Positions 1 through 64,000 of a DNA stretch of 64,000 bases are shown here, piece by piece. Source of the stretch: Burkholderiales bacterium (GTDB taxonomy: Bacteria > Pseudomonadota > Gammaproteobacteria > Burkholderiales > Casimicrobiaceae); contig JADZDD010000025.1 of assembly GCA_020851235.1 (NCBI GenBank), positions 248,001-312,000 on the forward strand, in the 5' to 3' direction. Both the position numbers and the translations under genes were made by a program. Positions within the stretch are counted from its first letter, which is position 1. Each line of letters opens with the position of its first letter. The notes beneath the pieces were generated by a model. That model made no database searches. It was not told the origin of the DNA and worked only from the letters and a program-made list of their open reading frames with translations.

Positions 1-881
1 CGGCGTTTCATGCCCGCACCGGCGACGCGGCCGGGGCGCTCGCGCGCCTGCGGCGGGTCGCCGATCTGCATCCGGATGCGTATACGCTCGTGTGGCCCGT
101 GTTCACGACGGCCCTCGACGACGCTCGCCATACGGAGTTCTTCGTCGGCGTGGCGGGCGAGAACCCGCAGTGGTGGCCGGCGTTCTTCGCGCACGCCTGC
201 GCCGCGGCGACGAGCACCGGTGCGCTCGAGCGAGTCTTCGCCGTGCGCGCGGCGGCGGGGAAGGCCAGCGCCGACGAGCGACGCTGCTTCATCGGCCGCC
301 TGCAGCGCGAAGGCCGCTGGTCGAGCGCGTACCAGGCGTGGCTCAACAGCCTCCCGCCCGCGGCGCGGCAGCACGTCGGCTACGTCTACAACGGTGATTT
401 CGAGCAAGCGCCGTCGAATCTGGGGTTCGACTGGGTCGTCGCCCGCCAGGGTGGCGTCGTCGTCGAAACCGGGCGCGCTGCCGGTGCGGCCGGTCGCGCG
501 CTCCACGTCGAACTCCTCGACAAGCGCTGGACGGGGCCCCCGATCCAGCAGACGCTCGTTCTCGTCCCAGGTCGCTACCGCTTCGAGGGGCGCGGCCGCG
601 TCGAGCGGCTGGAGAGCTGGCTCGGCCTGCAGTGGGGCGTCTACTGCGTGGATGCCGGGGAGGCGACGCCGCGGCAACTCGCGCACACCCGTCGTTTTGC
701 CGGATCGTCCGGGTGGGTCGACTGGAGCGAGGATTTCACCGTCCCGCGCGACTGTCCGGTCCAGCGCCTGCGGCTCGAACTCGCCAATCTGCGCGAAGGT
801 GTGGCAGCGCCAGGCAATGTGGCGGCACGGCTGTCGGGCGACCTGTGGTTCGACGGGCTCAGGATCCGCGGGCTTGACTAG
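1..881 (+). CDS. TPR/carbohydrate-binding-like protein, 3' part
   Basis: The reading frame is open to the left edge, so only the last 292 codons are present and the true start lies outside. The first part looks like helical tetratricopeptide-type repeats (for example GALARLRRVADLHPDAYT). The second half, from about the motif YVYNGDFEQ, resembles a beta-sandwich carbohydrate-binding-like module with many Trp and Gly residues (GLQWGVY, SSGWVDWSEDF). No catalytic motif is visible. It lies directly upstream of a FecR-like protein, an O-antigen ligase and a CpsB-type phosphatase, so a role in exopolysaccharide assembly or export is inferred from context. The family assignment is tentative. Confidence 0.6.
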   Translation, partial: AFHARTGDAAGALARLRRVADLHPDAYTLVWPVFTTALDDARHTEFFVGVAGENPQWWPAFFAHACAAATSTGALERVFAVRAAAGKASADERRCFIGRLQREGRWSSAYQAWLNSLPPAARQHVGYVYNGDFEQAPSNLGFDWVVARQGGVVVETGRAAGAAGRALHVELLDKRWTGPPIQQTLVLVPGRYRFEGRGRVERLESWLGLQWGVYCVDAGEATPRQLAHTRRFAGSSGWVDWSEDFTVPRDCPVQRLRLELANLREGVAAPGNVAARLSGDLWFDGLRIRGLD

Positions 882-956
882 AGCCCGCCGACCGAGGGGA
901 TAATGACGGTGGCGCCATCGAAGTGGCTGCCGCTGCCGTACACGCCAGGAACGCTG

Positions 957-1403
957 ATGAAGCTGCGCAGTTCGCTCGTGATCGTCGTGGGAGCCATCGC
1001 CGCATGGGCAGCGGGGCCCGCGCTCGCGCAGGACAAGACCGTCGCGCAACTCACCAACGTCGAAGGCAACGTGATGGTGAGCCAGGGTGACGGCATGGTG
1101 GCGGCGGTGAGCGGGCAGCGCGTGGCATCCGGCACGCGCGTCATCACGCTGGCCGGTGGCAAGGTCGTCATCGACTACGACGTCGGCTGCGACATCTCGC
1201 TCAAGGAAAACCAGCGTTTCACGGTGCGTACCGGCGAGTGCGCGGCACTGCTGGGCGAGGTGACGACCATCGTCCCGGGCAGCACCGCGCTCATGGCCGC
1301 GGGACTGTCGGTTCCGCAGTTCCTGGCCGGCGCGCTCATCGGGGCCGGTCTTGTCTACGCGACCTACGATCGCCACTGCGCCGAACAGGCCAGTCCGAAC
1401 TGA
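957..1403 (+). CDS. secreted FecR-like domain protein
   Basis: This is a 148-residue protein with a clear signal peptide ending near ALAQ (about residue 25). A FecR-like beta domain follows (VEGNVMVSQGDG, then GTRVITLAGGKVVIDYD), then a short two-cysteine segment and a hydrophobic C-terminal stretch (about residues 120-140) that could be a membrane anchor. The ATG at 957 is chosen because AGGA lies just upstream; an in-frame ATG at 903 would add 18 residues ahead of the signal peptide. FecR-like proteins of this size are common beside polysaccharide ligases and export genes. The exact role is unknown. Confidence 0.7.
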   Translation: MKLRSSLVIVVGAIAAWAAGPALAQDKTVAQLTNVEGNVMVSQGDGMVAAVSGQRVASGTRVITLAGGKVVIDYDVGCDISLKENQRFTVRTGECAALLGEVTTIVPGSTALMAAGLSVPQFLAGALIGAGLVYATYDRHCAEQASPN

Positions 1404-1429
1404 CCGACGTCACCCCCGCGCATGCAAGC

Positions 1430-2869
1430 GTGAAGGCGGAGCCCGCGGGCTCGGTCTTTGCGTGGGCGCTCATCGTTTTCGTCGTCGCCGCGCCGCTTGC
1501 CAAGGGCGGTAACCGCGCGCTTCCCCTGGCGGGCCTCGAACTCGCGGCGATCGGCTTCCTGCTCGCTCTCGCGCTGCGCCACGTGCGGCGTCAGGCGTAT
1601 GCGCCGCTGCCGCGGCTTTTCGTCGCCGCGCTCGTGCTCAGCGCGACGTATCCGCTGCTGCAACTCGTGCCGCTTCCCGCCGCGTGGTGGCAGGCGCTGC
1701 CGGGGCACGCGCCGTACGCCGCCGTGATCGACACACTTGCCGGTGTCGCCGACGGCTCGCAGTGGCGGCCGATTTCGCTCGTGCCGGCGGCGACACGTTA
1801 CGGCTGGCTCGCGCTGTTGCCTCCCTTTGCTGCGCTGCTTGCGGTGCGTGCGCTCGCACCCGCGCAGGTGGTGGGTCTCCTCGTCGCGATGACCATCGTC
1901 GCCGGAGTCGAAGGACTCGTCGGGTTGCTGCAGGTGGTCACCGGCGATGGCTCGATCCTCCATCTCGGCCATCGCGACACGTTTGGCACGGCGACCGGCA
2001 CGTTCGTCAACCGCAATCACCTGGCGGCACTGCTGGCGATGATGTTGCCGCCGGTCGTCGGACTCGTCGTCTACCAGCGGCGCAGCGCGCGTCACGGCGG
2101 TTCGCGCTTCGACACCTCCGGAGCGAACCTCACCGCGCAGCGCGTGCTCGTCGTGGCCTCGGCGGCGCTCATGCTGCTGTGCCTCATCTTCACGCGGTCG
2201 CGCGCCGGCATCGCCTTTGCGCTCGCGGGGCTTGCGTGCTCGTCGATCCTGCTCGTGCGCGCGCGCGGCGGCGCGCGCCACGTCGGGCTCGTCGTCGCCG
2301 GCATCGTCGTCGTGGGCCTCGCACTGGCGGCGTTGATCGGGCTTGCTCCCGTGCTCGAACGCCTCGAGCCCGACCAGTTGCAGCTCTCGGGTGCGGGAAG
2401 GCTTGCGCTGTACGCCGCCGTGCTCGATGGAGCGATCACGTTCCTGCCGTTCGGCAGCGGCCTTTCCACCTTTGCGAGCGTGTTCCCGCGCTTCCAGTCG
2501 AGCGTGGGGGGCGCGGTGTACGACTACGCGCACAATGACTACCTCCAGGTGCTCTTCGAGCTGGGGGTGCCCGGAGTGCTCGCACTCGTGCTCCTCGTTC
2601 TCGCCTACGCGGCTCGGCTCGCGAGCCTCGTCGCGCACGGCAGCGAGCGCAGCTTCACGCTGCTGCAGATCGCAGCCGGGGTCGGCCTCCTGCCGGTCAT
2701 GCTCCACAGTGCCTTCGATTTTCCGCTGCGCATGCCGGGCAACGCGGTGTGGTTCGCCATCCTCGCCGGCGTGTTGCTGCATCCGGGAGCGCGCGATGCC
2801 GCATCGATACGGAAGCCGTCCTCGCGCGTGGTGCGCGCGGACGCACTCGAGACCGGGACCCCCGCGTGA
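1430..2869 (+). CDS. O-antigen ligase family protein (Wzy_C domain)
   Basis: This is a roughly 479-residue polytopic membrane protein with about ten or more hydrophobic segments. It carries the O-antigen ligase/Wzy_C signature region in the middle (GTATGTFVNRNHLAALLAM) and a long periplasmic loop with YDYAHNDYLQVLFELGVPG, typical of this family. Such proteins transfer or polymerise undecaprenyl-linked glycans at the periplasmic face of the inner membrane. GTG at 1430 is taken as the start; a CTG at 1400 overlapping the previous stop is an alternative. The stop overlaps the start of the phosphatase gene, suggesting coupled translation. Confidence 0.85.
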   Translation: MKAEPAGSVFAWALIVFVVAAPLAKGGNRALPLAGLELAAIGFLLALALRHVRRQAYAPLPRLFVAALVLSATYPLLQLVPLPAAWWQALPGHAPYAAVIDTLAGVADGSQWRPISLVPAATRYGWLALLPPFAALLAVRALAPAQVVGLLVAMTIVAGVEGLVGLLQVVTGDGSILHLGHRDTFGTATGTFVNRNHLAALLAMMLPPVVGLVVYQRRSARHGGSRFDTSGANLTAQRVLVVASAALMLLCLIFTRSRAGIAFALAGLACSSILLVRARGGARHVGLVVAGIVVVGLALAALIGLAPVLERLEPDQLQLSGAGRLALYAAVLDGAITFLPFGSGLSTFASVFPRFQSSVGGAVYDYAHNDYLQVLFELGVPGVLALVLLVLAYAARLASLVAHGSERSFTLLQIAAGVGLLPVMLHSAFDFPLRMPGNAVWFAILAGVLLHPGARDAASIRKPSSRVVRADALETGTPA

Positions 2870-3666
2870 TCGACCTGCACTGCCACCTGTTGCCGGGGAT
2901 CGACGACGGCGCAGCCGATCTCGCGACCTCGCTGGCGATGGCGCGGCTCGCGGTGGCGGACGGCATACGCACCACCGCGTGCACGCCGCACATCTATCCC
3001 GGTTTCTACGACAACGACAGTGCCGGCATTCGCACCCGCGTCGCGGTCCTCCAGCAACACCTCGACGCCGAGGGGATCGCGCTCACGTTGACGTACGGCG
3101 CGGACGCGCATCTCACACCGGAGTTGCTCGGCCGCATTCGCGCGAAAACCGCGCCCACCCTCGCCGGAAGCCGCTACCTCCTGGTCGAGCCGTCGCATAC
3201 GATCGCCACGCCGCGCTTTGCCGAGGCCGTGTTCCAGTTCGTTGCGGCGGACTACGTGCCGGTGATCACGCATCCCGAGCGCCTCGCGTGGATCGCCTCG
3301 CACTACGACGTCTTCGTCGGTCTCGTGCGCGGTGGCGCCTGGATGCAGTTGACCGCGGGAAGCCTCACCGGCCGCTTCGGCGCGCCGGCGCAGCGCATCG
3401 GCCGACGCATGCTCGACGACGGCCTCGTCCACATCCTCGCGACCGACGCGCACGGCGTGCGCCAGCGTCCGCCGCTGCTGGCCGAAGGTCGCCGTATCGC
3501 CGAGCGTCACGTCGGCACGGCGGAGGCCGAGCGGCTGGTGGTCACGCGACCGCTGGCGATCCTCGACAACGTGCCGCCGTTGGAGGTCGAACCGGTTCCG
3601 GCGCTCGCCGAAGGCAACGGGGGATCGCGGCGCGGACTCCTTGCGCGCCTGTTCCGCCGCGGCTGA
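2866..3666 (+). CDS. CpsB/CapC-type tyrosine phosphatase (PHP fold)
   Basis: This 266-residue protein starts at GTG in a GTGA overlap with the preceding ligase gene. The N-terminus has the metal-binding PHP motif DLHCHLLPGIDDGA. Later metal ligands appear in CTPHIYP, VEPSH, ITHPER and ATDAHG, all typical of the CpsB/CapC family of manganese-dependent protein-tyrosine phosphatases. These enzymes dephosphorylate the tyrosine autokinase that controls capsule or exopolysaccharide chain length. The kinase is not in this window but could lie to the left. The C-terminal 30 residues are low-complexity and basic. Confidence 0.85.
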   Translation: MIDLHCHLLPGIDDGAADLATSLAMARLAVADGIRTTACTPHIYPGFYDNDSAGIRTRVAVLQQHLDAEGIALTLTYGADAHLTPELLGRIRAKTAPTLAGSRYLLVEPSHTIATPRFAEAVFQFVAADYVPVITHPERLAWIASHYDVFVGLVRGGAWMQLTAGSLTGRFGAPAQRIGRRMLDDGLVHILATDAHGVRQRPPLLAEGRRIAERHVGTAEAERLVVTRPLAILDNVPPLEVEPVPALAEGNGGSRRGLLARLFRRG

Positions 3667-3673
3667 CGTGGCG

Positions 3674-4153
3674 CTATCGCCGGATGCGTTGCACGAGCGC
3701 GGTCGTCGAGCGATCGAAGGTGAACGGGATCGCCGCGAAACGTCCGCCGTGCGCGATCACTTCCGCAGCACCGGCCGTCGTGGCCGCGGTGTAATCGCCG
3801 CCCTTGACGAGAACGTCGGGCATCGCCGCGATGATGAGGTCGCGCGGGGTGTCCTCGTCGAAGGGCACGACGAGATCGACGGCCGCCAGCGCGGCGAGCA
3901 CGGCCATGCGGTCGGCGAGGGGATTGAGCGGCCGGTCCTCGCCCTTGCCCAGCCGGCGCACGCTTGCATCCGAATTGACGGCGACGACGAGGCTCGCGCC
4001 TTCCGCGCGAGCGGCTTCGAGGTAGGCGACGTGGCCGCGATGCAGCAGATCGAAGACGCCGTTGGTGAGCACGAGCGGGCGCGGCAGTCGCGCGATGCGC
4101 GCGAGCGCGTCCGCATACGTCGCGACCTTGTCTTGCGCGCGGGCCGGTAGCAC
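3674..4153 (-). CDS. rfaE2: D-glycero-beta-D-manno-heptose 1-phosphate adenylyltransferase
   Basis: The 159-residue protein matches the stand-alone cytidylyltransferase-like domain of HldE. The N-terminal nucleotide-binding motif is TNGVFDLLHRGHVAYLEAAR with its HxGH signature, followed by VAVNSDASVRRLGKG and VLVKGGDY. It would adenylylate heptose 1-phosphate to ADP-heptose for LPS inner core. The kinase half of HldE is not fused here. The start is GTG at 4153, 18 bases after the BON gene. Together with the adjacent gmhA-like gene it supports a local heptose pathway role. Confidence 0.9.
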   Translation of the reverse strand: MLPARAQDKVATYADALARIARLPRPLVLTNGVFDLLHRGHVAYLEAARAEGASLVVAVNSDASVRRLGKGEDRPLNPLADRMAVLAALAAVDLVVPFDEDTPRDLIIAAMPDVLVKGGDYTAATTAGAAEVIAHGGRFAAIPFTFDRSTTALVQRIRR

Positions 4154-4171
4154 GCTCGGCGCCCGAATGCG

Positions 4172-4762
4172 CTAGCGATAGTCGAAGATCTTCACCACCC
4201 GCGAGACGCCGGCGGTGGTGCCCGCGATGTCGCCGGCAGCCTCGCCTTCGGCGCGGGTGACGATCCCCATGAGGTACACCACACCGCGCTCGGTGACCAC
4301 CTTGACCGCGTTGGGCGGGAAGCGATTGACCTCGACGAAGCGCGCCTTCACCTTCGACGTGATGTAGGTGTCGTTGGTGCGCTGGCCGAGCGTCGACAGC
4401 GGCGCGACCACGAGTTCGTTGTGCACGCTCGTGACCTTCGGCGTGCCCTTGGCGAAGCCACCGATGCTGGCAGCGGTGCCGGTATCGGGGACCTCGCCGG
4501 TGAGCAGCACGATGCCGTTGTAACTCGTGACGTTCACGTGCACCTTGTCGCCATACACCTTCATGACCTGGTCGAGGATCTTGAGCTCGATGTTCTCGTC
4601 CTCGAGCTGCGCACCGGCGGTGCGCCGGTCGCTTGCGACCAGCGCCGCACCGCCGGCGCCGGCGGCGACGACGACGGGGACACAGCCGGAGAGCGCGAGC
4701 GTGCCGGCGCCGATCGCCGCCGCCACGACGACGGCGCCGATCGCGCGTCCCGCCGCGCGCAT
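4172..4762 (-). CDS. BON-domain lipoprotein (DolP/YraP-like)
   Basis: This is a 196-residue protein with a lipoprotein signal peptide ending at LALSGC (Cys about residue 27). It then has two BON domains, the first around VYGDKVHVNVTSYNGIVLLTGEV and the second around RGVVYLMGIVTRAEGEAAG. BON proteins of this type associate with outer-membrane phospholipid and support envelope integrity. ATG at 4762 is chosen; a GTG at 4768 overlapping the gmhA stop would add two residues. The order lpoA-yraN-SIS-BON matches the yra neighbourhood of enterobacteria, which supports the DolP-like call. Confidence 0.87.
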   Translation of the reverse strand: MRAAGRAIGAVVVAAAIGAGTLALSGCVPVVVAAGAGGAALVASDRRTAGAQLEDENIELKILDQVMKVYGDKVHVNVTSYNGIVLLTGEVPDTGTAASIGGFAKGTPKVTSVHNELVVAPLSTLGQRTNDTYITSKVKARFVEVNRFPPNAVKVVTERGVVYLMGIVTRAEGEAAGDIAGTTAGVSRVVKIFDYR

Positions 4763-4764
4763 CG

Positions 4765-5370
4765 TCACGCCTCGTCCTCGGCGTCGCCGAGGAGTGTGGC
4801 ATCGATGATGTCGCACAGGCAGTGGAGCATGAGCAGGTGCACTTCCTGGATGCGCATCGTGCGCGGATGCGGCACGCACAGGTGGACGTCTCCCGAGGCG
4901 AGGAGTTCGCCGATGCGCCCGCCGCCCTTGCCCGTCATCGCCACCACGCGCATCTCGCGCGCGTGCGCGGCCTCGATCGCCGCGATGACGTTGCCCGAGT
5001 TGCCCGACGTGGAGATCGCGAGGAGCACGTCGCCCTTGGCGCCGAGCGCGCGCACCGACTTCGCGAAGACCTGCTCGAACGTGTAGTCGTTGGCAACGGC
5101 GGTGAGCAGCGACGTGTCGGTCGACAGTGCGATCGCCGGCAATTCGGGCCGCTCGCGCTCGAAGCGGCCGACGAGTTCGGCGGCGAAGTGTTGGGCATCG
5201 GCCGCGGAGCCACCGTTGCCGCAGGACAGGATCTTGCCGTCACCGAGCAGGCACTCGGCCATGAGCGCGCCGGCGCGGGCGACGTGCGGCGCGAGCACGG
5301 TCGCGGCCTCGTGCTTGAGCCGTGCGCTGTCGGCAAAGTGCTGGTGTACGCGCTTTTCGTGATCGATCAT
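4765..5370 (-). CDS. gmhA: SIS-domain phosphoheptose isomerase (GmhA/DiaA family)
   Basis: A 201-residue SIS-fold protein with sugar-phosphate-binding motifs CGNGGSAADAQHFAAELVGRF and LLAISTSGNSGNV. The gene sits in the DiaA (yraO) position between yraN and the BON gene. However, it keeps the Glu in AAEL and the His in RIQEVH that align with the catalytic residues of GmhA and that are, from memory, replaced at the Glu position in DiaA. With rfaE2 two genes downstream, sedoheptulose 7-phosphate isomerase is favoured. ATG at 5370 is chosen: a TAGAAT hexamer lies only 8 bases upstream, which suggests a very short leader. A GTG at 5391 is the alternative. Confidence 0.85.
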   Translation of the reverse strand: MIDHEKRVHQHFADSARLKHEAATVLAPHVARAGALMAECLLGDGKILSCGNGGSAADAQHFAAELVGRFERERPELPAIALSTDTSLLTAVANDYTFEQVFAKSVRALGAKGDVLLAISTSGNSGNVIAAIEAAHAREMRVVAMTGKGGGRIGELLASGDVHLCVPHPRTMRIQEVHLLMLHCLCDIIDATLLGDAEDEA

Positions 5371-5377
5371 GGCGCGG

Positions 5378-5383
5378 ATTCTA
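5378..5383 (-). promoter_or_regulatory. putative -10 hexamer (TAGAAT) for gmhA
   Basis: TAGAAT read on the minus strand, 8 bases before the gmhA ATG. No clear -35 is visible in the GC-rich upstream sequence. If used, the transcript would be nearly leaderless. The same CTAGAATC octamer recurs before other genes in the window. Confidence 0.4.
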
Positions 5384-5461
5384 GCAGTCACCCTGCCGTG
5401 CGGCGGATAGCGCCTGGCGTCGCCGGGAGGGCGGGTCGCGGGTGAGGGGCGACGTCCGCGC

Positions 5462-5830
5462 TCAATCGCGCGCGATCACGTCGCGCTCCCAGACGATCGC
5501 CGCGGCGTCGAGGCGATCGAGGAGGATCGCGTCGAAGCGGCACGCGGGCTCCGCGGGGAAGCGCGCGAGGTACGCGCGCGCGGCCATGACGACGCGCTGC
5601 TGCTTGCGCGCGGTGACGCTTGCCGCGGCGCCCCCGAAGCCGCGGTGCTCGCGCAGCCGCACCTCGACGAAGACGAGCGTGTCGCCGTCGCGTGCAATGA
5701 GATCGATCTCGCCGTGGCGCGTGCGGAAATTGCGCGCCACGATCGCAAGGCCGTGTCGCTGCAGGAACTGCGCGGCGAGTGCTTCCGCCTGGGCGCCGCG
5801 AACGAGGTGCGTCGCGTCAGCGGGGCCCAT
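5462..5830 (-). CDS. yraN: YraN family (UPF0102) nuclease-like protein
   Basis: A 122-residue protein of the YraN family with the restriction-endonuclease-like core. The motif is GLAIVARNFRTRHGEIDLIA, then DTLVFVEVRLREHRGFGGAAAS; the E-I-D and E-V positions correspond to the expected metal-binding acidic residues. The precise cellular role is unknown, although genome maintenance or competence roles have been proposed for the family. It overlaps the 3' end of lpoA by 14 bases, so the two are likely co-transcribed and translationally coupled. Confidence 0.92.
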   Translation of the reverse strand: MGPADATHLVRGAQAEALAAQFLQRHGLAIVARNFRTRHGEIDLIARDGDTLVFVEVRLREHRGFGGAAASVTARKQQRVVMAARAYLARFPAEPACRFDAILLDRLDAAAIVWERDVIARD

Positions 5831-6923
5831 CGACGGGAACGAGCGCGCCGTCGCGAAAGACCGCGAAGCGACCCGCGCGGACGAGTTGCTGGCCGTCGAG
5901 CGTGACGCGTCCGGTCGCACCGTCGAAGTCGAGCCGATCCGGGGGGCCGTCGAGAAAGGCGCTCGCGACGCGGAAGGCGTCGAGCCCCAGTGCGTAGAGC
6001 CGGGTGAGGGCGGCGCTCGGAAAATCGCGGCGCGGCAGGCCCGTGAACTCGGCGGCCGTGGGCGTGACGATCCACGGGATCTCGGTGATGACGAGCCCAT
6101 CGAGGTCGCGCACCGTGGCCGTGAGCGGACCCTCGAAGACGAGCGCGCTCGCGTACGCGGGCAGCGTGCCCACGTACGGCTTGGCGCGCGCGACCGCGAC
6201 ACCGTCGAGAGCGAGGACGACGGCGGCCGGCGGCTGCCGCGTCAATTCCCGGCGCACGGTCGTGAGCGTTTCGACGCGACCGTCGTAGCGGTAGGCGGTG
6301 GGGACGCTGCCGCCCAGCGCGAGCCACTCGCTCGTGAGCGCCGAAGCGAAGCGGAGCATGAGCGGTGTCTCGCTCGACACCACGGCGAGCCCCTGCCCGG
6401 CCCCCGGGGTGGGCGGCGTGTCGCGAATCCGGCGTGCGATGAGGCGCGCGTCGGACTCGATCGACAGCGGGAAGGTGTACAGGCGCGGTGGAGGATTGGC
6501 CGCGTCCTCGAGCTGGTTCAAGGCGATCGTGTACGGCAGTTCGAGCGCCATCGTCGCTACGACCTTGAGATCGTCGCGCAGCAGCGGGCCGATGATGACC
6601 CGGGCGCCGGCCCGTTGCGCGGCCTCGAATGCGTCGAGGGCGCCGTCCTCGGCATGCGCAAATACGCGCACGCGCACGGACGATCGCGCGGCCTCCGCCG
6701 CGGCGCTCACACCCGCCCGCACGGCGTCAGCCGCGCGAGCGTACGCGGGGGCATCGAGCGGCAGCACCACCGCAATGTCGACCGGCGTGACGGGCAGCAT
6801 CGGGGCGGGGCCGCCCGCGGCATCGCTTGCCGGCGGTGTTTGGGCGACGGACAATGCAGCGGCGCAGGCGACGACGCCGGCCGCAAGAAGGCCGGCGAGG
6901 CGCGCTGCGCGTGAGGCCGTCAT
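5817..6923 (-). CDS. lpoA: penicillin-binding protein activator LpoA-like lipoprotein
   Basis: A 368-residue exported protein of the LppC/LpoA family, which activates PBP1a from the outer membrane in gammaproteobacteria. It has an N-terminal signal sequence with a possible lipobox GVVAC (Cys 20). The periplasmic-binding-protein fold follows (DIAVVLPLDAPAYARAADAV, RAGARVIIGPLL, YALGLDAF). The protein lacks the extra N-terminal TPR domain of E. coli LpoA, as expected for shorter relatives. It is divergent from rsmI, with only 20 bases between the chosen starts. Confidence 0.8.
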   Translation of the reverse strand: MTASRAARLAGLLAAGVVACAAALSVAQTPPASDAAGGPAPMLPVTPVDIAVVLPLDAPAYARAADAVRAGVSAAAEAARSSVRVRVFAHAEDGALDAFEAAQRAGARVIIGPLLRDDLKVVATMALELPYTIALNQLEDAANPPPRLYTFPLSIESDARLIARRIRDTPPTPGAGQGLAVVSSETPLMLRFASALTSEWLALGGSVPTAYRYDGRVETLTTVRRELTRQPPAAVVLALDGVAVARAKPYVGTLPAYASALVFEGPLTATVRDLDGLVITEIPWIVTPTAAEFTGLPRRDFPSAALTRLYALGLDAFRVASAFLDGPPDRLDFDGATGRVTLDGQQLVRAGRFAVFRDGALVPVDGPR

Positions 6924-6943
6924 GGGTAACGAGGGCACCGGAA

Positions 6944-7864
6944 GTGAGCGAGGCGGGCGCTGTGGAGGAGTTGCCGGCAACGTCCGCGTCGTTTCGCGCG
7001 GCGGCCGGGGCATTATATGTGGTGGCCACGCCGCTGGGTAACCTGCGCGACGTGACACTGCGTGCGCTCGACGTCCTGCGCAGCGCCGATGTCGTCGCCG
7101 CCGAGGATACGCGAACCACGGCGCGCCTTCTTGCTCGCTACGGCATCGCGACGCACGTCCTTGCGCTGCACGCGCACAACGAGGCGCAGCGCAGTGCCGG
7201 CGTCGTCGCGCGCCTCGCCCGCGGCGAGAGTGTCGCTCTCGTGAGCGACGCCGGCACCCCTGCCGTGAGCGATCCAGGGGCGCGTCTCGTCCACGCGGTA
7301 CGCGCCGCGGGGCACCCCGTGATCCCCATTCCCGGACCATCGGCGGTGACCGCGGCGATTTCGGCGGCCGGCGTGCGCGCGGGTGCGTTCGTCTTCGTCG
7401 GCTTCCTGCCCGGGCAGACGAAGGCGCGCCGCACGCTGCTCGCAAGCCTTGCGGCGTTGCCGGCCGCGCTCGTCTTCTACGAGGCGCCGCATCGCGTGCG
7501 TGCCACGCTGCGCGAGCTCGCGCCGGCGCTGGGCGCGTCGCGCACCGTCGTGATTGCACGCGAACTCACCAAGATCCACGAGACGATCGCCACGATGCCG
7601 CTCGGCGACGCCGCGGCGTGGGTCGGCGCCGATGCGCAGCGCGAGCGCGGCGAGTTCGTCCTCGTCGTCGATCGGGCCGAGGAGGGCGAGGACGACGGTC
7701 TTGCGGCCGACGTCGATGCCGAGTGCGGTCGCTGGTTGCCGGCGCTGCTCGCGGAGGTCTCGCCCGCGCGCGCCGCGCGCATCGTCGCGACCGTGACCGG
7801 CGCCGCGCGCGACGTCGTCTATCGGCGCGCGTTGCAGTTGAAGCCGGAGGCCGGTGACGACTGA
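6944..7864 (+). CDS. rsmI: 16S rRNA (cytidine-1402-2'-O)-methyltransferase
   Basis: RsmI methylates the ribose of C1402 in 16S rRNA using S-adenosylmethionine. The tetrapyrrole-methylase fold is clear: LYVVATPLGNLRDVTLRALDVL, AAEDTRTTARLL, ALVSDAGTPAVSDPG, IPIPGPSAVTAAIS and FYEAPHRV. GTG at 6944 is chosen because GAGGG lies about nine bases upstream. It gives a 306-residue protein; in-frame GTG 6962 or TTG 6971 are alternatives. The proposed start leaves almost no room for two separate divergent promoters with lpoA. Confidence 0.92.
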   Translation: MSEAGAVEELPATSASFRAAAGALYVVATPLGNLRDVTLRALDVLRSADVVAAEDTRTTARLLARYGIATHVLALHAHNEAQRSAGVVARLARGESVALVSDAGTPAVSDPGARLVHAVRAAGHPVIPIPGPSAVTAAISAAGVRAGAFVFVGFLPGQTKARRTLLASLAALPAALVFYEAPHRVRATLRELAPALGASRTVVIARELTKIHETIATMPLGDAAAWVGADAQRERGEFVLVVDRAEEGEDDGLAADVDAECGRWLPALLAEVSPARAARIVATVTGAARDVVYRRALQLKPEAGDD

Positions 7865-7906
7865 TTGCCGGTCGGATCCGCTGCCTCGCCGTTGCCACCG
7901 TTGCCC

Positions 7907-8743
7907 ATGTCCGCATGCCTCGACATCACCTGGCGCGACCGCCCCGTACGCATCGAGTACCGCTGGGTCGGCGCCGACGGCGACACGAAGCGCCCCGTCA
8001 TCGTGTTCCTGCACGAGGGGTTGGGGTCGGTTGCGATGTGGCGCGACTTCCCGGAGCAACTGTGCGCGGCGGCGCAAGCGCGTGGACTCGTCTACTCGCG
8101 GCCCGGATACGGCCGCTCGACGCCTCGCGCCGAAGACGAGGCGTGGGGTGTGGACTACCTGCATCGACAGGCGCACGAGGTGCTGCCGGCAGTCCTCGCG
8201 GGCGTCGGAATCGATGCGCACCGCGAGCGACCGTGGCTCTTCGGGCACAGCGACGGCGCGACGATCGCGCTGCTGTACGCCGCGCACTTCGTCGACGCCG
8301 TCGCGGGTATCGTCGTGCTGGCGCCGCACATCATGGTCGAGGACGTCGCACTCGCCGGCATCGAGCGCACGCGCCACGCGTATCGCGAGACCGAACTGCG
8401 CGCGCGCCTCGCGCGCTACCACGACGCGCCGGACTCGGCGTTCTACGGCTGGAACGACGCGTGGTTGCACCCGGCGTTTCGCCGCTGGTCGATCGAGGCG
8501 GAGATCGCGGCGATCGCCTGCCCGGTGCTGGCGATGCAGGGTGTCGACGACGAGTACGCCACACTCGCGCAGCTGCACGACCTCACGCGCTGCGTGCCGC
8601 AGACCGAGTGCGTCGAGATCGCGCAGTGCCGCCATTCGCCGCACAAGGACCAGCCGCAGACGGTGCTGCGCGCGGTGACGCGCTTCCTTGCCACGCACCA
8701 GCGCGGCCCCGGCACGAAAGGGCACCCCACGGACGGACCGTAA
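7907..8743 (+). CDS. alpha/beta hydrolase
   Basis: A 278-residue soluble alpha/beta-fold hydrolase. The oxyanion region HEGLGSVAMWRDFP and the nucleophile elbow GHSDG (GxSxG) are present. The acid is probably in VDDEYATL and the base His in CRHSPHKDQP. The substrate is unknown; the pattern resembles MhpC/proline-iminopeptidase-like hydrolases. ATG at 7907 is chosen; an in-frame upstream TTG near 7865 would add 14 residues. It follows rsmI by 42 bases and may be read through from it. Confidence 0.8.
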   Translation: MSACLDITWRDRPVRIEYRWVGADGDTKRPVIVFLHEGLGSVAMWRDFPEQLCAAAQARGLVYSRPGYGRSTPRAEDEAWGVDYLHRQAHEVLPAVLAGVGIDAHRERPWLFGHSDGATIALLYAAHFVDAVAGIVVLAPHIMVEDVALAGIERTRHAYRETELRARLARYHDAPDSAFYGWNDAWLHPAFRRWSIEAEIAAIACPVLAMQGVDDEYATLAQLHDLTRCVPQTECVEIAQCRHSPHKDQPQTVLRAVTRFLATHQRGPGTKGHPTDGP

Positions 8744-8802
8744 GCGAGGACCTCGGCCGCACCGTGCTAAATTGAATTTCTCCAACGACGACGGAGGTCG
8801 AG

Positions 8803-9243
8803 ATGGCCAATGGAAGAAAAGCGTCGGCGCGTTGGGAAGGTCGCGGCAAGGCCGGCAAGGGCACGATCAGCACGGAGACCGGCGCCCTCGCCAACCATCC
8901 TTACGGCTTTTCCAGCCGCTTCGCGGACGATCGCAAGGGAACGAATCCGGAAGAACTCGTGGGCGCGGCGCATGCGGCGTGCCTCGCGATGGCGTTCTCG
9001 TTTGCTTGCGACAAGGCGGGCTTCGAGACGGCGAGCGTCGATACCACGGCGCAGGTGCGCCTCGTCGCGCAAGGCGAGGGGTTTGCGATCGACCACATCG
9101 CGCTGACGCTCGACGCCAGGGTGCCGGGGATCGACGAGGCCCGCTTCGCCGAACTCGCGCAGGCGGCCAAGCAAGGCTGCCCTCTGTCGAAGGCGCTCGC
9201 TGCGGTCCCCGAGGTCACGCTGAAGGCGACGCTGCACCACTAG
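8803..9243 (+). CDS. osmC: OsmC family peroxiredoxin
   Basis: A 146-residue thiol peroxidase of the OsmC family, which reduces organic hydroperoxides in the cytoplasm. The two redox cysteines are present at residue 60 (GAAHAACLAMA) and residue 126 (KQGCPLSKAL). A strong GGAGG ribosome-binding site precedes the ATG, and an AT-rich patch near 8765-8780 is the likely promoter region. The length matches the family. Confidence 0.93.
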   Translation: MANGRKASARWEGRGKAGKGTISTETGALANHPYGFSSRFADDRKGTNPEELVGAAHAACLAMAFSFACDKAGFETASVDTTAQVRLVAQGEGFAIDHIALTLDARVPGIDEARFAELAQAAKQGCPLSKALAAVPEVTLKATLHH

Positions 9244-9366
9244 CGCCAGCGCAGCGTCGTGGATGTCGGCGCGGGCGCCGGCAGGCACGGTCCGCTCGGT
9301 ACCATTGCTCGCATCCGCGTCACCGTGTCGCGTGCGGAAGTGCCGCGCGCAGCGTAGCCTTGCGTC

Positions 9367-9960
9367 ATGGAAAACGTCGCGTCGATCGCCCACTACGGCT
9401 ACCTCGCGACCTTCGTGGGAACGCTGCTCGAAGGCGAGACGCTGCTCGTCTTGTCGGGCGTGGCTGCGCACAACGGCTATCTCGCGTGGCCGGTCGTCGT
9501 CGCCATCGGCGCGCTCGGCGCCACCTTGGGCGATCTCGCGTTCTTCCTCCTCGGCCGCCACTACGGCGCGCGGCTCCTTGCACGCTTCCCGCGCTTCGTG
9601 CTGGCGGCGCAGCGCGTGCACCCGCTGATCGAGCGGCACCCCGCCTTCGCGGTCGTCGCCGTGCGCTTCATGTACGGCGTGCGCACCGCGGGGCCCGCGA
9701 TCATCGGCACGACCCGTCTGCCGTTGTCGACGTTCGTGCCGCTCAACGTCGTCGGGGCGTTCGCGTGGAGCGCGTGCTGGGCAGGGGTGGGTTGGGCGTT
9801 CGGCAGGGCCGCCACGCGTCTCCTGGGCGATGTCGTGCGCGGCGAACGCGAGCTTTTCATTGCCGTCGGCACGATCGTCGCGGCGGTGGCGATCGCACTG
9901 CACCTGCGACGCTGGCACGCGCGCCGTCGCGCGGCGCAACCTCCGTCAGCCGGTAAATAG
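9367..9960 (+). CDS. DedA family membrane protein
   Basis: A 197-residue integral membrane protein with about five hydrophobic segments. It carries the DedA/SNARE-associated pattern: GTLLEGETLLVLSG near the N-terminus, GATLGDLAFFLLGRHYG, and the basic motif RFMYGVRTAGPAIIGT. DedA proteins act as lipid scramblases or flippases and support proton-motive-force homeostasis in known cases. The last 15 bases overlap the 3' end of the convergent VIT gene. Confidence 0.9.
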   Translation: MENVASIAHYGYLATFVGTLLEGETLLVLSGVAAHNGYLAWPVVVAIGALGATLGDLAFFLLGRHYGARLLARFPRFVLAAQRVHPLIERHPAFAVVAVRFMYGVRTAGPAIIGTTRLPLSTFVPLNVVGAFAWSACWAGVGWAFGRAATRLLGDVVRGERELFIAVGTIVAAVAIALHLRRWHARRRAAQPPSAGK

Positions 9961-10656
9961 CTTGCCGACGAGGACACCAGCGACGCCTGCTGCGGCCGCG
10001 ATGGCGAGCGTTTGCAGCGTCGTTGCCAGCACGCGGCGCTTGCCGATGCGCGCCCGCCCGACGCCGAGCAGGATGAGGACGAGCGCGGTCGCCGCCACCG
10101 AGATGTAGCGTGCCGCATCGATGGGCCACAGCGCGAACGGGACGACCGGGACGAGCGCGGCGACGACGTCGGCGGCGAACATCCACAGCGCGTGCGCGAG
10201 CGGACCCGCGCCGTCGCTGCCGGTCGGGTCGGCGTACACCGTGCGCAACGCCTGCGGCAACCCCGGATGCGCGCGTGCGACGTCGGACAGGGCGTCGATG
10301 TCCGCCGGCGCGGCGCCCGCTTCGAGCAGCCGTTCGCGCAGCGGCGCGTCGTCGTCGAACAGCGTCGGATCGGGAACGGCGTTGCGCGCGTGCGCGGCGC
10401 GCGCCTGGTCGCGCGCGGTCTCGGCGTCGAGGTAGGCACCCGCCATCATCGAAATCGCGGCCGACACCGCGCCGGTGACGCCGGCGACGAGGACGACGCG
10501 CGCGTCGTTCGTGCTCGCCGCGACACCGAAGACGAGGCCCAGGATCGAGACCGTGCCGTCCTCCATGCCGAAGACGATGTCGCCGAACGATGCGTGAAAC
10601 GAACGGCGGATGCGCGTCCAGAGCCGCGCGCGGACCGGTGCGGTCGAAGCGTTCAC
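9946..10656 (-). CDS. VIT1/CCC1 family transporter
   Basis: A 236-residue membrane protein of the VIT1/CCC1 (Fe2+/Mn2+ exporter) family. The conserved first helix region is GDIVFGMEDGTVSILGLVFGVAAS, followed by SAAISMMAGAYLDAETARDQ. The usual cytoplasmic acidic/helical region comes next, then three C-terminal hydrophobic segments. It probably exports or sequesters divalent metal. The start is GTG at 10656. It lies nine bases downstream of the K+ channel gene on the same strand. Confidence 0.85.
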   Translation of the reverse strand: MNASTAPVRARLWTRIRRSFHASFGDIVFGMEDGTVSILGLVFGVAASTNDARVVLVAGVTGAVSAAISMMAGAYLDAETARDQARAAHARNAVPDPTLFDDDAPLRERLLEAGAAPADIDALSDVARAHPGLPQALRTVYADPTGSDGAGPLAHALWMFAADVVAALVPVVPFALWPIDAARYISVAATALVLILLGVGRARIGKRRVLATTLQTLAIAAAAGVAGVLVGKLFTG

Positions 10657-10664
10657 CGTGGCGG

Positions 10665-11546
10665 CTACGGCGGCGGGTCGCGCGCCGCCGGCGCCGATAG
10701 CGCGTGCAGTTGCGCGCGCAGGCCGTCGATCTCGCCCCGCAGGCGGCGCAGCTCGTCGATGAGTTCGGCGCTGCGCCGCGCTTCGTGCGCGTCGAGCAGG
10801 GCGTGGATCTCGTCACGCAGCGCCACCAGGTCGCGTTGCAGCGCTTCGCGCGCCCGGGTCTCTTCACCGCCGAGGAAGAAGGCGACGACGTTGCCGGTGA
10901 ACAGCGTCATCAGCGCGACGCCGACGAGCACCGTGAGCGCGGCGAGGAGCCGCGTCGCATTCGTCGACGGGACGATGTCGCCGTACCCCACCGTGGCGCC
11001 GGTGATGAACGTGAGCCACAGTCCGTCGGCAAAGCTGTGGATGCGTGGGTCGAGCCAGAAGAAGAGCGCGCCGAGGAGCAGCACGGTGAGCACGGCGACG
11101 CCGACCAGCATTGGCGCGCCCCGTCGCGTGAAGAGGACGCGGAACTCGGTCGCGGTGCGCACGACGACGAGCACGGCGACCGCGGCGCGCATCGCCCGCA
11201 CGACCGCGATCCACTCGGTCGCGGCGCCCAGCACGGCTGCGGCGGCGCCCAGGACGATGATCACGTTGAGCCAGTTCTCGAGGAGGTAGCGGATGGGGTG
11301 GCTCGACAGCCACATCATCCATGCGAGCTCGCCCAGGAAGGCGACGAGAATCGCGAGATCGAGCAACGCGGCGGTCGTGTGCCACAGCGGATGCAACTCG
11401 GACGTCGACAGGAGGTACGCGGGGACCGAGAGCAGCGCGACACCGACCATGCTCCAGTGCAGGCGCTGCTGCCAGGCGCGCGCGCGCGCATTGTCGTCCG
11501 GACTGATCCCGGCGAGGCCAATCCAGGCGAGCGGGGTGTGCGCCAT
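10665..11546 (-). CDS. voltage-gated-type potassium channel
   Basis: A 293-residue ion channel with about six hydrophobic segments and the K+ selectivity filter TGATVGYGDIVP. An S4-like segment carries spaced arginines (AVVRAMRAAVAVLVVVRTATEFR). The C-terminal 55 residues form a predicted coiled coil (heptads in LQRDLVALRDEIHALLDAHE), as in KvAP-like bacterial channels, where it could drive tetramer assembly. ATG at 11546 is chosen. It likely forms a transcript with the VIT gene downstream. Confidence 0.88.
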   Translation of the reverse strand: MAHTPLAWIGLAGISPDDNARARAWQQRLHWSMVGVALLSVPAYLLSTSELHPLWHTTAALLDLAILVAFLGELAWMMWLSSHPIRYLLENWLNVIIVLGAAAAVLGAATEWIAVVRAMRAAVAVLVVVRTATEFRVLFTRRGAPMLVGVAVLTVLLLGALFFWLDPRIHSFADGLWLTFITGATVGYGDIVPSTNATRLLAALTVLVGVALMTLFTGNVVAFFLGGEETRAREALQRDLVALRDEIHALLDAHEARRSAELIDELRRLRGEIDGLRAQLHALSAPAARDPPP

Positions 11547-11559
11547 CCGGGAGCGGCGT

Positions 11560-12081
11560 TCAACGCCCGATGCGGCACCCGTCGAAATCACACACGACGG
11601 GCGACCACGGCGTGGCGTCGGCGCAGACGATCGCAAAGCGTTCCTGCCCCGCCGTCTTCTCGGTCAGCGTCGCAAGCGGTGTCGCGCAGCCGTTCGCGCG
11701 CGCGAGCTGTTCGGCCGAGAGGAGCCAGCGAGAGGCCACCGGCACCGTCACCTTCGGCGGCGGCATCGACGATGCGCTGCGTCGCTGGCGCAGCTTCTCT
11801 TCGGCCTCGTTCGTGCGCCGAAACCCCTTGGCTTCGTATTCGCGCACGCAGGCCTCGTCGCTCGCCTGTTCGGTCGAGCGGCCCTGCATCGACCCGATCG
11901 TATTGCCACCGCAGCGGGCGATCTCGCCGGTGGTCTCGTTGCGCAGGAGGATCACCGGCGTCGCACAGGCGCCAAGGACGGCGACGATCAACAACGTCGG
12001 CACGATGCCGCGCCGCGCGCGAGCGCGTGGCGTCGCGGGTCGCGACGGCTGCCGGATTGTCGGGGCGAAGGACGGGCGCAT
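11560..12081 (-). CDS. hypothetical lipoprotein
   Basis: A 173-residue protein with a basic N-terminus and a hydrophobic stretch ending in a lipobox, LIVAVLGAC (Cys about residue 39). The mature part has five further cysteines, a charged central region (EAEEKLRQRR) and a C-terminus reading VVCDFDGCRIGR. It is not recognised as a known family. It lies 13 bases upstream of the potassium channel gene on the same strand and downstream of tRNA-Met. Confidence 0.65.
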   Translation of the reverse strand: MRPSFAPTIRQPSRPATPRARARRGIVPTLLIVAVLGACATPVILLRNETTGEIARCGGNTIGSMQGRSTEQASDEACVREYEAKGFRRTNEAEEKLRQRRSASSMPPPKVTVPVASRWLLSAEQLARANGCATPLATLTEKTAGQERFAIVCADATPWSPVVCDFDGCRIGR

Positions 12082-12113
12082 ACCGGCTGCTGCAAGACGA
12101 GCGTTGCTGGGAG

Positions 12114-12187
12114 TGGGCCTGGCTGGACTCGAACCAGCGACCCAGGGATTATGAGTCCCCTGCTCTAACCGACTGAGCTACAGGCCC
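12114..12187 (-). tRNA. tRNA-Met (CAU)
   Basis: A 74-base cloverleaf on the minus strand. The acceptor stem is GGGCCTG/CAGGCCC with discriminator A. It has a D-arm with GCTC/GAGC, an anticodon stem GGGGA/TCCCT around loop CTCATAA (anticodon CAU), and a T-arm GCTGG-TTCGAGT-CCAGC. The CCA end is not encoded (CTC follows). Elongator tRNA-Met is favoured; a tRNA-Ile2 modified by TilS at the same anticodon cannot be excluded. It is not an initiator tRNA, because the anticodon stem lacks three GC pairs next to the loop. Confidence 0.93.
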
Positions 12188-12294
12188 GCACGAATACCGG
12201 CGCGCAGTATAGCGAAGCCGCGCCGATCGCCGGTGACGCGCCGCGCCGTGCTAGGCTGCCCGCGCCGCTTCCCGACCACGAACATCGCGCATCC

Positions 12295-14913
12295 GTGCAT
12301 CACGCCCTCGCTCCGTTGCTCGCTCCCCGCTCGGTCGCGCTCGTCGGCGCGTCGGAGCGCGCCGGCACCCTGGGACGCACGGTGCTCGAGAACCTCATCG
12401 CCGGACGCTTCGAGGGTGCGCTCCACCCCGTCAACCCCAAGTATCGTACGGTTCTCGGACGGCGTTGCTGGCGCGCGTTGGCCGACATCGGCGAGACCGT
12501 CGACCTCGCGATCATCGCCGCCCCGGCCGCGGCCGTGCCGGACATTCTCGAGCACGCGAAAGGCCGCGTGCGCACCGTCGCGCTGCTCTCGTTCATCGAT
12601 GCCGAACCCGCGCGCGCCGAAGCCTGGCACGACGAACTCCTGCGCGCCGCACGTGCCGGTGGCATGCGCCTCGTCGGTCCCGGTGCGTTCGGCGTCATTC
12701 GCACGGGTCTCGGACTCAACGCGACGTTCTGCGCGCCGATCGCGCGGCCGGGCCGCCTCGCGCTGGTGGCGCAATCGGGTGCGGTGTGCACGGCACTCCT
12801 CGACTTCGCGGCACCGCTGCCGATCGGGTTCTCCACCGTCACTTCATTGGGTGGGAGCATCGACGTCGGCTTCGGCGAGGTCCTCGAGGCGCTCGTGCAC
12901 GATCGCGAGACCGACGGGATCCTGCTCTACGTCGAATCCGTGAACGATGCGCGATTGTTCATGTCGGCGCTGCGCCAGGCGGCGCGCATCAAGCCGGTCG
13001 TCGTGCTGAAGGCGGGCCGCTACGCCGAGCCCGCGCGGGACTGGGATGCGCTCGGTGAGCCGGCGATTGCGCCCGACACGGTGTTCGAGGCGGCGCTCGG
13101 CCGCGCCGGGACCGTGCGCGTGCGCACGTACGCACAACTCTTCTCCGCGGCACGCATCCTCTCGGTGGGGCGCACCCCCCGCGGCGAGCGCCTGGCGATC
13201 GTGTCGAACGGCCACGGTCCGGGCGTCCTCGCCGCCGATGCAGCACGCGACGCGGGCGTGCTCCTCGCCGACCTCGCGCCGGCGACGGTCGACGCCCTCG
13301 ATCGCATGCTCCCGCCGGGGAGGCCGCGTCGCAACCCGGTCGACGTGCGCGGTGACGCGTCCGCCGCGCGCTTTGCGGGTGCGGTCGAAGTCGTGCTCGC
13401 CGATCCCGGTGTCGACGCTCTCGTCGCCTTGCACGTGCCGCGTCCGGTGGCCAACGCCGTGGAAGCGGCGCGCGCGGTTGCCGCCGTCGCGCGCGGCGCC
13501 GACAAACCGGTGCTGGGCGCCTGGCTCGGCGCGATCGCCCGGCCGCCGGTGCAAGAGGCCCTCGAGGTGGGCGGTGTGGCGAATTACTACACGCCGGAGA
13601 TTGCCGTCGAGGCATTCTCGTTTCTTGCCACCTACCGTCGCAGCCAGGAATGGTTGCTCGAAGTGCCGTCGTCGCACGTCGATCCCAAACCCCCGGACCT
13701 GGCCGGCGCCGAGGACGTGCGGCGCACCGCGCAAGAGGAGCGCCACGGCGTCCTTCCGCCCGCGTCCGCGCAACGCCTCCTTGCCGCCTTCGGGATCGCC
13801 ACCGCGCCGTTGACCGTCGTGCGCACGCTCGCCGAGGCGCAGGCCGCGGCGCGGGCCGTGGGCTATCCGGTCGCCCTCACGATCGAGGGCGGGACGGGCG
13901 CGGGCGAACGGACCGGGATTGCCCATGGGCGCGCGCTCGCGCGGGCATGGAAGGAACTCACGGCCGAAGAGGCGTCGGGCACCTTGCTGGCGTCGCGCAT
14001 CGTGCTGCAATCGGCCCCGCCCGTCGGCGAGGCAGGCGCGTGTGCCCTCACGTTGGCCACCGATGCGACGTTCGGCCCGGTGATCGCCGCCGGCCCGAGC
14101 ATCCGCGGCGTGGCGGCCTCGCGGCAGCGCGCGGTGATGCTCGCGCCGCTCAACCGCCGCCTCGCCCGTGATCTCCTCACCGCAGCGGCGATCACCCCGC
14201 ACGAGACGCTGGTGCACCTCGTCTTGCAGGTCTCGGCCCTGGCCTGCGCCTTGCCGTGGGTGCGGGGTCTCGCCCTCGATCCGGTGCTCGTGGTTCGCGG
14301 CGCCGCGCGCGTCGGGCGCGCCCGGGTCGAGGTCGATGCGTCGCGGCGGCCCGCACCGGGTTACGCGCACATGGCGATCCACCCGTATCCGGTCGAGCTC
14401 GAAGGGACGCTGCGGTTGCGCGACGGCACCGAACTCGCGCTACGGCCGGTGCGTCCGGAGGATGCCGAGATCGAGCGCCGCTTCGTGGAGGGTCTGTCCG
14501 ACGAGTCGCGCTATTTCCGGTTTTTCTATCGGATGCACGAGATGACGCCGGCAATGCTCGGTCGCTTCACGCAGGTCGACTACGACCGCGAGCTCGCGCT
14601 CCTTGCGCTCACCCCGGATCCGGCGACTCCGGGCGGGGAGGCGATCGTCGGCGTCGCGCGCTTCATCGCCAACCTCGACCGCGAGAGCGCCGAGTTCGCG
14701 ATCGTGACCGCGGATGCGTGGCACGGCCGTGGGGTCGGACGCGCACTCATGCAGGCGCTCATCGCGTGCGCCCGGGCGCGAGGCCTGAAGCGTCTCGAAG
14801 GCGCAGTGCTGCGGGCGAATCAGCGCATGATCCGCTTCACGCAAGGCCTGGGCTTCACGATCGCGGATGCCCCGGACGACGCGGAGCAGGTCGTCGCCAC
14901 GCTCGTGCTGTAG
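12295..14913 (+). CDS. Pat-like protein acetyltransferase (acyl-CoA synthetase-like plus GNAT)
   Basis: An 872-residue protein starting at GTG. An N-terminal NDP-forming acyl-CoA-synthetase-like part has a CoA-binding Rossmann domain (SVALVGASERAGTLGRTVL), ligase-type subdomains and an ATP-grasp-like domain (about 470-690). A C-terminal GNAT acetyltransferase follows (about 705-872, with WHGRGVGRALMQALIACA binding acetyl-CoA). The architecture matches Pat/YfiQ enzymes that acetylate lysines of metabolic enzymes. Around residue 247 the SHTGAL motif of true synthetases reads DWDALG, so the catalytic His is missing. That fits a regulatory acyl-CoA-sensing role rather than synthetase activity. 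Confidence 0.87.
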   Translation: MHHALAPLLAPRSVALVGASERAGTLGRTVLENLIAGRFEGALHPVNPKYRTVLGRRCWRALADIGETVDLAIIAAPAAAVPDILEHAKGRVRTVALLSFIDAEPARAEAWHDELLRAARAGGMRLVGPGAFGVIRTGLGLNATFCAPIARPGRLALVAQSGAVCTALLDFAAPLPIGFSTVTSLGGSIDVGFGEVLEALVHDRETDGILLYVESVNDARLFMSALRQAARIKPVVVLKAGRYAEPARDWDALGEPAIAPDTVFEAALGRAGTVRVRTYAQLFSAARILSVGRTPRGERLAIVSNGHGPGVLAADAARDAGVLLADLAPATVDALDRMLPPGRPRRNPVDVRGDASAARFAGAVEVVLADPGVDALVALHVPRPVANAVEAARAVAAVARGADKPVLGAWLGAIARPPVQEALEVGGVANYYTPEIAVEAFSFLATYRRSQEWLLEVPSSHVDPKPPDLAGAEDVRRTAQEERHGVLPPASAQRLLAAFGIATAPLTVVRTLAEAQAAARAVGYPVALTIEGGTGAGERTGIAHGRALARAWKELTAEEASGTLLASRIVLQSAPPVGEAGACALTLATDATFGPVIAAGPSIRGVAASRQRAVMLAPLNRRLARDLLTAAAITPHETLVHLVLQVSALACALPWVRGLALDPVLVVRGAARVGRARVEVDASRRPAPGYAHMAIHPYPVELEGTLRLRDGTELALRPVRPEDAEIERRFVEGLSDESRYFRFFYRMHEMTPAMLGRFTQVDYDRELALLALTPDPATPGGEAIVGVARFIANLDRESAEFAIVTADAWHGRGVGRALMQALIACARARGLKRLEGAVLRANQRMIRFTQGLGFTIADAPDDAEQVVATLVL

Positions 14914-14987
14914 CGCGTGCTGCGCGCGCGCCGGCGGGCGTCACGGCGCGCGTTGCCGAAGGGTGCGCCGCCGCCGCCGCGGGAACC

Positions 14988-14993
14988 TATAAT
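14988..14993 (+). promoter_or_regulatory. putative -10 (TATAAT) for usp
   Basis: A perfect TATAAT hexamer in otherwise GC-rich sequence, 48 bases upstream of the universal stress protein ATG. No good -35 is visible at 16-18 bases, so activator dependence is possible. Confidence 0.5.
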
Positions 14994-15041
14994 CGATCCT
15001 CGCGTTCCCCATTTCTTGGACGTCACTTCGAGGATTCGATC

Positions 15042-15467
15042 ATGCGCATCGTCGTTCCCACCGACGGCTCCCAGGCCTCGCTTGCCGCGATCAACGAGTT
15101 GTTGCCCCTGTTCGTGTGGTTCGCGCGACCGGTCACGCTCGCGCTCGTCCACGTGCACGAGAAGATCCCGTACTCCCGCGCCGTGGCATGGATCGGCAAG
15201 GATGCCGCGCAGAAGTACTACGACGAGGAATCCGACGCGGCGCTCGCGCCGGGTGCGGCCGTGCTCGAGACCGCGGGCGTGACCTTCGAGAAGGTGCGTC
15301 GCGTCGGCGATCCTGCCCAGGAGATCGTGGCGTTCGCGAGCGAATGGAAGGGTGACCTCATCGCCATCGGCCGGCACGGGCATACCGCGCTGCAAAAGCT
15401 CCTGCTGGGGTCGGTCGCGCAGAAGGTGGTCGCAGCGAGCACGATTCCCGTCCTGCTCCTCGCCTGA
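15042..15467 (+). CDS. universal stress protein
   Basis: A single-domain UspA-fold protein of 141 residues. The N-terminus MRIVVPTDGS and the C-terminal ATP-binding signature GRHGHTALQKLLLGSVAQKV (G-x2-G-x9-G-S) are both present, so it belongs to the ATP-binding Usp class. It probably responds to stress or energy status. It has its own promoter-like TATAAT upstream and a strong GC-rich hairpin downstream. It follows the Pat-like acetyltransferase by 128 bases; Usp proteins are known Pat targets in some actinobacteria, so the pairing may be functional (inference). Confidence 0.92.
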   Translation: MRIVVPTDGSQASLAAINELLPLFVWFARPVTLALVHVHEKIPYSRAVAWIGKDAAQKYYDEESDAALAPGAAVLETAGVTFEKVRRVGDPAQEIVAFASEWKGDLIAIGRHGHTALQKLLLGSVAQKVVAASTIPVLLLA

Positions 15468-15478
15468 GATGCCTTGCC

Positions 15479-15503
15479 GTGGTCGGGCGTTGCGCCCGGC
15501 CAC
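15479..15503 (+). terminator. GC-rich hairpin after usp
   Basis: An 11-base-pair inverted repeat (GTGGTCGGGCG / CGCCCGGCCAC, one G-T wobble) with a 3-base loop, starting 12 bases after the usp stop. No T-tract follows, so it could be a weak terminator or an RNA-stabilising end. Being palindromic, it could also serve the convergent gene. Confidence 0.45.
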
Positions 15504-15551
15504 GCGCGGGGATGGGCGCGTGGGCGCGCGGCCGGCGTTGCGCGCGACGCG

Positions 15552-16064
15552 CTACCGGCAAGCGGTGCCCGCGTCGGGGCACGGGTCGTTCATGATCGCG
15601 GCGCCGACGGTGAGCGGTGCCCCCGGCGTGCCGCGGCTCGGATAGACCGTGACGTCGTAGTGCAGCAGGCGCCGCTCGTTGTTCAGGTTCGTCACGGAGA
15701 TGCTGTCGAATGCGACGCCGTGCGCGATGATCTCGTTCGCCCAGACACCGGCAGAGGTGGCGGGCTTGCCGGGTCCGGCGCGGCGCGTGTGCGGTTCGAT
15801 GCTGTCGGCGCGAAACTCGTATCCCGGGGTGCGCATGTTCCAGACGATCGCGACGACCTTGTGGCGCGTGCCCATCTGCACGTTGCCGTCGTCGGTGAGT
15901 GCGAGCTTCTTGCCGCCGCGCCCGTCGTCGACCACCGTGACGTCGATCGAGCACGCGGGGTAGAAGCATTCCACGGCGTTGGCGAATGGCTTCGGGTCCT
16001 GCGTCGCGCAGCCGCTTGCGCCAAGGATGGCGACGGCAACGATGAGCGAGGTGCGGAGGAGCAT
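15552..16064 (-). CDS. hypothetical lipoprotein
   Basis: A 170-residue protein with a lipoprotein signal peptide (AVAILGASGC, Cys about 19). The mature domain appears beta-rich, with repeated short strands (SIDVTVVDDGRGGKKLALTDDG, HYDVTVYPSRG) and paired cysteines (ECFYPACS near the N-terminus, CPDAGTAC at the end). It is not recognised as a known family. It is downstream of rpoD on the same strand, 44 bases away, and could be transcribed with it. Confidence 0.65.
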   Translation of the reverse strand: MLLRTSLIVAVAILGASGCATQDPKPFANAVECFYPACSIDVTVVDDGRGGKKLALTDDGNVQMGTRHKVVAIVWNMRTPGYEFRADSIEPHTRRAGPGKPATSAGVWANEIIAHGVAFDSISVTNLNNERRLLHYDVTVYPSRGTPGAPLTVGAAIMNDPCPDAGTACR

Positions 16065-16108
16065 GGCCAGATCCTTTGCGTGAGGGGTGCGCGGTCCCCG
16101 GTGCCGTT

Positions 16109-18622
<2,514 letters not shown>

Positions 18623-18818
18623 GATCATCCTTGTGCGAAAAACAGTGCGGCCCCCGTCGGCGAGGGGCAGGTTTGCTCGAGCAAACGCCGAGATTCGGCG
18701 TCAATGTCGGTGCGATCGTCGATTTTCGGCGCTTTTCTGCGCGCGATCCCGGATTCTGCCGGGCGCTCTCATGGCGTGACGCGACGCAAGAGCGCAGATG
18801 GGGTCGCGGAAGAAAACC

Positions 18819-20675
18819 TCAAATCATATCATGCGCCCCTCCTTCGGGTCGGGTGCCCCCGCCCCCGGCGCGCTCGGGCGCGGGGGCGGGGCCGGCGCTG
18901 CGCTGCGCCGCCTGAACGTAGGCAAGTTGGGCGAGCCTTCGCTCTTCGGAGGCCGGGAGTGCGGCGGCGTCGGCGCTGACGGCGCGCCCCTCCCGGCGCG
19001 CGCGCAGCGCCCAGCGCGAGACCCCTTCGCGGATCTCGATCTCGAGCGCCGCGTCGTCCATCGCCTCGAACGCTTCGTCGCCGAGAATCCCGGCGAAGAG
19101 GTCGGCGTGGGCCGTGCCCGCAAAGGCCTGGAGCACCCCTGCGGTCGTCGGCGCTTCGGCACCCTCGCTGCAGAAGCGCACCAGGGCCGCGAGTGCCGCC
19201 GCTTCGGCGTTGGCGGCGTCGGCCACGGGGAAATCGAGACGCCGGGCGAGCGACGGCAGCAGCAGGAGGCCACGCACGAGTTGGCGTTCGAGCGAGGGCG
19301 GTCGCCGCGCGGGGGCGCGGGGCATGGCGGGCCGGGCGGCGCGCGGCAGCACGACTCTCGTCGCGTCGTGCGACGGACCCTGGCTGCTCCCGGACGGCGC
19401 GCCGGTGGCGAGCAGCACGCGTGCCTCGTCGTCGCCAAGGCCCGCGAGCGCGGCGATCCGCTTGCGCAGGAGCGCGCCCAGAACCGGCGCCGCGATCTGC
19501 GCCAGATACGGGCGCGCCGCCGCGGCAAGCGCGGCCCGACCTTCGGTCGAGTCGGGGGGGTGGCGCCGCGTGAGTTCCTCGACGAGGAACTGCGACAGTG
19601 GGAGCGCGGCGTCGACGGCGGAGTCGAAGGCAGCCTTGCCGTGCCGGCGCACGAAATCGTCCGGATCCTCGCCGTCGGGGAGGAACAGGAAGCGCGCATT
19701 CTTGCCGTCGCTTAGGATCGGCAAGGCATTTTCGAGGGCCCGCCAGGCGGCCTTGCGTCCGGCCGCATCGCCGTCGAAGCAGAACACGACGTTGTCGGTC
19801 AGGCGAAAGAGCTTCTGGGCGTGCACCGGCGTCGTCGCGGTGCCCAAGGTCGCGACCGCGTGCGCGATCCCGTGCTGCGCCAGCGCCACCACGTCGAGGT
19901 AACCCTCGACGACCACGACCTGGCCCGCGTCGCGAATTGCCGATCGCGCGAGATAAAGGCCGTAGAGCTCTCTTCCCTTCGAGAAGAGCGCAGTTTCCGG
20001 GGAGTTGAGATATTTTGGCTCTCCGCTGCCGAGCACGCGACCGCCGAATCCGATCACGCGTCCGCGCGCGTCGTGGATCGGAAAGACGATGCGGTCACGA
20101 AAGCGGTCGTAGCGCTTGTCGTCATCACCGGCGATGACGAGCCCCGCGGCTTCGAGCGCGGGGTCGTCGTAATGCGGGAAGGCGGCGGCGAGCCCCTGCC
20201 AGGCATCGGGCGCGTAGCCGATGCCAAAACGGGCCGCCACCTCACCGGTGAGGCCGCGGGCCTTGAGGTAGGCAATGGCCGCCGGTGCCTCCTTCAGGCG
20301 CGCGCGGAAAAAGCGTGCGGCCGCAAGGAGGATTTCGTTCAGGTCGGGACCGGGCTCCGACTGCGCACGCGCGCTGCCGGCGGCGATCCGCGGCACCTCG
20401 AGCCCGGCGTCGCGGGCGAGTTCCTCGACCGCCTCCGGAAACGACTTGCCTGCGTAGTCCATCAGGAAGCCCACCGCGGTTCCGTGGGCGCCGCAGCCGA
20501 AGCAGTGGTAGAACTGCTTCGTGGGGCTTACCGAGAACGACGGGGTCTTCTCGTTGTGGAACGGGCAGCAGGCGACGTAGTTGGCGCCGGCCTTGCGCAA
20601 CGGGACGTGGCGGTCGATCACGGCGACGACATCCGTGCGGGACAGAAGCGTCTGGATGAAGTCGTTCGGGATCAT
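18819..20675 (-). CDS. dnaG: DNA primase
   Basis: A 618-residue replicative primase that makes RNA primers at the fork with DnaB. The N-terminal zinc-binding domain is visible (CPFHNEKTPSF then YHCFGCGAHG). The RNA polymerase/Toprim core carries VVVEGYLDVVALAQHGI and CFDGDAAGRKAAWRAL. The C-terminal helical DnaB-binding region follows a proline/alanine-rich linker. ATG at 20675 is preferred over TTG 20681. The order yqeY-dnaG-rpoD and shared strand indicate a macromolecular synthesis operon. Confidence 0.97.
   Translation of the reverse strand: MIPNDFIQTLLSRTDVVAVIDRHVPLRKAGANYVACCPFHNEKTPSFSVSPTKQFYHCFGCGAHGTAVGFLMDYAGKSFPEAVEELARDAGLEVPRIAAGSARAQSEPGPDLNEILLAAARFFRARLKEAPAAIAYLKARGLTGEVAARFGIGYAPDAWQGLAAAFPHYDDPALEAAGLVIAGDDDKRYDRFRDRIVFPIHDARGRVIGFGGRVLGSGEPKYLNSPETALFSKGRELYGLYLARSAIRDAGQVVVVEGYLDVVALAQHGIAHAVATLGTATTPVHAQKLFRLTDNVVFCFDGDAAGRKAAWRALENALPILSDGKNARFLFLPDGEDPDDFVRRHGKAAFDSAVDAALPLSQFLVEELTRRHPPDSTEGRAALAAAARPYLAQIAAPVLGALLRKRIAALAGLGDDEARVLLATGAPSGSSQGPSHDATRVVLPRAARPAMPRAPARRPPSLERQLVRGLLLLPSLARRLDFPVADAANAEAAALAALVRFCSEGAEAPTTAGVLQAFAGTAHADLFAGILGDEAFEAMDDAALEIEIREGVSRWALRARREGRAVSADAAALPASEERRLAQLAYVQAAQRSAGPAPAPERAGGGGTRPEGGAHDMI
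18823..18828 (-). promoter_or_regulatory. putative -10 (TATGAT) for rpoD
   Basis: TATGAT on the minus strand just inside the 3' end of dnaG, about 200 bases before the rpoD start. E. coli also has an rpoD promoter within dnaG, so an internal promoter is plausible. No clear -35 is seen. Confidence 0.35.
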
Positions 20676-20756
20676 GACCAAGCCATGCCGCGACGGTCAG
20701 GCGCCGGCGGCGCCCGTCGACCGTCCGTACGAGTGCGTGCAGCGGGGGGTTCTCGA

Positions 20757-20762
20757 ATTATA
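20757..20762 (-). promoter_or_regulatory. putative -10 (TATAAT) for dnaG
   Basis: A perfect TATAAT on the minus strand 82 bases before the dnaG ATG, inside the 142-base yqeY-dnaG gap. A -35 is not obvious. It would allow dnaG expression independent of yqeY. Confidence 0.5.
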
Positions 20763-20817
20763 GGCAACGCCCGCCGGAGCGAAAGGGCGCCTCGCCGCAG
20801 GTCGAGGCGAGACGCGG

Positions 20818-21264
20818 TCAGGGCGCGAGTTTGGCCTTCACGCGTGCCGAGACGACCGCCATGTCGGCGCGGCCGGCAAGCGTGGTCTTGAGGACGCCCA
20901 TCACCTTGCCGATGCCGGCCGGACCCGCCGCGCCCGTTTCGGCGAGTGCGGCCGCGATGGCGGCGTCGATCTCGCCGGCCGTCAACTGCGCCGGCTGATA
21001 CCCTTGCAGGACGGTGAGTTCGCCTTGCTCGACGGCGACGAGATCGGGTCGATGACCCGCCTCGAACTGCGTGATCGAGTCGCGCCGCTGCTTGACCATC
21101 TTCTCGATCACCGCGAGCACGTCGGCGTCGGTCAATTCCCGGCGCTCGTCGACCTCGCGCTGCTTGATGGCGGCGAGGAGGAGGCGGATGGGCGCAAGGC
21201 GCGCGGCATCCTTGGCGCGCATGGCGTCCTTCATGTCCGCGATGATGCGTTCCTTGAGCGTCAT
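20818..21264 (-). CDS. GatB/YqeY domain protein
   Basis: A 148-residue all-helical protein of the YqeY family, related to the C-terminal tRNA-recognition tail of GatB. Family motifs are MTLKERIIADMKDAMRAKD at the start and GKVMGVLKTTLAGRADMAVV near the end. Function is not established; it commonly lies between rpsU and dnaG in betaproteobacteria, as here. A terminator-like hairpin separates it from rpsU. Confidence 0.93.
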   Translation of the reverse strand: MTLKERIIADMKDAMRAKDAARLAPIRLLLAAIKQREVDERRELTDADVLAVIEKMVKQRRDSITQFEAGHRPDLVAVEQGELTVLQGYQPAQLTAGEIDAAIAAALAETGAAGPAGIGKVMGVLKTTLAGRADMAVVSARVKAKLAP

Positions 21265-21344
21265 GGGTCGCAAAGCGCGTGGGGTTTTCAGGGAACGGCG
21301 CGGTGGGATGGCCCGACGAGGGCACACGACCGGTCCGCGCAACG

Positions 21345-21370
21345 AAAAAGGGGCGAACCGCTCGCCCCTT
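21345..21370 (-). terminator. rho-independent terminator after rpsU
   Basis: On the minus strand the sequence forms AAGGGGCGA - GCGGT - TCGCCCCTT followed by further T residues. This nine-pair stem plus T run lies 22 bases past the rpsU stop. It probably attenuates read-through into yqeY-dnaG-rpoD, like the terminator between rpsU and dnaG in E. coli. Confidence 0.8.
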
Positions 21371-21391
21371 GTCGCGTGCGGCAGGAGAGAC

Positions 21392-21604
21392 CTAGAAGAG
21401 CTTCGGCGGCAGTTGCTGGCTGCGAATGCGCTTGTAGTGCCGCTTGACCGCAGCGGCCTTCTTGCGCTTGCGCTCGGCCGTCGGCTTTTCGTAGAACTCG
21501 CGCGCGCGCAACTCGGTGAGCAGCCCGGTCTTTTCGATGGTGCGCTTGAAACGGCGAAGGGCGGCCTCGAAAGGCTCGTTCTCACGAACTCGAACGCTCG
21601 GCAT
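21392..21604 (-). CDS. rpsU: 30S ribosomal protein bS21
   Basis: A 70-residue basic ribosomal protein, the standard length. It starts [20 protein letters not shown] and has the Arg/Lys-rich tail [18 protein letters not shown]. It binds the 30S platform and helps initiation on mRNA with structured leaders. An AGGAAAG ribosome-binding site precedes the ATG. It is first in the macromolecular synthesis block. Confidence 0.98.
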
Positions 21605-21886
21605 GGGCGGCTTTCCTGCTTTCCTGAAATGGGGAGTGGCTGCGTCGTCCCACGTGCGGTGATGGCCGGCGTGTCCGCGACGATCGGCGACGGGAACGTC
21701 ACCGCGTGGCAGGCAGGCGCCCGGCAGGGCGACGCGACATAACCCGCAATGTTACCCTGTTTTTGCGGCCGCAGCAATGCGCGCCCAGCTTCGGGCCCTT
21801 CGTGACTTCCCGCCATCCGCGACGTCGGCGGGGCGACGGGCCCACCGTTGTGTTTCCGCGCCGCACGCCCCAACCTCTCGTCCATC
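21605..21886. other. rpsU-tsaD divergent intergenic region
   Basis: This 282-base gap is the longest non-coding stretch in the window and separates two divergent genes. It must hold promoters for both, with somewhat AT-richer patches near 21735-21770 (ACATAACC, ATGTTACC), but no convincing -10/-35 pair was found. No small gene or RNA was recognised. Confidence 0.5.
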
Positions 21887-22927
21887 ATGCGCGTCCTCGG
21901 CATCGAAACCTCCTGCGACGAAACCGGCGTCGCCGTCTACGACAGCGGCGCGGGCCTGCTCGCGCATGCGCTGCACTCGCAGGTCGCGATGCACCGCGAC
22001 TACGGCGGCGTCGTCCCCGAACTCGCTTCGCGCGATCATGTCCGGCGCGTCGTCCCGCTCATCCACGACGTCCTCGGCCGGGCAGGCCTTGCCCTGCGCG
22101 ACCTCGACGGCATCGCCTACACGCAGGGACCGGGGTTGGCCGGTGCGCTGCTGGTGGGGGCGGGGGTGGCGACCGCGCTCGCCTACGCCTTGCGCATTCC
22201 CGTGGTCCCGGTGCACCACCTCGAAGGCCACCTCCTGTCGCCGCTGCTGGCCACCGAGCGCCCCGACTTTCCCTTCGTGGCGTTGCTGGTGTCTGGGGGG
22301 CACAGCCAACTCTTCGACGTGACGGGCGTGGGCCAATACCGCCTGCTCGGCGATACGCAGGACGACGCCGCGGGCGAGGCCTTCGACAAGACGGCGAAGC
22401 TCCTCGGACTGCCGTATCCGGGCGGGCCCGCGCTCGCGCAGCTTGCCGCGAGCGGAACCGCGGGAGCGGTGCGCCTGCCGCGGCCGATGCTGGCGTCGGG
22501 CAATCTCGATTTCAGCTTCTCGGGACTGAAGACGGCGGTGCTGACCCTGGCGCGGCGCGAGGCCGGTGGCGGCGCGACCGAGGATCTGCCCCTCGCGCGC
22601 AAGGCCGACATCGCCCGCGAGATCGAGGATGCCATCGTCGATGTGCTCGCCGGCAAGGCGATGGCCGCACTCGTCGCCACCGACCGCAAGCGCCTCGTGG
22701 TGGCGGGCGGCGTCGGTGCCAATCGGCAGTTGCGCGAGCGACTGCGCGCGGCGACCGCGAAGCGGGGTGGCGAGGTCTATTTTCCCGAACTCGTCTTTTG
22801 CACCGACAACGGCGCCATGATCGCGCTCGTGGGCGCCTTGCGGCTCGCGCACGATGGGAGCCGCGACCCGGGCTTTGGCGTTCGTCCCCGCTGGCCGCTC
22901 GCCTCGCTCGGACAGGCCGCAGGCTGA
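21887..22927 (+). CDS. tsaD: tRNA N6-adenosine threonylcarbamoyltransferase
   Basis: TsaD transfers threonylcarbamoyl to A37 of ANN-decoding tRNAs with TsaB and TsaE. The 346-residue protein has the ASKHA fold with [19 protein letters not shown]. The metal-binding HxxxH is in [14 protein letters not shown], followed by [32 protein letters not shown] and [13 protein letters not shown] at 21887 is chosen by homology. It is divergent from rpsU, the usual arrangement in proteobacteria. Confidence 0.97.
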
Positions 22928-22969
22928 CGCACGGCGCCGCGTTTGCACCCGCCGGCGACTCGCGTGCGT

Positions 22970-23758
22970 TCAGCCGAGGAAGGCGACGACCCGCCGGCTG
23001 AGTTCGTCGGGGGCCTCGATCGGAAACGAATGCGCGGCGCCGTCGATCGCTGCAAACGTCGCGCTCGGCAGCGCCGCGGCGAAGGCGGCGGTGTCGTCGA
23101 GCGAGAAGAGGAGATCGCGCGCGCCGCCGATGACGAGCGCCGGCGCGCGAATCGCGGCGAGGCGGGCCCGCACGTCGAAGCCGGCGACCGCCGCGACCTG
23201 TTGCGCGAGCGCGCGTGCGGTCGGCTGGTGCGGGTACATCGCCGCGAGCTCGATCAGGGCACCGAGGCTCGCCGTGTTGGCGAGGAAGCGTGGCGAGAGG
23301 ACCCAGTGGAAGAGGTTGCGAAACCACAGCCGTCGCTCGACGGCGGGGTAGAGCTGCACCCACGTCGCGAAGAGGTCGTTGTTGCGCGGTCCGGCGTACG
23401 GTGCGGTCGCCGCGAGCACGAGGCGATCGATGCGCTCGGCGTGGCGGATCGCGCACTCCAGCGCGATCATGCCCCCCATCGAATGGCCGACGAGCGAGAC
23501 ACGGTTCAGATCGAGGTGACGCACGAGCGCCATGCAGTCGTCGGCCATCGTCGCGATGCTCCCCGGAGCCTCCATGGGCTGCGTCCGGCCCGAGCCGCGG
23601 TTGTCGATCGTGACGACCGAAAAGCGCGCCGCGAGCGCGCGCAGCGCCGGCGCAAAGAACGTGCTGTCGGCGGCGAGTCCGGCGACGAGCAGCACCGGCG
23701 CTCCAGTGCCGACGACCTCGTAGTGCAGGTCGACGCCGTCGTGGTGGAAGGAAGGCAC
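22970..23758 (-). CDS. alpha/beta hydrolase
   Basis: A 262-residue alpha/beta-fold hydrolase with oxyanion region LLVAGLAADSTFFAP and GxSxG nucleophile in LVGHSMGGMIALECA. The acid is in IGGARDLLFSLDD and the His in IDGAAHSFPIEAP. It resembles 3-oxoadipate enol-lactonase/MhpC-type hydrolases, but the substrate is unknown. GTG at 23758 is chosen; it starts two bases after the plsY stop, so the two are probably co-transcribed. Confidence 0.82.
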   Translation of the reverse strand: MPSFHHDGVDLHYEVVGTGAPVLLVAGLAADSTFFAPALRALAARFSVVTIDNRGSGRTQPMEAPGSIATMADDCMALVRHLDLNRVSLVGHSMGGMIALECAIRHAERIDRLVLAATAPYAGPRNNDLFATWVQLYPAVERRLWFRNLFHWVLSPRFLANTASLGALIELAAMYPHQPTARALAQQVAAVAGFDVRARLAAIRAPALVIGGARDLLFSLDDTAAFAAALPSATFAAIDGAAHSFPIEAPDELSRRVVAFLG

Positions 23759-23760
23759 GG

Positions 23761-24360
23761 TCAGCGGCCGATCACGCTCTCGGTGCCGTTGACGAGTCGA
23801 CGAATGTTGCCGCGGTGCCGCCAGAAGAGGAGCGCGCTGATCGTGACGAGGGCCCAGGCAAGGAGCGTATTGCCGAAGAGATAGAACGCGCCGAGCGGGA
23901 GCAGCGCGGCGGCGGTGAGCGCGGCCAGCGACGAGATCTTGAAGCCGAATGCCATCACCGCCCACACCACGAGGAGCCCGAGCCCGAACGGCCAGTGCAG
24001 CGCGAAGACGACGCCGGCTGCGGTCGACACGCCCTTGCCGCCACGAAAGCGGTAGTAGACGGGATACAGGTGCCCCAGGAATACGGCGAGCGCCGCCGCG
24101 GGCACCGTCCAATCGGGCGTGCCGGCACGCGCGGCGACCCATTGCGCGGCGGCGACACCGAGCCAGCCCTTGACGGCGTCGCCCACGAGTGTCAGCAGTG
24201 CGGCCTTCCGGTTGCCGGTCCGCAGCACGTTGGTCGCCCCGGGGCTGCCCGATCCGTAGTCGTGCGGGTCGGGCAGCCCGAAGGCGCGCGAGGCCACCAT
24301 GGCAAACGATATCGAGCCGACGAGATAGGCACCGATGACGGTCATGAGGGCGGTGAGCAT
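23761..24360 (-). CDS. plsY: acyl-phosphate glycerol-3-phosphate acyltransferase
   Basis: PlsY transfers acyl groups from acyl-phosphate to glycerol 3-phosphate, the first step of phospholipid synthesis, in the inner membrane. The 199-residue protein has five hydrophobic segments and all three family motifs: GSISFAMVASR, the GSGSPGATNVLRTG loop, and VYYRFRGGKGVSTAAG. ATG at 24360 fits the family length; an upstream in-frame ATG at 24405 would add 15 residues. It is divergent from folB. Confidence 0.95.
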   Translation of the reverse strand: MLTALMTVIGAYLVGSISFAMVASRAFGLPDPHDYGSGSPGATNVLRTGNRKAALLTLVGDAVKGWLGVAAAQWVAARAGTPDWTVPAAALAVFLGHLYPVYYRFRGGKGVSTAAGVVFALHWPFGLGLLVVWAVMAFGFKISSLAALTAAALLPLGAFYLFGNTLLAWALVTISALLFWRHRGNIRRLVNGTESVIGR

Positions 24361-24387
24361 CGAAGCGGGCGCGCGCCGAGCGCGCGC

Positions 24388-24393
24388 TAGAAT
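24388..24393 (+). promoter_or_regulatory. putative -10 (TAGAAT) for folB
   Basis: CTAGAATC octamer 65 bases before the folB ATG in the plsY-folB divergent region. It matches TAGAAT elements at other starts in this window. No -35 is evident. Confidence 0.4.
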
Positions 24394-24452
24394 CGTGAAG
24401 GGCATAGGTTAGCAGGCACGCTACCCACGGCAGCAGGCAACGGTCACCGGCA

Positions 24453-24812
24453 ATGGACAGCATCTTCATCCACGATCTGCGCATCGACGCGCGCATCGGC
24501 GTCTACGACTGGGAGAAGCACTTGCCCCAGACGGTTCGTCTCGACCTCGTGATCGCCGCACCGTCGCCGCTGCCGTTCAAGACGGGGCGCATCGCCGACG
24601 CGCTCGATTACGCCCAGATCGTGGCGCGGCTCAAGGCATTTGCCGCGCAGTCGCCACCGCCGCTGCTCGAGCGCTTTGCCGAGCGGATCGCACAACTCGT
24701 GCAGGAGGAGTTCGGCGCGCCGTGGGTGCGCGTACGCGCCGCCAAGCTCGGTGCGCTGGCCGGTGTCCGCGAAATCGGCGTCGAGATCGAGCGCGGGACG
24801 CGGCCCGCGTGA
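24453..24812 (+). CDS. folB: dihydroneopterin aldolase
   Basis: A 119-residue FolB enzyme that cleaves 7,8-dihydroneopterin to 6-hydroxymethyl-dihydropterin in folate synthesis. Family features: IFIHDLRIDARIGVYDWEK (catalytic Glu region), DALDYAQI, LLERFAERIAQLVQEEF and the Lys in VRAAKLGAL. It has the usual length. Divergent plsY-folB next to tsaD is a common proteobacterial arrangement. Confidence 0.95.
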   Translation: MDSIFIHDLRIDARIGVYDWEKHLPQTVRLDLVIAAPSPLPFKTGRIADALDYAQIVARLKAFAAQSPPPLLERFAERIAQLVQEEFGAPWVRVRAAKLGALAGVREIGVEIERGTRPA

Positions 24813-24912
24813 GAGCCGAGCACACGCGCCGGCGTCGGACCACCCGTGCACGCACGATGACCCGACGCGGCACGCGCGCCAGGCCCGCATCGGCGCGTGA
24901 TGCCGGGACGCC

Positions 24913-25680
24913 ATGCTGATCGCGCAACTCTCCGACCCGCACGTCGGGGCTTCCAGCGCCGGCAAGCCGCATGGCCTGTCGCCGCAGGACACGCTGGCCC
25001 GCGCCGTCGCGGCGTTGCTCGCGCTGCATCGCCGTCCGGACCTCGTCGTCGTCAGCGGTGACCTCGTCGAGTCGGGGACACCTGTCGAGTACGCGCAGTT
25101 GCGCACGCTGCTGGCGCCGTTGCCGATGCCGACGTACCTCATGACCGGCAACCACGACGAGCGCAGCGCGCTGCGCGCGGCGTTTCCCGAGCACGGCTAT
25201 CTCGGTCGCGACGGGGACTTCGTGCAGTACGGCCTCGATGCCGGCGACTGGCGCCTGCTCATGCTCGACTCGCTCGAGCCCGGACGGCCGAGCGGCCACC
25301 TGTGCGCGCGCCGCCTGGCCTGGCTCGGCGACGAGCTCGAGCGGGCCGCGCAGCGGCCGGTGGTCGTCTTCGTGCACCACAGCCCGCTCGTCACCGGCGC
25401 GGCGCACATCGATCGCTCGCGGCTCGTCGACGGCGAGGCGCTCGCCGCGGTCTTGCGTCGGCACCGGCGCGTCGAGCGCGTGATCTGCGGACACGTGCAC
25501 CGCGCGATGCACGCCGCGTGGCACGACACGATCGTCACGACGTGCCCCAGCGTCTTCTACCAGTTCGTCGTCGATCTGCGGGTCGACAGCCGCTTTGCCC
25601 CCGCAGGCGAGGCGCCGGGCTATCAGCTCCACCATCTGCATGACGGTCGGTTGCTGAGCTATACAATGGGCCTCGACTGA
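24913..25680 (+). CDS. calcineurin-like phosphodiesterase (CpdA/GpdQ family)
   Basis: A 255-residue binuclear metallophosphoesterase. All metal-binding blocks are present: QLSDPHVG, VVSGDLVESG, MTGNHDERS, FVHHSPLV and ICGHVHRAMH. Similar enzymes hydrolyse cAMP (CpdA) or glycerophosphodiesters (GpdQ); the sequence does not decide between them. It is 54 bases upstream of a Bug receptor gene on the same strand. Confidence 0.88.
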   Translation: MLIAQLSDPHVGASSAGKPHGLSPQDTLARAVAALLALHRRPDLVVVSGDLVESGTPVEYAQLRTLLAPLPMPTYLMTGNHDERSALRAAFPEHGYLGRDGDFVQYGLDAGDWRLLMLDSLEPGRPSGHLCARRLAWLGDELERAAQRPVVVFVHHSPLVTGAAHIDRSRLVDGEALAAVLRRHRRVERVICGHVHRAMHAAWHDTIVTTCPSVFYQFVVDLRVDSRFAPAGEAPGYQLHHLHDGRLLSYTMGLD

Positions 25681-25733
25681 GACACGTCAACGCGGCGCGG
25701 TCGCGCGCCGAGATCAGCGAGGAGGATTCCATC

Positions 25734-26720
25734 ATGTTGCGTCGATTCTGCGGGCTGCGCGGATGGCTTGCCGCGAGCGTCATCGCCGGTGCGAGCCTGG
25801 TCGTTCCCTCGCTCCATGCGCAGGACTGGCCGACGAAGCCGATCCGGCTCGTCGTTCCGTTCTCGCCCGGGGGCGCCACCGACATCATCGGCCGGCTCGT
25901 CGCGCAAAAGCTCGGCGATCGTCTCGGACAGTCGGTCGTCGTCGACAATCGCCCTGGCGCGGCCACCACGATCGGCAATGCCGCGGTGGCGAAGGCGGCG
26001 CCGGACGGTTACACGCTGCTCTTCGCGCCGACGCCGTTCGTCATCACGCAGGCGCTGTACCCGAAGCTGCCCTACGACGCCGACAAGGAGTTCGCGCCGG
26101 TGTCGCTGCTCGCCGTATCCCCGTTCATTCTCGTCGTCAACGCCGCGTTGCCGGTCAAGAGCGTTCCCGAGCTCGTCGCGCTGGCGCGGGCCAAGCCCGG
26201 CACGCTCACGTTCTGCTCGGCCGGAAGCGGGTCGGTGCCGCACCTCGCGGGCGAACTCTTCAAGCTCAATGCCAAGATCGACATGGTGCACGTGCCGTAC
26301 AAGGGCGGCGGGCCGGCGATCACCGATCTCATCGGAGGGCAGGTGGACATGATGTTCGCCACTCCGATCGAGGTGATGGCGCACGTGAACAGCGGCAAGC
26401 TGCGCGTGCTGGCGACGACGGCGTCCAAGCGCCTGCCGTCGCTTCCCGACGTGCCGACGATGCTCGAGGGCGGCGTGCCGCAGTTCGACGTGTACGCCTT
26501 CTTCGGCGTCCTCGCCCCGGCTGGAACGCCGAAGCCCGTCGTCGATCGGGTGGCAAGCGAGCTCGCGGTGGTGATGAAGGATCCCGACGTGCTGCAGCGC
26601 TTTGCGGAGCAAAGCGCCGAGCCGCGCGTCCTTGGCCCGGAAGCCTTCACCGCGTTCCTCAAGAGCGAGCGCAGCAAGTGGGCCGACGTCGTCAAGCGCT
26701 CGGGAGCGAAGGTCGACTGA
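25734..26720 (+). CDS. Bug/TctC family tripartite tricarboxylate-type receptor
   Basis: A 328-residue periplasmic solute-binding protein with a signal peptide ending at SLHA (about 24). The Bug pattern follows: WPTKPIRLVVPFSPGGATDIIGRLVAQKL, VDNRPGAATTIG, APDGYTLLF, VPYKGGGPAITDLIGGQVD and PEFDV-like region. These bind small carboxylates or related solutes with high affinity. No TctA/TctB permease is nearby, so it may serve a shared transporter or a sensory role. An AGGAGG site precedes the ATG. Confidence 0.93.
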   Translation: MLRRFCGLRGWLAASVIAGASLVVPSLHAQDWPTKPIRLVVPFSPGGATDIIGRLVAQKLGDRLGQSVVVDNRPGAATTIGNAAVAKAAPDGYTLLFAPTPFVITQALYPKLPYDADKEFAPVSLLAVSPFILVVNAALPVKSVPELVALARAKPGTLTFCSAGSGSVPHLAGELFKLNAKIDMVHVPYKGGGPAITDLIGGQVDMMFATPIEVMAHVNSGKLRVLATTASKRLPSLPDVPTMLEGGVPQFDVYAFFGVLAPAGTPKPVVDRVASELAVVMKDPDVLQRFAEQSAEPRVLGPEAFTAFLKSERSKWADVVKRSGAKVD

Positions 26721-26726
26721 CGGCGC

Positions 26727-27206
26727 TCACGCTTCGACGTCGACCAGCGTCGGCTGCAGGACGCGGATGAGGTCGGCGGGCGTCATGCCGACGAGATAGC
26801 CGCGCTTGCCCCCGTTGATGTAGATGCGGGGCAGGTCGGCGATGCTGCGTTGCAGGTACACGGGCATCGTTCGCCTCGTGCCGAACGGGCTCGTGCCGCC
26901 GACCTGGTAGCCCGAGTGCCGGTCCGCGGTGGCAGGATCGCAGGGTGAGATCGTCTTGACGCCGAGCGCACGGGCGAGGTTCTTCGTCGAGACCTCGCGG
27001 TCGCCGTGCATCAGGACGATGAGCGGGCGGCGAGCGTCGTCCTCCATGACGAGCGTCTTGATCACCGCGTGCTCGTCGACGCCGAGCTCACGCGCCGACA
27101 CCGCCGTGCCGCCGCGCTCCTCGTAGGTGTACGGATGGTGCGTGAACGCGACGGCGTTGTCGCGCAGCACGCGCACCGCCTGTGTCACGGGATGGCGTTC
27201 CTTCAC
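26727..27206 (-). CDS. ybaK: Cys-tRNA(Pro)/Cys-tRNA(Cys) deacylase YbaK
   Basis: A 159-residue YbaK/EbsC protein, an editing domain that hydrolyses misacylated Cys-tRNA(Pro). Family motifs: TQAVRVLRDNAVAFTHHPY, HAVIKTLVM, LARALGVKTISPCDPATADRH and GTRRTMPVYLQ. GTG at 27206 is the proposed start. It ends six bases from the convergent Bug receptor and begins five bases after the xerD stop, so it is probably co-transcribed with xerD. Confidence 0.92.
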   Translation of the reverse strand: MKERHPVTQAVRVLRDNAVAFTHHPYTYEERGGTAVSARELGVDEHAVIKTLVMEDDARRPLIVLMHGDREVSTKNLARALGVKTISPCDPATADRHSGYQVGGTSPFGTRRTMPVYLQRSIADLPRIYINGGKRGYLVGMTPADLIRVLQPTLVDVEA

Positions 27207-27211
27207 CGGAT

Positions 27212-28096
27212 CTATCCGCGCGGATGGTGCTGCGCGTGCAGTGCTTTCAGCCGCTCGCGCGCGACGTGCGTGTAGATCGTCGTCGTGCTGATGTCGGCGT
27301 GCCCGAGGAGGAGCTGCACGACGCGCAGATCCGCGCCGTGATTGAGGAGGTGCGTCGCGAAGGCGTGGCGCAGCACGTGTGGCGACAGCGCGACGCCGGC
27401 GATGCCGGCACGGACGGCGTGGCGCTTGATGAGGACCCAAAACGCCTGCCGCGTGAGCGGGGCCCGCCGCGCGGTCAGGAAGAGATGATCGTCGCGGCTT
27501 CCCGCGGCGAGTTGGGGCCGCGCGTCGCGGCGGTAGCGCTCGATCCACGCGACCGCCTCTTCTCCCAGGGGCACGAGCCGCTCCTTGCTGCCCTTGCCGA
27601 GGACGCGAACGACGCCGGTTGCAAGCGACACCTGACCCAAGCGCAAGCCGACGAGCTCGGAGACCCGCAGGCCGGTGGCGTAGAGCGTTTCGAGCATCGC
27701 GCGATCGCGCAGCCCCAGCGCGGTCGCGACATCGGGCGCCGTGAGCAAGGCCACGACCTGCTTTTCGGAGAGGAGCTTCGGCAGCCGGCGCGGTGTGCGC
27801 GGTGCGCGCACGCGCGCGGTCGGATCGTCGCGCAGCGCCTGCACGTCGAGCTGCAGCCGATAGAACCGCTTGACCGCCGAGAGGCGGCGCGCGATCGACG
27901 ATGCCTTGGCGCGGGCTGCGAACTGGTGCGCGAGCCACCCCTCGACGTCGCTGCGGTTGGCGGCAAGGAGTCGACGCGGCTCGAGCCAGCGCGCCCACGC
28001 TTCGAGATCGCGGCGATAGCTTGCAAGCGAACTTGCCGCGAGCCCGTCGCGCAGCCAGAGCTGGTCGCAAAAGGCATCGATCAGGTCGCGCTCCAC
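27212..28096 (-). CDS. xerD: site-specific tyrosine recombinase XerD
   Basis: A 294-residue recombinase for chromosome dimer resolution at dif with XerC. The core-binding N-terminal domain is ASSLASYRRDLEAWARWLE. The catalytic residues lie in LYATGLRVSELVGL (Arg), LGKGSKERLVPLG (Lys), LSPHVLRHAFATHLL (His, Arg), LLGHADISTTTIYTHV (His, nucleophile Tyr). GTG at 28096 is chosen since GGAG lies seven bases upstream; a GTG at 28120 has no such site. Strong similarity to XerD rather than a phage integrase argues against a mobile element. Confidence 0.95.
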   Translation of the reverse strand: MERDLIDAFCDQLWLRDGLAASSLASYRRDLEAWARWLEPRRLLAANRSDVEGWLAHQFAARAKASSIARRLSAVKRFYRLQLDVQALRDDPTARVRAPRTPRRLPKLLSEKQVVALLTAPDVATALGLRDRAMLETLYATGLRVSELVGLRLGQVSLATGVVRVLGKGSKERLVPLGEEAVAWIERYRRDARPQLAAGSRDDHLFLTARRAPLTRQAFWVLIKRHAVRAGIAGVALSPHVLRHAFATHLLNHGADLRVVQLLLGHADISTTTIYTHVARERLKALHAQHHPRG

Positions 28097-28190
28097 GGGC
28101 TGCTCCGTGTGCGAGGGCACCGTCGCCGACGGCCGGCGCACGGCGGCGGCGGGTTCCTCGCCACGCGGCACGCGACGGGTGGCGACCACG

Positions 28191-28691
28191 TCAGGTGTGC
28201 GGCGCGTTGCGCTCGTGCGCGAGGAGCCAGCGCTTGATCGCGAGCGGGTCGCCGTCGTGGGCATTCATGAAACCACCGAGCGAGCCCTGCGCGCCGACGA
28301 CGCGATGGCACGGCACGATGAGCGCGATGGGGTTGGCGCCGCAGGCCTGGCCCACCGCGCGCGGCGCGCTTTCGACCGCACGCGCGACTTCGCCGTAGGT
28401 TCGCGATTCGCCGACCGGAATGCGCGTGAGCGCCTGCCAGACCCGTTGCTGGAATGCGGTGCCGTGCGGCGCGAGCGGCACGGTGAAGCGGAAACGCGGG
28501 TCGGCGAGGTAGTGCCCGATTTCGCGCGCCGCCTGCGCGGTGATGCGATCAGGAGCGGCCTTGGCCGATGCGGTCTTCGGCAGGAAATTGACGTGCGTGA
28601 GCGCCCGGCCATCGCTCACGAGCTCGATCACGCCAAACGGCGCGCGAACGCGCGCGACGTACGTCGGGGCAGGGGTGGATTGCGAGGTCAC
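28191..28691 (-). CDS. ogt: methylated-DNA-protein-cysteine methyltransferase
   Basis: A 166-residue Ogt/MGMT protein that takes the alkyl group from O6-alkylguanine onto its own cysteine. The active-site motif IVPCHRVVGAQGSLGGF and the DNA-binding helix region GTAFQQRVWQALTRIPVGESRTYGEVA are present. GTG at 28691 is chosen, with AAGGA four bases upstream; an ATG at 28757 is in frame but would overlap the divergent gene. It lies 95 bases upstream of xerD on the same strand. Confidence 0.94.
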   Translation of the reverse strand: MTSQSTPAPTYVARVRAPFGVIELVSDGRALTHVNFLPKTASAKAAPDRITAQAAREIGHYLADPRFRFTVPLAPHGTAFQQRVWQALTRIPVGESRTYGEVARAVESAPRAVGQACGANPIALIVPCHRVVGAQGSLGGFMNAHDGDPLAIKRWLLAHERNAPHT

Positions 28692-28700
28692 CGAATCCTT

Positions 28701-28706
28701 ATCATA
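28701..28706 (-). promoter_or_regulatory. putative -10 (TATGAT) for ogt
   Basis: TATGAT on the minus strand ending 9 bases before the ogt GTG, in the divergent ogt-hydantoinase gap. If used, the leader would be only a few bases long. No -35 was seen. Confidence 0.35.
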
Positions 28707-28755
28707 CGCGACACGATGGAGCCTCCGGACGGAGGGTCCCTTTCCTCGATCTTCC

Positions 28756-31700
28756 ATGCGCTTCTACATCGATCGCGGCGGCACCTTCACCGATATCGTC
28801 GTCCGCCGCGACGACGGCTCGCTCGTCACGCACAAGCTCCTCTCGGACAACCCGGACCGCTACGACGATGCCGCCGTGCAGGGCATGCGCGACGTCCTGG
28901 GTCTTGCACCCGACGCGCCGTTGCCGCCGCACGCGGTCACGGCGGTGAAGATGGGCACGACGGTCGCGACCAATGCCCTCCTCGAGCGCAAGGGGGAGCC
29001 GACGCTCCTCGTCGTCACGCGCGGATTTGCCGACGCGCTTCGCATCGGCTACCAGAACCGGCCCCAGCTCTTCGCCCGCCGCATCGAGCTGCCGACGATG
29101 CTCCACGCCCGTGTGATCGAGGTCGACGAGCGCATCGGGGCGCGTGGCGAGATCGTGCGACCCCTCGACCTCGTGCGGGCCGAGGTGGCGCTGCGCGCCG
29201 CGTACGCCGACGGGTTGCGGGCGGCCGCGATCGTGCTCATGCACGGCTACCGGTTCGCGGACCACGAGCGCGCCCTGGGCGAGCTTGCGCGCGCGATCGG
29301 CTTCACCCAGGTTTCGCTGTCGCACGAGGTGAGCCCGCTCATGAAGTTCGTGGCGCGCGGCGACACCACCGTCGTCGATGCGTACCTGTCACCCATCCTG
29401 CGTCGTTACGTCGCGCAGGTCGAACGCGCGCTCGGTGTCACCCCCCGGGAAGCGAAGCTGCAGTTCATGCAATCGAGCGGCGGGCTCACCGCGGCGTACC
29501 AGTTCCGCGGCAAGGATGCGATCCTCTCCGGACCCGCGGGCGGCGTCGTCGGCGCGGTCGAGGTGGCGCGCCGCGCGGGATTCGAGCGTGTGATCGGCTT
29601 CGACATGGGCGGCACGTCCACCGACGTGACGCATTGGGCGGGGCGCTACGAGCGAACGTTCGCGACCGAGATCGCCGGCGTGCGCGTGCGTGCGCCGATG
29701 CTGCGCATCCACACCGTCGCCGCCGGAGGTGGCTCGATCTGCAGCTTCGATGGAGCCCGGCTTCGGGTCGGCCCGGCTTCGGCGGGTGCGATGCCCGGAC
29801 CCGCGGCGTACCGGCGCGGCGGGCCGCTCACGGTCACCGACTGCAACGTGCTGCTGGGCAAGATCGATCCGGACTTCTTTCCACGCCTCTTCGGCGCGCA
29901 GGGTGACGAGCCGCTCGACCGCGCGGTGGTGCAGCAGCGCTTTGCCGCGCTTGCCGCCGAAGTCAGCGCCGCGACGGGCACGGTGCACTCGGCCGAAGCC
30001 GTCGCCGCCGGCTTCGTCGCGATCGCCGTCGAGAACATGGCCAACGCGATCAAGCACATCTCGGTCGCGCGCGGCCACGACGTGACGGGGTACACGTTGT
30101 GCTGCTTCGGTGGCGCCGGCGGGCAGCACGCCTGCCTCGTCGCGGACGCGCTCGGCATGACCCGCGTGCTCATCCATCCGCTCGCCGGCGTGCTCTCGGC
30201 GTACGGCATGGGGCTTGCCGCCGTGCGCACGCTGCGCGAGCGCGCCCTCGAAGTCGCGCTCACGCCCGAGGGACTCGCGGCGGCGACGGCAGCCTGCGTG
30301 TCGCTCGAGGCAGCCGCCCGTCACGACGTCGCCGCGCAGGGAATCGCGCCGGAGCGCATCACGTGCACGCGGCTGGCGCACGTCAAGTACGACGGGACCG
30401 ACACCACGCTCGACGTGGCGCTCGGCGACGACGCCGCGGCGATGGTCGGTGCGTTCGAGCGAGGCTATCGCCAGCGCTACGGCTTCCTCATGCCCGGACG
30501 CGATCTCGTGATCGAGGCGGTCGTCGTCGAGGCGGTCGGGCACGACGCGGCGGCTGCCGAAAGCACCCCCACGTTTGCTGCGCGCACCGCACCTCTCACC
30601 GCGATTGCGCAGCGGCGGATCTACACGGCGGGCGCCTTCCACGCGACACCCGTGTACGAGCGCGGCGACCTGCGGCCGGGTGACGTCCTGCCCGGACCTG
30701 CCATCGTGCACGAGCGCAATGCGACGACGATCGTCGAGCCCGGCTGGCGGCTGACGCTCACGGATCGCGACGACGCGATCCTGGAGCGGGTCGTGCCCGC
30801 GCCGCGCGCGCCTGCCATCGGGACGCGCGTCGATCCGGTTCTCCTCGAGGTCTTCAACAACCTGTTCATGGCGATCGCGGAGCAGATGGGCGTGACGCTT
30901 GCCAATACCGCGTACTCGGTGAACATCAAGGAGCGGCTCGACTTCTCGTGTGCGCTCTTCGACGGCGCGGGCAACCTCGTCGCCAACGCGCCGCACGTGC
31001 CGGTGCACCTGGGGTCGATGGGCGAGTCGGTACAGGCGGTCGTCCAGCGCCGGGCGGGGACGATGCGCGACGGCGACATGTTCGTGCTCAACGCGCCGTA
31101 CCGTGGCGGTACGCACCTGCCCGACGTCACGGTGATCGCGCCGGTCTTCCTGGGGTCGGATGCGCCCGAGTTCTACGTCGCGGCACGTGGCCACCACGCG
31201 GACATCGGGGGGATCACGCCGGGGTCGATGCCGCCCGCGTCGACGCACGTCGATGAGGAGGGCGTGCTCATCGACGACGTGCAACTCGTGGCCGAAGGTC
31301 GCTTCCTGGACGAGGCGATGCGCGCGCTGCTGACCCGGGGGCGCCATCCCGTGCGCAACGTCGAGCAGAACCTCGCCGACCTGCGGGCGCAGGCGGCTGC
31401 GTGTGCGCGGGGCGCGGCGGAGCTCGCGACGATGGCCGCGCACTTCGGGCTGCCCGTCGTACGGGCGTACATGGGGCACGTGCAGGACAACGCCGAGGAA
31501 GCGGTGCGGCGCGTGATCGACGTCCTCGCCGAAGGGCGCTTCGAGGTCGAGATGGATAGCGGGGCGCGCATCGTGGTTGCCATCGGCATCGATCGATACG
31601 CGCGGGAGGCGACGATCGACTTCACCGGGACGAGCCCGCAGCAGGCGGACAACTTCAATGCGCCGGCCGCGGTGTGCAAGGCGGCCGTGCTCTACGTCTT

Positions 31701-32409
31701 TCGCACGCTCGTCGACGGCGACATCCCGATGAACGCGGGCTGCCTTCGCCCGCTGCACATCGTCATTCCCGAAGGCAGCATGATCCGTCCGCGCTACCCC
31801 GCAGCGGTGGTGGCCGGCAACGTCGAGACGTCGCAGGCGATCACCGACGCGCTGTACGGGGCGCTGGGCATACTCGCCGCCGCGCAGGGAACGATGAACA
31901 ATTTCACGTTCGGCAATGCGCGGTACCAGTACTACGAGACGATCGCCGGCGGCGCCGGGGCCGGTCCCGACTTCGATGGGGCGAGCGCGGTGCAGACGCA
32001 CATGACGAACTCGCGGCTCACCGATCCGGAAGTTCTCGAATGGCGCTTTCCCGTGCGGCTCGAGGCCTTCACGATTCGCCGCGGCAGCGGTGGCGCCGGG
32101 GCGCATCGTGGCGGCGACGGCACCGTGCGGCGCATCCGCTTCCTCGAGCGCATGACCGCGGCGATCCTCGCCCATCGACGCCGCGTCGCACCGTTCGGTC
32201 TTCGTGGCGGGGCGCCGGGCGCCGTCGGTCGCAACGGCGTCGAGCGCGCCGATGGCCGGCGCGAGGACTTCGGGGGAACGCACGAGGTGGACATGGCGCC
32301 AGGGGACGTCTTCGTGATCGAGACGCCGGGCGGCGGCGGCTATGGCCCTGCGCATGAAGGGGGCATCCCGGGCGCCACCGGTGGCGCATCGCGCGTGCGC
32401 AACGCATAA
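28756..32409 (+). CDS. 5-oxoprolinase/hydantoinase, fused A and B subunits
   Basis: A 1217-residue protein in which HyuA-like (1 to about 690) and HyuB-like (about 690-1210) halves are fused. The A half begins with the ASKHA phosphate motif [17 protein letters not shown] and has [41 protein letters not shown] and [19 protein letters not shown]. The B half has [36 protein letters not shown] and [19 protein letters not shown]. The family couples ATP hydrolysis to opening 5-oxoproline or hydantoin rings. Full-length fusion suggests 5-oxoprolinase, but the substrate is not proven. Confidence 0.92.
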
Positions 32410-32439
32410 TCCGCCCCTTTGCGGCGCAGGAGGGGTGCG

Positions 32440-32919
32440 ATGGCATCGATCTACGATTTCACCGTCGACGATATCGAGGGCAAGCCGGTCAAGCTCGGCA
32501 AGTACCGCGGGAAGGTGCTTGTCATCGTCAATACGGCGAGCAAGTGCGGATTCACGCCGCAGTACAAGGGGCTCGAGGAACTCTACGCGCGTCTGCGCGG
32601 GCGAGGGCTCGAGATCCTGGGCTTCCCGTGCAATCAGTTCGGCGGACAGGAGCCTGGCACCGACGCCGAGATCGCGCAGTTTTGCGAACTCCACTACGCC
32701 GTGACGTTCCCGATGTTCGCCAAGATCGACGTCAACGGCAGCGATGCCGCCCCGCTGTACCGCTTCCTCAAGGCCGAGGCGCCGGGACTGCTCGGCAGCG
32801 AGGCGATCAAGTGGAACTTCACCAAGTTCCTGGTCGGTCGCGACGGCAAGGTGCTCACTCGCTTCGCGCCCAAGGACACACCCGAGGCGATCGCGGGCGA
32901 GGTCGAGAAGGCGCTGTGA
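32440..32919 (+). CDS. glutathione peroxidase (Cys type)
   Basis: A 159-residue thiol peroxidase with the GPx triad and motifs: VNTASKCGFTPQYKGLEEL (peroxidatic Cys 36, not selenocysteine), LGFPCNQFGGQEPG and WNFTKFLVGRDGKV. It probably reduces hydroperoxides with thioredoxin or glutathione. ATG at 32440 has an AGGAGGGG site upstream. The stop overlaps the next ATG by one base (TGATG), so it is translationally linked to the downstream binding protein. Confidence 0.94.
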   Translation: MASIYDFTVDDIEGKPVKLGKYRGKVLVIVNTASKCGFTPQYKGLEELYARLRGRGLEILGFPCNQFGGQEPGTDAEIAQFCELHYAVTFPMFAKIDVNGSDAAPLYRFLKAEAPGLLGSEAIKWNFTKFLVGRDGKVLTRFAPKDTPEAIAGEVEKAL

Positions 32920-34733
32920 TGCCGCGGTGTCGCGCGGTTGCGGCGCGTACCACGGCGCTCGCCCTCGGTCTCGTGCTTGCCGCGAGCGCAGCGCTCGCGC
33001 ACGCCCAGGCCGATCCCAGGAAAGTCCTGCGCGTGACGCTGCGCGCCGCGGAGACGGGCTTCGACCCCCAGGTGTACAACGACCTGTACTCGGGTTACGT
33101 CGTGCGCGGCATCTTCGATCCGCTGTTTCGCTACGACTACCTTTCGCGCCCGCACGCCATCGTTCCCAATACCGCGGCGGCGATTCCCGAGTCGAAGGAC
33201 GGCCGGGAGTGGCTGATCCGCATCCGCCCGGGCATCCATTTCGCCGACGATCCCGTCTTCAAGGGCAGGAAGCGCGAACTCACCGCCCAGGATTACGTGT
33301 ATTCCTGGAAGCGCATCCTCGACCCGAAGCTGCGCTCGCCGAATCTCGAACTCTTCGACGGCAAGATCGTCGGCATGGACGAGGTCGTCAAGCGCGCGAA
33401 GGCGACCGGGACCTTCGACTACGATGCGCCGGTCGAAGGAATGCAGGCGGTCGACCGGTACACGATCCGCCTGAAGCTCAACTTTCCGTGGTGGGACCTC
33501 CTCGCCGACCTGACTTCGGGGCCGACCTCCGCGGTTGCACGTGAGGTGGTCGAGGCGTACGGCGATGCGAGCGGGTGGGTGATGACCCATCCGGTCGGCA
33601 CCGGGCCGTACCGGCTCGCGCAGTGGCAGCGCGGACAGAAGATCGTCCTCGAGGCGAGCCCCACGTTTCGCGGGCTGCCGTTCGTTGCGAGCAACGACCC
33701 GGCGGATCGCGAGCTCAATGCACGGTTCGAGGGCAAGACGTTCCCGCGCATCGGCCGCGTCGAGCTCCACGTCCTCGAGGAGTCGCAGCCCCGCATGCTC
33801 TCGTTCGAGAAGGGCGACATCGACTACCTCGACGTTCCCACCGACTTCGTGCCCAAGGTGATCACGCCCGACGGCAAGCTCACGCCGCGATTTGCCGCGG
33901 CGGGCGTGCTGCTCGAGCGCGGCCTGCAACCGTCGATCGTCTACACGTTCTTCAACATGGAGGATCCGATCGTCGGCGGATACACGCGGGAGAAGATCGC
34001 GCTGCGCCGGGCGATCGGCATGGCGTACAACGCGGAGGAGGAGATCCGGGTCATTCGCCAGAACCAGGGTCAGTTCGCCAACATGCCTTCGCCGCCCGGG
34101 ACGACGGGCTTCGACCCCGGGGTCGTCGCCAATGGCCGCTACGATCCGGAGGGTGCCAAGGCGCTGCTCGATCGCTTCGGCTACAAGGATCGCGACGGCG
34201 ACGGGTTTCGCGAATTGCCCGATGGCAAGCCGCTCGTCCTGCGGCGCGGCACGTCACCCTCCGCACTCGAGCGCCAGTACGACGAGCTGTGGGCACGCAA
34301 CATGGCGGCGGTGGGCCTGCGCATGGAGATGGTCACGCAGAAGTGGCCGGACATGCTCAAGATGGCGCGCGGGGGGCAGATCCAGATCTGGCAGCTCGCC
34401 AATACCGCGACGAGCACCGAAGGCCTCGGCATCTATGGCCTGCTCTACGGCCCCAACGCCGGGCTCTCGAATCTCGCCCGCTTTCGACTGCCCGAGTTCG
34501 ACAAGCTCTACGACGAGGCGCGGCGGGTGCCTGACGGCCCGGTGCGCAACCGGATGATCGGCGAGCTCGCCCGCATGGTCGCGGCCTATGCGCCGTGGAA
34601 GCTCACCGCGTATCGCATCGAGAACGTCGTCGTCTACCCCTGGGTCGTCGGCTTCAAGTACAACCCCTTCAACCAGCAGCCATGGCAATACCTCGACCTC
34701 GACTTGGCGCGACCGCGCAAGACGGTGCAGTAA
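32919..34733 (+). CDS. ABC transporter substrate-binding protein, family 5
   Basis: A 604-residue periplasmic oligopeptide/dipeptide-type binding protein (SBP_bac_5). The signal peptide ends near AHAQA (about 31). The family core shows VLRVTLRAAETGFDPQVYND, FDPLFRYDYLSRPHAIVPN, ELTAQDYVYSWKRILDPKLRSP and THPVGTGPYRLAQW. A D-x-D-x-D-G loop, YKDRDGDGFRELPDG, starts at residue 424 and could bind calcium. It is paralogous to the next gene. No permease or ATPase genes of this system are adjacent. Confidence 0.93.
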   Translation: MPRCRAVAARTTALALGLVLAASAALAHAQADPRKVLRVTLRAAETGFDPQVYNDLYSGYVVRGIFDPLFRYDYLSRPHAIVPNTAAAIPESKDGREWLIRIRPGIHFADDPVFKGRKRELTAQDYVYSWKRILDPKLRSPNLELFDGKIVGMDEVVKRAKATGTFDYDAPVEGMQAVDRYTIRLKLNFPWWDLLADLTSGPTSAVAREVVEAYGDASGWVMTHPVGTGPYRLAQWQRGQKIVLEASPTFRGLPFVASNDPADRELNARFEGKTFPRIGRVELHVLEESQPRMLSFEKGDIDYLDVPTDFVPKVITPDGKLTPRFAAAGVLLERGLQPSIVYTFFNMEDPIVGGYTREKIALRRAIGMAYNAEEEIRVIRQNQGQFANMPSPPGTTGFDPGVVANGRYDPEGAKALLDRFGYKDRDGDGFRELPDGKPLVLRRGTSPSALERQYDELWARNMAAVGLRMEMVTQKWPDMLKMARGGQIQIWQLANTATSTEGLGIYGLLYGPNAGLSNLARFRLPEFDKLYDEARRVPDGPVRNRMIGELARMVAAYAPWKLTAYRIENVVVYPWVVGFKYNPFNQQPWQYLDLDLARPRKTVQ

Positions 34734-34789
34734 GGCGCACATGGCCGCGGGCGGGCGGCGCGAGCCGCACGCTCGCGGAGGTACGGCGT

Positions 34790-36637
34790 GTGGCGCGCGC
34801 GGTGTCGCCACGCCGCGTCTCGGCACTCCTGGCGCTCCTGTGCGCGGTCGCGCTCGGTGTGGCGCCGATCGGCGCCGTGGCGCAGGCGCCGGGGGCGGAC
34901 GCACGTGCCGATCCGACGAAGGTGCTGCGCACGGTCATCATGATCGCCGAGACCGGCTTCGATCCGCAGGTCGCGCAGGATCTGTACTCGAACACGATCA
35001 TCCAGGCGATCTTCGATCCGCTGTACGAGTACGACTACCTCGCCCGGCCGCACCGGATCGTTCCGCGCGTCGCCGACGGGATGCCCGAGATCTCGGCCGA
35101 TGGCCGCACGTGGAAGATCCGGCTGAAGAAGGGGATCCACTTCGCCGACGATCCGGTTTTCAAGGGGAAGCCGCGCGAGCTCACCGCACATGACTTCGTC
35201 TACACGCTGAAGCGACTCGTCGATCCGAAACTGCGCTCACCCAACGCCTTCCTCGTCAGCGGCATGTTCGTCGGCCTCGACGCCGCGGTCGACGCGGCGC
35301 GTGGTGCCGGCCGGCTCGACTACGACCAGGAGATCGAGGGACTGCGCGCCCTCGATCGCTACACGCTGCAGCTCGTGCTCGCCCGCCCCGATTACACGTT
35401 CCTGCCCAAGCTCACCGCGACGCAGACCGCGGCCGTCGCGCGCGAGGTGATCGAGGCGCACGCGGACGCGAGCGGCTGGGCGATGACGCATCCGGTGGGC
35501 ACCGGTGCGTACCGCCTGAAGGAGTGGCGCCGCGGGCAGCGCATCGTGCTCGAGGCCAATCCCGCCTATCGCGTCGAGACCTTCCCCGCACTGCCCGCCC
35601 ACGCGGACGCCGACGCCAAGGCTGCGTACGAGGCGATGCAGGGCAAGCGGCTCCCGCAGATCGGACGCATCGAGGTCGCCGTGATCGAGGAGTCCAATCC
35701 TCGCCTCCTCGCTTTCAACAGCAACGAGCTCGACCTCATGGACGTGCCGCGCGACCTCGTCATGCGCGTGCTCGACGAGCGCAACCAGCTGCAGCCGGCG
35801 TACGCCAAGGCCGGTGTGACGCTGCAGCGCGCCGAGGAGGCCGGCTTCGCCTTCTTCGCGTACTTCAACATGAACGATCCCGTCGTCGGCGGCTACACGC
35901 CCGACAAGGTCGCGCTGCGGCGCGCGGTCCTCATGGGCTACGATCCGGCGGAGCTCATCCGCGTCGGGCTGCAGGGACAGGGTCGGGTCGCCACGCAACC
36001 AATCCCACCCGTCGTGCCCGGTCACGTCGCCGGCATCAGGAACGGCACCGCCCACGATCCCGCGCTCGCGCGCGCGCTCCTCGAGCGGTTCGGCTACAAG
36101 GATCGCGACGGCGACGGCTGGCGCGAACTCCCCGACGGCAAGCCCTTGCTCCTCACGATGGGCAGCGCGCCCACCGGCGAGAATCGCATCCGCGACGAGC
36201 TGTGGCTCAAGAACATGCGGGCGATCGGCGTGCGCATCGAATTCCAGCGGCAGAAGTGGCCGGATCTGCTCAAGATGGCGCGGGCGGGCCAGCTGCAGAT
36301 GTGGAGCCTGGGCTGGAGCGCCGATTCGGCCGACTCGTACATGGAGCTGGCCTATGGCCCCGGCGCCGGCCAGACCAATCTCTCGTTCTTTCGCAACGAC
36401 GAGTACGACGATCTCCTGCGCCGCTCGCGCGCGCTGCGACTCGACGGCGAGCGTGACAAGCTCTACATGCGGATGACCGAGATCCTCAATGCCTACGCGC
36501 CGCTCGGCGGCGGCGTCAACCGCATCGATAGCACGCTCGCGAAGCCGTGGGTGCGCGGCTACAGGAAGGACAGCTTCCGCGCCACCCCGTGGCGCTTTCT
36601 CGACATCGATGTCGTCCGGCAGCGCGCGGGCCGGTAG
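34790..36637 (+). CDS. ABC transporter substrate-binding protein, family 5 (paralogue)
   Basis: A 615-residue paralogue of the preceding gene, with matching blocks (VLRTVIMIAETGFDPQVAQD, FADDPVFKGKPRELTAHDFV, MTHPVGTGAYRLKEWRRGQR, YKDRDGDGWRELPDG starting at residue 437). The signal peptide ends around GAVAQA. GTG at 34790 is chosen because GGAGG lies about eight bases upstream. The two genes look like a tandem duplication with marked divergence. The ligand may be peptides or other amphiphiles and is not determined. No transporter partner is adjacent. Confidence 0.92.
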   Translation: MARAVSPRRVSALLALLCAVALGVAPIGAVAQAPGADARADPTKVLRTVIMIAETGFDPQVAQDLYSNTIIQAIFDPLYEYDYLARPHRIVPRVADGMPEISADGRTWKIRLKKGIHFADDPVFKGKPRELTAHDFVYTLKRLVDPKLRSPNAFLVSGMFVGLDAAVDAARGAGRLDYDQEIEGLRALDRYTLQLVLARPDYTFLPKLTATQTAAVAREVIEAHADASGWAMTHPVGTGAYRLKEWRRGQRIVLEANPAYRVETFPALPAHADADAKAAYEAMQGKRLPQIGRIEVAVIEESNPRLLAFNSNELDLMDVPRDLVMRVLDERNQLQPAYAKAGVTLQRAEEAGFAFFAYFNMNDPVVGGYTPDKVALRRAVLMGYDPAELIRVGLQGQGRVATQPIPPVVPGHVAGIRNGTAHDPALARALLERFGYKDRDGDGWRELPDGKPLLLTMGSAPTGENRIRDELWLKNMRAIGVRIEFQRQKWPDLLKMARAGQLQMWSLGWSADSADSYMELAYGPGAGQTNLSFFRNDEYDDLLRRSRALRLDGERDKLYMRMTEILNAYAPLGGGVNRIDSTLAKPWVRGYRKDSFRATPWRFLDIDVVRQRAGR

Positions 36638-36676
36638 GCGGCCGGATTTCGACGCCGTCCAAGCCGTCGTGGCGCG

Positions 36677-37609
36677 CTACCATGTGGTCGCCGCACGCGG
36701 GTGCAGCAACGCGAGGAAATGGCGCGCAGGGGGCGACAGCGGGCGATCGTCGCGCACGATACTTCCGTACGACGTGAGCCGGCTGCGCATCCGGTAGCGG
36801 AGGACGCCGACCATTCCGTGCCGGGCGAAACCCGACGCGACCGAGGTCGGCAGCACCGCGAGCATGCGCGTACGCATGACGAGGTGGATGGTGATCATCG
36901 TCGATGCGGTCTCGAGGAGGCCCTGCGGCAATGCAGCGTGCTTTGCCTCGAATTCGCGATTCACGACGTCGCGCAGCGGATTGCCGGCAGGCTGCAGCAC
37001 CCAGGAGCACGCGCGCAGGTGCGTGAACGCAATCCGCGGTTCTGCGAGCAGGGGATGGCCAGGAGCGCAGATCACCGCCGGCGCCTCGTCGGCGAGCGCG
37101 TCGAACCGATACCCACTCGCGGCTGCGGGCACGCGGCCGATGACGACGTCGAGTGCTCCGTCATCGAGCAGTTCCATCAACCGGTCGCTGGTGCCGACCT
37201 CGATCGTCGCCGCGAGCCCGGGAAAGCGATTCTTGAGGTCGGCGAGCGCGCGCGTGAGGTAGGTCGGTGAGGCCGCCATGATGCTGCCGACGGCAATTCG
37301 GCCGGCCGTTCCTTCGCCGAGCTCGTGCAGGTCGCGCAGCAACTGCTCGATCGTGCCGCGCATGCCCCGAAAGGCGAGCAGCGTGCGCTGTCCCGCGGCA
37401 TTGAGCACGAGCACGCGTCCGGTGCGATCGAAAAGCCGCTGCCCAAGCGCGTCCTCGAGTTCGCCAAGCATCTTGGTCGCCGCCGGTTGCGTGATGCCGA
37501 TCTCGTGGGCGGCCGCACTGAGCGTTCCCGCGCGTGCGATGGCCAGCACCAGCGCTACCTGTCGCAGGCGCAAGCGATTGAGTACTGGTGAGACTGGCGT
37601 TCTCGGCAT
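36677..37609 (-). CDS. LysR family transcriptional regulator
   Basis: A 310-residue LysR regulator. The N-terminal winged helix-turn-helix is visible (RLRQVALVLAIARAGTLSAA, ITQPAATKMLGELEDALGQR, LFDRTGRVLVLNAAGQ). The effector-binding domain follows (RIAVGSIMAASPTYLTRAL, DVVIGRV). It is divergent from a Bug receptor gene, a common arrangement in which the regulator senses the transported compound. A T-N11-A dyad lies 10 bases upstream of its start. The inducer is unknown. Confidence 0.93.
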   Translation of the reverse strand: MPRTPVSPVLNRLRLRQVALVLAIARAGTLSAAAHEIGITQPAATKMLGELEDALGQRLFDRTGRVLVLNAAGQRTLLAFRGMRGTIEQLLRDLHELGEGTAGRIAVGSIMAASPTYLTRALADLKNRFPGLAATIEVGTSDRLMELLDDGALDVVIGRVPAAASGYRFDALADEAPAVICAPGHPLLAEPRIAFTHLRACSWVLQPAGNPLRDVVNREFEAKHAALPQGLLETASTMITIHLVMRTRMLAVLPTSVASGFARHGMVGVLRYRMRSRLTSYGSIVRDDRPLSPPARHFLALLHPRAATTW

Positions 37610-37618
37610 CGCGAAACG

Positions 37619-37633
37619 ATAACCTGCGGCTAT
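37619..37633. promoter_or_regulatory. candidate LysR operator (T-N11-A dyad)
   Basis: ATA-N9-TAT, a T-N11-A inverted repeat typical of LysR-type boxes, 10 bases upstream of the lysR start in the 151-base divergent region. The region also holds an AT-rich patch (37650-37670) that could contain promoter elements for the receptor gene. Confidence 0.4.
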
Positions 37634-37760
37634 GGAATGATCAACAGAATCGATTTTTCCGGAATTATTACCTCGGGCATGATGGCGGCACGAAAACCCA
37701 CGATCCCGGCGGCTGCGTGCAGCAGGCGCCGTTTCGGATCGGACCCGTCAGGAGAGCCCC

Positions 37761-38747
37761 ATGTCATTTGCCCGTGCCGTCCGCAGATCGTGCCTGCTCG
37801 CCGTGCTGTGTCTTGCTGGCGCAGGTGCTGCGGCCCAGGACGCGTTTCCGTCGCGACCCGTCAAGATCGTCGTGGGGTCGGAGGCGGGCAGCGCGCCCGA
37901 CGTGCTTGCCCGTGCCGTCGCGCAGGAGATGGCGCCGCTGCTCGGTCAGGCGGTCATCGTCGAGAACAAGGCCGGCGCCACCGGAACGATCGGTGCGGCC
38001 GTTGTCGCTCAGGCGCCGCCCGACGGCTACACGCTGCTGATGGGAACCGTGTCGAACATCGCGCTCGCTCCGCTGTTCTACCCGATCAAGTACGACCCCA
38101 ATCGCAGCTTCACGCCCATCGGAATGGTCGCGTCGGTTCCCCTCGTCCTCGTCGTCTCGCCCAAGCTCGGAGCGAACAGTTTCGCGGAGTTGAAGGCCAA
38201 GGCGGCACAGGTTGCCGGCGCCGACGGGATCGACTACGCGTCGCCCGGCGTCGGTGGCCCGCAGCATCTGGCCGGCGTGCTGCTGCAGCGGCCGCTCGGG
38301 GCGCGGCTCGTGCACATTCCCTACAAGAGTGGCGGGGCAGCGATGACGGCCGTGGCCGCCGGCGACGTGCAGATCGCCTTCGCTGGCATTCCAGCTGCCG
38401 CCGGACTCGCTCACGGGAAGAAGGTCGTGCCCCTGCTCGTGACCGCGCCCAAGCGTTCGCCGGCGATGCCCGATGTACCGTCCGCGACGGAGGTTGGCTT
38501 GTCGGGATTCGACATCGACAACTGGCACGCGCTCTTTGCACCGGCGGGGGTGCCGGCACCGGTGCAGGCGACGCTCGAGGCTGCGTTGCGCAAGGCGCTC
38601 GCCACCGCGACGGTGCGCGACATCTTCCAGAAGGCGGGCGCCGAGCCGGTCGCCGGGACCGGGGCCGAACTGGGTGCGATGGTGGCGGCTGAAACCAGGC
38701 GCTGGGCGGGCGTGGTCGCCGACAACAAGCTCAAGGGCGCCCAGTGA
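37761..38747 (+). CDS. Bug/TctC family tripartite tricarboxylate-type receptor
   Basis: A 328-residue periplasmic receptor with a signal peptide ending near GAAAQ (about 27). The Bug core is FPSRPVKIVVGSEAGSAPDVLARAV, VENKAGATGTIGAAVV, PPDGYTLLMGTVS and HIPYKSGGAAMTAVAAGDVQ. The PGG of the usual VPFPPGG loop reads EAGSAPD, so its ligand contacts may differ. It is divergent from lysR and 106 bases upstream of a sulfatase gene, suggesting a shared substrate pathway. Confidence 0.92.
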   Translation: MSFARAVRRSCLLAVLCLAGAGAAAQDAFPSRPVKIVVGSEAGSAPDVLARAVAQEMAPLLGQAVIVENKAGATGTIGAAVVAQAPPDGYTLLMGTVSNIALAPLFYPIKYDPNRSFTPIGMVASVPLVLVVSPKLGANSFAELKAKAAQVAGADGIDYASPGVGGPQHLAGVLLQRPLGARLVHIPYKSGGAAMTAVAAGDVQIAFAGIPAAAGLAHGKKVVPLLVTAPKRSPAMPDVPSATEVGLSGFDIDNWHALFAPAGVPAPVQATLEAALRKALATATVRDIFQKAGAEPVAGTGAELGAMVAAETRRWAGVVADNKLKGAQ

Positions 38748-38853
38748 ACGGTCCGCACGGTACAGACAGCATGAGCGCAAGGTGCGGAACGGATCGATGG
38801 TTGCATCGCACGGGGTTGTTCCGCACCGCGATGCGACGGCACGGAGGTGGTGT

Positions 38854-40314
38854 GTGACGCAACCAACGAACCTCCTCGTCATCATGGATGACGAGCACAA
38901 CAAGAAGATCCTGGGGTGCAACGGGCATCCGCTGGTGCAAACGCCCCATCTCGATCGGCTCGCTGCCGAGGGCACGATCTTCGACAGCGCGTACTCGAGT
39001 TCGCCGATCTGCGTTCCGGCGCGGGCGGCGTTTGCAACCGGGCGCTACGTTCACGACAACCGCTGCTGGGACAACGCGATCGCCTACGACGGACGCATCC
39101 CGAGCTGGGCGCACCGGTTGCGGGCTGCGGGTCACGTGGTCACGTCCATCGGCAAGCTGCACTACACCAACGACGAGATCGATGCCGGCTTCACCGAGCA
39201 GATCATTCCGATGCACATCGAGGCCGGAGTGGGCGACCTGTACGGGCTCATCCGCGATCCGCTGCCGCGGCGACACCAGTCGGCCGATCTCGCGCGCAGC
39301 ATTGGACCGGGCGAGAGCAGCTATACCCGCTACGATCGCGACATCACGACGCGCACCGTCGATTGGCTGCGCAATGACGGGCGTCGCTTGCACGCGAAGC
39401 CGTGGGTCCTGTTCACGTCGTTCATCGCGCCGCACTCGCCGCTGATCGCGCCGCCCGAGTATTTCGCGCTGTATCCACCGAGTCACATCGAGCTTTCCCC
39501 CAAGCGGGTGCCCTATCATCCGTGGATCAAGGCGTGGAACGATTGCTACGGCTTCGACGACTATTTCGAAAGCGACGAGCAGCGTCGCATCGCCGTGGCG
39601 TCCTATTACGGTCTGTGCTCGTTCCTCGACGCCAACGTGGGTCGCATCCTCGCCACACTCGAGGAGACCGGACTCGCCGCGACGACACGCGTGATCTTCC
39701 TCGCCGATCACGGCGACAACCTCGGCGCGCGCGCGTTGTGGGGCAAATCCACGATGTACGAGGAGTCGGCTGGAATCCCCGTGATCGCGCGAGGTCCGGA
39801 GTTCGCCGCCGGCGTGCGCGTGCGGACACCGATCTCGCACGTCGATTTTCACCCCACGATCACCGCTGCCGTCGGAGCGCCTGACGCAAGCGTCGGTCTG
39901 CCCGGCAGGCCGATCCAGGACATCGCGCGCGAACCCTACGACCCGACCCGCATCGCTTTCAGCGAATACCACGCGGCCGGGGGCGTGAGCGCCGCCTACA
40001 TGCTGCGCCGCGGTCCGTACAAGTACATTCACTACACGGGTTTCTCCCCCGAGCTCTTCGATCTCGAACGCGATCCCGAAGAGGTGCGCGATCTTGCCGG
40101 TGATCCGGCGATGGTCGGGGTGCTCGCCGATTTCGAGCGCGCGCTTTGCGCCATCTGCGACCCCGACCAGACGGACGCCGACGCGAAGCGCGACCAGCAG
40201 GCGCTCATCGCCGCACACGGCGGCAGGGAGAAGATTCTCGCGCGTGGCGGGAGCAGCTACACGCCGATCCCCGGCGAAGCGGTCAATCTCCTCGGCAACG
40301 ACACCGCGGCGTGA
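38854..40314 (+). CDS. sulfatase-family hydrolase
   Basis: A 486-residue arylsulfatase-type alkaline-phosphatase-superfamily enzyme. It has the metal ligands LLVIMDDEHNKK, the formylglycine signature CVPARAAFATGR (Cys 53, CxPxR), GKLHYTND and LADHGDNLGARALWGKSTMYEES. It lacks an obvious signal peptide, so cytoplasmic action after uptake is likely. The pattern resembles choline-sulfatase-like enzymes, but the substrate is not determined. GTG at 38854 has GGAGG six bases upstream. Context with a LysR regulator and a Bug receptor suggests uptake and desulfation of one organosulfate. Confidence 0.88.
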   Translation: MTQPTNLLVIMDDEHNKKILGCNGHPLVQTPHLDRLAAEGTIFDSAYSSSPICVPARAAFATGRYVHDNRCWDNAIAYDGRIPSWAHRLRAAGHVVTSIGKLHYTNDEIDAGFTEQIIPMHIEAGVGDLYGLIRDPLPRRHQSADLARSIGPGESSYTRYDRDITTRTVDWLRNDGRRLHAKPWVLFTSFIAPHSPLIAPPEYFALYPPSHIELSPKRVPYHPWIKAWNDCYGFDDYFESDEQRRIAVASYYGLCSFLDANVGRILATLEETGLAATTRVIFLADHGDNLGARALWGKSTMYEESAGIPVIARGPEFAAGVRVRTPISHVDFHPTITAAVGAPDASVGLPGRPIQDIAREPYDPTRIAFSEYHAAGGVSAAYMLRRGPYKYIHYTGFSPELFDLERDPEEVRDLAGDPAMVGVLADFERALCAICDPDQTDADAKRDQQALIAAHGGREKILARGGSSYTPIPGEAVNLLGNDTAA

Positions 40315-40330
40315 CGCGGCACGCGCCGTC

Positions 40331-41683
40331 TCACGCTTTCTGGAAGGCGTAGATCGACGGAAGACGCAGGATCTGCGTCAGCTCGTCGAGAGCGCGCCGC
40401 GATTCGTCGAGGAGCGCCGGATCGCCGAGGTCGGCGGGTGCGAGGCGGTCGCGGTAGCAGCGACAAATCCACGACTCCAATGCGGTGGCGAGAGCGTCGT
40501 CGACGAACACGTTGCCGGTGACCGCGGCGCGTTCGGCGTCGGTGAGCGGCACGCGCAGGCGCAAGCATGCGGGCCCGCCACCGTTACGCATGCTCTCGCG
40601 CAGGTCGAAGGTGACGACTTCGCGGATGGGACCCGTGCCGTCGGCGAGCCGATCGAGGTACGCCGCAACCGGCGCATGTTCGCGGCACTCCGCCGGTGCC
40701 ACGAGGAGCATGCCACCCGCGGTTCGCTCCAGGAGCTGGCTGTTGAAGAGGTACGTCGCCACCGCGTCGGCGAGTGTCACGTCGGCGTCGGAGACGACGA
40801 TCGGGACGAGCGCGCCCTGCATGCGCTGCCCGACCTCGGCGAGCACCCGGGCGCCGTCGATCCATGCCTTCTCGTGACAGAAGAGGACGCGCCCGGCGCC
40901 GACCGCGATCACGTCGTTGTGGAATACGCCGGCATCGATGGCCGCCGGGTCCTGTTGCGCGTAGAGCGTTCGCCGCGGATCGAGGCCGTGGCGACGTGCG
41001 ATCGCCTGCGCAGCCTCCCGCGTCTGCCGCGCCGGAAAGCGGCGCGGCACGGGGCCTTCACCGTATCCGCGGCGGCCGTACACGAAGAGGTCGACGCCGC
41101 GATCGTCGGCGGCGACGAGTCGCGTGTGGTTGGCCGCACCCTCGTCGCCCATCTGCACCGCCGCGGGAAGCGGGTCGTGCACCGTGAAGCACCGGGCGTC
41201 GGCGAAGATCGCGCGCAGGATGCGCGTGGTTGCGCCCGCTTCGAGCGAACGATGGAACTGCGTCGCGAGATTGGCCGGGGTGAAGTGCACGCGGCCGTCG
41301 GCCGTGTCGTCCGACGCGCTCACCGTGGCGGCGTTGGCGACCCACATCGCGGCGGCGGAGGCGCACGCCGCGAGGAGCGCCGGCGCTTCGCGCGCGGCCG
41401 CACGCAGCACGGTTGCATCGTCGCCGGCGAAACCGAGCGCGCGCAGCGCGCCGACCGCGGGTCGCTCCTGCGGCGGCAGCACGGCCTGCGGGTAGCCGCG
41501 TGCCGCGAGCGCGCGGATGCGGGTGAGCGCCTGCAGCGCGGCGTCACGCGGATGCGCGATGCGTGCCGCGTTGCGCGTCGCGGCGAGATTGCCGCGCGCG
41601 AGTCCGGCGTGGTTGTGGGTCGGGCCGGGCAGGCCGCCGAAGTCGACTGTGACCGGACGCCGCTTCGCGCGGGAAGCCCGCAT
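40331..41683 (-). CDS. astB: N-succinylarginine dihydrolase
   Basis: AstB, second enzyme of the arginine succinyltransferase pathway, converts succinylarginine to succinylornithine, ammonia and CO2. The 450-residue protein shows [46 protein letters not shown] and the nucleophile Cys 373 in [16 protein letters not shown]. It ends 16 bases from the convergent sulfatase and starts five bases after astA. It is the last gene of a ridA-astC-astA-astB set. Confidence 0.96.
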
Positions 41684-41688
41684 CGCCG

Positions 41689-42738
41689 TCAGCGGTCGCG
41701 CGGCGCGAGCGGCACCGCGCGGACCCGGTCACCGGCGCCGACGCGCAGCGCGGCGCACGCCGCTGGCGTCAGCGGCAGACGGTCGAGGTGCGCGGGCGCG
41801 CTGACGACGGTCGCGCGAAAGTCGGCGAAGCGGCGGTTGCACACGAGCCAGCCGACGTCGTCGCGCCGGTCGTCGGTCGCGTCCCCGGCTTCGAGCGCCA
41901 CCGGCAGGAGCTGCGATTGGCGCACGGCGTGGATGTTGTCGCGGTAGCACTCGAGCGTCGGGCCGGCGTCGAAGATGTCGACGTAGCCTTCGTGGCGAAA
42001 GCCCTCCTGCTCGAGCATCGCGCGCGCGGGTGCGGTGTCGACGTGCACCTTGCCGATGACGTCGCGGGCCGCGGCCGGAAGGAGGTTCACGTAGACCGGG
42101 TGGCGCGGCATCAGTTCGGCGATGAACGCCTTCTGGCCGAGGCCGGTGAGGTGGTCGGCCGTTCCGTACTCCATCGCGAAGAAATGCCGGCCGAGTCCTT
42201 CCCAGAACGGACTCCTGCCGTCGGCGTCGAGGACGCCGCGCAGCTCGGCGATGATCTTGGTCGCGAAGCGGTCGGCGAACTCGGCGATGAACAGCAGGCG
42301 CGACTTCGCGAGCAGCGCGCCGTTCTTCGCGCGCCGGTACGCCGCATCGAGGAAGAGCGACCCGAGCTCCGAGCTGCCGGTATGGTCGTTGCCGAGGAAG
42401 AGCGTCGGTGTCGTCGTGTACACGCCGAGTTGCCGCGACGCGTGCACGAGCGTGCCCACACGATAGTTGTACCAGGGTTCGGTCAGGCCCACCGCCGCTT
42501 CGATGGCACTGATGCCCACGACCGTGTCGCCGTTGCTCGCGGATGCTTGCACGAGGACGAAGACGTAACACGCTTCGGCGAGCTTCGCCTGCCCGGCAAA
42601 CGAGGCGAGCGAGCGCTCGATGCGCGCCGCGAGCCGCTCGCGGTCGGCAGGCAGCGTGGTGAGGCCGCTGCCGGTGCGCGCGGAGAGCGCGAAGATCGCA
42701 GGCAGATCGTCGCGGGCGATCGGCCGCACGTGGAACAT
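41689..42738 (-). CDS. astA: arginine N-succinyltransferase
   Basis: AstA transfers succinyl from succinyl-CoA to arginine. The 349-residue protein has the GNAT-like family pattern: [92 protein letters not shown]. It lies 29 bases after astC and 5 bases before astB. Only one subunit type is present, unlike organisms with paired AruF/AruG genes. Confidence 0.96.
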
Positions 42739-42767
42739 CGTCGCGCGCCGTCGTCCGCGGACGTGCG

Positions 42768-44066
42768 CTACCGCAGCGCCTGGTCGAGCGCCTTCTCGAG
42801 GCGCCCGAGGCCTTCGAGAATCTCGTCGAGCGAGATGACGAGCGACGGCGCGATGCGGACCACGTCGGGTCCGGCCACGAGGAGCATGAGCCCGGCGTCG
42901 CCGGCGGCGCGCACGACGTCCATCGCCTTCCCCTTCCACGCTGCCGCGAGTTCGCAGCCGATCCAGACGCCCTCGCCGCGGATGTCGGCAAAGACGTTGC
43001 GACGTGCGTCGATGGCTTTCAGCCCTTCGATGAACAGCGCGTGCCGCGCCTTGACGCCGTCGAGGACCTCGGTGGTGTTGATGACGTCGAACGCGGCACC
43101 TGCCACCGCGCAGGCGAGCGGATTGCCGCCGAACGTGGTGCCGTGCACGCCGACACCGAACACGCTCGCGACGTCCGCGGTGGTGAGGAGCGCGCCGATC
43201 GGAAAGCCGCCGGCGAGCCCCTTGGCGCTCGTCAGGATGTCCGGAACGATGCCCTTTTGCATGTACGAGAAGAGCGCGCCGGTGCGTCCCATGCCGCTTT
43301 GGATCTCGTCCAGGACGAGGAGCGCGCCGTGCGTGGTGCACAGGCGGCGCGCCGCCTGCAGGAACGCGGGTGTGCCGGGCGTCATGCCGCCCTCGCCTTG
43401 CATCGGCTCGAGCAGCACCGCGCAGATCGTGTCGCCCGCTTGCGCAAACTGCGCCTCGAGCGCGGCGACGTCGTTGTAGGCGATGTGCGTGATGCCTTCG
43501 GGGTTGGGCCCGAAGCCGCTCGCGTACTTCGCCTGGCCGCCGGCCGTGACCGTGAACAGCGTGCGGCCGTGGAACGAATTGAGCGTCGAGATCACGCGAA
43601 ACTTCTTCGGCCCGAAGCGATCGTGCGCGTAGCGGCGCGCGAGCTTCAAGGCCGCCTCGTTCGCCTCGGCACCGGAGTTGCAGAAGAAGACGCGTTCGGC
43701 GAACGTGTGCTCGACCAGCCGGCGCGCGAGGCGCAGCGCGGGTTCGTTGGTGAACCAGTTCGACACGTGCCACAGCGTATGCGCCTGCTCGGTGAGCGCA
43801 CGCACGAGCGCGGGATGGCAATGGCCGAGTGAGGTGACCGCGACGCCGGCCGCGAAGTCGATGTACATCTTCCCGTCCTGATCCCACACGCGCGAGCCTT
43901 CGCCACGCACGGGAACGAACGGTGCCGGCGCGTAGATCGGCAGCATGAGCTCGTCGAACATCGCGCGCGTGACGGGCGCCGTCGCGGCGGCCGAAGGGAC
44001 GATCCCGGCGTCGCGCCGGGTGGTGGCGGCCACGAGGGCCTTGGCGGAGGCTTCGCTCATCGGCAT
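42768..44066 (-). CDS. astC: succinylornithine/acetylornithine aminotransferase
   Basis: A 432-residue class-III PLP aminotransferase. Motifs: [70 protein letters not shown] and the PLP Lys in [16 protein letters not shown]. By sequence it could be ArgD or AstC; direct linkage to astA and astB argues for succinylornithine transaminase. It begins three bases after the ridA stop. A second ATG two codons in (MSEAS) is an alternative start. Confidence 0.92.
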
Positions 44067-44069
44067 GGA

Positions 44070-44438
44070 TTACGCGGGCGCGGTCGCCACGATCTGGATC
44101 TCGACCTTGTAGTCGGGGTGCGCGAGCGCCGCTTGCACCGTCGCGCGTGCCGGTGTCGCGCCGGGGACGACCCAGCGTTCCCATACCGCGTTCAAGGTGG
44201 GGAAGTCCGCCATGTCGGGCAGGTAGACCGTCGCCGAAAGGAGGCGAGACTTGTCGCTGCCGACCTCGCCCAGGAGGCGGTCGATCGTGGCGAGCACCTG
44301 CTGCGTCTGCGCGGCCATGTCGACGCTCTTGTCGTCGGCCACCTGACCGGAGAGGTAGACGATGCGCTCACCGTGGCCAGGTGTGAAGACGACGGCGTCG
44401 GACATGCGCTTTCCCGGATGGCGGCGTTCGATCGGCAT
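44070..44438 (-). CDS. RidA family enamine/imine deaminase
   Basis: A 122-residue YjgF/YER057c/UK114-type protein. Characteristic segments are VVFTPGHGERIVYLSGQVA, MAAQTQQVLATIDRLLGEVG, LLSATVYLPDMADFPTLNAVW and ARATVQAAL. RidA proteins hydrolyse reactive enamine/imine intermediates formed by PLP enzymes; here it heads the ast operon just before the astC aminotransferase. The ATG at 44438 has AAGGA upstream. The Arg of RATV expected for substrate carboxylate binding is present. Confidence 0.92.
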   Translation of the reverse strand: MPIERRHPGKRMSDAVVFTPGHGERIVYLSGQVADDKSVDMAAQTQQVLATIDRLLGEVGSDKSRLLSATVYLPDMADFPTLNAVWERWVVPGATPARATVQAALAHPDYKVEIQIVATAPA

Positions 44439-44476
44439 GCTGGTTATCCTTATGCAATGGACAGACGGGATCGAGC

Positions 44477-44482
44477 ATTCTA
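44477..44482 (-). promoter_or_regulatory. putative -10 (TAGAAT) for ridA-ast operon
   Basis: TAGAAT on the minus strand 38 bases before the ridA start, in the 44-base divergent gap with the DUF423 gene. It abuts the DUF423 ATG, so the two promoters must overlap. No -35 was found. Confidence 0.45.
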
Positions 44483-44911
44483 ATGGCAATCGACAGCCGT
44501 GATTTCCGCACGCCTCGCGACGCCCCGCGGCGCATGCGTGTCGCGCGGATGGTGCTTGCGGGCGGCGCGCTCGCCATGGCGCTCGCGGTGGCACTCGGGG
44601 CGTTCGGCGCGCACGGGCTGCGCGGGCGCGTTTCCGTCGACATGCTCGCCGTGTGGCAGACCGCGGTGCGCTACCACGCCTGGCACGGCCTCGCGCTCGT
44701 CCTCGTCGGGCTCCTGCTCGCGCGCGAACCCGCGGCACGCGGGCTCGTGCCGGCAGCCGCGTGCTTTGCCGTCGGTATCGTGCTCTTCTCGGGAAGCCTG
44801 TACGCGCTGGTGCTCGTCGAGGCGCGCGGTCTGGGCGCACTGACGCCGCTCGGCGGCGTTGCCTTCGTCGCCGGCTGGCTCACGCTGGCGTGGGCGGCGT
44901 GGCGGGGGTAG
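44483..44911 (+). CDS. DUF423 family membrane protein (YgdD-like)
   Basis: A 142-residue protein with four hydrophobic segments and the family signature LGAFGAHGLRGRVS, then WQTAVRYHAWHGLALVLVGLL, VLFSGSLYALVL and LTPLGGVAFVAGWLTLAW. Function is unknown. It is divergent from ridA-astCAB and convergent with a Bug receptor gene (22 bases apart). Confidence 0.88.
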   Translation: MAIDSRDFRTPRDAPRRMRVARMVLAGGALAMALAVALGAFGAHGLRGRVSVDMLAVWQTAVRYHAWHGLALVLVGLLLAREPAARGLVPAAACFAVGIVLFSGSLYALVLVEARGLGALTPLGGVAFVAGWLTLAWAAWRG

Positions 44912-44933
44912 CGTGAGGCGAGGGCGTGCAGGC

Positions 44934-45935
44934 TCAGTCGACCTTGGCTCCGGAGGCCTTGACGATGCGGGCGTACTTGGCGAGCTCGTCGGCGACGAAG
45001 CGCTTGAAGGCCTCGGGCGTGTCCGGGCTGGGCGCGGCGCCATCGGCGATGAGCTTCTCGCGCACGTCGGGTGAGTTCAGGATCCGCGTCACGTCGGTGT
45101 TCCACTTGGCGACGACGGCGTCGGGCGTGCCGGCCGGCGCGAAGAGGCCGTACCAGGTCGAGATGTCGAAGCCGGTCAGTCCCGCCTCGGCCATCGTCGG
45201 CAGATCGGGCACGAGCGGCGAGCGCTGCGCGGTCGTGACGGCCAGCGCCTTGAGCTTGCCGGCCTTCACCTGCGCCATCGCGTTGGCGAGATTGTCGAAC
45301 ATGAACTGCGTATCCCCGGCCAAGAGCGCCTGCGTCGCCGGTGCGGCACCCTTGAACGGAATGTGCACGGCGTCGGTCCCGGTGTCGACCTTGTAGAGCT
45401 CGCCCGCGAGGTGGCCGGCGCTGCCGTTGCTGCCCGAGCCGAACGAGAGTTTCCCCGGGTTCGCCTTCGTGTACGCGATGAAGTCCTGCACGGTGTTGAC
45501 CGGCGAGCTCGCGTTGACGACGAGCACGTTCGGCGTGGTCGCGATGCGGGTGATCGGCACGAAATCGCGTGCGGCGTCGTACGGCATCGTCTTGTACAGG
45601 CTCGGATTGACGGCGTGCGTGGACAGGGCGCCGAGCAGGATCGCGTAGCCGTCGGCCGGGGACTTCGCGACGAGGTCGGCGCCGATGTTGCCGCCGGCGC
45701 CGGGCTTGTTCTCGACCACGACCGATTGCCCCCACTGCTCGGAGAGTTTCTGCGCGACGAGCCGTCCGGCGCGATCGAGCGACCCACCGGGCGGGAAGGG
45801 CACCACGAGCTTGACCGGCCTGGTCGGGTACGCCTGCGCGAGCGCCGGGGTGGGGGCGGCCGCGGCGGTGAGCGCGAAGGCCGCGGTGACAGCGCCAAGG
45901 AAGCGTGCGGCGCGGCGTAAGCTTCGGTTTTCCAT
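44934..45935 (-). CDS. Bug/TctC family tripartite tricarboxylate-type receptor
   Basis: A 333-residue periplasmic receptor. The signal peptide ends near PALAQA (about 34). The family core is complete: YPTRPVKLVVPFPPGGSLDRAGRLVAQKL, VENKPGAGGNIGADLVA, SPADGYAILLG, VHIPFKGAAPATQALLAGD and PTMAEAGLTGFDISTWYGLF. The AAGGAG site lies 12 bases before the ATG, and a TAGAAT hexamer lies 32 bases upstream. No permease genes are adjacent. Confidence 0.93.
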   Translation of the reverse strand: MENRSLRRAARFLGAVTAAFALTAAAAPTPALAQAYPTRPVKLVVPFPPGGSLDRAGRLVAQKLSEQWGQSVVVENKPGAGGNIGADLVAKSPADGYAILLGALSTHAVNPSLYKTMPYDAARDFVPITRIATTPNVLVVNASSPVNTVQDFIAYTKANPGKLSFGSGSNGSAGHLAGELYKVDTGTDAVHIPFKGAAPATQALLAGDTQFMFDNLANAMAQVKAGKLKALAVTTAQRSPLVPDLPTMAEAGLTGFDISTWYGLFAPAGTPDAVVAKWNTDVTRILNSPDVREKLIADGAAPSPDTPEAFKRFVADELAKYARIVKASGAKVD

Positions 45936-45967
45936 GTGGGGTCCCGTCTCCTTGCAAATGGATACAA

Positions 45968-45973
45968 ATTCTA
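45968..45973 (-). promoter_or_regulatory. putative -10 (TAGAAT) for the Bug receptor
   Basis: TAGAAT (within CTAGAATTTG) on the minus strand, 32 bases before the receptor ATG and well placed ahead of its AAGGAG site. The -35 region is GC-rich and unconvincing. Confidence 0.45.
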
Positions 45974-46158
45974 GCAAGGCGGGCCCCGGCTCGAGGTAGC
46001 CGATCGACCTGCTTTCCGCGCATAATTCGTAGTTTGCTTCGTGGCGGCGCACGGCCGCACGAACGCCACGTGGCCACCGACGCCCGCGGTTTCCGCGCCG
46101 TTTCCGTGCGTTTTCCCTGCGCCTCGACACCACCTCCACTTCCCCGTCACCCACCCGC

Positions 46159-47388
46159 ATGAGCCGAACTGTCGCCGTCGTCGTCCTCGTCATTGCCGTA
46201 CTGGCCGCTGCTGCCGGCGGGTACTGGTTCGGGACCCGGGGCGCAGGCCAATCCGAGCGTGCACCGGCCACGGCCGGCGCGAGGGGTGCGGGTCCGGCAG
46301 CGCCGGCGGGGATGCCCGTGACGGTCGAGGCGACGAAGGTCGTCGAGTCGCCCATGCCGCAGACGATCACTGCCGTCGGCAGCCTGCGTTCGGACGAGTC
46401 GGTCACGTTGCGTCCGGAGAGCGCGGGCCGGATCAGTGCGATCACGTTCAAGGAGGGCGCGCACGTTGCCAAGGGCACGCCGCTCGTCCGGCTCGACCCT
46501 GCCATCCCCGAAGCCGAGGTGGCGCAGGCGCGCGCCAACCTGACGCTTGCCAAGGCGAAATTCGACCGCGCGGTCGACCTCGCCAATCGCAACTACATCT
46601 CGGGGCAGGCGCGCGACGAGGCGGAGAACAATTTCAAGGTCGCGCAAGCCGCGGTGCAGCTCGCCGAGGCCAAGCTCGCCAAGACGCAGATCGTCGCGCC
46701 GTTCTCCGGCATCATCGGCTTGCGCTCGGTGTCGGTCGGCGACTACGTCAAGGAAGGGGCCGACCTCGTCAACCTCGAGGCGATCGACCCGCTCAAGGTC
46801 GACTTTCGCGTCCCCGAGACGTATCTGCGTCAGGTGCAGCCCGGCCAGTCGATGCAGATCACGCTCGACGCGCTGCCGGGCAAGACGTACGCGGGCAAGA
46901 TCATGGCGCTCAATCCGCTCGTCGACGCCGCGGGGCGCTCGATCGTCATTCGCGCGCAGGTCGCCAACCAGGACACGACGCTGCGTCCCGGCATGTTCGC
47001 GCGCGTGCGGCTCATCACGAGCGACGACGCCAAGGCGCTCGTCGTTCCCGAGCAGGCGCTCGTGCCACAGGGGACCGAGCAGTACGTGTTCAAGATCGTC
47101 GAGGGCAAGTCGCAGCGCGTGCAGGTCGAGGTCGGCCAGCGGCGCGACGCCCTGGTCGAGATCCGCAAGGGTCTCGCCGCGGGCGACCTCGTCGTGACCG
47201 CGGGGCAGCTCAAGCTGCGTGACGGCGTCCCGGTGCAGGTCGTCGCCGCGCCGGCGCCCGGCGGCGCGCCGGCCGCGCCCGCGCGCGGTCCGACCGGCGA
47301 TGTGCAGGGCAGCAGCGAGATGAGTCCGATCGCCCCCGCCCTCGCCGCGCCGAAGACGGCCGCGTCGGGGCGCCTGCCGCGCAGCTGA
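46159..47388 (+). CDS. RND efflux periplasmic adaptor subunit
   Basis: A 409-residue membrane-fusion protein. An N-terminal hydrophobic anchor (VAVVVLVIAVLAAAAGG) leads into the barrel-sandwich hybrid (LRPESAGRISAITFKEGAHV then GTPLVRLDP). A short coiled hairpin (AQARANLTLAKAKFDRAVDL), the second hybrid half (TQIVAPFSGIIGLRSVSVGD) and the beta-barrel (IDPLKVDFRVPETYLRQVQP) follow. It would link the RND pump encoded 42 bases downstream to an outer-membrane channel. A CATAAT hexamer at 46021-46026 is a distant promoter candidate. Confidence 0.93.
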   Translation: MSRTVAVVVLVIAVLAAAAGGYWFGTRGAGQSERAPATAGARGAGPAAPAGMPVTVEATKVVESPMPQTITAVGSLRSDESVTLRPESAGRISAITFKEGAHVAKGTPLVRLDPAIPEAEVAQARANLTLAKAKFDRAVDLANRNYISGQARDEAENNFKVAQAAVQLAEAKLAKTQIVAPFSGIIGLRSVSVGDYVKEGADLVNLEAIDPLKVDFRVPETYLRQVQPGQSMQITLDALPGKTYAGKIMALNPLVDAAGRSIVIRAQVANQDTTLRPGMFARVRLITSDDAKALVVPEQALVPQGTEQYVFKIVEGKSQRVQVEVGQRRDALVEIRKGLAAGDLVVTAGQLKLRDGVPVQVVAAPAPGGAPAAPARGPTGDVQGSSEMSPIAPALAAPKTAASGRLPRS

Positions 47389-47430
47389 TGCCGGGCTTCC
47401 GCCACCTCGCACGAATCGCGTGAGCGCGCC

Positions 47431-50400
47431 ATGAGCCTGCCCGAGATCTGCATCAAGCGGCCGGTGCTCGCCACCGTCCTGTCGCTCATCATCCTGCTCG
47501 TCGGGCTCATCTCGTACCAGCGCCTGTCGGTGCGCGAGTACCCGCGCATCGACGAGCCGGTGGTGAGCGTGTCGACGACGTATCGCGGCGCGTCGGCCGA
47601 AGTGGTCGAGTCGCAGGTCACCAAGATCCTCGAGGACTCGCTGTCGGGGATCGAGGGCGTGGAGATCATGACCTCGCAGAGCCGCTCGGAGCGCAGCCAG
47701 ATCAACGTGCGCTTTCGCCTGGCGCGTGATCCGGACTCGGCCGCCGCCGACGTGCGCGACAAGGTGTCGCGCGTGCGGGCGCGGCTGCCGGAGGCGGTCG
47801 ACGAGCCGGTCATCGCCAAGGTCGAGGCCGATTCGTTCCCGGTGCTCTACATCGCCGTCGAAGCGGGTTCGCTCACGCCGCTCGAGGCGTCGGACTACAT
47901 CAGCCGCTACATCAAGCCGCGCCTGTCGGTGCTGCCGGGGGCCGCCGACGTGCGCATCTTCGGCGAGCGGCAGCTCTCGATGCGGATCAACATCGATCGC
48001 ACGCGGCTCGCCGGCTACAAGCTCACGGTGCAGGACGTCGAGGACGCGATCCGCCGCCAGAACGCCGAGATTCCGGCCGGACGCATCGAATCGACCGCGC
48101 GCGAATTCACCGTCGTCGCCGAGACCGACGTGCAGACGCCGGAGCAGTTCGGCCAGATCATCGTCGCCAACGTCGGCGGCTACCCCGTGCGCATCCACGA
48201 CGTGGCGAGCGTGACGATCGGCGCCGTCAACGAGCGCTCGATCTCCCGCTACAACGGCAAGCCGTCGCTCAACATCGGCGTCGTCAAGCAGGCCGTCGCC
48301 AATCCGCTCGAGCTGTCCAAGGCGGTCACCGCCGAGGTCGCGGAGATCAACCGGAATCTTCCGCCGGGGATGAAGCTCATCATCGCCTACGACACGTCGG
48401 TGTTCATCGATCGCTCGATCAACAGCGTGTTCAGCACGATCACCGAGGCGATCGTCCTGGTGGTGCTCGTGATCTTCTTCTTCCTGCGCAGCCTGCGGGC
48501 GACGATCATCCCGATCATCACGATCCCGGTGTCGCTCATCGGCGCCTTCGGGATCATGTACGCGTTCGGCTTCACCATCAACACGCTGACGCTGCTCGCG
48601 ATGGTGCTCGCGATCGGGCTCGTCGTCGACGACGCCATCGTCGTGCTGGAAAACATCTTCCGGCACATCGAGGCCGGAATGTCGCGCATCGACGCGGCGC
48701 TGCAGGGCTCGCGCGAGATCGTGTTCGCCGTGCTCGCCATGACGCTGACCCTGGCGTCGGTGTTCGCGCCGCTCGCCTTCGCCACCGGGCGCACGGGGCG
48801 CCTGTTCATCGAGTTCGCGCTGACGCTGGCCGGTGCGGTCATCGTGTCGGGCTTCGTCGCGCTGACGCTCACCCCGATGATGTGCTCGCAGCTCCTGCGC
48901 CACGAGGCGAAGCACTCGTGGCTCTACAACCGGATCGAGGCGGCGCTCGAGGCGCTGACGCGTGGCTACCGCTGGCTCCTGGGTGCCGCGCTCCATCATC
49001 GCTGGGTCGTCGTCATGGGTTGGGTAGCAACGCTCGCCGCGGGGGGAACGCTGTTCCTGACGCTCAAGTCCGAGCTCTCGCCGGTCGAGGATCGCGGGGT
49101 CGTCTTCGGCCTCGTCACCGCGCCGCAGGGCTCGACGCCGCAGTACACGGCGGACCAGTTGCGTCCGATCGAGGAGTTCTACAGCCAGATCCCGGAAGCC
49201 ATGGCGTACACCGCGATCGCCGGCTTTCCGACGGTGGTCGACGGCAACGCGGTGCTGCGCCTGAAACCCTGGGAGGAGCGCACCCGCAAGCAGCAGCAGA
49301 TCGCCGACGAGCTGCGTCCAAAGTTCGCCTCGATCCCGGGCGCGCTCGCCTTTCCCGTGAATCCGCCTTCGCTCGGCCAGAGCTTCCGCTCGACCCCGAT
49401 CGAGTTCGTCGTCATGGCGCAGGTTCCGTATTCGGAGCTGCAGCGGCTCGTCGATCGCTTCCTCGACGAGGCACGGCAGGTGCCGGGCGTGCAGAACCTG
49501 CAGACCGACCTGCGCCTCAACACCCCCGAGGTTCGCGTCAACATCAACCGCGACAAGCTGGGCGACATCGGCGTGAATGTCGACACGGTGGGGCGCACGC
49601 TCGAAACGATGCTCGGCGGGCGCCAGGTGACGCGCTTCAAGCGCGACGGCGAGCAGTACGACGTCATCGTCCAGGTGGCGCCGCTCGACCGCTCGACGCC
49701 GGCGGACATCAGCGACATCTACGTGCGCACGCGGGAAGGCACCATGGTGCAACTCGCCAACGTCGTCGACGTGCGCGAGAGCGTGGCGCCGCAATCGCTC
49801 AATCACTTCCAGCGGCTGCGGGCGGTCAAGATCACCGGCACGCTCGCACCGGGCTACACGATCGACGAGGCGCTCAAGGCCTTCGATCGCATCGCGCAGA
49901 AGACGCTCGCCGGCGCCGCGCAGACCGGACTCGACGGGCAGTCGCGCGAGTTTCGGGCCTCCGGCAGCGAGATCTATTTCGTCTTCGTGCTCGCGCTCTT
50001 CTTCATCTACCTCGTGCTGTCGGCGCAGTTCGAGAGCTTCATCTCGCCGTTCGTCATCATGCTTTCGGTCCCGCTGTCGATGACCGGCGCGCTGTTCGCG
50101 CTGTGGGCCACGGGCGGCACGCTCAACATCTACAGTCAGGTCGGCCTCATCACGCTCGTCGGTCTCATCACCAAGCACGGCATTCTCATCGTCGAGTTCT
50201 CCAATCAGCTCCGCGCGCGCGGCGAGCCGCTCATCGACGCGGTGCTCGACGCGGCGACACTGCGGTTGCGTCCGATCCTGATGACGACCGGCGCGATGGT
50301 GCTGGGCTCGGTGCCGCTTGCGCTCGCGGTCGGCGCGGGCGCGGAATCGCGCACGCAGATCGGCTGGGTGATCGTCGGCGGGATGAGTTTCGGCACGCTG

Positions 50401-50529
50401 CTTACGCTGTTCGTGGTGCCGGTGGCCTATACGCTCCTCGTGCGCAATCTGCGTCGCGCCGGTCCGACCACCGCGGGCCACGAGGTCGCCGTCCAAAGGG
50501 AGCCGGCGGCGGCGCACGGCGGCGACTGA
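47431..50529 (+). CDS. RND efflux pump, inner-membrane permease
   Basis: A 1032-residue HAE1-type resistance-nodulation-division pump with the N-terminal helix KRPVLATVLSLIILLVGLIS and two large periplasmic loops. TM4 carries the proton-relay Asp pair (IGLVVDDAIVVLENIFRHIE). The TM10 Lys is in VGLITKHGILIVEFSNQLR. The sequence class resembles MexK/AcrB-like drug and metabolite pumps. Substrate range cannot be read from sequence. No outer-membrane factor (TolC/OprM) gene follows, so an unlinked channel must be used. Confidence 0.95.
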   Translation: MSLPEICIKRPVLATVLSLIILLVGLISYQRLSVREYPRIDEPVVSVSTTYRGASAEVVESQVTKILEDSLSGIEGVEIMTSQSRSERSQINVRFRLARDPDSAAADVRDKVSRVRARLPEAVDEPVIAKVEADSFPVLYIAVEAGSLTPLEASDYISRYIKPRLSVLPGAADVRIFGERQLSMRINIDRTRLAGYKLTVQDVEDAIRRQNAEIPAGRIESTAREFTVVAETDVQTPEQFGQIIVANVGGYPVRIHDVASVTIGAVNERSISRYNGKPSLNIGVVKQAVANPLELSKAVTAEVAEINRNLPPGMKLIIAYDTSVFIDRSINSVFSTITEAIVLVVLVIFFFLRSLRATIIPIITIPVSLIGAFGIMYAFGFTINTLTLLAMVLAIGLVVDDAIVVLENIFRHIEAGMSRIDAALQGSREIVFAVLAMTLTLASVFAPLAFATGRTGRLFIEFALTLAGAVIVSGFVALTLTPMMCSQLLRHEAKHSWLYNRIEAALEALTRGYRWLLGAALHHRWVVVMGWVATLAAGGTLFLTLKSELSPVEDRGVVFGLVTAPQGSTPQYTADQLRPIEEFYSQIPEAMAYTAIAGFPTVVDGNAVLRLKPWEERTRKQQQIADELRPKFASIPGALAFPVNPPSLGQSFRSTPIEFVVMAQVPYSELQRLVDRFLDEARQVPGVQNLQTDLRLNTPEVRVNINRDKLGDIGVNVDTVGRTLETMLGGRQVTRFKRDGEQYDVIVQVAPLDRSTPADISDIYVRTREGTMVQLANVVDVRESVAPQSLNHFQRLRAVKITGTLAPGYTIDEALKAFDRIAQKTLAGAAQTGLDGQSREFRASGSEIYFVFVLALFFIYLVLSAQFESFISPFVIMLSVPLSMTGALFALWATGGTLNIYSQVGLITLVGLITKHGILIVEFSNQLRARGEPLIDAVLDAATLRLRPILMTTGAMVLGSVPLALAVGAGAESRTQIGWVIVGGMSFGTLLTLFVVPVAYTLLVRNLRRAGPTTAGHEVAVQREPAAAHGGD

Positions 50530-50665
50530 CCGGGCCGGCGCTGCGGCGTCGCGTGGCGCCCGCGGACGGCCCGCGGACGGCCCGCCGATCGGGGCGCTGC
50601 CGGACGGCACGCGGCCGACTCCCCGCCTCGCCGCACGCGTGGTATCGTGCGCGCGGCGGCTGCAC

Positions 50666-50671
50666 TAGAAT
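50666..50671 (+). promoter_or_regulatory. putative -10 (TAGAAT) for ugp operon
   Basis: CTAGAATC octamer 51 bases before the ugpB ATG, followed by an AT-rich leader and an AGGAGG site. The -35 is not apparent. No convincing Pho box was recognised upstream. Confidence 0.45.
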
Positions 50672-50722
50672 CACAAATTCAAGAAGGCACAACCGCCCGC
50701 ATTCTCTCAAGGAGGAAAACCC

Positions 50723-52039
50723 ATGCCGTTTCGAATCGGACCCGCCCGTGCCGTGGCCTTTGCCGCGCTCTTCGGGCTGACCGGTGCCGCCAGCGCCGCC
50801 ACCGACATCCAGTTCTGGCACTCGATGACCGGCGCCCTCGGCGACCGCGTCGCGAGCATCGCCGATCGCTTCAACAAGAGCCAGAGCGACTACCGGATCG
50901 TGCCCGTGTACAAGGGGACGTATCCCGAGTCGATGACCGCGGCGATCGCCGCGTACCGCGCGAAGCAGGCGCCGCACATCGTGCAGGTGTTCGAGGTCGG
51001 CACGGCAACGATGATGTACAGCAAGGGCGCGATCAAGCCGGTGTACCAGCTCATGGCCGACGCGGGCCAGAAATTCGATCCAAAGGCGTACATCTCGGCG
51101 GTCTATGGCTACTACGCGACGCCGGACGGCAAGCTCCTGTCGATGCCGTTCAACAGCTCGACGCCCGTCTTCTACATCAACAAGGATGCGTTCCAGAAGG
51201 CAGGTCTCGATCCCAACCAGCCACCCAAGACCTGGGCCGCCGTCGCTGCCGCGGCAGCGAAGCTCAGGGTCAGCGGCGAGAAGTGCGGCTTCACCTTCGG
51301 CTGGCCGTCGTGGACGCAGCTCGAGAACTTCAGCGCCTGGCACAACCTGCCGTTCGCGACCAAGCAGAACGGTTTCGGTGGCCTGGACGCGCGCCTTGCG
51401 ATCAACGCGCCGCTGCAGGTGCGCCACATCGGCAACCTCAAGGAGTGGATGGACAAGGGCTACGTCACCTACGCCGGGCGCACCAACGAGGCCGAGTCGA
51501 AGTTCTACTCGGGCGAGTGCGGCATGCTGATGTCGAGCTCGGGGGCCTTCGCCAACATCACGCGCAACGCGAAGTTCAAGTTCGGCGTGTCGCAGATGCC
51601 GTACTACCCTGACATCGAAGGTGCACCGCAGAACTCGATCATCGGCGGGGCGAGCCTGTGGGTGCTGAGCGGGCACAAGGCCGACGACTACAAGGGCGTC
51701 GCGAAGTTCTTCGCGTTCCTGTCCAATCCCGAGCTCCAGGCCGAGTGGCACCAGGCGACGGGCTACCTGCCGATCACCTACGCGGCGTACGAGCTCACCA
51801 AGAAGTCGGGCTTCTACGACAAGACGCCGGGCCCGAACGTCGCGGTCGAACAGATGATCGTGAAGACGACGTCGAACTCGCGCGGTATCCGTCTTGGCAA
51901 CTTCGTGCAGGTGCGCAATGCCATCGAGGAGGAACTCGAAGCGGTGTGGACCGGCAAGAAGCAGCCCAAGCAGGCGCTCGACGACGCGGTCAAGCGCGGC
52001 AACGAGATCCTCGTCAAGTTCCAGCAAGCCAACAAGTGA
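50723..52039 (+). CDS. ugpB: glycerol-3-phosphate ABC transporter, binding protein
   Basis: A 438-residue periplasmic binding protein with a signal peptide ending at GAASA (about 24). The UgpB pattern is strong: TDIQFWHSMTGALGDRVASI, YKGTYPESMTAAIAAYRAKQ, VQVFEVGTATMMYSKGAIKP, LLSMPFNSSTPVFYINKDAF and YYPDIEGAPQNSIIGGASLW. It binds sn-glycerol 3-phosphate and related diesters. An AGGAGG site precedes the ATG. It heads a ugpB-A-E-C-Q operon. Confidence 0.96.
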   Translation: MPFRIGPARAVAFAALFGLTGAASAATDIQFWHSMTGALGDRVASIADRFNKSQSDYRIVPVYKGTYPESMTAAIAAYRAKQAPHIVQVFEVGTATMMYSKGAIKPVYQLMADAGQKFDPKAYISAVYGYYATPDGKLLSMPFNSSTPVFYINKDAFQKAGLDPNQPPKTWAAVAAAAAKLRVSGEKCGFTFGWPSWTQLENFSAWHNLPFATKQNGFGGLDARLAINAPLQVRHIGNLKEWMDKGYVTYAGRTNEAESKFYSGECGMLMSSSGAFANITRNAKFKFGVSQMPYYPDIEGAPQNSIIGGASLWVLSGHKADDYKGVAKFFAFLSNPELQAEWHQATGYLPITYAAYELTKKSGFYDKTPGPNVAVEQMIVKTTSNSRGIRLGNFVQVRNAIEEELEAVWTGKKQPKQALDDAVKRGNEILVKFQQANK

Positions 52040-52197
52040 CGCAGCGCCACGCGGGCGGCGCATCGCGCTGCCCGCGCGGTCGCGCCGTCCCGCAGCTCCG
52101 CGGCACGCCGTGCCGCGACCTCGTCGTCAAACGCCGGGCGCGAACGCGACGCCGCGACGCCGATCGCCCCCGCACCGCCGCCCTTCGCTGATCGCGC

Positions 52198-53085
52198 ATG
52201 TCCACCCAGAAGCGGGTCATCTTCAAGTCGACGTGGCTGCCCTATGCGCTGGTCGCGCCGCAACTCGCCATCACGCTCGTCTTCTTTTTCTGGCCGGCGG
52301 GGCAAACGCTCATCCAGTCGATGCAGCTCGAGGACGCGTTCGGCGCGACGACGCAGTTCGTCGGGCTCGACAACTTCCGTGCACTCTTCAACGATGAGGG
52401 CTATCTCAACTCGGTCAAGGTGACGATCGAGTTCTCGGCCGCGGTCGCCGTTCTCGGACTCTCGATCGCGCTTCTGCTCGCGGCGATGGCCGATCGTGTG
52501 CTCCGCGGCGCGACGTTCTACAAGACGCTGCTCATCTGGCCGTACGCCGTCGCCCCGGCGGTGGTCGCGGTGCTCTTCGTCTTCCTGTTCAGCCCCACGC
52601 TCGGCATCATCGCGCACGCACTCACCGTGTTCGGCATCGAGTGGAACCACCTGCTCGACGGCGACCAGGCGATGCTGCTCATCATCATGGCCGCGGTGTG
52701 GAAGCAGATCAGCTACAACTTCCTCTTTTTCCTGGCCGGACTGCAGGCGATCCCGGCCTCGCTCATCGAGGCGGCGGCGATCGACGGCGCCGGCCCCTTG
52801 CGCCGCTTCTGGACGATCGTGTTTCCGCTGCTGTCACCGACGACGTTCTTCCTCCTCGTGATCAACGTCGTCTACGCGTTCTTCGACACCTTCGCCATCG
52901 TCGATGCCGCGACGCAGGGCGGCCCGGCGCGCGCCACCGAGATCCTCGTCTTCAAGGTGTATCAGGATGGTTTCAAGGCGCTCGACCTCGGCGGGTCGGC
53001 CGCGCAGTCGGCGATCCTCATGGCGATCGTCATCGGGCTGACGATCGCGCAGTTCCGCTACATCGAGCGCAAGGTGCAGTACTGA
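52198..53085 (+). CDS. ugpA: glycerol-3-phosphate ABC transporter, permease UgpA
   Basis: A 295-residue permease with six hydrophobic segments, beginning [20 protein letters not shown]. The cytoplasmic EAA loop, [20 protein letters not shown], contacts the ATPase. The C-terminal pair of helices ends IERKVQY. It starts 158 bases after ugpB and overlaps ugpE by one base. Confidence 0.95.
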
Positions 53086-53933
53086 TGATCGAGCGCCGTC
53101 CCGTCCTCACGTTCACCCGCCACACGCTCCTGCTGCTCGGCGTGGCGGTGGTCGCGTTCCCGATCTACGTGACCTTCGTCGCATCCACGCTGACGCTCGA
53201 CCAGGTCCTGGCGGCGCCGATGCAGCTTTGGCCCGGGTCGCAGCTCATCGAGAACTACACGTACGTGCTGGGGCACGGATCGACCAAGGGGGCATCGGCG
53301 CCGGTCGGGCAGATGATGTTCAACAGCCTCGTCATGGCGCTGTCGATCGCCATCGGCAAGATCGCCATCTCGCTCCTGTCGGCGTTTGCCATCGTCTATT
53401 TCCAGTTTCCGTTCCGCAACACGATCTTCTGGATGATCTTCATCACGCTCATGCTGCCGGTGGAGGTGCGCATCCTGCCGACGTACAAGGTCGTGGCCGA
53501 CCTCGGCATGATCAACACCTACGCCGGGCTCACGATCCCGCTCATCGCGTCGGCGACCGCGACGTTCCTGTTCCGCCAGTTCTTCCTCAGCATTCCCGAC
53601 GAGCTCGCCGAGGCGGCGCGCATCGACGGCGCGGGCCCCATGCGCTTTTTCTGGGACGTCGTCGTGCCGCTGTCGCGCACGTCGATCGCCGCGCTCTTCG
53701 TGATCCAGTTCATCTACGGCTGGAACCAGTACCTGTGGCCGCTGCTCGTCACCACCGACGAGTCGATGTACACCACGGTGATCGGGATCAAGCGGATGAT
53801 CACCGGCGGTGACGCGGCCACCGAATGGCAGCTCGTGATGGCCACCGCGATGCTCGCGATGCTGCCGCCGGTGCTCGTCGTCCTGCTGATGCAGAAGTGG
53901 TTCGTGAAGGGTCTGGTCGAGACCGAAAAATGA
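53085..53933 (+). CDS. ugpE: glycerol-3-phosphate ABC transporter, permease UgpE
   Basis: A 282-residue permease that starts in a TGATG overlap with ugpA. It shows the expected topology and motifs: [20 protein letters not shown], the EAA loop [20 protein letters not shown], and [20 protein letters not shown]. The C-terminal [13 protein letters not shown] is typical of UgpE. It pairs with UgpA in the membrane. Confidence 0.96.
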
Positions 53934-53988
53934 GCGTGGGCGGCAGTGCACGCCCGCGAGTGTCCTTCCCCGCAAGTCCGTTGACGCC

Positions 53989-55056
<1,068 letters not shown>

Positions 55057-55125
55057 TCACCGATGCCCATGGGCGCCGTCGCCGGGTCCGGCGTCGCGCG
55101 GCGCCACGACGCTGGAGCCCTCACC

Positions 55126-55896
55126 ATGCCCACTGCCCCCAACGCACTTCCTCCCTGGCCGTATCCGCGCCTGTGCGCGCATCGCGGCGCCGGCAAGCTC
55201 GCGCCCGAGAACACGTTGACGGCGATGCGCGTCGGCCACGCGCACGGCTACACGATGGTCGAGTTCGACGTCAAGCTCGCGGCCGACAACGTCGCCTTCC
55301 TGCTGCACGACGCGACGCTCGAGCGCACGTCGAGCGGTCGCGGCCGCGCGGATGCGCTGCCGTGGCGCGAGCTGTCGCGGCTCGATGCCGGCGGTTGGCA
55401 TTCGGCCAAGTATGCGGGCGAGATGCTGCCGACCTTCGCCGCGATCGCGCGCTGGGCGCGCGCGCACACGGTCGCCTGCAACGTCGAGATCAAGCCCACG
55501 CCCGGGCGCGAGCGCGAGACCGGCGCCGCGGTCGCGCTCGATGCGCTCGCGCTGTGGCGCGACGCCCACGTCTTGCCGCTCATGTCGTCGTTCGAGGAGG
55601 ATGCCCTCGAGGGGTGCCGGCTGGCCGCACCCGCGCTGCCGCGAGCGCTTCTGGTCGACGAGCTCCCGGCCGACTGGCTGGCGCGGCTGCGCCGTCTCGA
55701 GTGTGTGGCGCTCGATGCCAACCACGAGGCTCTCACGCGCGAGGTGGTCGAGGGCGCGCATCGCGAGGGTTTTCGCGTGTGCACGTGGACGGTCAACGAT
55801 CCCGCCCGCGTCGCCCAGGTGGGCGCCTGGGGCGTCGACACCATCATCACCGACGCGATCGACGTCATCCCTGCGAGCGCGCTCGACGCGGCGTAG
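55126..55896 (+). CDS. ugpQ: glycerophosphodiester phosphodiesterase
   Basis: A 256-residue GDPD TIM-barrel enzyme that releases glycerol 3-phosphate from deacylated phospholipids. The catalytic and metal motifs are LCAHRGAGKLAPENTLTA (His, Arg, Glu), VEFDVKLAADNVAFLLHDATL, VEIKPTPGRE and TWTVNDPARV. No signal peptide is seen, so it is cytoplasmic. ATG at 55126 has GGAG eight bases upstream. It closes the ugp operon, so the product of import feeds it directly. Confidence 0.95.
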   Translation: MPTAPNALPPWPYPRLCAHRGAGKLAPENTLTAMRVGHAHGYTMVEFDVKLAADNVAFLLHDATLERTSSGRGRADALPWRELSRLDAGGWHSAKYAGEMLPTFAAIARWARAHTVACNVEIKPTPGRERETGAAVALDALALWRDAHVLPLMSSFEEDALEGCRLAAPALPRALLVDELPADWLARLRRLECVALDANHEALTREVVEGAHREGFRVCTWTVNDPARVAQVGAWGVDTIITDAIDVIPASALDAA

Positions 55897-55990
55897 CGCG
55901 ATCGGCACACCACGACGGCGCGCCGGCGGCAGCGCGAACCGGCGCGGGCGCCTGCTGCGCCGCCAGGGAACGGGACGGCGCCCCGGCCGC

Positions 55991-57754
55991 TCAGGCGCGG
56001 TTCTTCGCTCGCACGTACTCGCCCGGCGCCGGCCCCAGCACCGGGTGCGTCGCATTGCCGGCAGTGCGCGGCGCGGCGCGCCGTCCGCCGCCGTGCGGCG
56101 CGAGCCACGCGTACCAATGCGGCCACCAGCTGCCGGGAACGAGTGTCGCCTGCGCGAGCCAGGTGTCGGGGTCATCGGGCAGGTGGTCGTTGCGCCAGTA
56201 ATTGCGCTTGCCGGCCTCGGGTGGATTGACGACGCCGGCGATGTGCCCCGAGGCGCCGAGCACGAACGTCACTGCGCCGCCCAAGAGCGCCGGCGTGCGA
56301 TACGCCGAGCGCCACGGCACGATGTGGTCCTCGCGTGAGGCGTAGACGTAGGTCGGCACGCGGACGCGCGTGAGGTCGATGCTCTCGCCGGCCATTTCGA
56401 GCGCACCCGGCACGCGCAGCTTGTTGTCGAGGTAGAGGTTGCGCAGGTAGTAGGCGTACATCGGCCCGGGCAGGTTCGTCGCGTCGCCGTTCCAGTACAG
56501 CAGATCGAAGGCGGGGGGAGTCTCCCCCTTGAGGTAATTGCCGACGACGTAGTTCCACACGAGCTCGTTGGCGCGCAGGCTCGCGAACGCACTCGCGAGC
56601 TCGCCGCCGTCGACGACCTGTCCGGCCATGAGCTGCGGCTCACGCGCCTCGAGGAATTCGCGCGACACGTACACCGCGATCTCGCCGGCGTCGGCGTAGT
56701 CGATGAGCGTGGTGAGCAGCGTCGCGCTCGCAACGCGGCGATCGCCGCGGGCGGCCAGCACAGCGAGCGCACTCGCGAGGATCGCGCCGCCGACGCAAAA
56801 CCCCAGCACGTTCACGGTCTTGCTGCCGGTGATCTCGCACGCCGTGCGCAGTGCCGCAAGGACGCCGTCCTCGATGTAGTCGTCCCAGGTGAGGCCGCCC
56901 AACTCCGGCGGGATGTTGCGCCACGACACCATGAACACGGCATGGCCCTGCGCGACCGCGTGGGCCACGAACGAATTCCGGCTCGTGAGGTCGAGGATGT
57001 AGTACTTGTTGATGCACGGCGGGATCATCACGAGTGGGCGGCGGAACACCGTGGCGGTGGTCGGCGCGTACTGGATCACCTCGATCAAGGCGTTGCGGTA
57101 CACGACGCTCCCCGGCGTCACTGCGATGTTGCGCCCGATCTCGAACGCGCTCTCGTCGGTCATCGAGATGCGCCCCTTGCGCGCGTCCTCGGCGAGATTG
57201 CGCAACCCCTGCACGAAGCTCTCGCCATCGCTGGCGATCGCCGCCTGCAGCACGTCCGGGTTGGTCGCCGGGAAATTGGTGGGGGCGATCGCATCGACGT
57301 ACTGCCGCGTCGTGAAGACGAGCTTGCGCTTCTCGGCAGGCGGCAGCGGCGCTGCCGCCGCGAGCGTTTGCAGGTACTCGGCGTACAGCAGGTAGGACTG
57401 GCGCAGGAGCGAGAAGTAGGGTTGCGTGCGCCACGCCTCGGTGCGGAATCGGCGATCGCCGGGCGCGGCAGACGCAATTTCGGGCAGCGTGCTGCCGGCG
57501 GCGGAAGCGTCGGCGGCCGCGCGCCACAATGCCGCCCAGCGTTCCTGGAACTGCGCCGTCGCAGCGACGGCCTCGGAGGGAAGCCCCGTCGTATCGATGG
57601 GTGCAGGCACTCCCGGGCCGGGCACGTCGCTTCGCGTCCGGGCGGGGATGGCTGCCGCGGCGCGCCACCAGTCCAGCCACTGGCGTTGCGCGTCCTGCCA
57701 CTGCGTGGCCCACTGCGACCACGGATCCATCGGGCGGGTCTCGAACGCAGTCAT
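55991..57754 (-). CDS. phaC: class I poly(3-hydroxyalkanoate) synthase
   Basis: A 587-residue PHA synthase that polymerises 3-hydroxyacyl-CoA into carbon-storage granules. The N-terminal domain has WQDAQRQWLDWWR and TEAWRTQPYFSLLRQSYLLY. The alpha/beta core has the lipase-like box GFCVGG with the catalytic Cys 320. The Asp and His are in VYASREDHIVPW and GASGHIAGVVNPP. The length is as expected for class I. No phaA, phaB or phasin gene is adjacent. Confidence 0.95.
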   Translation of the reverse strand: MTAFETRPMDPWSQWATQWQDAQRQWLDWWRAAAAIPARTRSDVPGPGVPAPIDTTGLPSEAVAATAQFQERWAALWRAAADASAAGSTLPEIASAAPGDRRFRTEAWRTQPYFSLLRQSYLLYAEYLQTLAAAAPLPPAEKRKLVFTTRQYVDAIAPTNFPATNPDVLQAAIASDGESFVQGLRNLAEDARKGRISMTDESAFEIGRNIAVTPGSVVYRNALIEVIQYAPTTATVFRRPLVMIPPCINKYYILDLTSRNSFVAHAVAQGHAVFMVSWRNIPPELGGLTWDDYIEDGVLAALRTACEITGSKTVNVLGFCVGGAILASALAVLAARGDRRVASATLLTTLIDYADAGEIAVYVSREFLEAREPQLMAGQVVDGGELASAFASLRANELVWNYVVGNYLKGETPPAFDLLYWNGDATNLPGPMYAYYLRNLYLDNKLRVPGALEMAGESIDLTRVRVPTYVYASREDHIVPWRSAYRTPALLGGAVTFVLGASGHIAGVVNPPEAGKRNYWRNDHLPDDPDTWLAQATLVPGSWWPHWYAWLAPHGGGRRAAPRTAGNATHPVLGPAPGEYVRAKNRA

Positions 57755-57824
57755 GCCACGATGGTAGCGCAGGTCCCGCGCGCGGCGCGGCATGGAGGTC
57801 GTCGTGCGGCGGCGCCGCGGCGCG

Positions 57825-58631
57825 TCAATGCGGGAAGACCACGTGGACCGCGACGATGATGCCAACACCGAGCCCGATCGCGATCATCTGCCGCGCCGTC
57901 TCGAGCGCCTCGGGGCGCCGGTGCAGGCTTGGAATGAGATCGGCGACGGCGACGTAGAGCAGGCTCGACGCGGCCACGGCGAGCACCGTGGGCAGCACGT
58001 GCTGCATGTCGGCGAGCGCGCCGTACGCCGCGAGCGCGCCGACGAGCGTCGCGAGGCCCGCCGTGAGGTTGAACGCAAACGCGCGCCCGCGCGTGTAACC
58101 GGAGTGGATGAGGATCGCGAAATCGCCGACCTGCTGTGGAACCGCATGCGCGACGATCGCAAGCGTCGTGGCAAGTCCAAGTCGGGCATCGACCAGGAAC
58201 GCCGCTGCGATCACGATGCCGTCACAGAAGCTGTGCACCGCGTTGCCGATGAGAATCATCGATCCGGAGCGGACGTTCCCGTCGTGCGCGTGCAGCGCGT
58301 GATCGTGCAGGGATTCGTCCTCGTCGTCGCGATGCTCGGCGTGGCCGTGCGAATGACGCCACAAGACGAGCTTCTCCAGGAGGAAGAAGACGAGGAGCCC
58401 GGCGAGCACGGTGCCCATCACCGCGCTCGCGTCACCTTCCTCGAGCGCGTGCGGCAGCAGTTCGATGAACACGGCGCCGAGCAGCGCGCCGACGGCAAAC
58501 GAGACGAGACGCGAGATCCACGCCGACGGCAGCGCGAGCGTGAGTCCGGCGGCAGCGGTGGCGAGCACTCCGCCCGCGAGGGCGGCGACGACGATGGCAG
58601 CGAGGGTGGACAAGGGGACGGGCGGCGTCAC
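57825..58631 (-). CDS. ZIP family metal transporter
   Basis: A 268-residue membrane protein of the ZIP (zinc/iron permease) family with about eight hydrophobic segments. The metal-site helices are GNAVHSFCDGIVIAAAFLVD (TM4) and AIVAHAVPQQVGDFAILIHS (TM5). The long His-rich cytosolic loop (HSHGHAEHRDDEDESLHDHA) is typical. It probably imports zinc or another divalent metal, although some relatives export. GTG at 58631 is a tentative start because no ribosome-binding site is evident; a TATAGT hexamer lies 31 bases upstream. Confidence 0.9.
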   Translation of the reverse strand: MTPPVPLSTLAAIVVAALAGGVLATAAAGLTLALPSAWISRLVSFAVGALLGAVFIELLPHALEEGDASAVMGTVLAGLLVFFLLEKLVLWRHSHGHAEHRDDEDESLHDHALHAHDGNVRSGSMILIGNAVHSFCDGIVIAAAFLVDARLGLATTLAIVAHAVPQQVGDFAILIHSGYTRGRAFAFNLTAGLATLVGALAAYGALADMQHVLPTVLAVAASSLLYVAVADLIPSLHRRPEALETARQMIAIGLGVGIIVAVHVVFPH

Positions 58632-58661
58632 GGGAGGCGGCGCGAGCGCGCACCGATGCGC

Positions 58662-58667
58662 ACTATA
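58662..58667 (-). promoter_or_regulatory. putative -10 (TATAGT) for the ZIP gene
   Basis: TATAGT on the minus strand 31 bases before the proposed ZIP start in the divergent region. No -35 or Zur-type dyad was recognised. Confidence 0.4.
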
Positions 58668-58705
58668 GCAATGCGCCGGCGCCCGCTGCGCGCCGCGCCG
58701 TCGGC

Positions 58706-58711
58706 TAGAAT
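58706..58711 (+). promoter_or_regulatory. putative -10 (TAGAAT) for the SGNH-GT2-E1 cluster
   Basis: CTAGAATC octamer 56 bases before the proposed start of the first SGNH-like gene. It is the only promoter-like element seen ahead of the five overlapping genes. Confidence 0.45.
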
Positions 58712-58766
58712 CCGCCCCGGTGCCCGCGCGACCTCCGACGCGGACCACAGCGTGGAGTTCCCCGTC

Positions 58767-59576
58767 TTGCGTCTCACCCTGTTCGCCAAGGCCAATCACG
58801 ACGTGCACGATTCGCTGCACTCGCTTCGCGTGAATGGGGTGCTGGGCTTCAACGGCATCAATGAGATCGTTCGCGTGCGCCATCCGGGGTGGACCGTGCG
58901 GGTCCGGCACGAGACCTGCGCACGCTTCGACCAGCTCGCCGCGGCCGACGGGCGCATTCCGGCGAGCGTGGCGCAGCGCGGCCTCGCGCTCGGCAATTAC
59001 CCTCTTGCGTCGCAGTTTGGCGGCGCGCTGTACACGACGCCGGCCGATGCGGTCGTCCTCTCGCTGCAGCCCGACTTGTACTTCAGGCTCGCCCGCCATC
59101 GTCACGACGGCTTCGTCTTCCATCCCGAAGGCCGGCATGGCTGGTCGGCGGCCGACCAGGCGTGGCTGCGCGACGACTTCGACGTGTCTCCCGCGCCCGA
59201 TGCGGCGACGTCGATGCATCATCTCGAGACCATCGTGACGCGGCTGCGCGCGCAAAGCGACGCCCCCGTGCTCGTCTACAACCTTTCGTCGGTGGTGCCG
59301 GGCGATACCGTGCACTGCTACGCCGGATTGGGCGAGACGCTGTCGCTTCGCATCCGCCGCTTCAACCTCGCATTGTGCGAGCTCTCGCAGCGCATCGGCA
59401 TCTCGGTGATCGACGTCGATGCCATCGTGGCGCGGGCCGGCGTGGCGGTGGCCAAGCTCGACACGCGGCACCTGCACGCGGAAGGCGCGCGACGCGTCGC
59501 CGCCGAAGTCGTCCGCGTCCTGGAGGATCTCGGCTGCTTCGAGGATCGCGCCACGGCGCGGCGACCGGAGGCATGA
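58767..59576 (+). CDS. SGNH/GDSL hydrolase-like protein (paralogue 1)
   Basis: A 269-residue protein without a signal peptide. The C-terminal half looks like an SGNH/GDSL hydrolase: APVLVYNLSSVV, HCYA, RIRRFNLALCELSQRIGISV, IDVDAIVARAG and a DxxH block, DTRHLHAEGARRVA. The N-terminal candidate for the catalytic Ser is in HDVHDSLHSL. It is related to the genes at 60646 and 63520. TTG at 58767 is chosen because GGAG lies nine bases upstream; GTG 58752 is an alternative. The stop overlaps the glycosyltransferase start. The substrate is unknown; esterase or O-acyl transfer activity is possible. Confidence 0.7.
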   Translation: MRLTLFAKANHDVHDSLHSLRVNGVLGFNGINEIVRVRHPGWTVRVRHETCARFDQLAAADGRIPASVAQRGLALGNYPLASQFGGALYTTPADAVVLSLQPDLYFRLARHRHDGFVFHPEGRHGWSAADQAWLRDDFDVSPAPDAATSMHHLETIVTRLRAQSDAPVLVYNLSSVVPGDTVHCYAGLGETLSLRIRRFNLALCELSQRIGISVIDVDAIVARAGVAVAKLDTRHLHAEGARRVAAEVVRVLEDLGCFEDRATARRPEA

Positions 59577-60646
59577 TGCGGGCGAGTGTCGTCATCCGCT
59601 CGAAGGACGAGGCCGATCGGCTGCGGCTCACCCTTGCGTCGCTCGCGCGACAGACGGTGCGGCCCGAGGTGGTCGTCGTCGACGACGGCTCGTCCGATGC
59701 AACGGGCGCGGTCATCGCCGCGGCGGCGCGCGAGATGCCGGTCGTGGCGCTGCGCCATCCCGTGGCGCGGGGCCGGGCCGCGGCGTCCAACGCCGGAGCG
59801 CGCGTGGCCAGCGGTGACCTCCTCATCTTTCTGGACGGGGACACGCTCGCCTCTCCCGACATGGTCGAGCGCCACGTGGCGGCGCACGCGGCGCAGCCCA
59901 CGGCAAGGCTTTTCGGACGCGGCGGCCGTTTCCACTTTCGCGGCACCCGCTTCCTGCTCGATCCGGAAACGTGCACGCCGCGGCCGGGCGAGGAGGCGAA
60001 TGTGGCGCGCTGGTCCGCGGCGGAGCGCGCGCGCAACGGGGTGACCCAGGCGCAGATTCGCGAGGACTTCACCGCGCTCGCCGCGCGTGCGAGTCTCGGG
60101 ATCTACCCCGGCGCGGGCCCGCAGATGCTGGAGCGCATCGAGCTCGACGCGCTGCGCCATCACCCCGAGTGCGAAGTCCTGTGGGCCGCCGCATGCGGGG
60201 CCAACTTCTCGGTGCGCCGCGATGCCTTCGTCGCCGCCGGAGGCCTGCACGACGACATCGACAACAACGAGCATCGCGCCTTCGCGCTGCGCATGGTGAG
60301 GCACGGCGCGCGCATGGTTGCCGTCGAGGATGCGCGGGCGTTTCACATGACGCACCGCCGTGGCTGGCGCGACCCGCTGCAGAACACGACCTGGGAGCGG
60401 GTGTTCTACGCGAAGTATCCCGAACCCGCGGTGAAGCTGCTGTCGGTGTTCTGGTCTTGCCTCGATGCGAACGTCGACATCCCCGCGGCCGCGCGCATCG
60501 AATCGCTGCCGGCGCTCGCCGCGGCAGCGCGCGGCGAGCGCGACGTCGACTACGACGCGATCCGGCGCGGGCTCGGGCTGCCGGATCTCGGTGTGGATCC
60601 GGGCAGCGCCCACGGCGCGGCGTCGTCGCAGGCGGCGAGGCGCTGA
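59573..60646 (+). CDS. family 2 glycosyltransferase
   Basis: A 357-residue GT-A glycosyltransferase starting in an ATGA overlap. It has the N-terminal nucleotide-sugar fold VVIRSKDEADRLRLTLASLA, VVVVDDGSSDAT, GRAAASNAGARVASGDLLIF and the DxD in FLDGDTLASPD. The acceptor-side motif is CGANFSVRRDAFVAAGGLHD with DNNEHRAFALRMVRHGA. No transmembrane segments are evident. The donor and acceptor sugars are unknown. It is embedded between two SGNH-like genes and ahead of E1 genes, an unusual context. Confidence 0.88.
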   Translation: MMRASVVIRSKDEADRLRLTLASLARQTVRPEVVVVDDGSSDATGAVIAAAAREMPVVALRHPVARGRAAASNAGARVASGDLLIFLDGDTLASPDMVERHVAAHAAQPTARLFGRGGRFHFRGTRFLLDPETCTPRPGEEANVARWSAAERARNGVTQAQIREDFTALAARASLGIYPGAGPQMLERIELDALRHHPECEVLWAAACGANFSVRRDAFVAAGGLHDDIDNNEHRAFALRMVRHGARMVAVEDARAFHMTHRRGWRDPLQNTTWERVFYAKYPEPAVKLLSVFWSCLDANVDIPAAARIESLPALAAAARGERDVDYDAIRRGLGLPDLGVDPGSAHGAASSQAARR

Positions 60647-61275
60647 TGGCGCGAAGTCTCGTCATCGCCGCCGCGGTGGACGCCTGCGAGCGACCCGTCG
60701 TCGAGCGTGCGGCCGTACTCCTCGCCGACGTGCTGCGTGCCTGCGGTGACGCCGAGGTCGAGGTGACGGCACGCTTCGTCGGCGACATCGCGGCGCTCGT
60801 GCGCGAACCGGCACCGGACTGCGCGGTGGCGTCGCTCCTCCCCGAGCTTGCCGGGGACGAGCCGGTGGCCGCGGTCGACGAGCGCTGGCGTGAGGCGCTC
60901 GCCGCATGGCCCGCAACGATGGCGCCGGTGCTCGTCTGCACGATCTTCCGGCACGTCGATCCGACGCTTCCAGGTCCGCAACGCGAGGCAGTGCGCGAGC
61001 GCATCCGTCGCCTCACGCTCGCCGCGATCGGGATCTCGCACGATACCGGCGCGCACGTCGTCGACTTCGATCGCACGCTCGCGCACGTGGGCGCGCGCAC
61101 GCTGGCGAGCGACCATCGTTTCGGCAGCGCCGTCGCCATCGACGTCGCCGCCCGCACGCTCGTGCGCAGCCTGCTCGCGGTGGCGGGCGAGGCGAGCATC
61201 GCCGCCGACGTCGCGAGCCGCGCCGAGGCGCGCATCGGACAGCCGTGGGACGCGCTGGCCGGGCGCGAACCATGA
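60646..61275 (+). CDS. SGNH-like protein, degenerate (paralogue 2)
   Basis: A 209-residue protein starting in a TGATG overlap with the glycosyltransferase gene. It aligns by eye with the other two SGNH-like proteins: APVLVCTIFRHV, RIRRLTLAAIGISHDTGAHV, VDFDRTLAHVGARTLASDH. The block V Asp of DxxH is not conserved (ASDHRF in place of DTRH), so it may be catalytically altered or a non-catalytic partner. No signal peptide is present. It may act with the glycosyltransferase or the E1 proteins; the function is unknown. Confidence 0.6.
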   Translation: MARSLVIAAAVDACERPVVERAAVLLADVLRACGDAEVEVTARFVGDIAALVREPAPDCAVASLLPELAGDEPVAAVDERWREALAAWPATMAPVLVCTIFRHVDPTLPGPQREAVRERIRRLTLAAIGISHDTGAHVVDFDRTLAHVGARTLASDHRFGSAVAIDVAARTLVRSLLAVAGEASIAADVASRAEARIGQPWDALAGREP

Positions 61276-62198
61276 CCGCAGCCGCCGAACTCCTGCGCAC
61301 GATGCAGCGCATCCGCGCCTTCGAGGAGGCGCTCGCGCAGCGCGCGGATCGCGGCTTTCAGCTCTTCTCGCTGGGACAGGAGGCCGTGGCGGTGGGCGTG
61401 TGTGCGGCACTCGGGCCCGACGATCAGCTCCTCACCAGCGGCCGCTCGATCGCGGCGGCGCTCGCCCGCGGCGTCGATCCGGTCGCGGTCATGGCCGAGC
61501 TCCTGGGCAAGCAGACGGGCACCAATCGGGGACGGGGCGGGCGCGGGCATCTCGCCCAGCCGTCGCGGGGCTTCTTCGGCGCGCACGCGGTCGTGGCCGG
61601 CAACCTCACGATCGCCGCCGGCGTCGCGCTGGCGCTGTCCATGCGTGGGCGCGGCATCGCGGCGTGCATGTTCGGCGACGGCGCCTGCGGCGCGGGTGCA
61701 TTGCACGAGACGATGAACGTCGCCGCCGTGTGGCGCCTGCCGCTCCTGCTCGTCTGCGACAACAACGGCTACTCGATCAGCACGCCACAGGCGGCCGCGC
61801 TCGCGCCGCAGCCGCTTGCCGCGCTCGCCGAACCGTTTCGCATGCCCGCACGAAGCGTCGACGGCATGGACGTCGAAGCCGTGCGCGATGCCGCGGTGGC
61901 GCTCGTCGCGCACGTCCGCGGCGGCGGGGGGCCCGCGTTCCTCGAGTGCCGGTCGGCACGTTACGCCACACACTCGACGTCGACCCGCGAGACACGCCCG
62001 GACAGCGAACGGGCCGCGGACCGGGCACGCGATCCGATCCGCGCCCAGCAGCAACGGTGCGAGGCGCGCGGTGAGGCCGACGCGGCACGGTGCGCCGCGT
62101 GGGACGCGGAGGCTCGCGCCGCGGCTGCCGCCGCGTTGCGCGCCGCCGACGCGGCGCCGTATCCTCTGGCGGCGTCGGTGCTCGAGGACGTCCGGTGA
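61272..62198 (+). CDS. 2-oxoacid dehydrogenase E1 component, alpha subunit
   Basis: A 308-residue thiamine-diphosphate-dependent E1 alpha subunit (PDH/BCKDH/acetoin dehydrogenase type), overlapping the previous gene by four bases. ThDP motif: FGDGACGAGALHETMNVAAV then CDNNGYSIS. Other family marks are SLGQEAVAVGVCAAL and GRGHLAQPSRGFFGAHAVVAG. The usual GHS near the C-terminus reads THS (ARYATHSTST), and the last 60 residues are Ala/Arg-rich, so regulation or partner contacts may differ. It pairs with the next gene; the 2-oxoacid substrate is unknown. Confidence 0.88.
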   Translation: MTAAAELLRTMQRIRAFEEALAQRADRGFQLFSLGQEAVAVGVCAALGPDDQLLTSGRSIAAALARGVDPVAVMAELLGKQTGTNRGRGGRGHLAQPSRGFFGAHAVVAGNLTIAAGVALALSMRGRGIAACMFGDGACGAGALHETMNVAAVWRLPLLLVCDNNGYSISTPQAAALAPQPLAALAEPFRMPARSVDGMDVEAVRDAAVALVAHVRGGGGPAFLECRSARYATHSTSTRETRPDSERAADRARDPIRAQQQRCEARGEADAARCAAWDAEARAAAAAALRAADAAPYPLAASVLEDVR

Positions 62199-63181
62199 GC
62201 GCGGCTGCGCCGGCGCCGCGGGTGTTCTTTCGGGAGGCGATTGGCCGGGCGCTCGCCGAGGCGATGGGGAGCGATCCGACGCTCGTGCTCTTCGGCCAGG
62301 ACATCGGCCGCTTCGGTGGTGCGTATCGCGAGTTCACCGGCCTCTTCGAGCGCTTCGGCGCGCAGCGGGTGCGCGACACGCCGGTCGCCGAGGCGGCGAT
62401 GATCGGCATCGGCGTCGGTGCGGCAGCCGCGGGCCTGCGCGCGCTCGTGAGCATCACCTACATGGACTTCCTGATGCTCGGGCTCGATCCGCTCGTCAAC
62501 TACGCGGCGAAGGCCTGCTACAAGACCGGTGGCCAGGTCCGCGTGCCGCTCGTCGTCAAGGCGACCGCCGGTGCGCGCGGGCAGGGCGTTGCGCACTCGC
62601 AGTGCATCGAAGCGTGGCTCATGAGCGTTCCCGGGCTCACCGTGGTGGCGCCGGCCACGGTCGCGGACGCCTACGGGCTCCTCAAGTCGGCATTGCGCCA
62701 CGACGGCCCCGTCGTCTTCGTCGATCACAAGCGCCTGTATCCGACCGCAGGGGAGTTGCCGACCGACGCCGCGGAGGTGCCGTTCGGTCAGGCACGTGTC
62801 TGTCGTCGCGGCGACGCCGTGACGCTCGTCGCCCACGCGTACATGGTGCGCGTGGCCCTTGCCGCCGCCGACGAGCTCGCGCGCGAGGGCATCGCCTGCG
62901 ACGTGGTCGACCTGCGCAGTCTCGCGCCGCTCGACGTGGCCACACTCGCGGCGTCGGTGGCGCGTACCGGCGCCCTCGTCACGGTCGAGGAAGGGCAGGC
63001 GACGTGCGGTGTGGGCGCGGAAGTCGCGGCGCGGGTGCGTGAGGCGCGCGGCGGCGAGCCGTTTCGCGTCGCGCGCGTCGCCGCCTTGCCGGCGCCGGTC
63101 TCGTCGAATCCGATCCTCGAGGCTGCGTGCCTGCCGGATGCCGCGCGCGTCACCACGGCGGTGCGCACGCTGCTATCCTGA
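62195..63181 (+). CDS. 2-oxoacid dehydrogenase E1 component, beta subunit
   Basis: A 328-residue E1 beta subunit starting at GTG in a four-base overlap with the alpha gene. Transketolase-like motifs: VLFGQDIGRFGGAYREFTGL, DTPVAEAAMIGIGVGAAAAG, GQGVAHSQCIEAWLMSVPGL, ALRHDGPVVFVDHKRLYPTA. The C-terminal domain has VTVEEGQATCGVGAEVAARV. With the alpha subunit it would decarboxylate a 2-oxoacid and reductively acylate a lipoyl group. The lipoyl protein encoded next is the likely acceptor. Confidence 0.92.
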   Translation: MSAAAPAPRVFFREAIGRALAEAMGSDPTLVLFGQDIGRFGGAYREFTGLFERFGAQRVRDTPVAEAAMIGIGVGAAAAGLRALVSITYMDFLMLGLDPLVNYAAKACYKTGGQVRVPLVVKATAGARGQGVAHSQCIEAWLMSVPGLTVVAPATVADAYGLLKSALRHDGPVVFVDHKRLYPTAGELPTDAAEVPFGQARVCRRGDAVTLVAHAYMVRVALAAADELAREGIACDVVDLRSLAPLDVATLAASVARTGALVTVEEGQATCGVGAEVAARVREARGGEPFRVARVAALPAPVSSNPILEAACLPDAARVTTAVRTLLS

Positions 63182-63209
63182 CCGTCCACCTTCCTTCCCC
63201 CTGCTGCCG

Positions 63210-63515
63210 ATGCTCTACCAGCTCGCCGTACCGACCCCGATCGAGGATGTCGAGGAACTCCGCGTCCTCGAGTGGCACGTGGCGCCGGGCCACGCCTTCG
63301 CCCCGGGCGACCTCGTGGTCGAACTGGAGACGCACAAGGCGGTGGTCGAGGTGCGGGCGGCGCGTGCCGGCATCGTGCGCAGCATCCTCGCACCGGTCGG
63401 CGATTGGCAGCGACTGGGTCGGCCGCTCGCCGTCGTGAGCGACACCGTGGACGAGCCGCTGCCGGATGCGGCCGACACCCTCGCGGTCATGCACGTCGAC
63501 TTCGAGGTGACGTAG
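63210..63515 (+). CDS. stand-alone lipoyl-domain carrier protein
   Basis: A 101-residue protein that is one lipoyl/biotinyl-attachment domain and nothing more. Core: VLEWHVAPGHAFAPGDLVVE then LETHKAVVEVRAARAGIV, with the modifiable Lys 43 where the canonical DKA reads HKA. Typical E2 proteins continue with a subunit-binding domain and a catalytic domain; both are absent. It is 28 bases downstream of E1 beta. It may carry the acyl group made by E1 to an unlinked or non-canonical acyltransferase. Biotin attachment is less likely because no AMKM motif is present. Confidence 0.85.
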   Translation: MLYQLAVPTPIEDVEELRVLEWHVAPGHAFAPGDLVVELETHKAVVEVRAARAGIVRSILAPVGDWQRLGRPLAVVSDTVDEPLPDAADTLAVMHVDFEVT

Positions 63516-63519
63516 GACC

Positions 63520-64000
63520 TCATCGCGTGCCGGCGCGGTGCTCGCGCTGGCGCGGCACGAATCCCGGGACGTCGCCTTCGTGCAGGATGCGCACGATCTC
63601 GTCACGCGTGGCCTGCTGCAGCACGCCGCTCGAGTGGACGCGATCGGGAATGTGCTGTCGGGCGCCGAATTCCGCAGCCAACGCATCGCCATCGACGATG
63701 CGAATGCCGTGCGAGCGCGAAAGATCGTGCAGCATTGCGTTGGTTTCGCGCGCCCGCACGGTGCCGAGCGTCTTGCCGAGCGGACGCGGGAACGGCGCGT
63801 AGCACTGCACCTGCTCGGTCCCCAGCGTCGATACCGCGTTGAGCACGAGAACCTGCGTCGTGCCGCGTGCGCGCACGGCGTCGACCAGCATCCCGAGATC
63901 GCGCGCGACGTCGGTGAGCGAGCGGCGGACCTGCTCGAAATTGGCGCGCAGCCACGCATGGAACGCGGGACCCGTCTCGCCCAGGCGGTAGCCGTGAATC
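63520..64000 (-). CDS. SGNH/GDSL-like protein (paralogue 3), 3' part
   Basis: The frame is open to the right edge of the window, so only the last 160 codons are seen. It shares the C-terminal SGNH-like pattern of the genes at 58767 and 60646: TQVLVLNAVSTLG, QCYA, a helix with LHDLSRSHGIR, VDGDALAAEFGA and a DxxH block, DRVHSSGVLQQ. The DxxH Asp and His are intact, so this copy may be active. It converges on the lipoyl gene with four bases between the stops. The full domain layout and start lie outside. Confidence 0.65.
   Translation of the reverse strand, partial: IHGYRLGETGPAFHAWLRANFEQVRRSLTDVARDLGMLVDAVRARGTTQVLVLNAVSTLGTEQVQCYAPFPRPLGKTLGTVRARETNAMLHDLSRSHGIRIVDGDALAAEFGARQHIPDRVHSSGVLQQATRDEIVRILHEGDVPGFVPRQREHRAGTR

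What the first reader, a model, noticed from the sequence alone, without database searches (positions are those of the whole stretch)
58767..64000. Compact SGNH - GT2 - SGNH - E1 alpha/beta - lipoyl carrier cluster without E2 or E3
Five genes overlap by 1-4 bases (ATGA, TGATG, GTGA junctions) and a lone lipoyl domain follows. Seen directly: a glycosyltransferase, SGNH-like proteins, ThDP E1 subunits and a 101-residue lipoyl protein, but no acyltransferase E2 domain and no E3. Established: E1 alpha/beta reductively acylates a lipoyl lysine. Inference: the acyl group on the carrier could be handed to an SGNH-type O-acyltransferase/esterase acting on the glycan built by the GT2, giving a 2-oxoacid-dependent glycan acylation system rather than central metabolism.
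Basis: partly seen in the sequence, partly recalled or inferred. Interest (0 to 1): 0.75.

Follow-up and report, generated by a model that had tools for sequence, protein, structure and literature searches.

The report
E1-lipoyl gene cassette without E2/E3
A block of ten genes, found as an insertion in a few Burkholderiales bacteria, carries the front end of a pyruvate-dehydrogenase-like machine together with a sugar-transfer gene and acyl-handling proteins instead of the rest of that machine, and may use it to build a special product rather than to make energy.

Summary
SGNH1–GT2–SGNH2–E1alpha–E1beta overlap by 1 or 4 bases; a 101-aa lipoyl protein follows 28 bp later; no E2 was found nearby. 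The cluster does not end at the window edge: a 459-aa SGNH-like protein, a second lipoyl-like protein without the lysine, and two transglutaminase-like proteins follow. The ten genes form a 9.2-kb insert between a ZIP-like gene and pgeF; 4 of 4 sister genomes examined lack it at that site. It recurs in the same order in a second genome (72–85% aa identity, nine genes measured) and, rearranged but together, in two genomes of another genus. SGNH1 and SGNH3 occur in the same 4 of 64 family genomes. E1 catalytic residues and the lipoyl lysine are conserved. Best reading: E1 loads an acyl group from a 2-oxoacid onto the free lipoyl protein, which donates it in a specialised, glycan-linked pathway. 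The acceptor is more likely a transglutaminase-like protein or SGNH3 than SGNH1, because the canonical SGNH serine motif was not found. Substrate, lipoylation, transfer and product are unproven. Main rival: E1 as carboligase making a two-carbon-branched sugar.

The parts
58752..59576 (+). SGNH1, SGNH/GDSL-like protein (start GTG 58752 or TTG 58767)
   Evidence: Lipase_GDSL_2 24.3 bits, below cut-off 32.9; 4 of 4 orthologues match that family at E<=0.1, the G580 one above cut-off; D-x-x-H block kept, canonical GDS not found
59576..60646 (+). Family 2 glycosyltransferase
   Evidence: Glycos_transf_2 79.9 bits; DDGS and DGD motifs present
60646..61275 (+). SGNH2, degenerate SGNH-like protein
   Evidence: hhalign to SGNH1 probability 95.9 over 71 columns; no D-x-x-H at the aligned place
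61272..62198 (+). ThDP-dependent E1 alpha subunit
   Evidence: E1_dh 182.7 bits; GDG...NN and HSTS loop in 3 of 3 full copies (the G577 copy is cut by a contig end and was left out)
62195..63181 (+). E1 beta subunit
   Evidence: Transket_pyr and Transketolase_C above cut-off; AHSQ histidine and TPVAE/APVAE glutamate in 4 of 4
63210..63515 (+). Free-standing lipoyl carrier protein, 101 aa, ET[HY]KA
   Evidence: Biotin_lipoyl in 5 of 5 copies at E<=0.01; lysine in 5 of 5
63520..64000 (-). SGNH3, 459 aa, continues to 64899 outside the window (C25:311520-312899). Beyond it, in window-extended coordinates: lip2 64924-65277 (-), TGL1 65295-66635 (+), TGL2 66679-67959 (+)
   Evidence: SGNH3 C-terminal half homologous to SGNH1, 34%, hhalign 98.4; lip2 is lipoyl-like with no lysine at all in the window genome; TGL1/2 Transglut_core 60.9 and 57.1 bits, cut-off 23

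Best explanation
A self-contained, mobile cassette for specialised acyl transfer. Step 1: E1alpha/beta decarboxylates a 2-oxoacid (pyruvate most likely, inferred) and reductively acylates the lysine-bound lipoyl group of the 101-aa carrier. Step 2: the acyl thioester is passed to a cassette enzyme that can hold it covalently, either a transglutaminase-like protein (Cys-His-Asp intact) or SGNH3, instead of to an E2 and CoA. Step 3: it ends on a product assembled with the cassette's glycosyltransferase(s), probably a glycoconjugate. lip2, a lipoyl-like protein without the lysine, and the degenerate SGNH proteins would act as docking or scaffold parts. Dihydrolipoyl would be reoxidised by the cell's own E3 (inferred; no E3 search was made). 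Shown: gene content, linkage, insertion, selection, conserved E1, lipoyl and transglutaminase residues. Inferred: lipoylation, substrate, transfer route, acceptor, product.
For: Ten-gene insert between a ZIP-like gene and pgeF, the same site being without it in 4 of 4 sister genomes examined (of 20 genus genomes lacking the cassette). Same order in G623/SJ632. Same core plus a GT4 and a second kind of GT2 in G580 and, over two contigs, G577. SGNH1 occurs in 4 of 64 family genomes, SGNH3 in the same 4 plus one weak hit in G625 that lies in an ORF without any other cassette homologue on its short contig. Lipoyl lysine 5 of 5, E1 catalytic residues kept, TGL triad 5 of 5 copies examined. No E2 hit with two valid E2 queries. 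Island E1s form their own clade apart from two other E1 pairs of the cell (support 1.000). A precedent for E1-to-lipoyl-to-non-CoA transfer exists (SclQ1-4 / QncN-L-M, PMC6335953, passages). A distant Planktothrix plasmid has two SGNH homologues either side of a lipoyl-like protein, near GT and carrier-protein genes.
Against: No product or activity is known. No transport, polymerase or nucleotide-sugar gene in the insert, so a glycan is inferred from one GT2 (plus GT4/GT2 in relatives). Canonical SGNH serine not found. The residue before the lipoyl lysine is H or Y rather than the usual D, so lipoylation is not assured. The Planktothrix locus has no E1 and its lipoyl-like protein is not found by tblastn with lip or lip2. 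The SGNH1 structure model failed (mean pLDDT 35.6). TGL1 of SJ632 is split across frames. The cassette was found in one family only.
Confidence: 0.45

Rival explanations
1. [quoted passage not shown]
For: E1-like pairs in glycosylated-antibiotic clusters are assigned this role in avilamycin, paulomycin and kibdelomycin (PMC4425429 passages; PMC12247030 section 7). The cassette has GT2 and, in relatives, GT4.
Against: A lipoyl protein with its lysine is kept in all four genomes, two copies in one; the word lipoyl has 0 occurrences in the main text of PMC4425429 and PMC12247030. No keto-sugar-forming enzyme among the ten proteins. Does not explain the transglutaminase-like genes.
Confidence: 0.2
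2. Accessory E1 plus lipoyl domain that works in trans with one of the cell's own E2/E3 sets, i.e. ordinary 2-oxoacid oxidation with a new E1 specificity; neighbours unrelated.
For: The genome has 4 E2 catalytic domains and other E1s.
Against: E1 and lipoyl protein stay with SGNH, lip2 and TGL genes across two genera and more than one genomic site, but not with E2. The E1 trees place the island apart from two other E1 pairs of the cell.
Confidence: 0.12
3. Small-molecule natural-product locus: the acyl-lipoyl is joined by the transglutaminase-like enzymes to an amine, with glycosylation as tailoring, no cell-surface glycan involved.
For: E1s related at 41-50% (local identity) sit in carrier-protein or NRPS loci (Streptomyces fungicidicus and Methylocystis with E2 and ACP; Streptomyces NBC_01361 NRPS). 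TGL triads intact. Transglutaminase-like amide synthesis from carrier thioesters (AdmF of andrimid) is recalled; one search found no paper on it.
Against: No ACP, NRPS or adenylation gene in the insert. In the small E1 trees the island is not clearly sister to the carrier-protein group.
Confidence: 0.18

Closest known systems
QncN/QncL/QncM and SclQ1-4 two-carbon acyl loading (quinocarcin, scleric acid)
   Same: E1-type ThDP subunits charge a lipoyl domain and the acyl group goes to a non-CoA acceptor in a specialised pathway (PMC6335953, passages)
   Different: Those have an E2 acyltransferase domain and an ACP; the cassette has neither, and adds SGNH, TGL and GT genes
alphaKADH2 sugar-branching E1 pairs (AviB1/B2, Pau11/12, KbDH)
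   Same: E1alpha/beta-like pair in a cluster with glycosyltransferases
   Different: No lipoyl protein mentioned there; no keto-sugar enzymes here
Pyruvate / acetoin / branched-chain 2-oxoacid dehydrogenase complexes
   Same: E1alpha/beta and lipoyl domain homologous; catalytic residues kept
   Different: No E2 core and no E3 in the cassette, lipoyl domain free-standing
MBOAT-SGNH polysaccharide O-acyltransferases (e.g. PatA/PatB)
   Same: SGNH-like proteins in an acylation setting (PMC12148441, start of abstract in the listings only)
   Different: No membrane acyltransferase partner among the ten proteins; canonical SGNH serine not found

Membership tests
2-oxoacid dehydrogenase complex | E1alpha/beta with ThDP motif and acylation histidines | tested here: met
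2-oxoacid dehydrogenase complex | E2 with catalytic 2-oxoacid_dh domain in the cluster | tested here: not met
   No hit with two valid E2 queries in L009, L015, L041-L045, window, L016 (two of the four queries were read on the wrong strand and do not count; no positive control); none in the Pfam scan of ten cassette proteins
2-oxoacid dehydrogenase complex | E3 in the cluster | tested here: not met
   None among the ten cassette proteins of the window genome; flanks and relatives were not searched with an E3 query (none was extracted)
Lipoyl carrier | Biotin_lipoyl match with target lysine | tested here: met
   5 of 5 copies
Lipoyl carrier | Lysine is lipoylated in the cell | not testable with these tools
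   needs mass spectrometry
SGNH hydrolase/acyltransferase | Block I Gly-Asp-Ser nucleophile | tested here: not met
   No GDS at the expected place in SGNH1 (4), SGNH2 (3) or SGNH3 (4) orthologues; SGNH3 has a conserved LGICE that may be the place; placement rests on sequence alignment only
SGNH hydrolase/acyltransferase | Block V D-x-x-H | tested here: met
   SGNH1 4 of 4 and SGNH3 4 of 4 Burkholderiales copies; SGNH2 0 of 3 at the aligned place; Planktothrix homologues 1 of 2
SGNH hydrolase/acyltransferase | SGNH fold | tested here: inconclusive
   AlphaFold2 model of SGNH1 from two sequences at mean pLDDT 35.6
Transglutaminase-like | Transglut_core with Cys-His-Asp | tested here: met
   60.9 and 57.1 bits, cut-off 23; triad in 5 of 5 copies examined
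QncN/L/M-type acyl loading | E2 acyltransferase domain plus ACP | tested here: not met
alphaKADH2 sugar-branching carboligase | Carboligation of pyruvate to keto-sugar | not testable with these tools
   needs enzyme assay
FkbH N-terminal domain | Profile match | tested here: inconclusive
   Pfam E 0.049 for one Planktothrix homologue; hhalign 8.6, 23.8 and 0.5%

The most novel reading that the evidence does not exclude
A mobile cassette in which a free lipoyl protein, not CoA or ACP, is the acyl donor for building a glycoconjugate: E1 charges it straight from a 2-oxoacid, and a cysteine-nucleophile enzyme (transglutaminase-like, or SGNH3 with a conserved Cys in place of the SGNH serine) takes the acyl group by thioester exchange, with a lysine-less lipoyl fold as docking module. 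That would be an acyl-transfer route independent of E2 and CoA.
Probability: 0.25. Interest if true: 0.85.

Novelty: new variant of a known kind. Interest (0 to 1): 0.6.

Why it matters
Acyl groups on cell-surface sugars are normally drawn from acyl-CoA or ACP (recalled). A dedicated E1-lipoyl pair with no E2 would be a third donor system, would tie glycan decoration directly to 2-oxoacid pools, and would show that the lipoyl arm can serve biosynthesis without the acyltransferase core that defines the classic complexes. The cassette is small and cleanly bounded, so it can be tested as a unit. Seven searches of the open PMC library listed no paper whose title or abstract start describes such a cluster; two searches showed only 20 of 95 and 10 of 47 papers found, and subscription papers and preprints were not searched.

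Tried and rejected
Ordinary PDH operon cut by the window edge: rejected. The next genes are SGNH3, lip2, TGL1, TGL2, then genes recognised from sequence as pgeF, rluD, bamD and dinG (these names, and ZIP and phaC upstream, are recalled and come from no family search), with no E2 hit.

Wider distribution: SGNH3 in 1 of 200 order genomes, 1 of 398 phylum genomes, 1 of 399 order genomes with the four-row profile, each time only the window genome; 5 hits in 64 family genomes, 4 of them real (the fifth, G625, looks by eye like a lipocalin-type hydrolase). These samples overlap and the large searches scored only part of the first-look candidates, so absences are soft. A weak SGNH1 hit in G171 and a profile hit in G449 have no cassette around them. 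A viral-contig scan gave nothing. Plasmid searches: only Planktothrix for SGNH1, nothing for SGNH3, one 13% partial match for TGL1, 98 records at under 60% identity for the lipoyl protein, the annotated ones listed being mostly E2 genes. The Planktothrix lipoyl-like protein found only itself in plasmids and nothing in phages.

I first took the Planktothrix lipoyl-like protein for lysine-less, from a MAFFT alignment. On checking, phmmer alignments to solved E2 lipoyl domains put its EEEK lysine on the lipoyl lysine (E 5e-6), whereas MAFFT with the cassette lipoyl proteins puts it in an insertion. So it may be a true carrier; the lysine-less claim is kept for the four cassette lip2 copies only.

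Structure: SGNH1 model unusable, so no fold search was made; the SGNH3 job was never accepted and was dropped. Solved-structure search with the SGNH profile gave only chance-level matches; TGL2 gave none. FkbH_N kinship is suggestive only. A lipoyl-like N-terminus of SGNH3 was suspected and not supported (2.2%). Defence-system scan of seven proteins empty. The SGNH3 LGICE lined up with the SGNH2 DACE/ADSE motif in 1 of 3 MAFFT modes, so the Cys-nucleophile idea is weak; two of four E2 queries were on the wrong strand and are not counted.
Full report
What is there. The window is G000:C25:248001-312000 of a 3.9-Mb genome. Reading 54001-74000 in extended window coordinates (L009) gives, on the + strand, SGNH1 (58752 or 58767-59576), GT2 (59576-60646), SGNH2 (60646-61275), E1alpha (61272-62198), E1beta (62195-63181) and a lipoyl protein (63210-63515), then on the - strand SGNH3 (63520-64899) and lip2 (64924-65277), then on the + strand TGL1 (65295-66635) and TGL2 (66679-67959). 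So the finding is confirmed and is larger than reported.

Identity of the parts. Pfam places GT2, E1alpha, E1beta, the lipoyl protein and both TGL proteins above its cut-offs; NCBIfam agrees on E1 and lipoyl, below its equivalog cut-offs. The SGNH assignment is weaker: below the Pfam cut-off for SGNH1 in the window, above it for the G580 orthologue (35.9 against 32.9 bits), with 4 of 4 SGNH1 and 3 of 4 SGNH3 orthologues matching Lipase_GDSL_2 at E up to 0.1 (the SGNH3 of the window genome is the one without). Profile comparison links SGNH1 to SGNH3 (98.4%) and to SGNH2 (95.9% over 71 columns). lip2 is lipoyl-like: 97.2% to lip, and 4 of 5 members of its alignment match an acetoin-dehydrogenase E2 model. 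In the four cassette copies the lipoyl hairpin reads DLS..AAQDCPP with no lysine there.

Catalytic residues. E1alpha keeps GDG...NN and a histidine in an HSTS loop, E1beta the AHSQ histidine and the TPVAE/APVAE glutamate. That these serve ThDP binding and reductive acylation is family knowledge (recalled); the alignments to human PDH E1 show the matching stretches. The lipoyl lysine is kept in 5 of 5 copies, as ETHKA or ETYKA. TGL Cys, His and Asp are kept in the 5 copies examined; SJ632 TGL1, which is split between frames, and a fragment at the end of a G577 contig were left out of that count. The canonical GDS of SGNH enzymes was not found in any of the three SGNH-like proteins; D-x-x-H is kept in SGNH1 and SGNH3 only. 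SGNH3 has an invariant LGICE where block I may lie, which would put a Cys at the serine position, but the match to SGNH2 there appears in one of three alignment modes.

It is a unit. In G580 of another genus the core is SGNH1-SGNH2-E1alpha-E1beta-lip facing lip2-SGNH3, with one TGL, a GT4 and a GT2 beside it; in G577 the pieces lie on two short contigs, with two lipoyl copies and E1alpha cut by a contig end; SGNH2 itself was not seen there. Identities to the window proteins in these two are 30-76%. In the family, 4 of 64 genomes have SGNH1 and the same 4 have SGNH3 (a fifth hit being unrelated by context). In four sister genomes of the window's genus, rluD, pgeF, ZIP and phaC homologues are adjacent, with 32-135 bp between the aligned ends of pgeF and ZIP, exactly where the insert sits here and in SJ632. 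So the insert has clean ends and holds ten genes. Insertion rather than loss elsewhere is the simpler reading; no tree of the genus was made. GC is 71.9% against 70.1% around it, so composition does not mark it as foreign.

No E2 or E3 seen. Two valid E2 catalytic queries found nothing in L009, L015, L041-L045, the window or L016. The genome has four E2 domains elsewhere and other E1s, one E1 pair lying at a contig end and possibly completed on another contig. The island E1s form their own clade in small E1alpha and E1beta trees (support 1.000) with no firm sister group.

Wider relatives. A Planktothrix agardhii plasmid carries two SGNH homologues (27-29% identity) and between them a 140-aa lipoyl-like protein (Biotin_lipoyl E 0.003, below cut-off; E2 lipoyl domains at E 5e-6), with glycosyltransferase, sulfotransferase, TPR, AMP-ligase, ACP and FAD-oxidoreductase genes nearby, the AMP-ligase and oxidoreductase apparently truncated. 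Whether its lysine sits at the lipoyl position depends on the alignment: yes, no. E1, lip and lip2 queries give no hit in that locus. This suggests that SGNH plus a lipoyl-like protein is an older association and that E1 is one way to feed it; ACP chemistry may be another. One distant case is thin evidence.

How it may work. E1 acylates the free lipoyl protein; a cassette enzyme takes the acyl group; the product is built with the glycosyltransferases. The transglutaminase-like pair is the best candidate because its triad is intact and that fold works through an acyl-cysteine (family knowledge, recalled). SGNH1, SGNH2 and lip2 may dock carriers. None of the transfer steps is shown. The nearest documented logic is the QncN/L/M and SclQ1-4 loading system, which has an E2 acyltransferase domain and an ACP (PMC6335953, passages read). 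The most serious rival is the alphaKADH2 carboligase (PMC4425429 passages; PMC12247030 section 7), where E1-like pairs add two carbons to keto-sugars; those texts mention no lipoyl protein and no keto-sugar enzyme is in the insert.

Verdict. Real, conserved, inserted as a block, and functionally unusual; mechanism plausible but unproven. New variant of a known kind, interest 0.6.

Noticed in passing
L016 (NZ_LR882947.1 488-22989): Planktothrix plasmid with two SGNH homologues either side of a lipoyl-like protein, with TPR, sulfotransferase and glycosyltransferase genes; AMP-ligase and FAD-oxidoreductase genes look truncated.
   Followed up: partly
G000:C10:110103-112008 and G000:C22:16593-18077: E1alpha/beta at one contig end and an E2 with lipoyl domain near another contig end; possibly one operon broken by the assembly.
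   Followed up: partly
L015:2537-4190 and L041:1166-4129: Two tandem paralogous proteins in SJ632 seem by eye to share a WW..ESGWG-type module with the C-terminal repeats of a subtilisin-like protein in G580.
   Followed up: no
window 50723-55896: By eye, sugar/glycerol-phosphate type ABC transporter genes followed by a glycerophosphodiester phosphodiesterase-like gene, also partly seen beside phaC in L015.
   Followed up: no
L043:2041-2343 and 7090-7392: G577 has two copies of the lipoyl protein, one facing SGNH3 and one after E1beta.
   Followed up: partly
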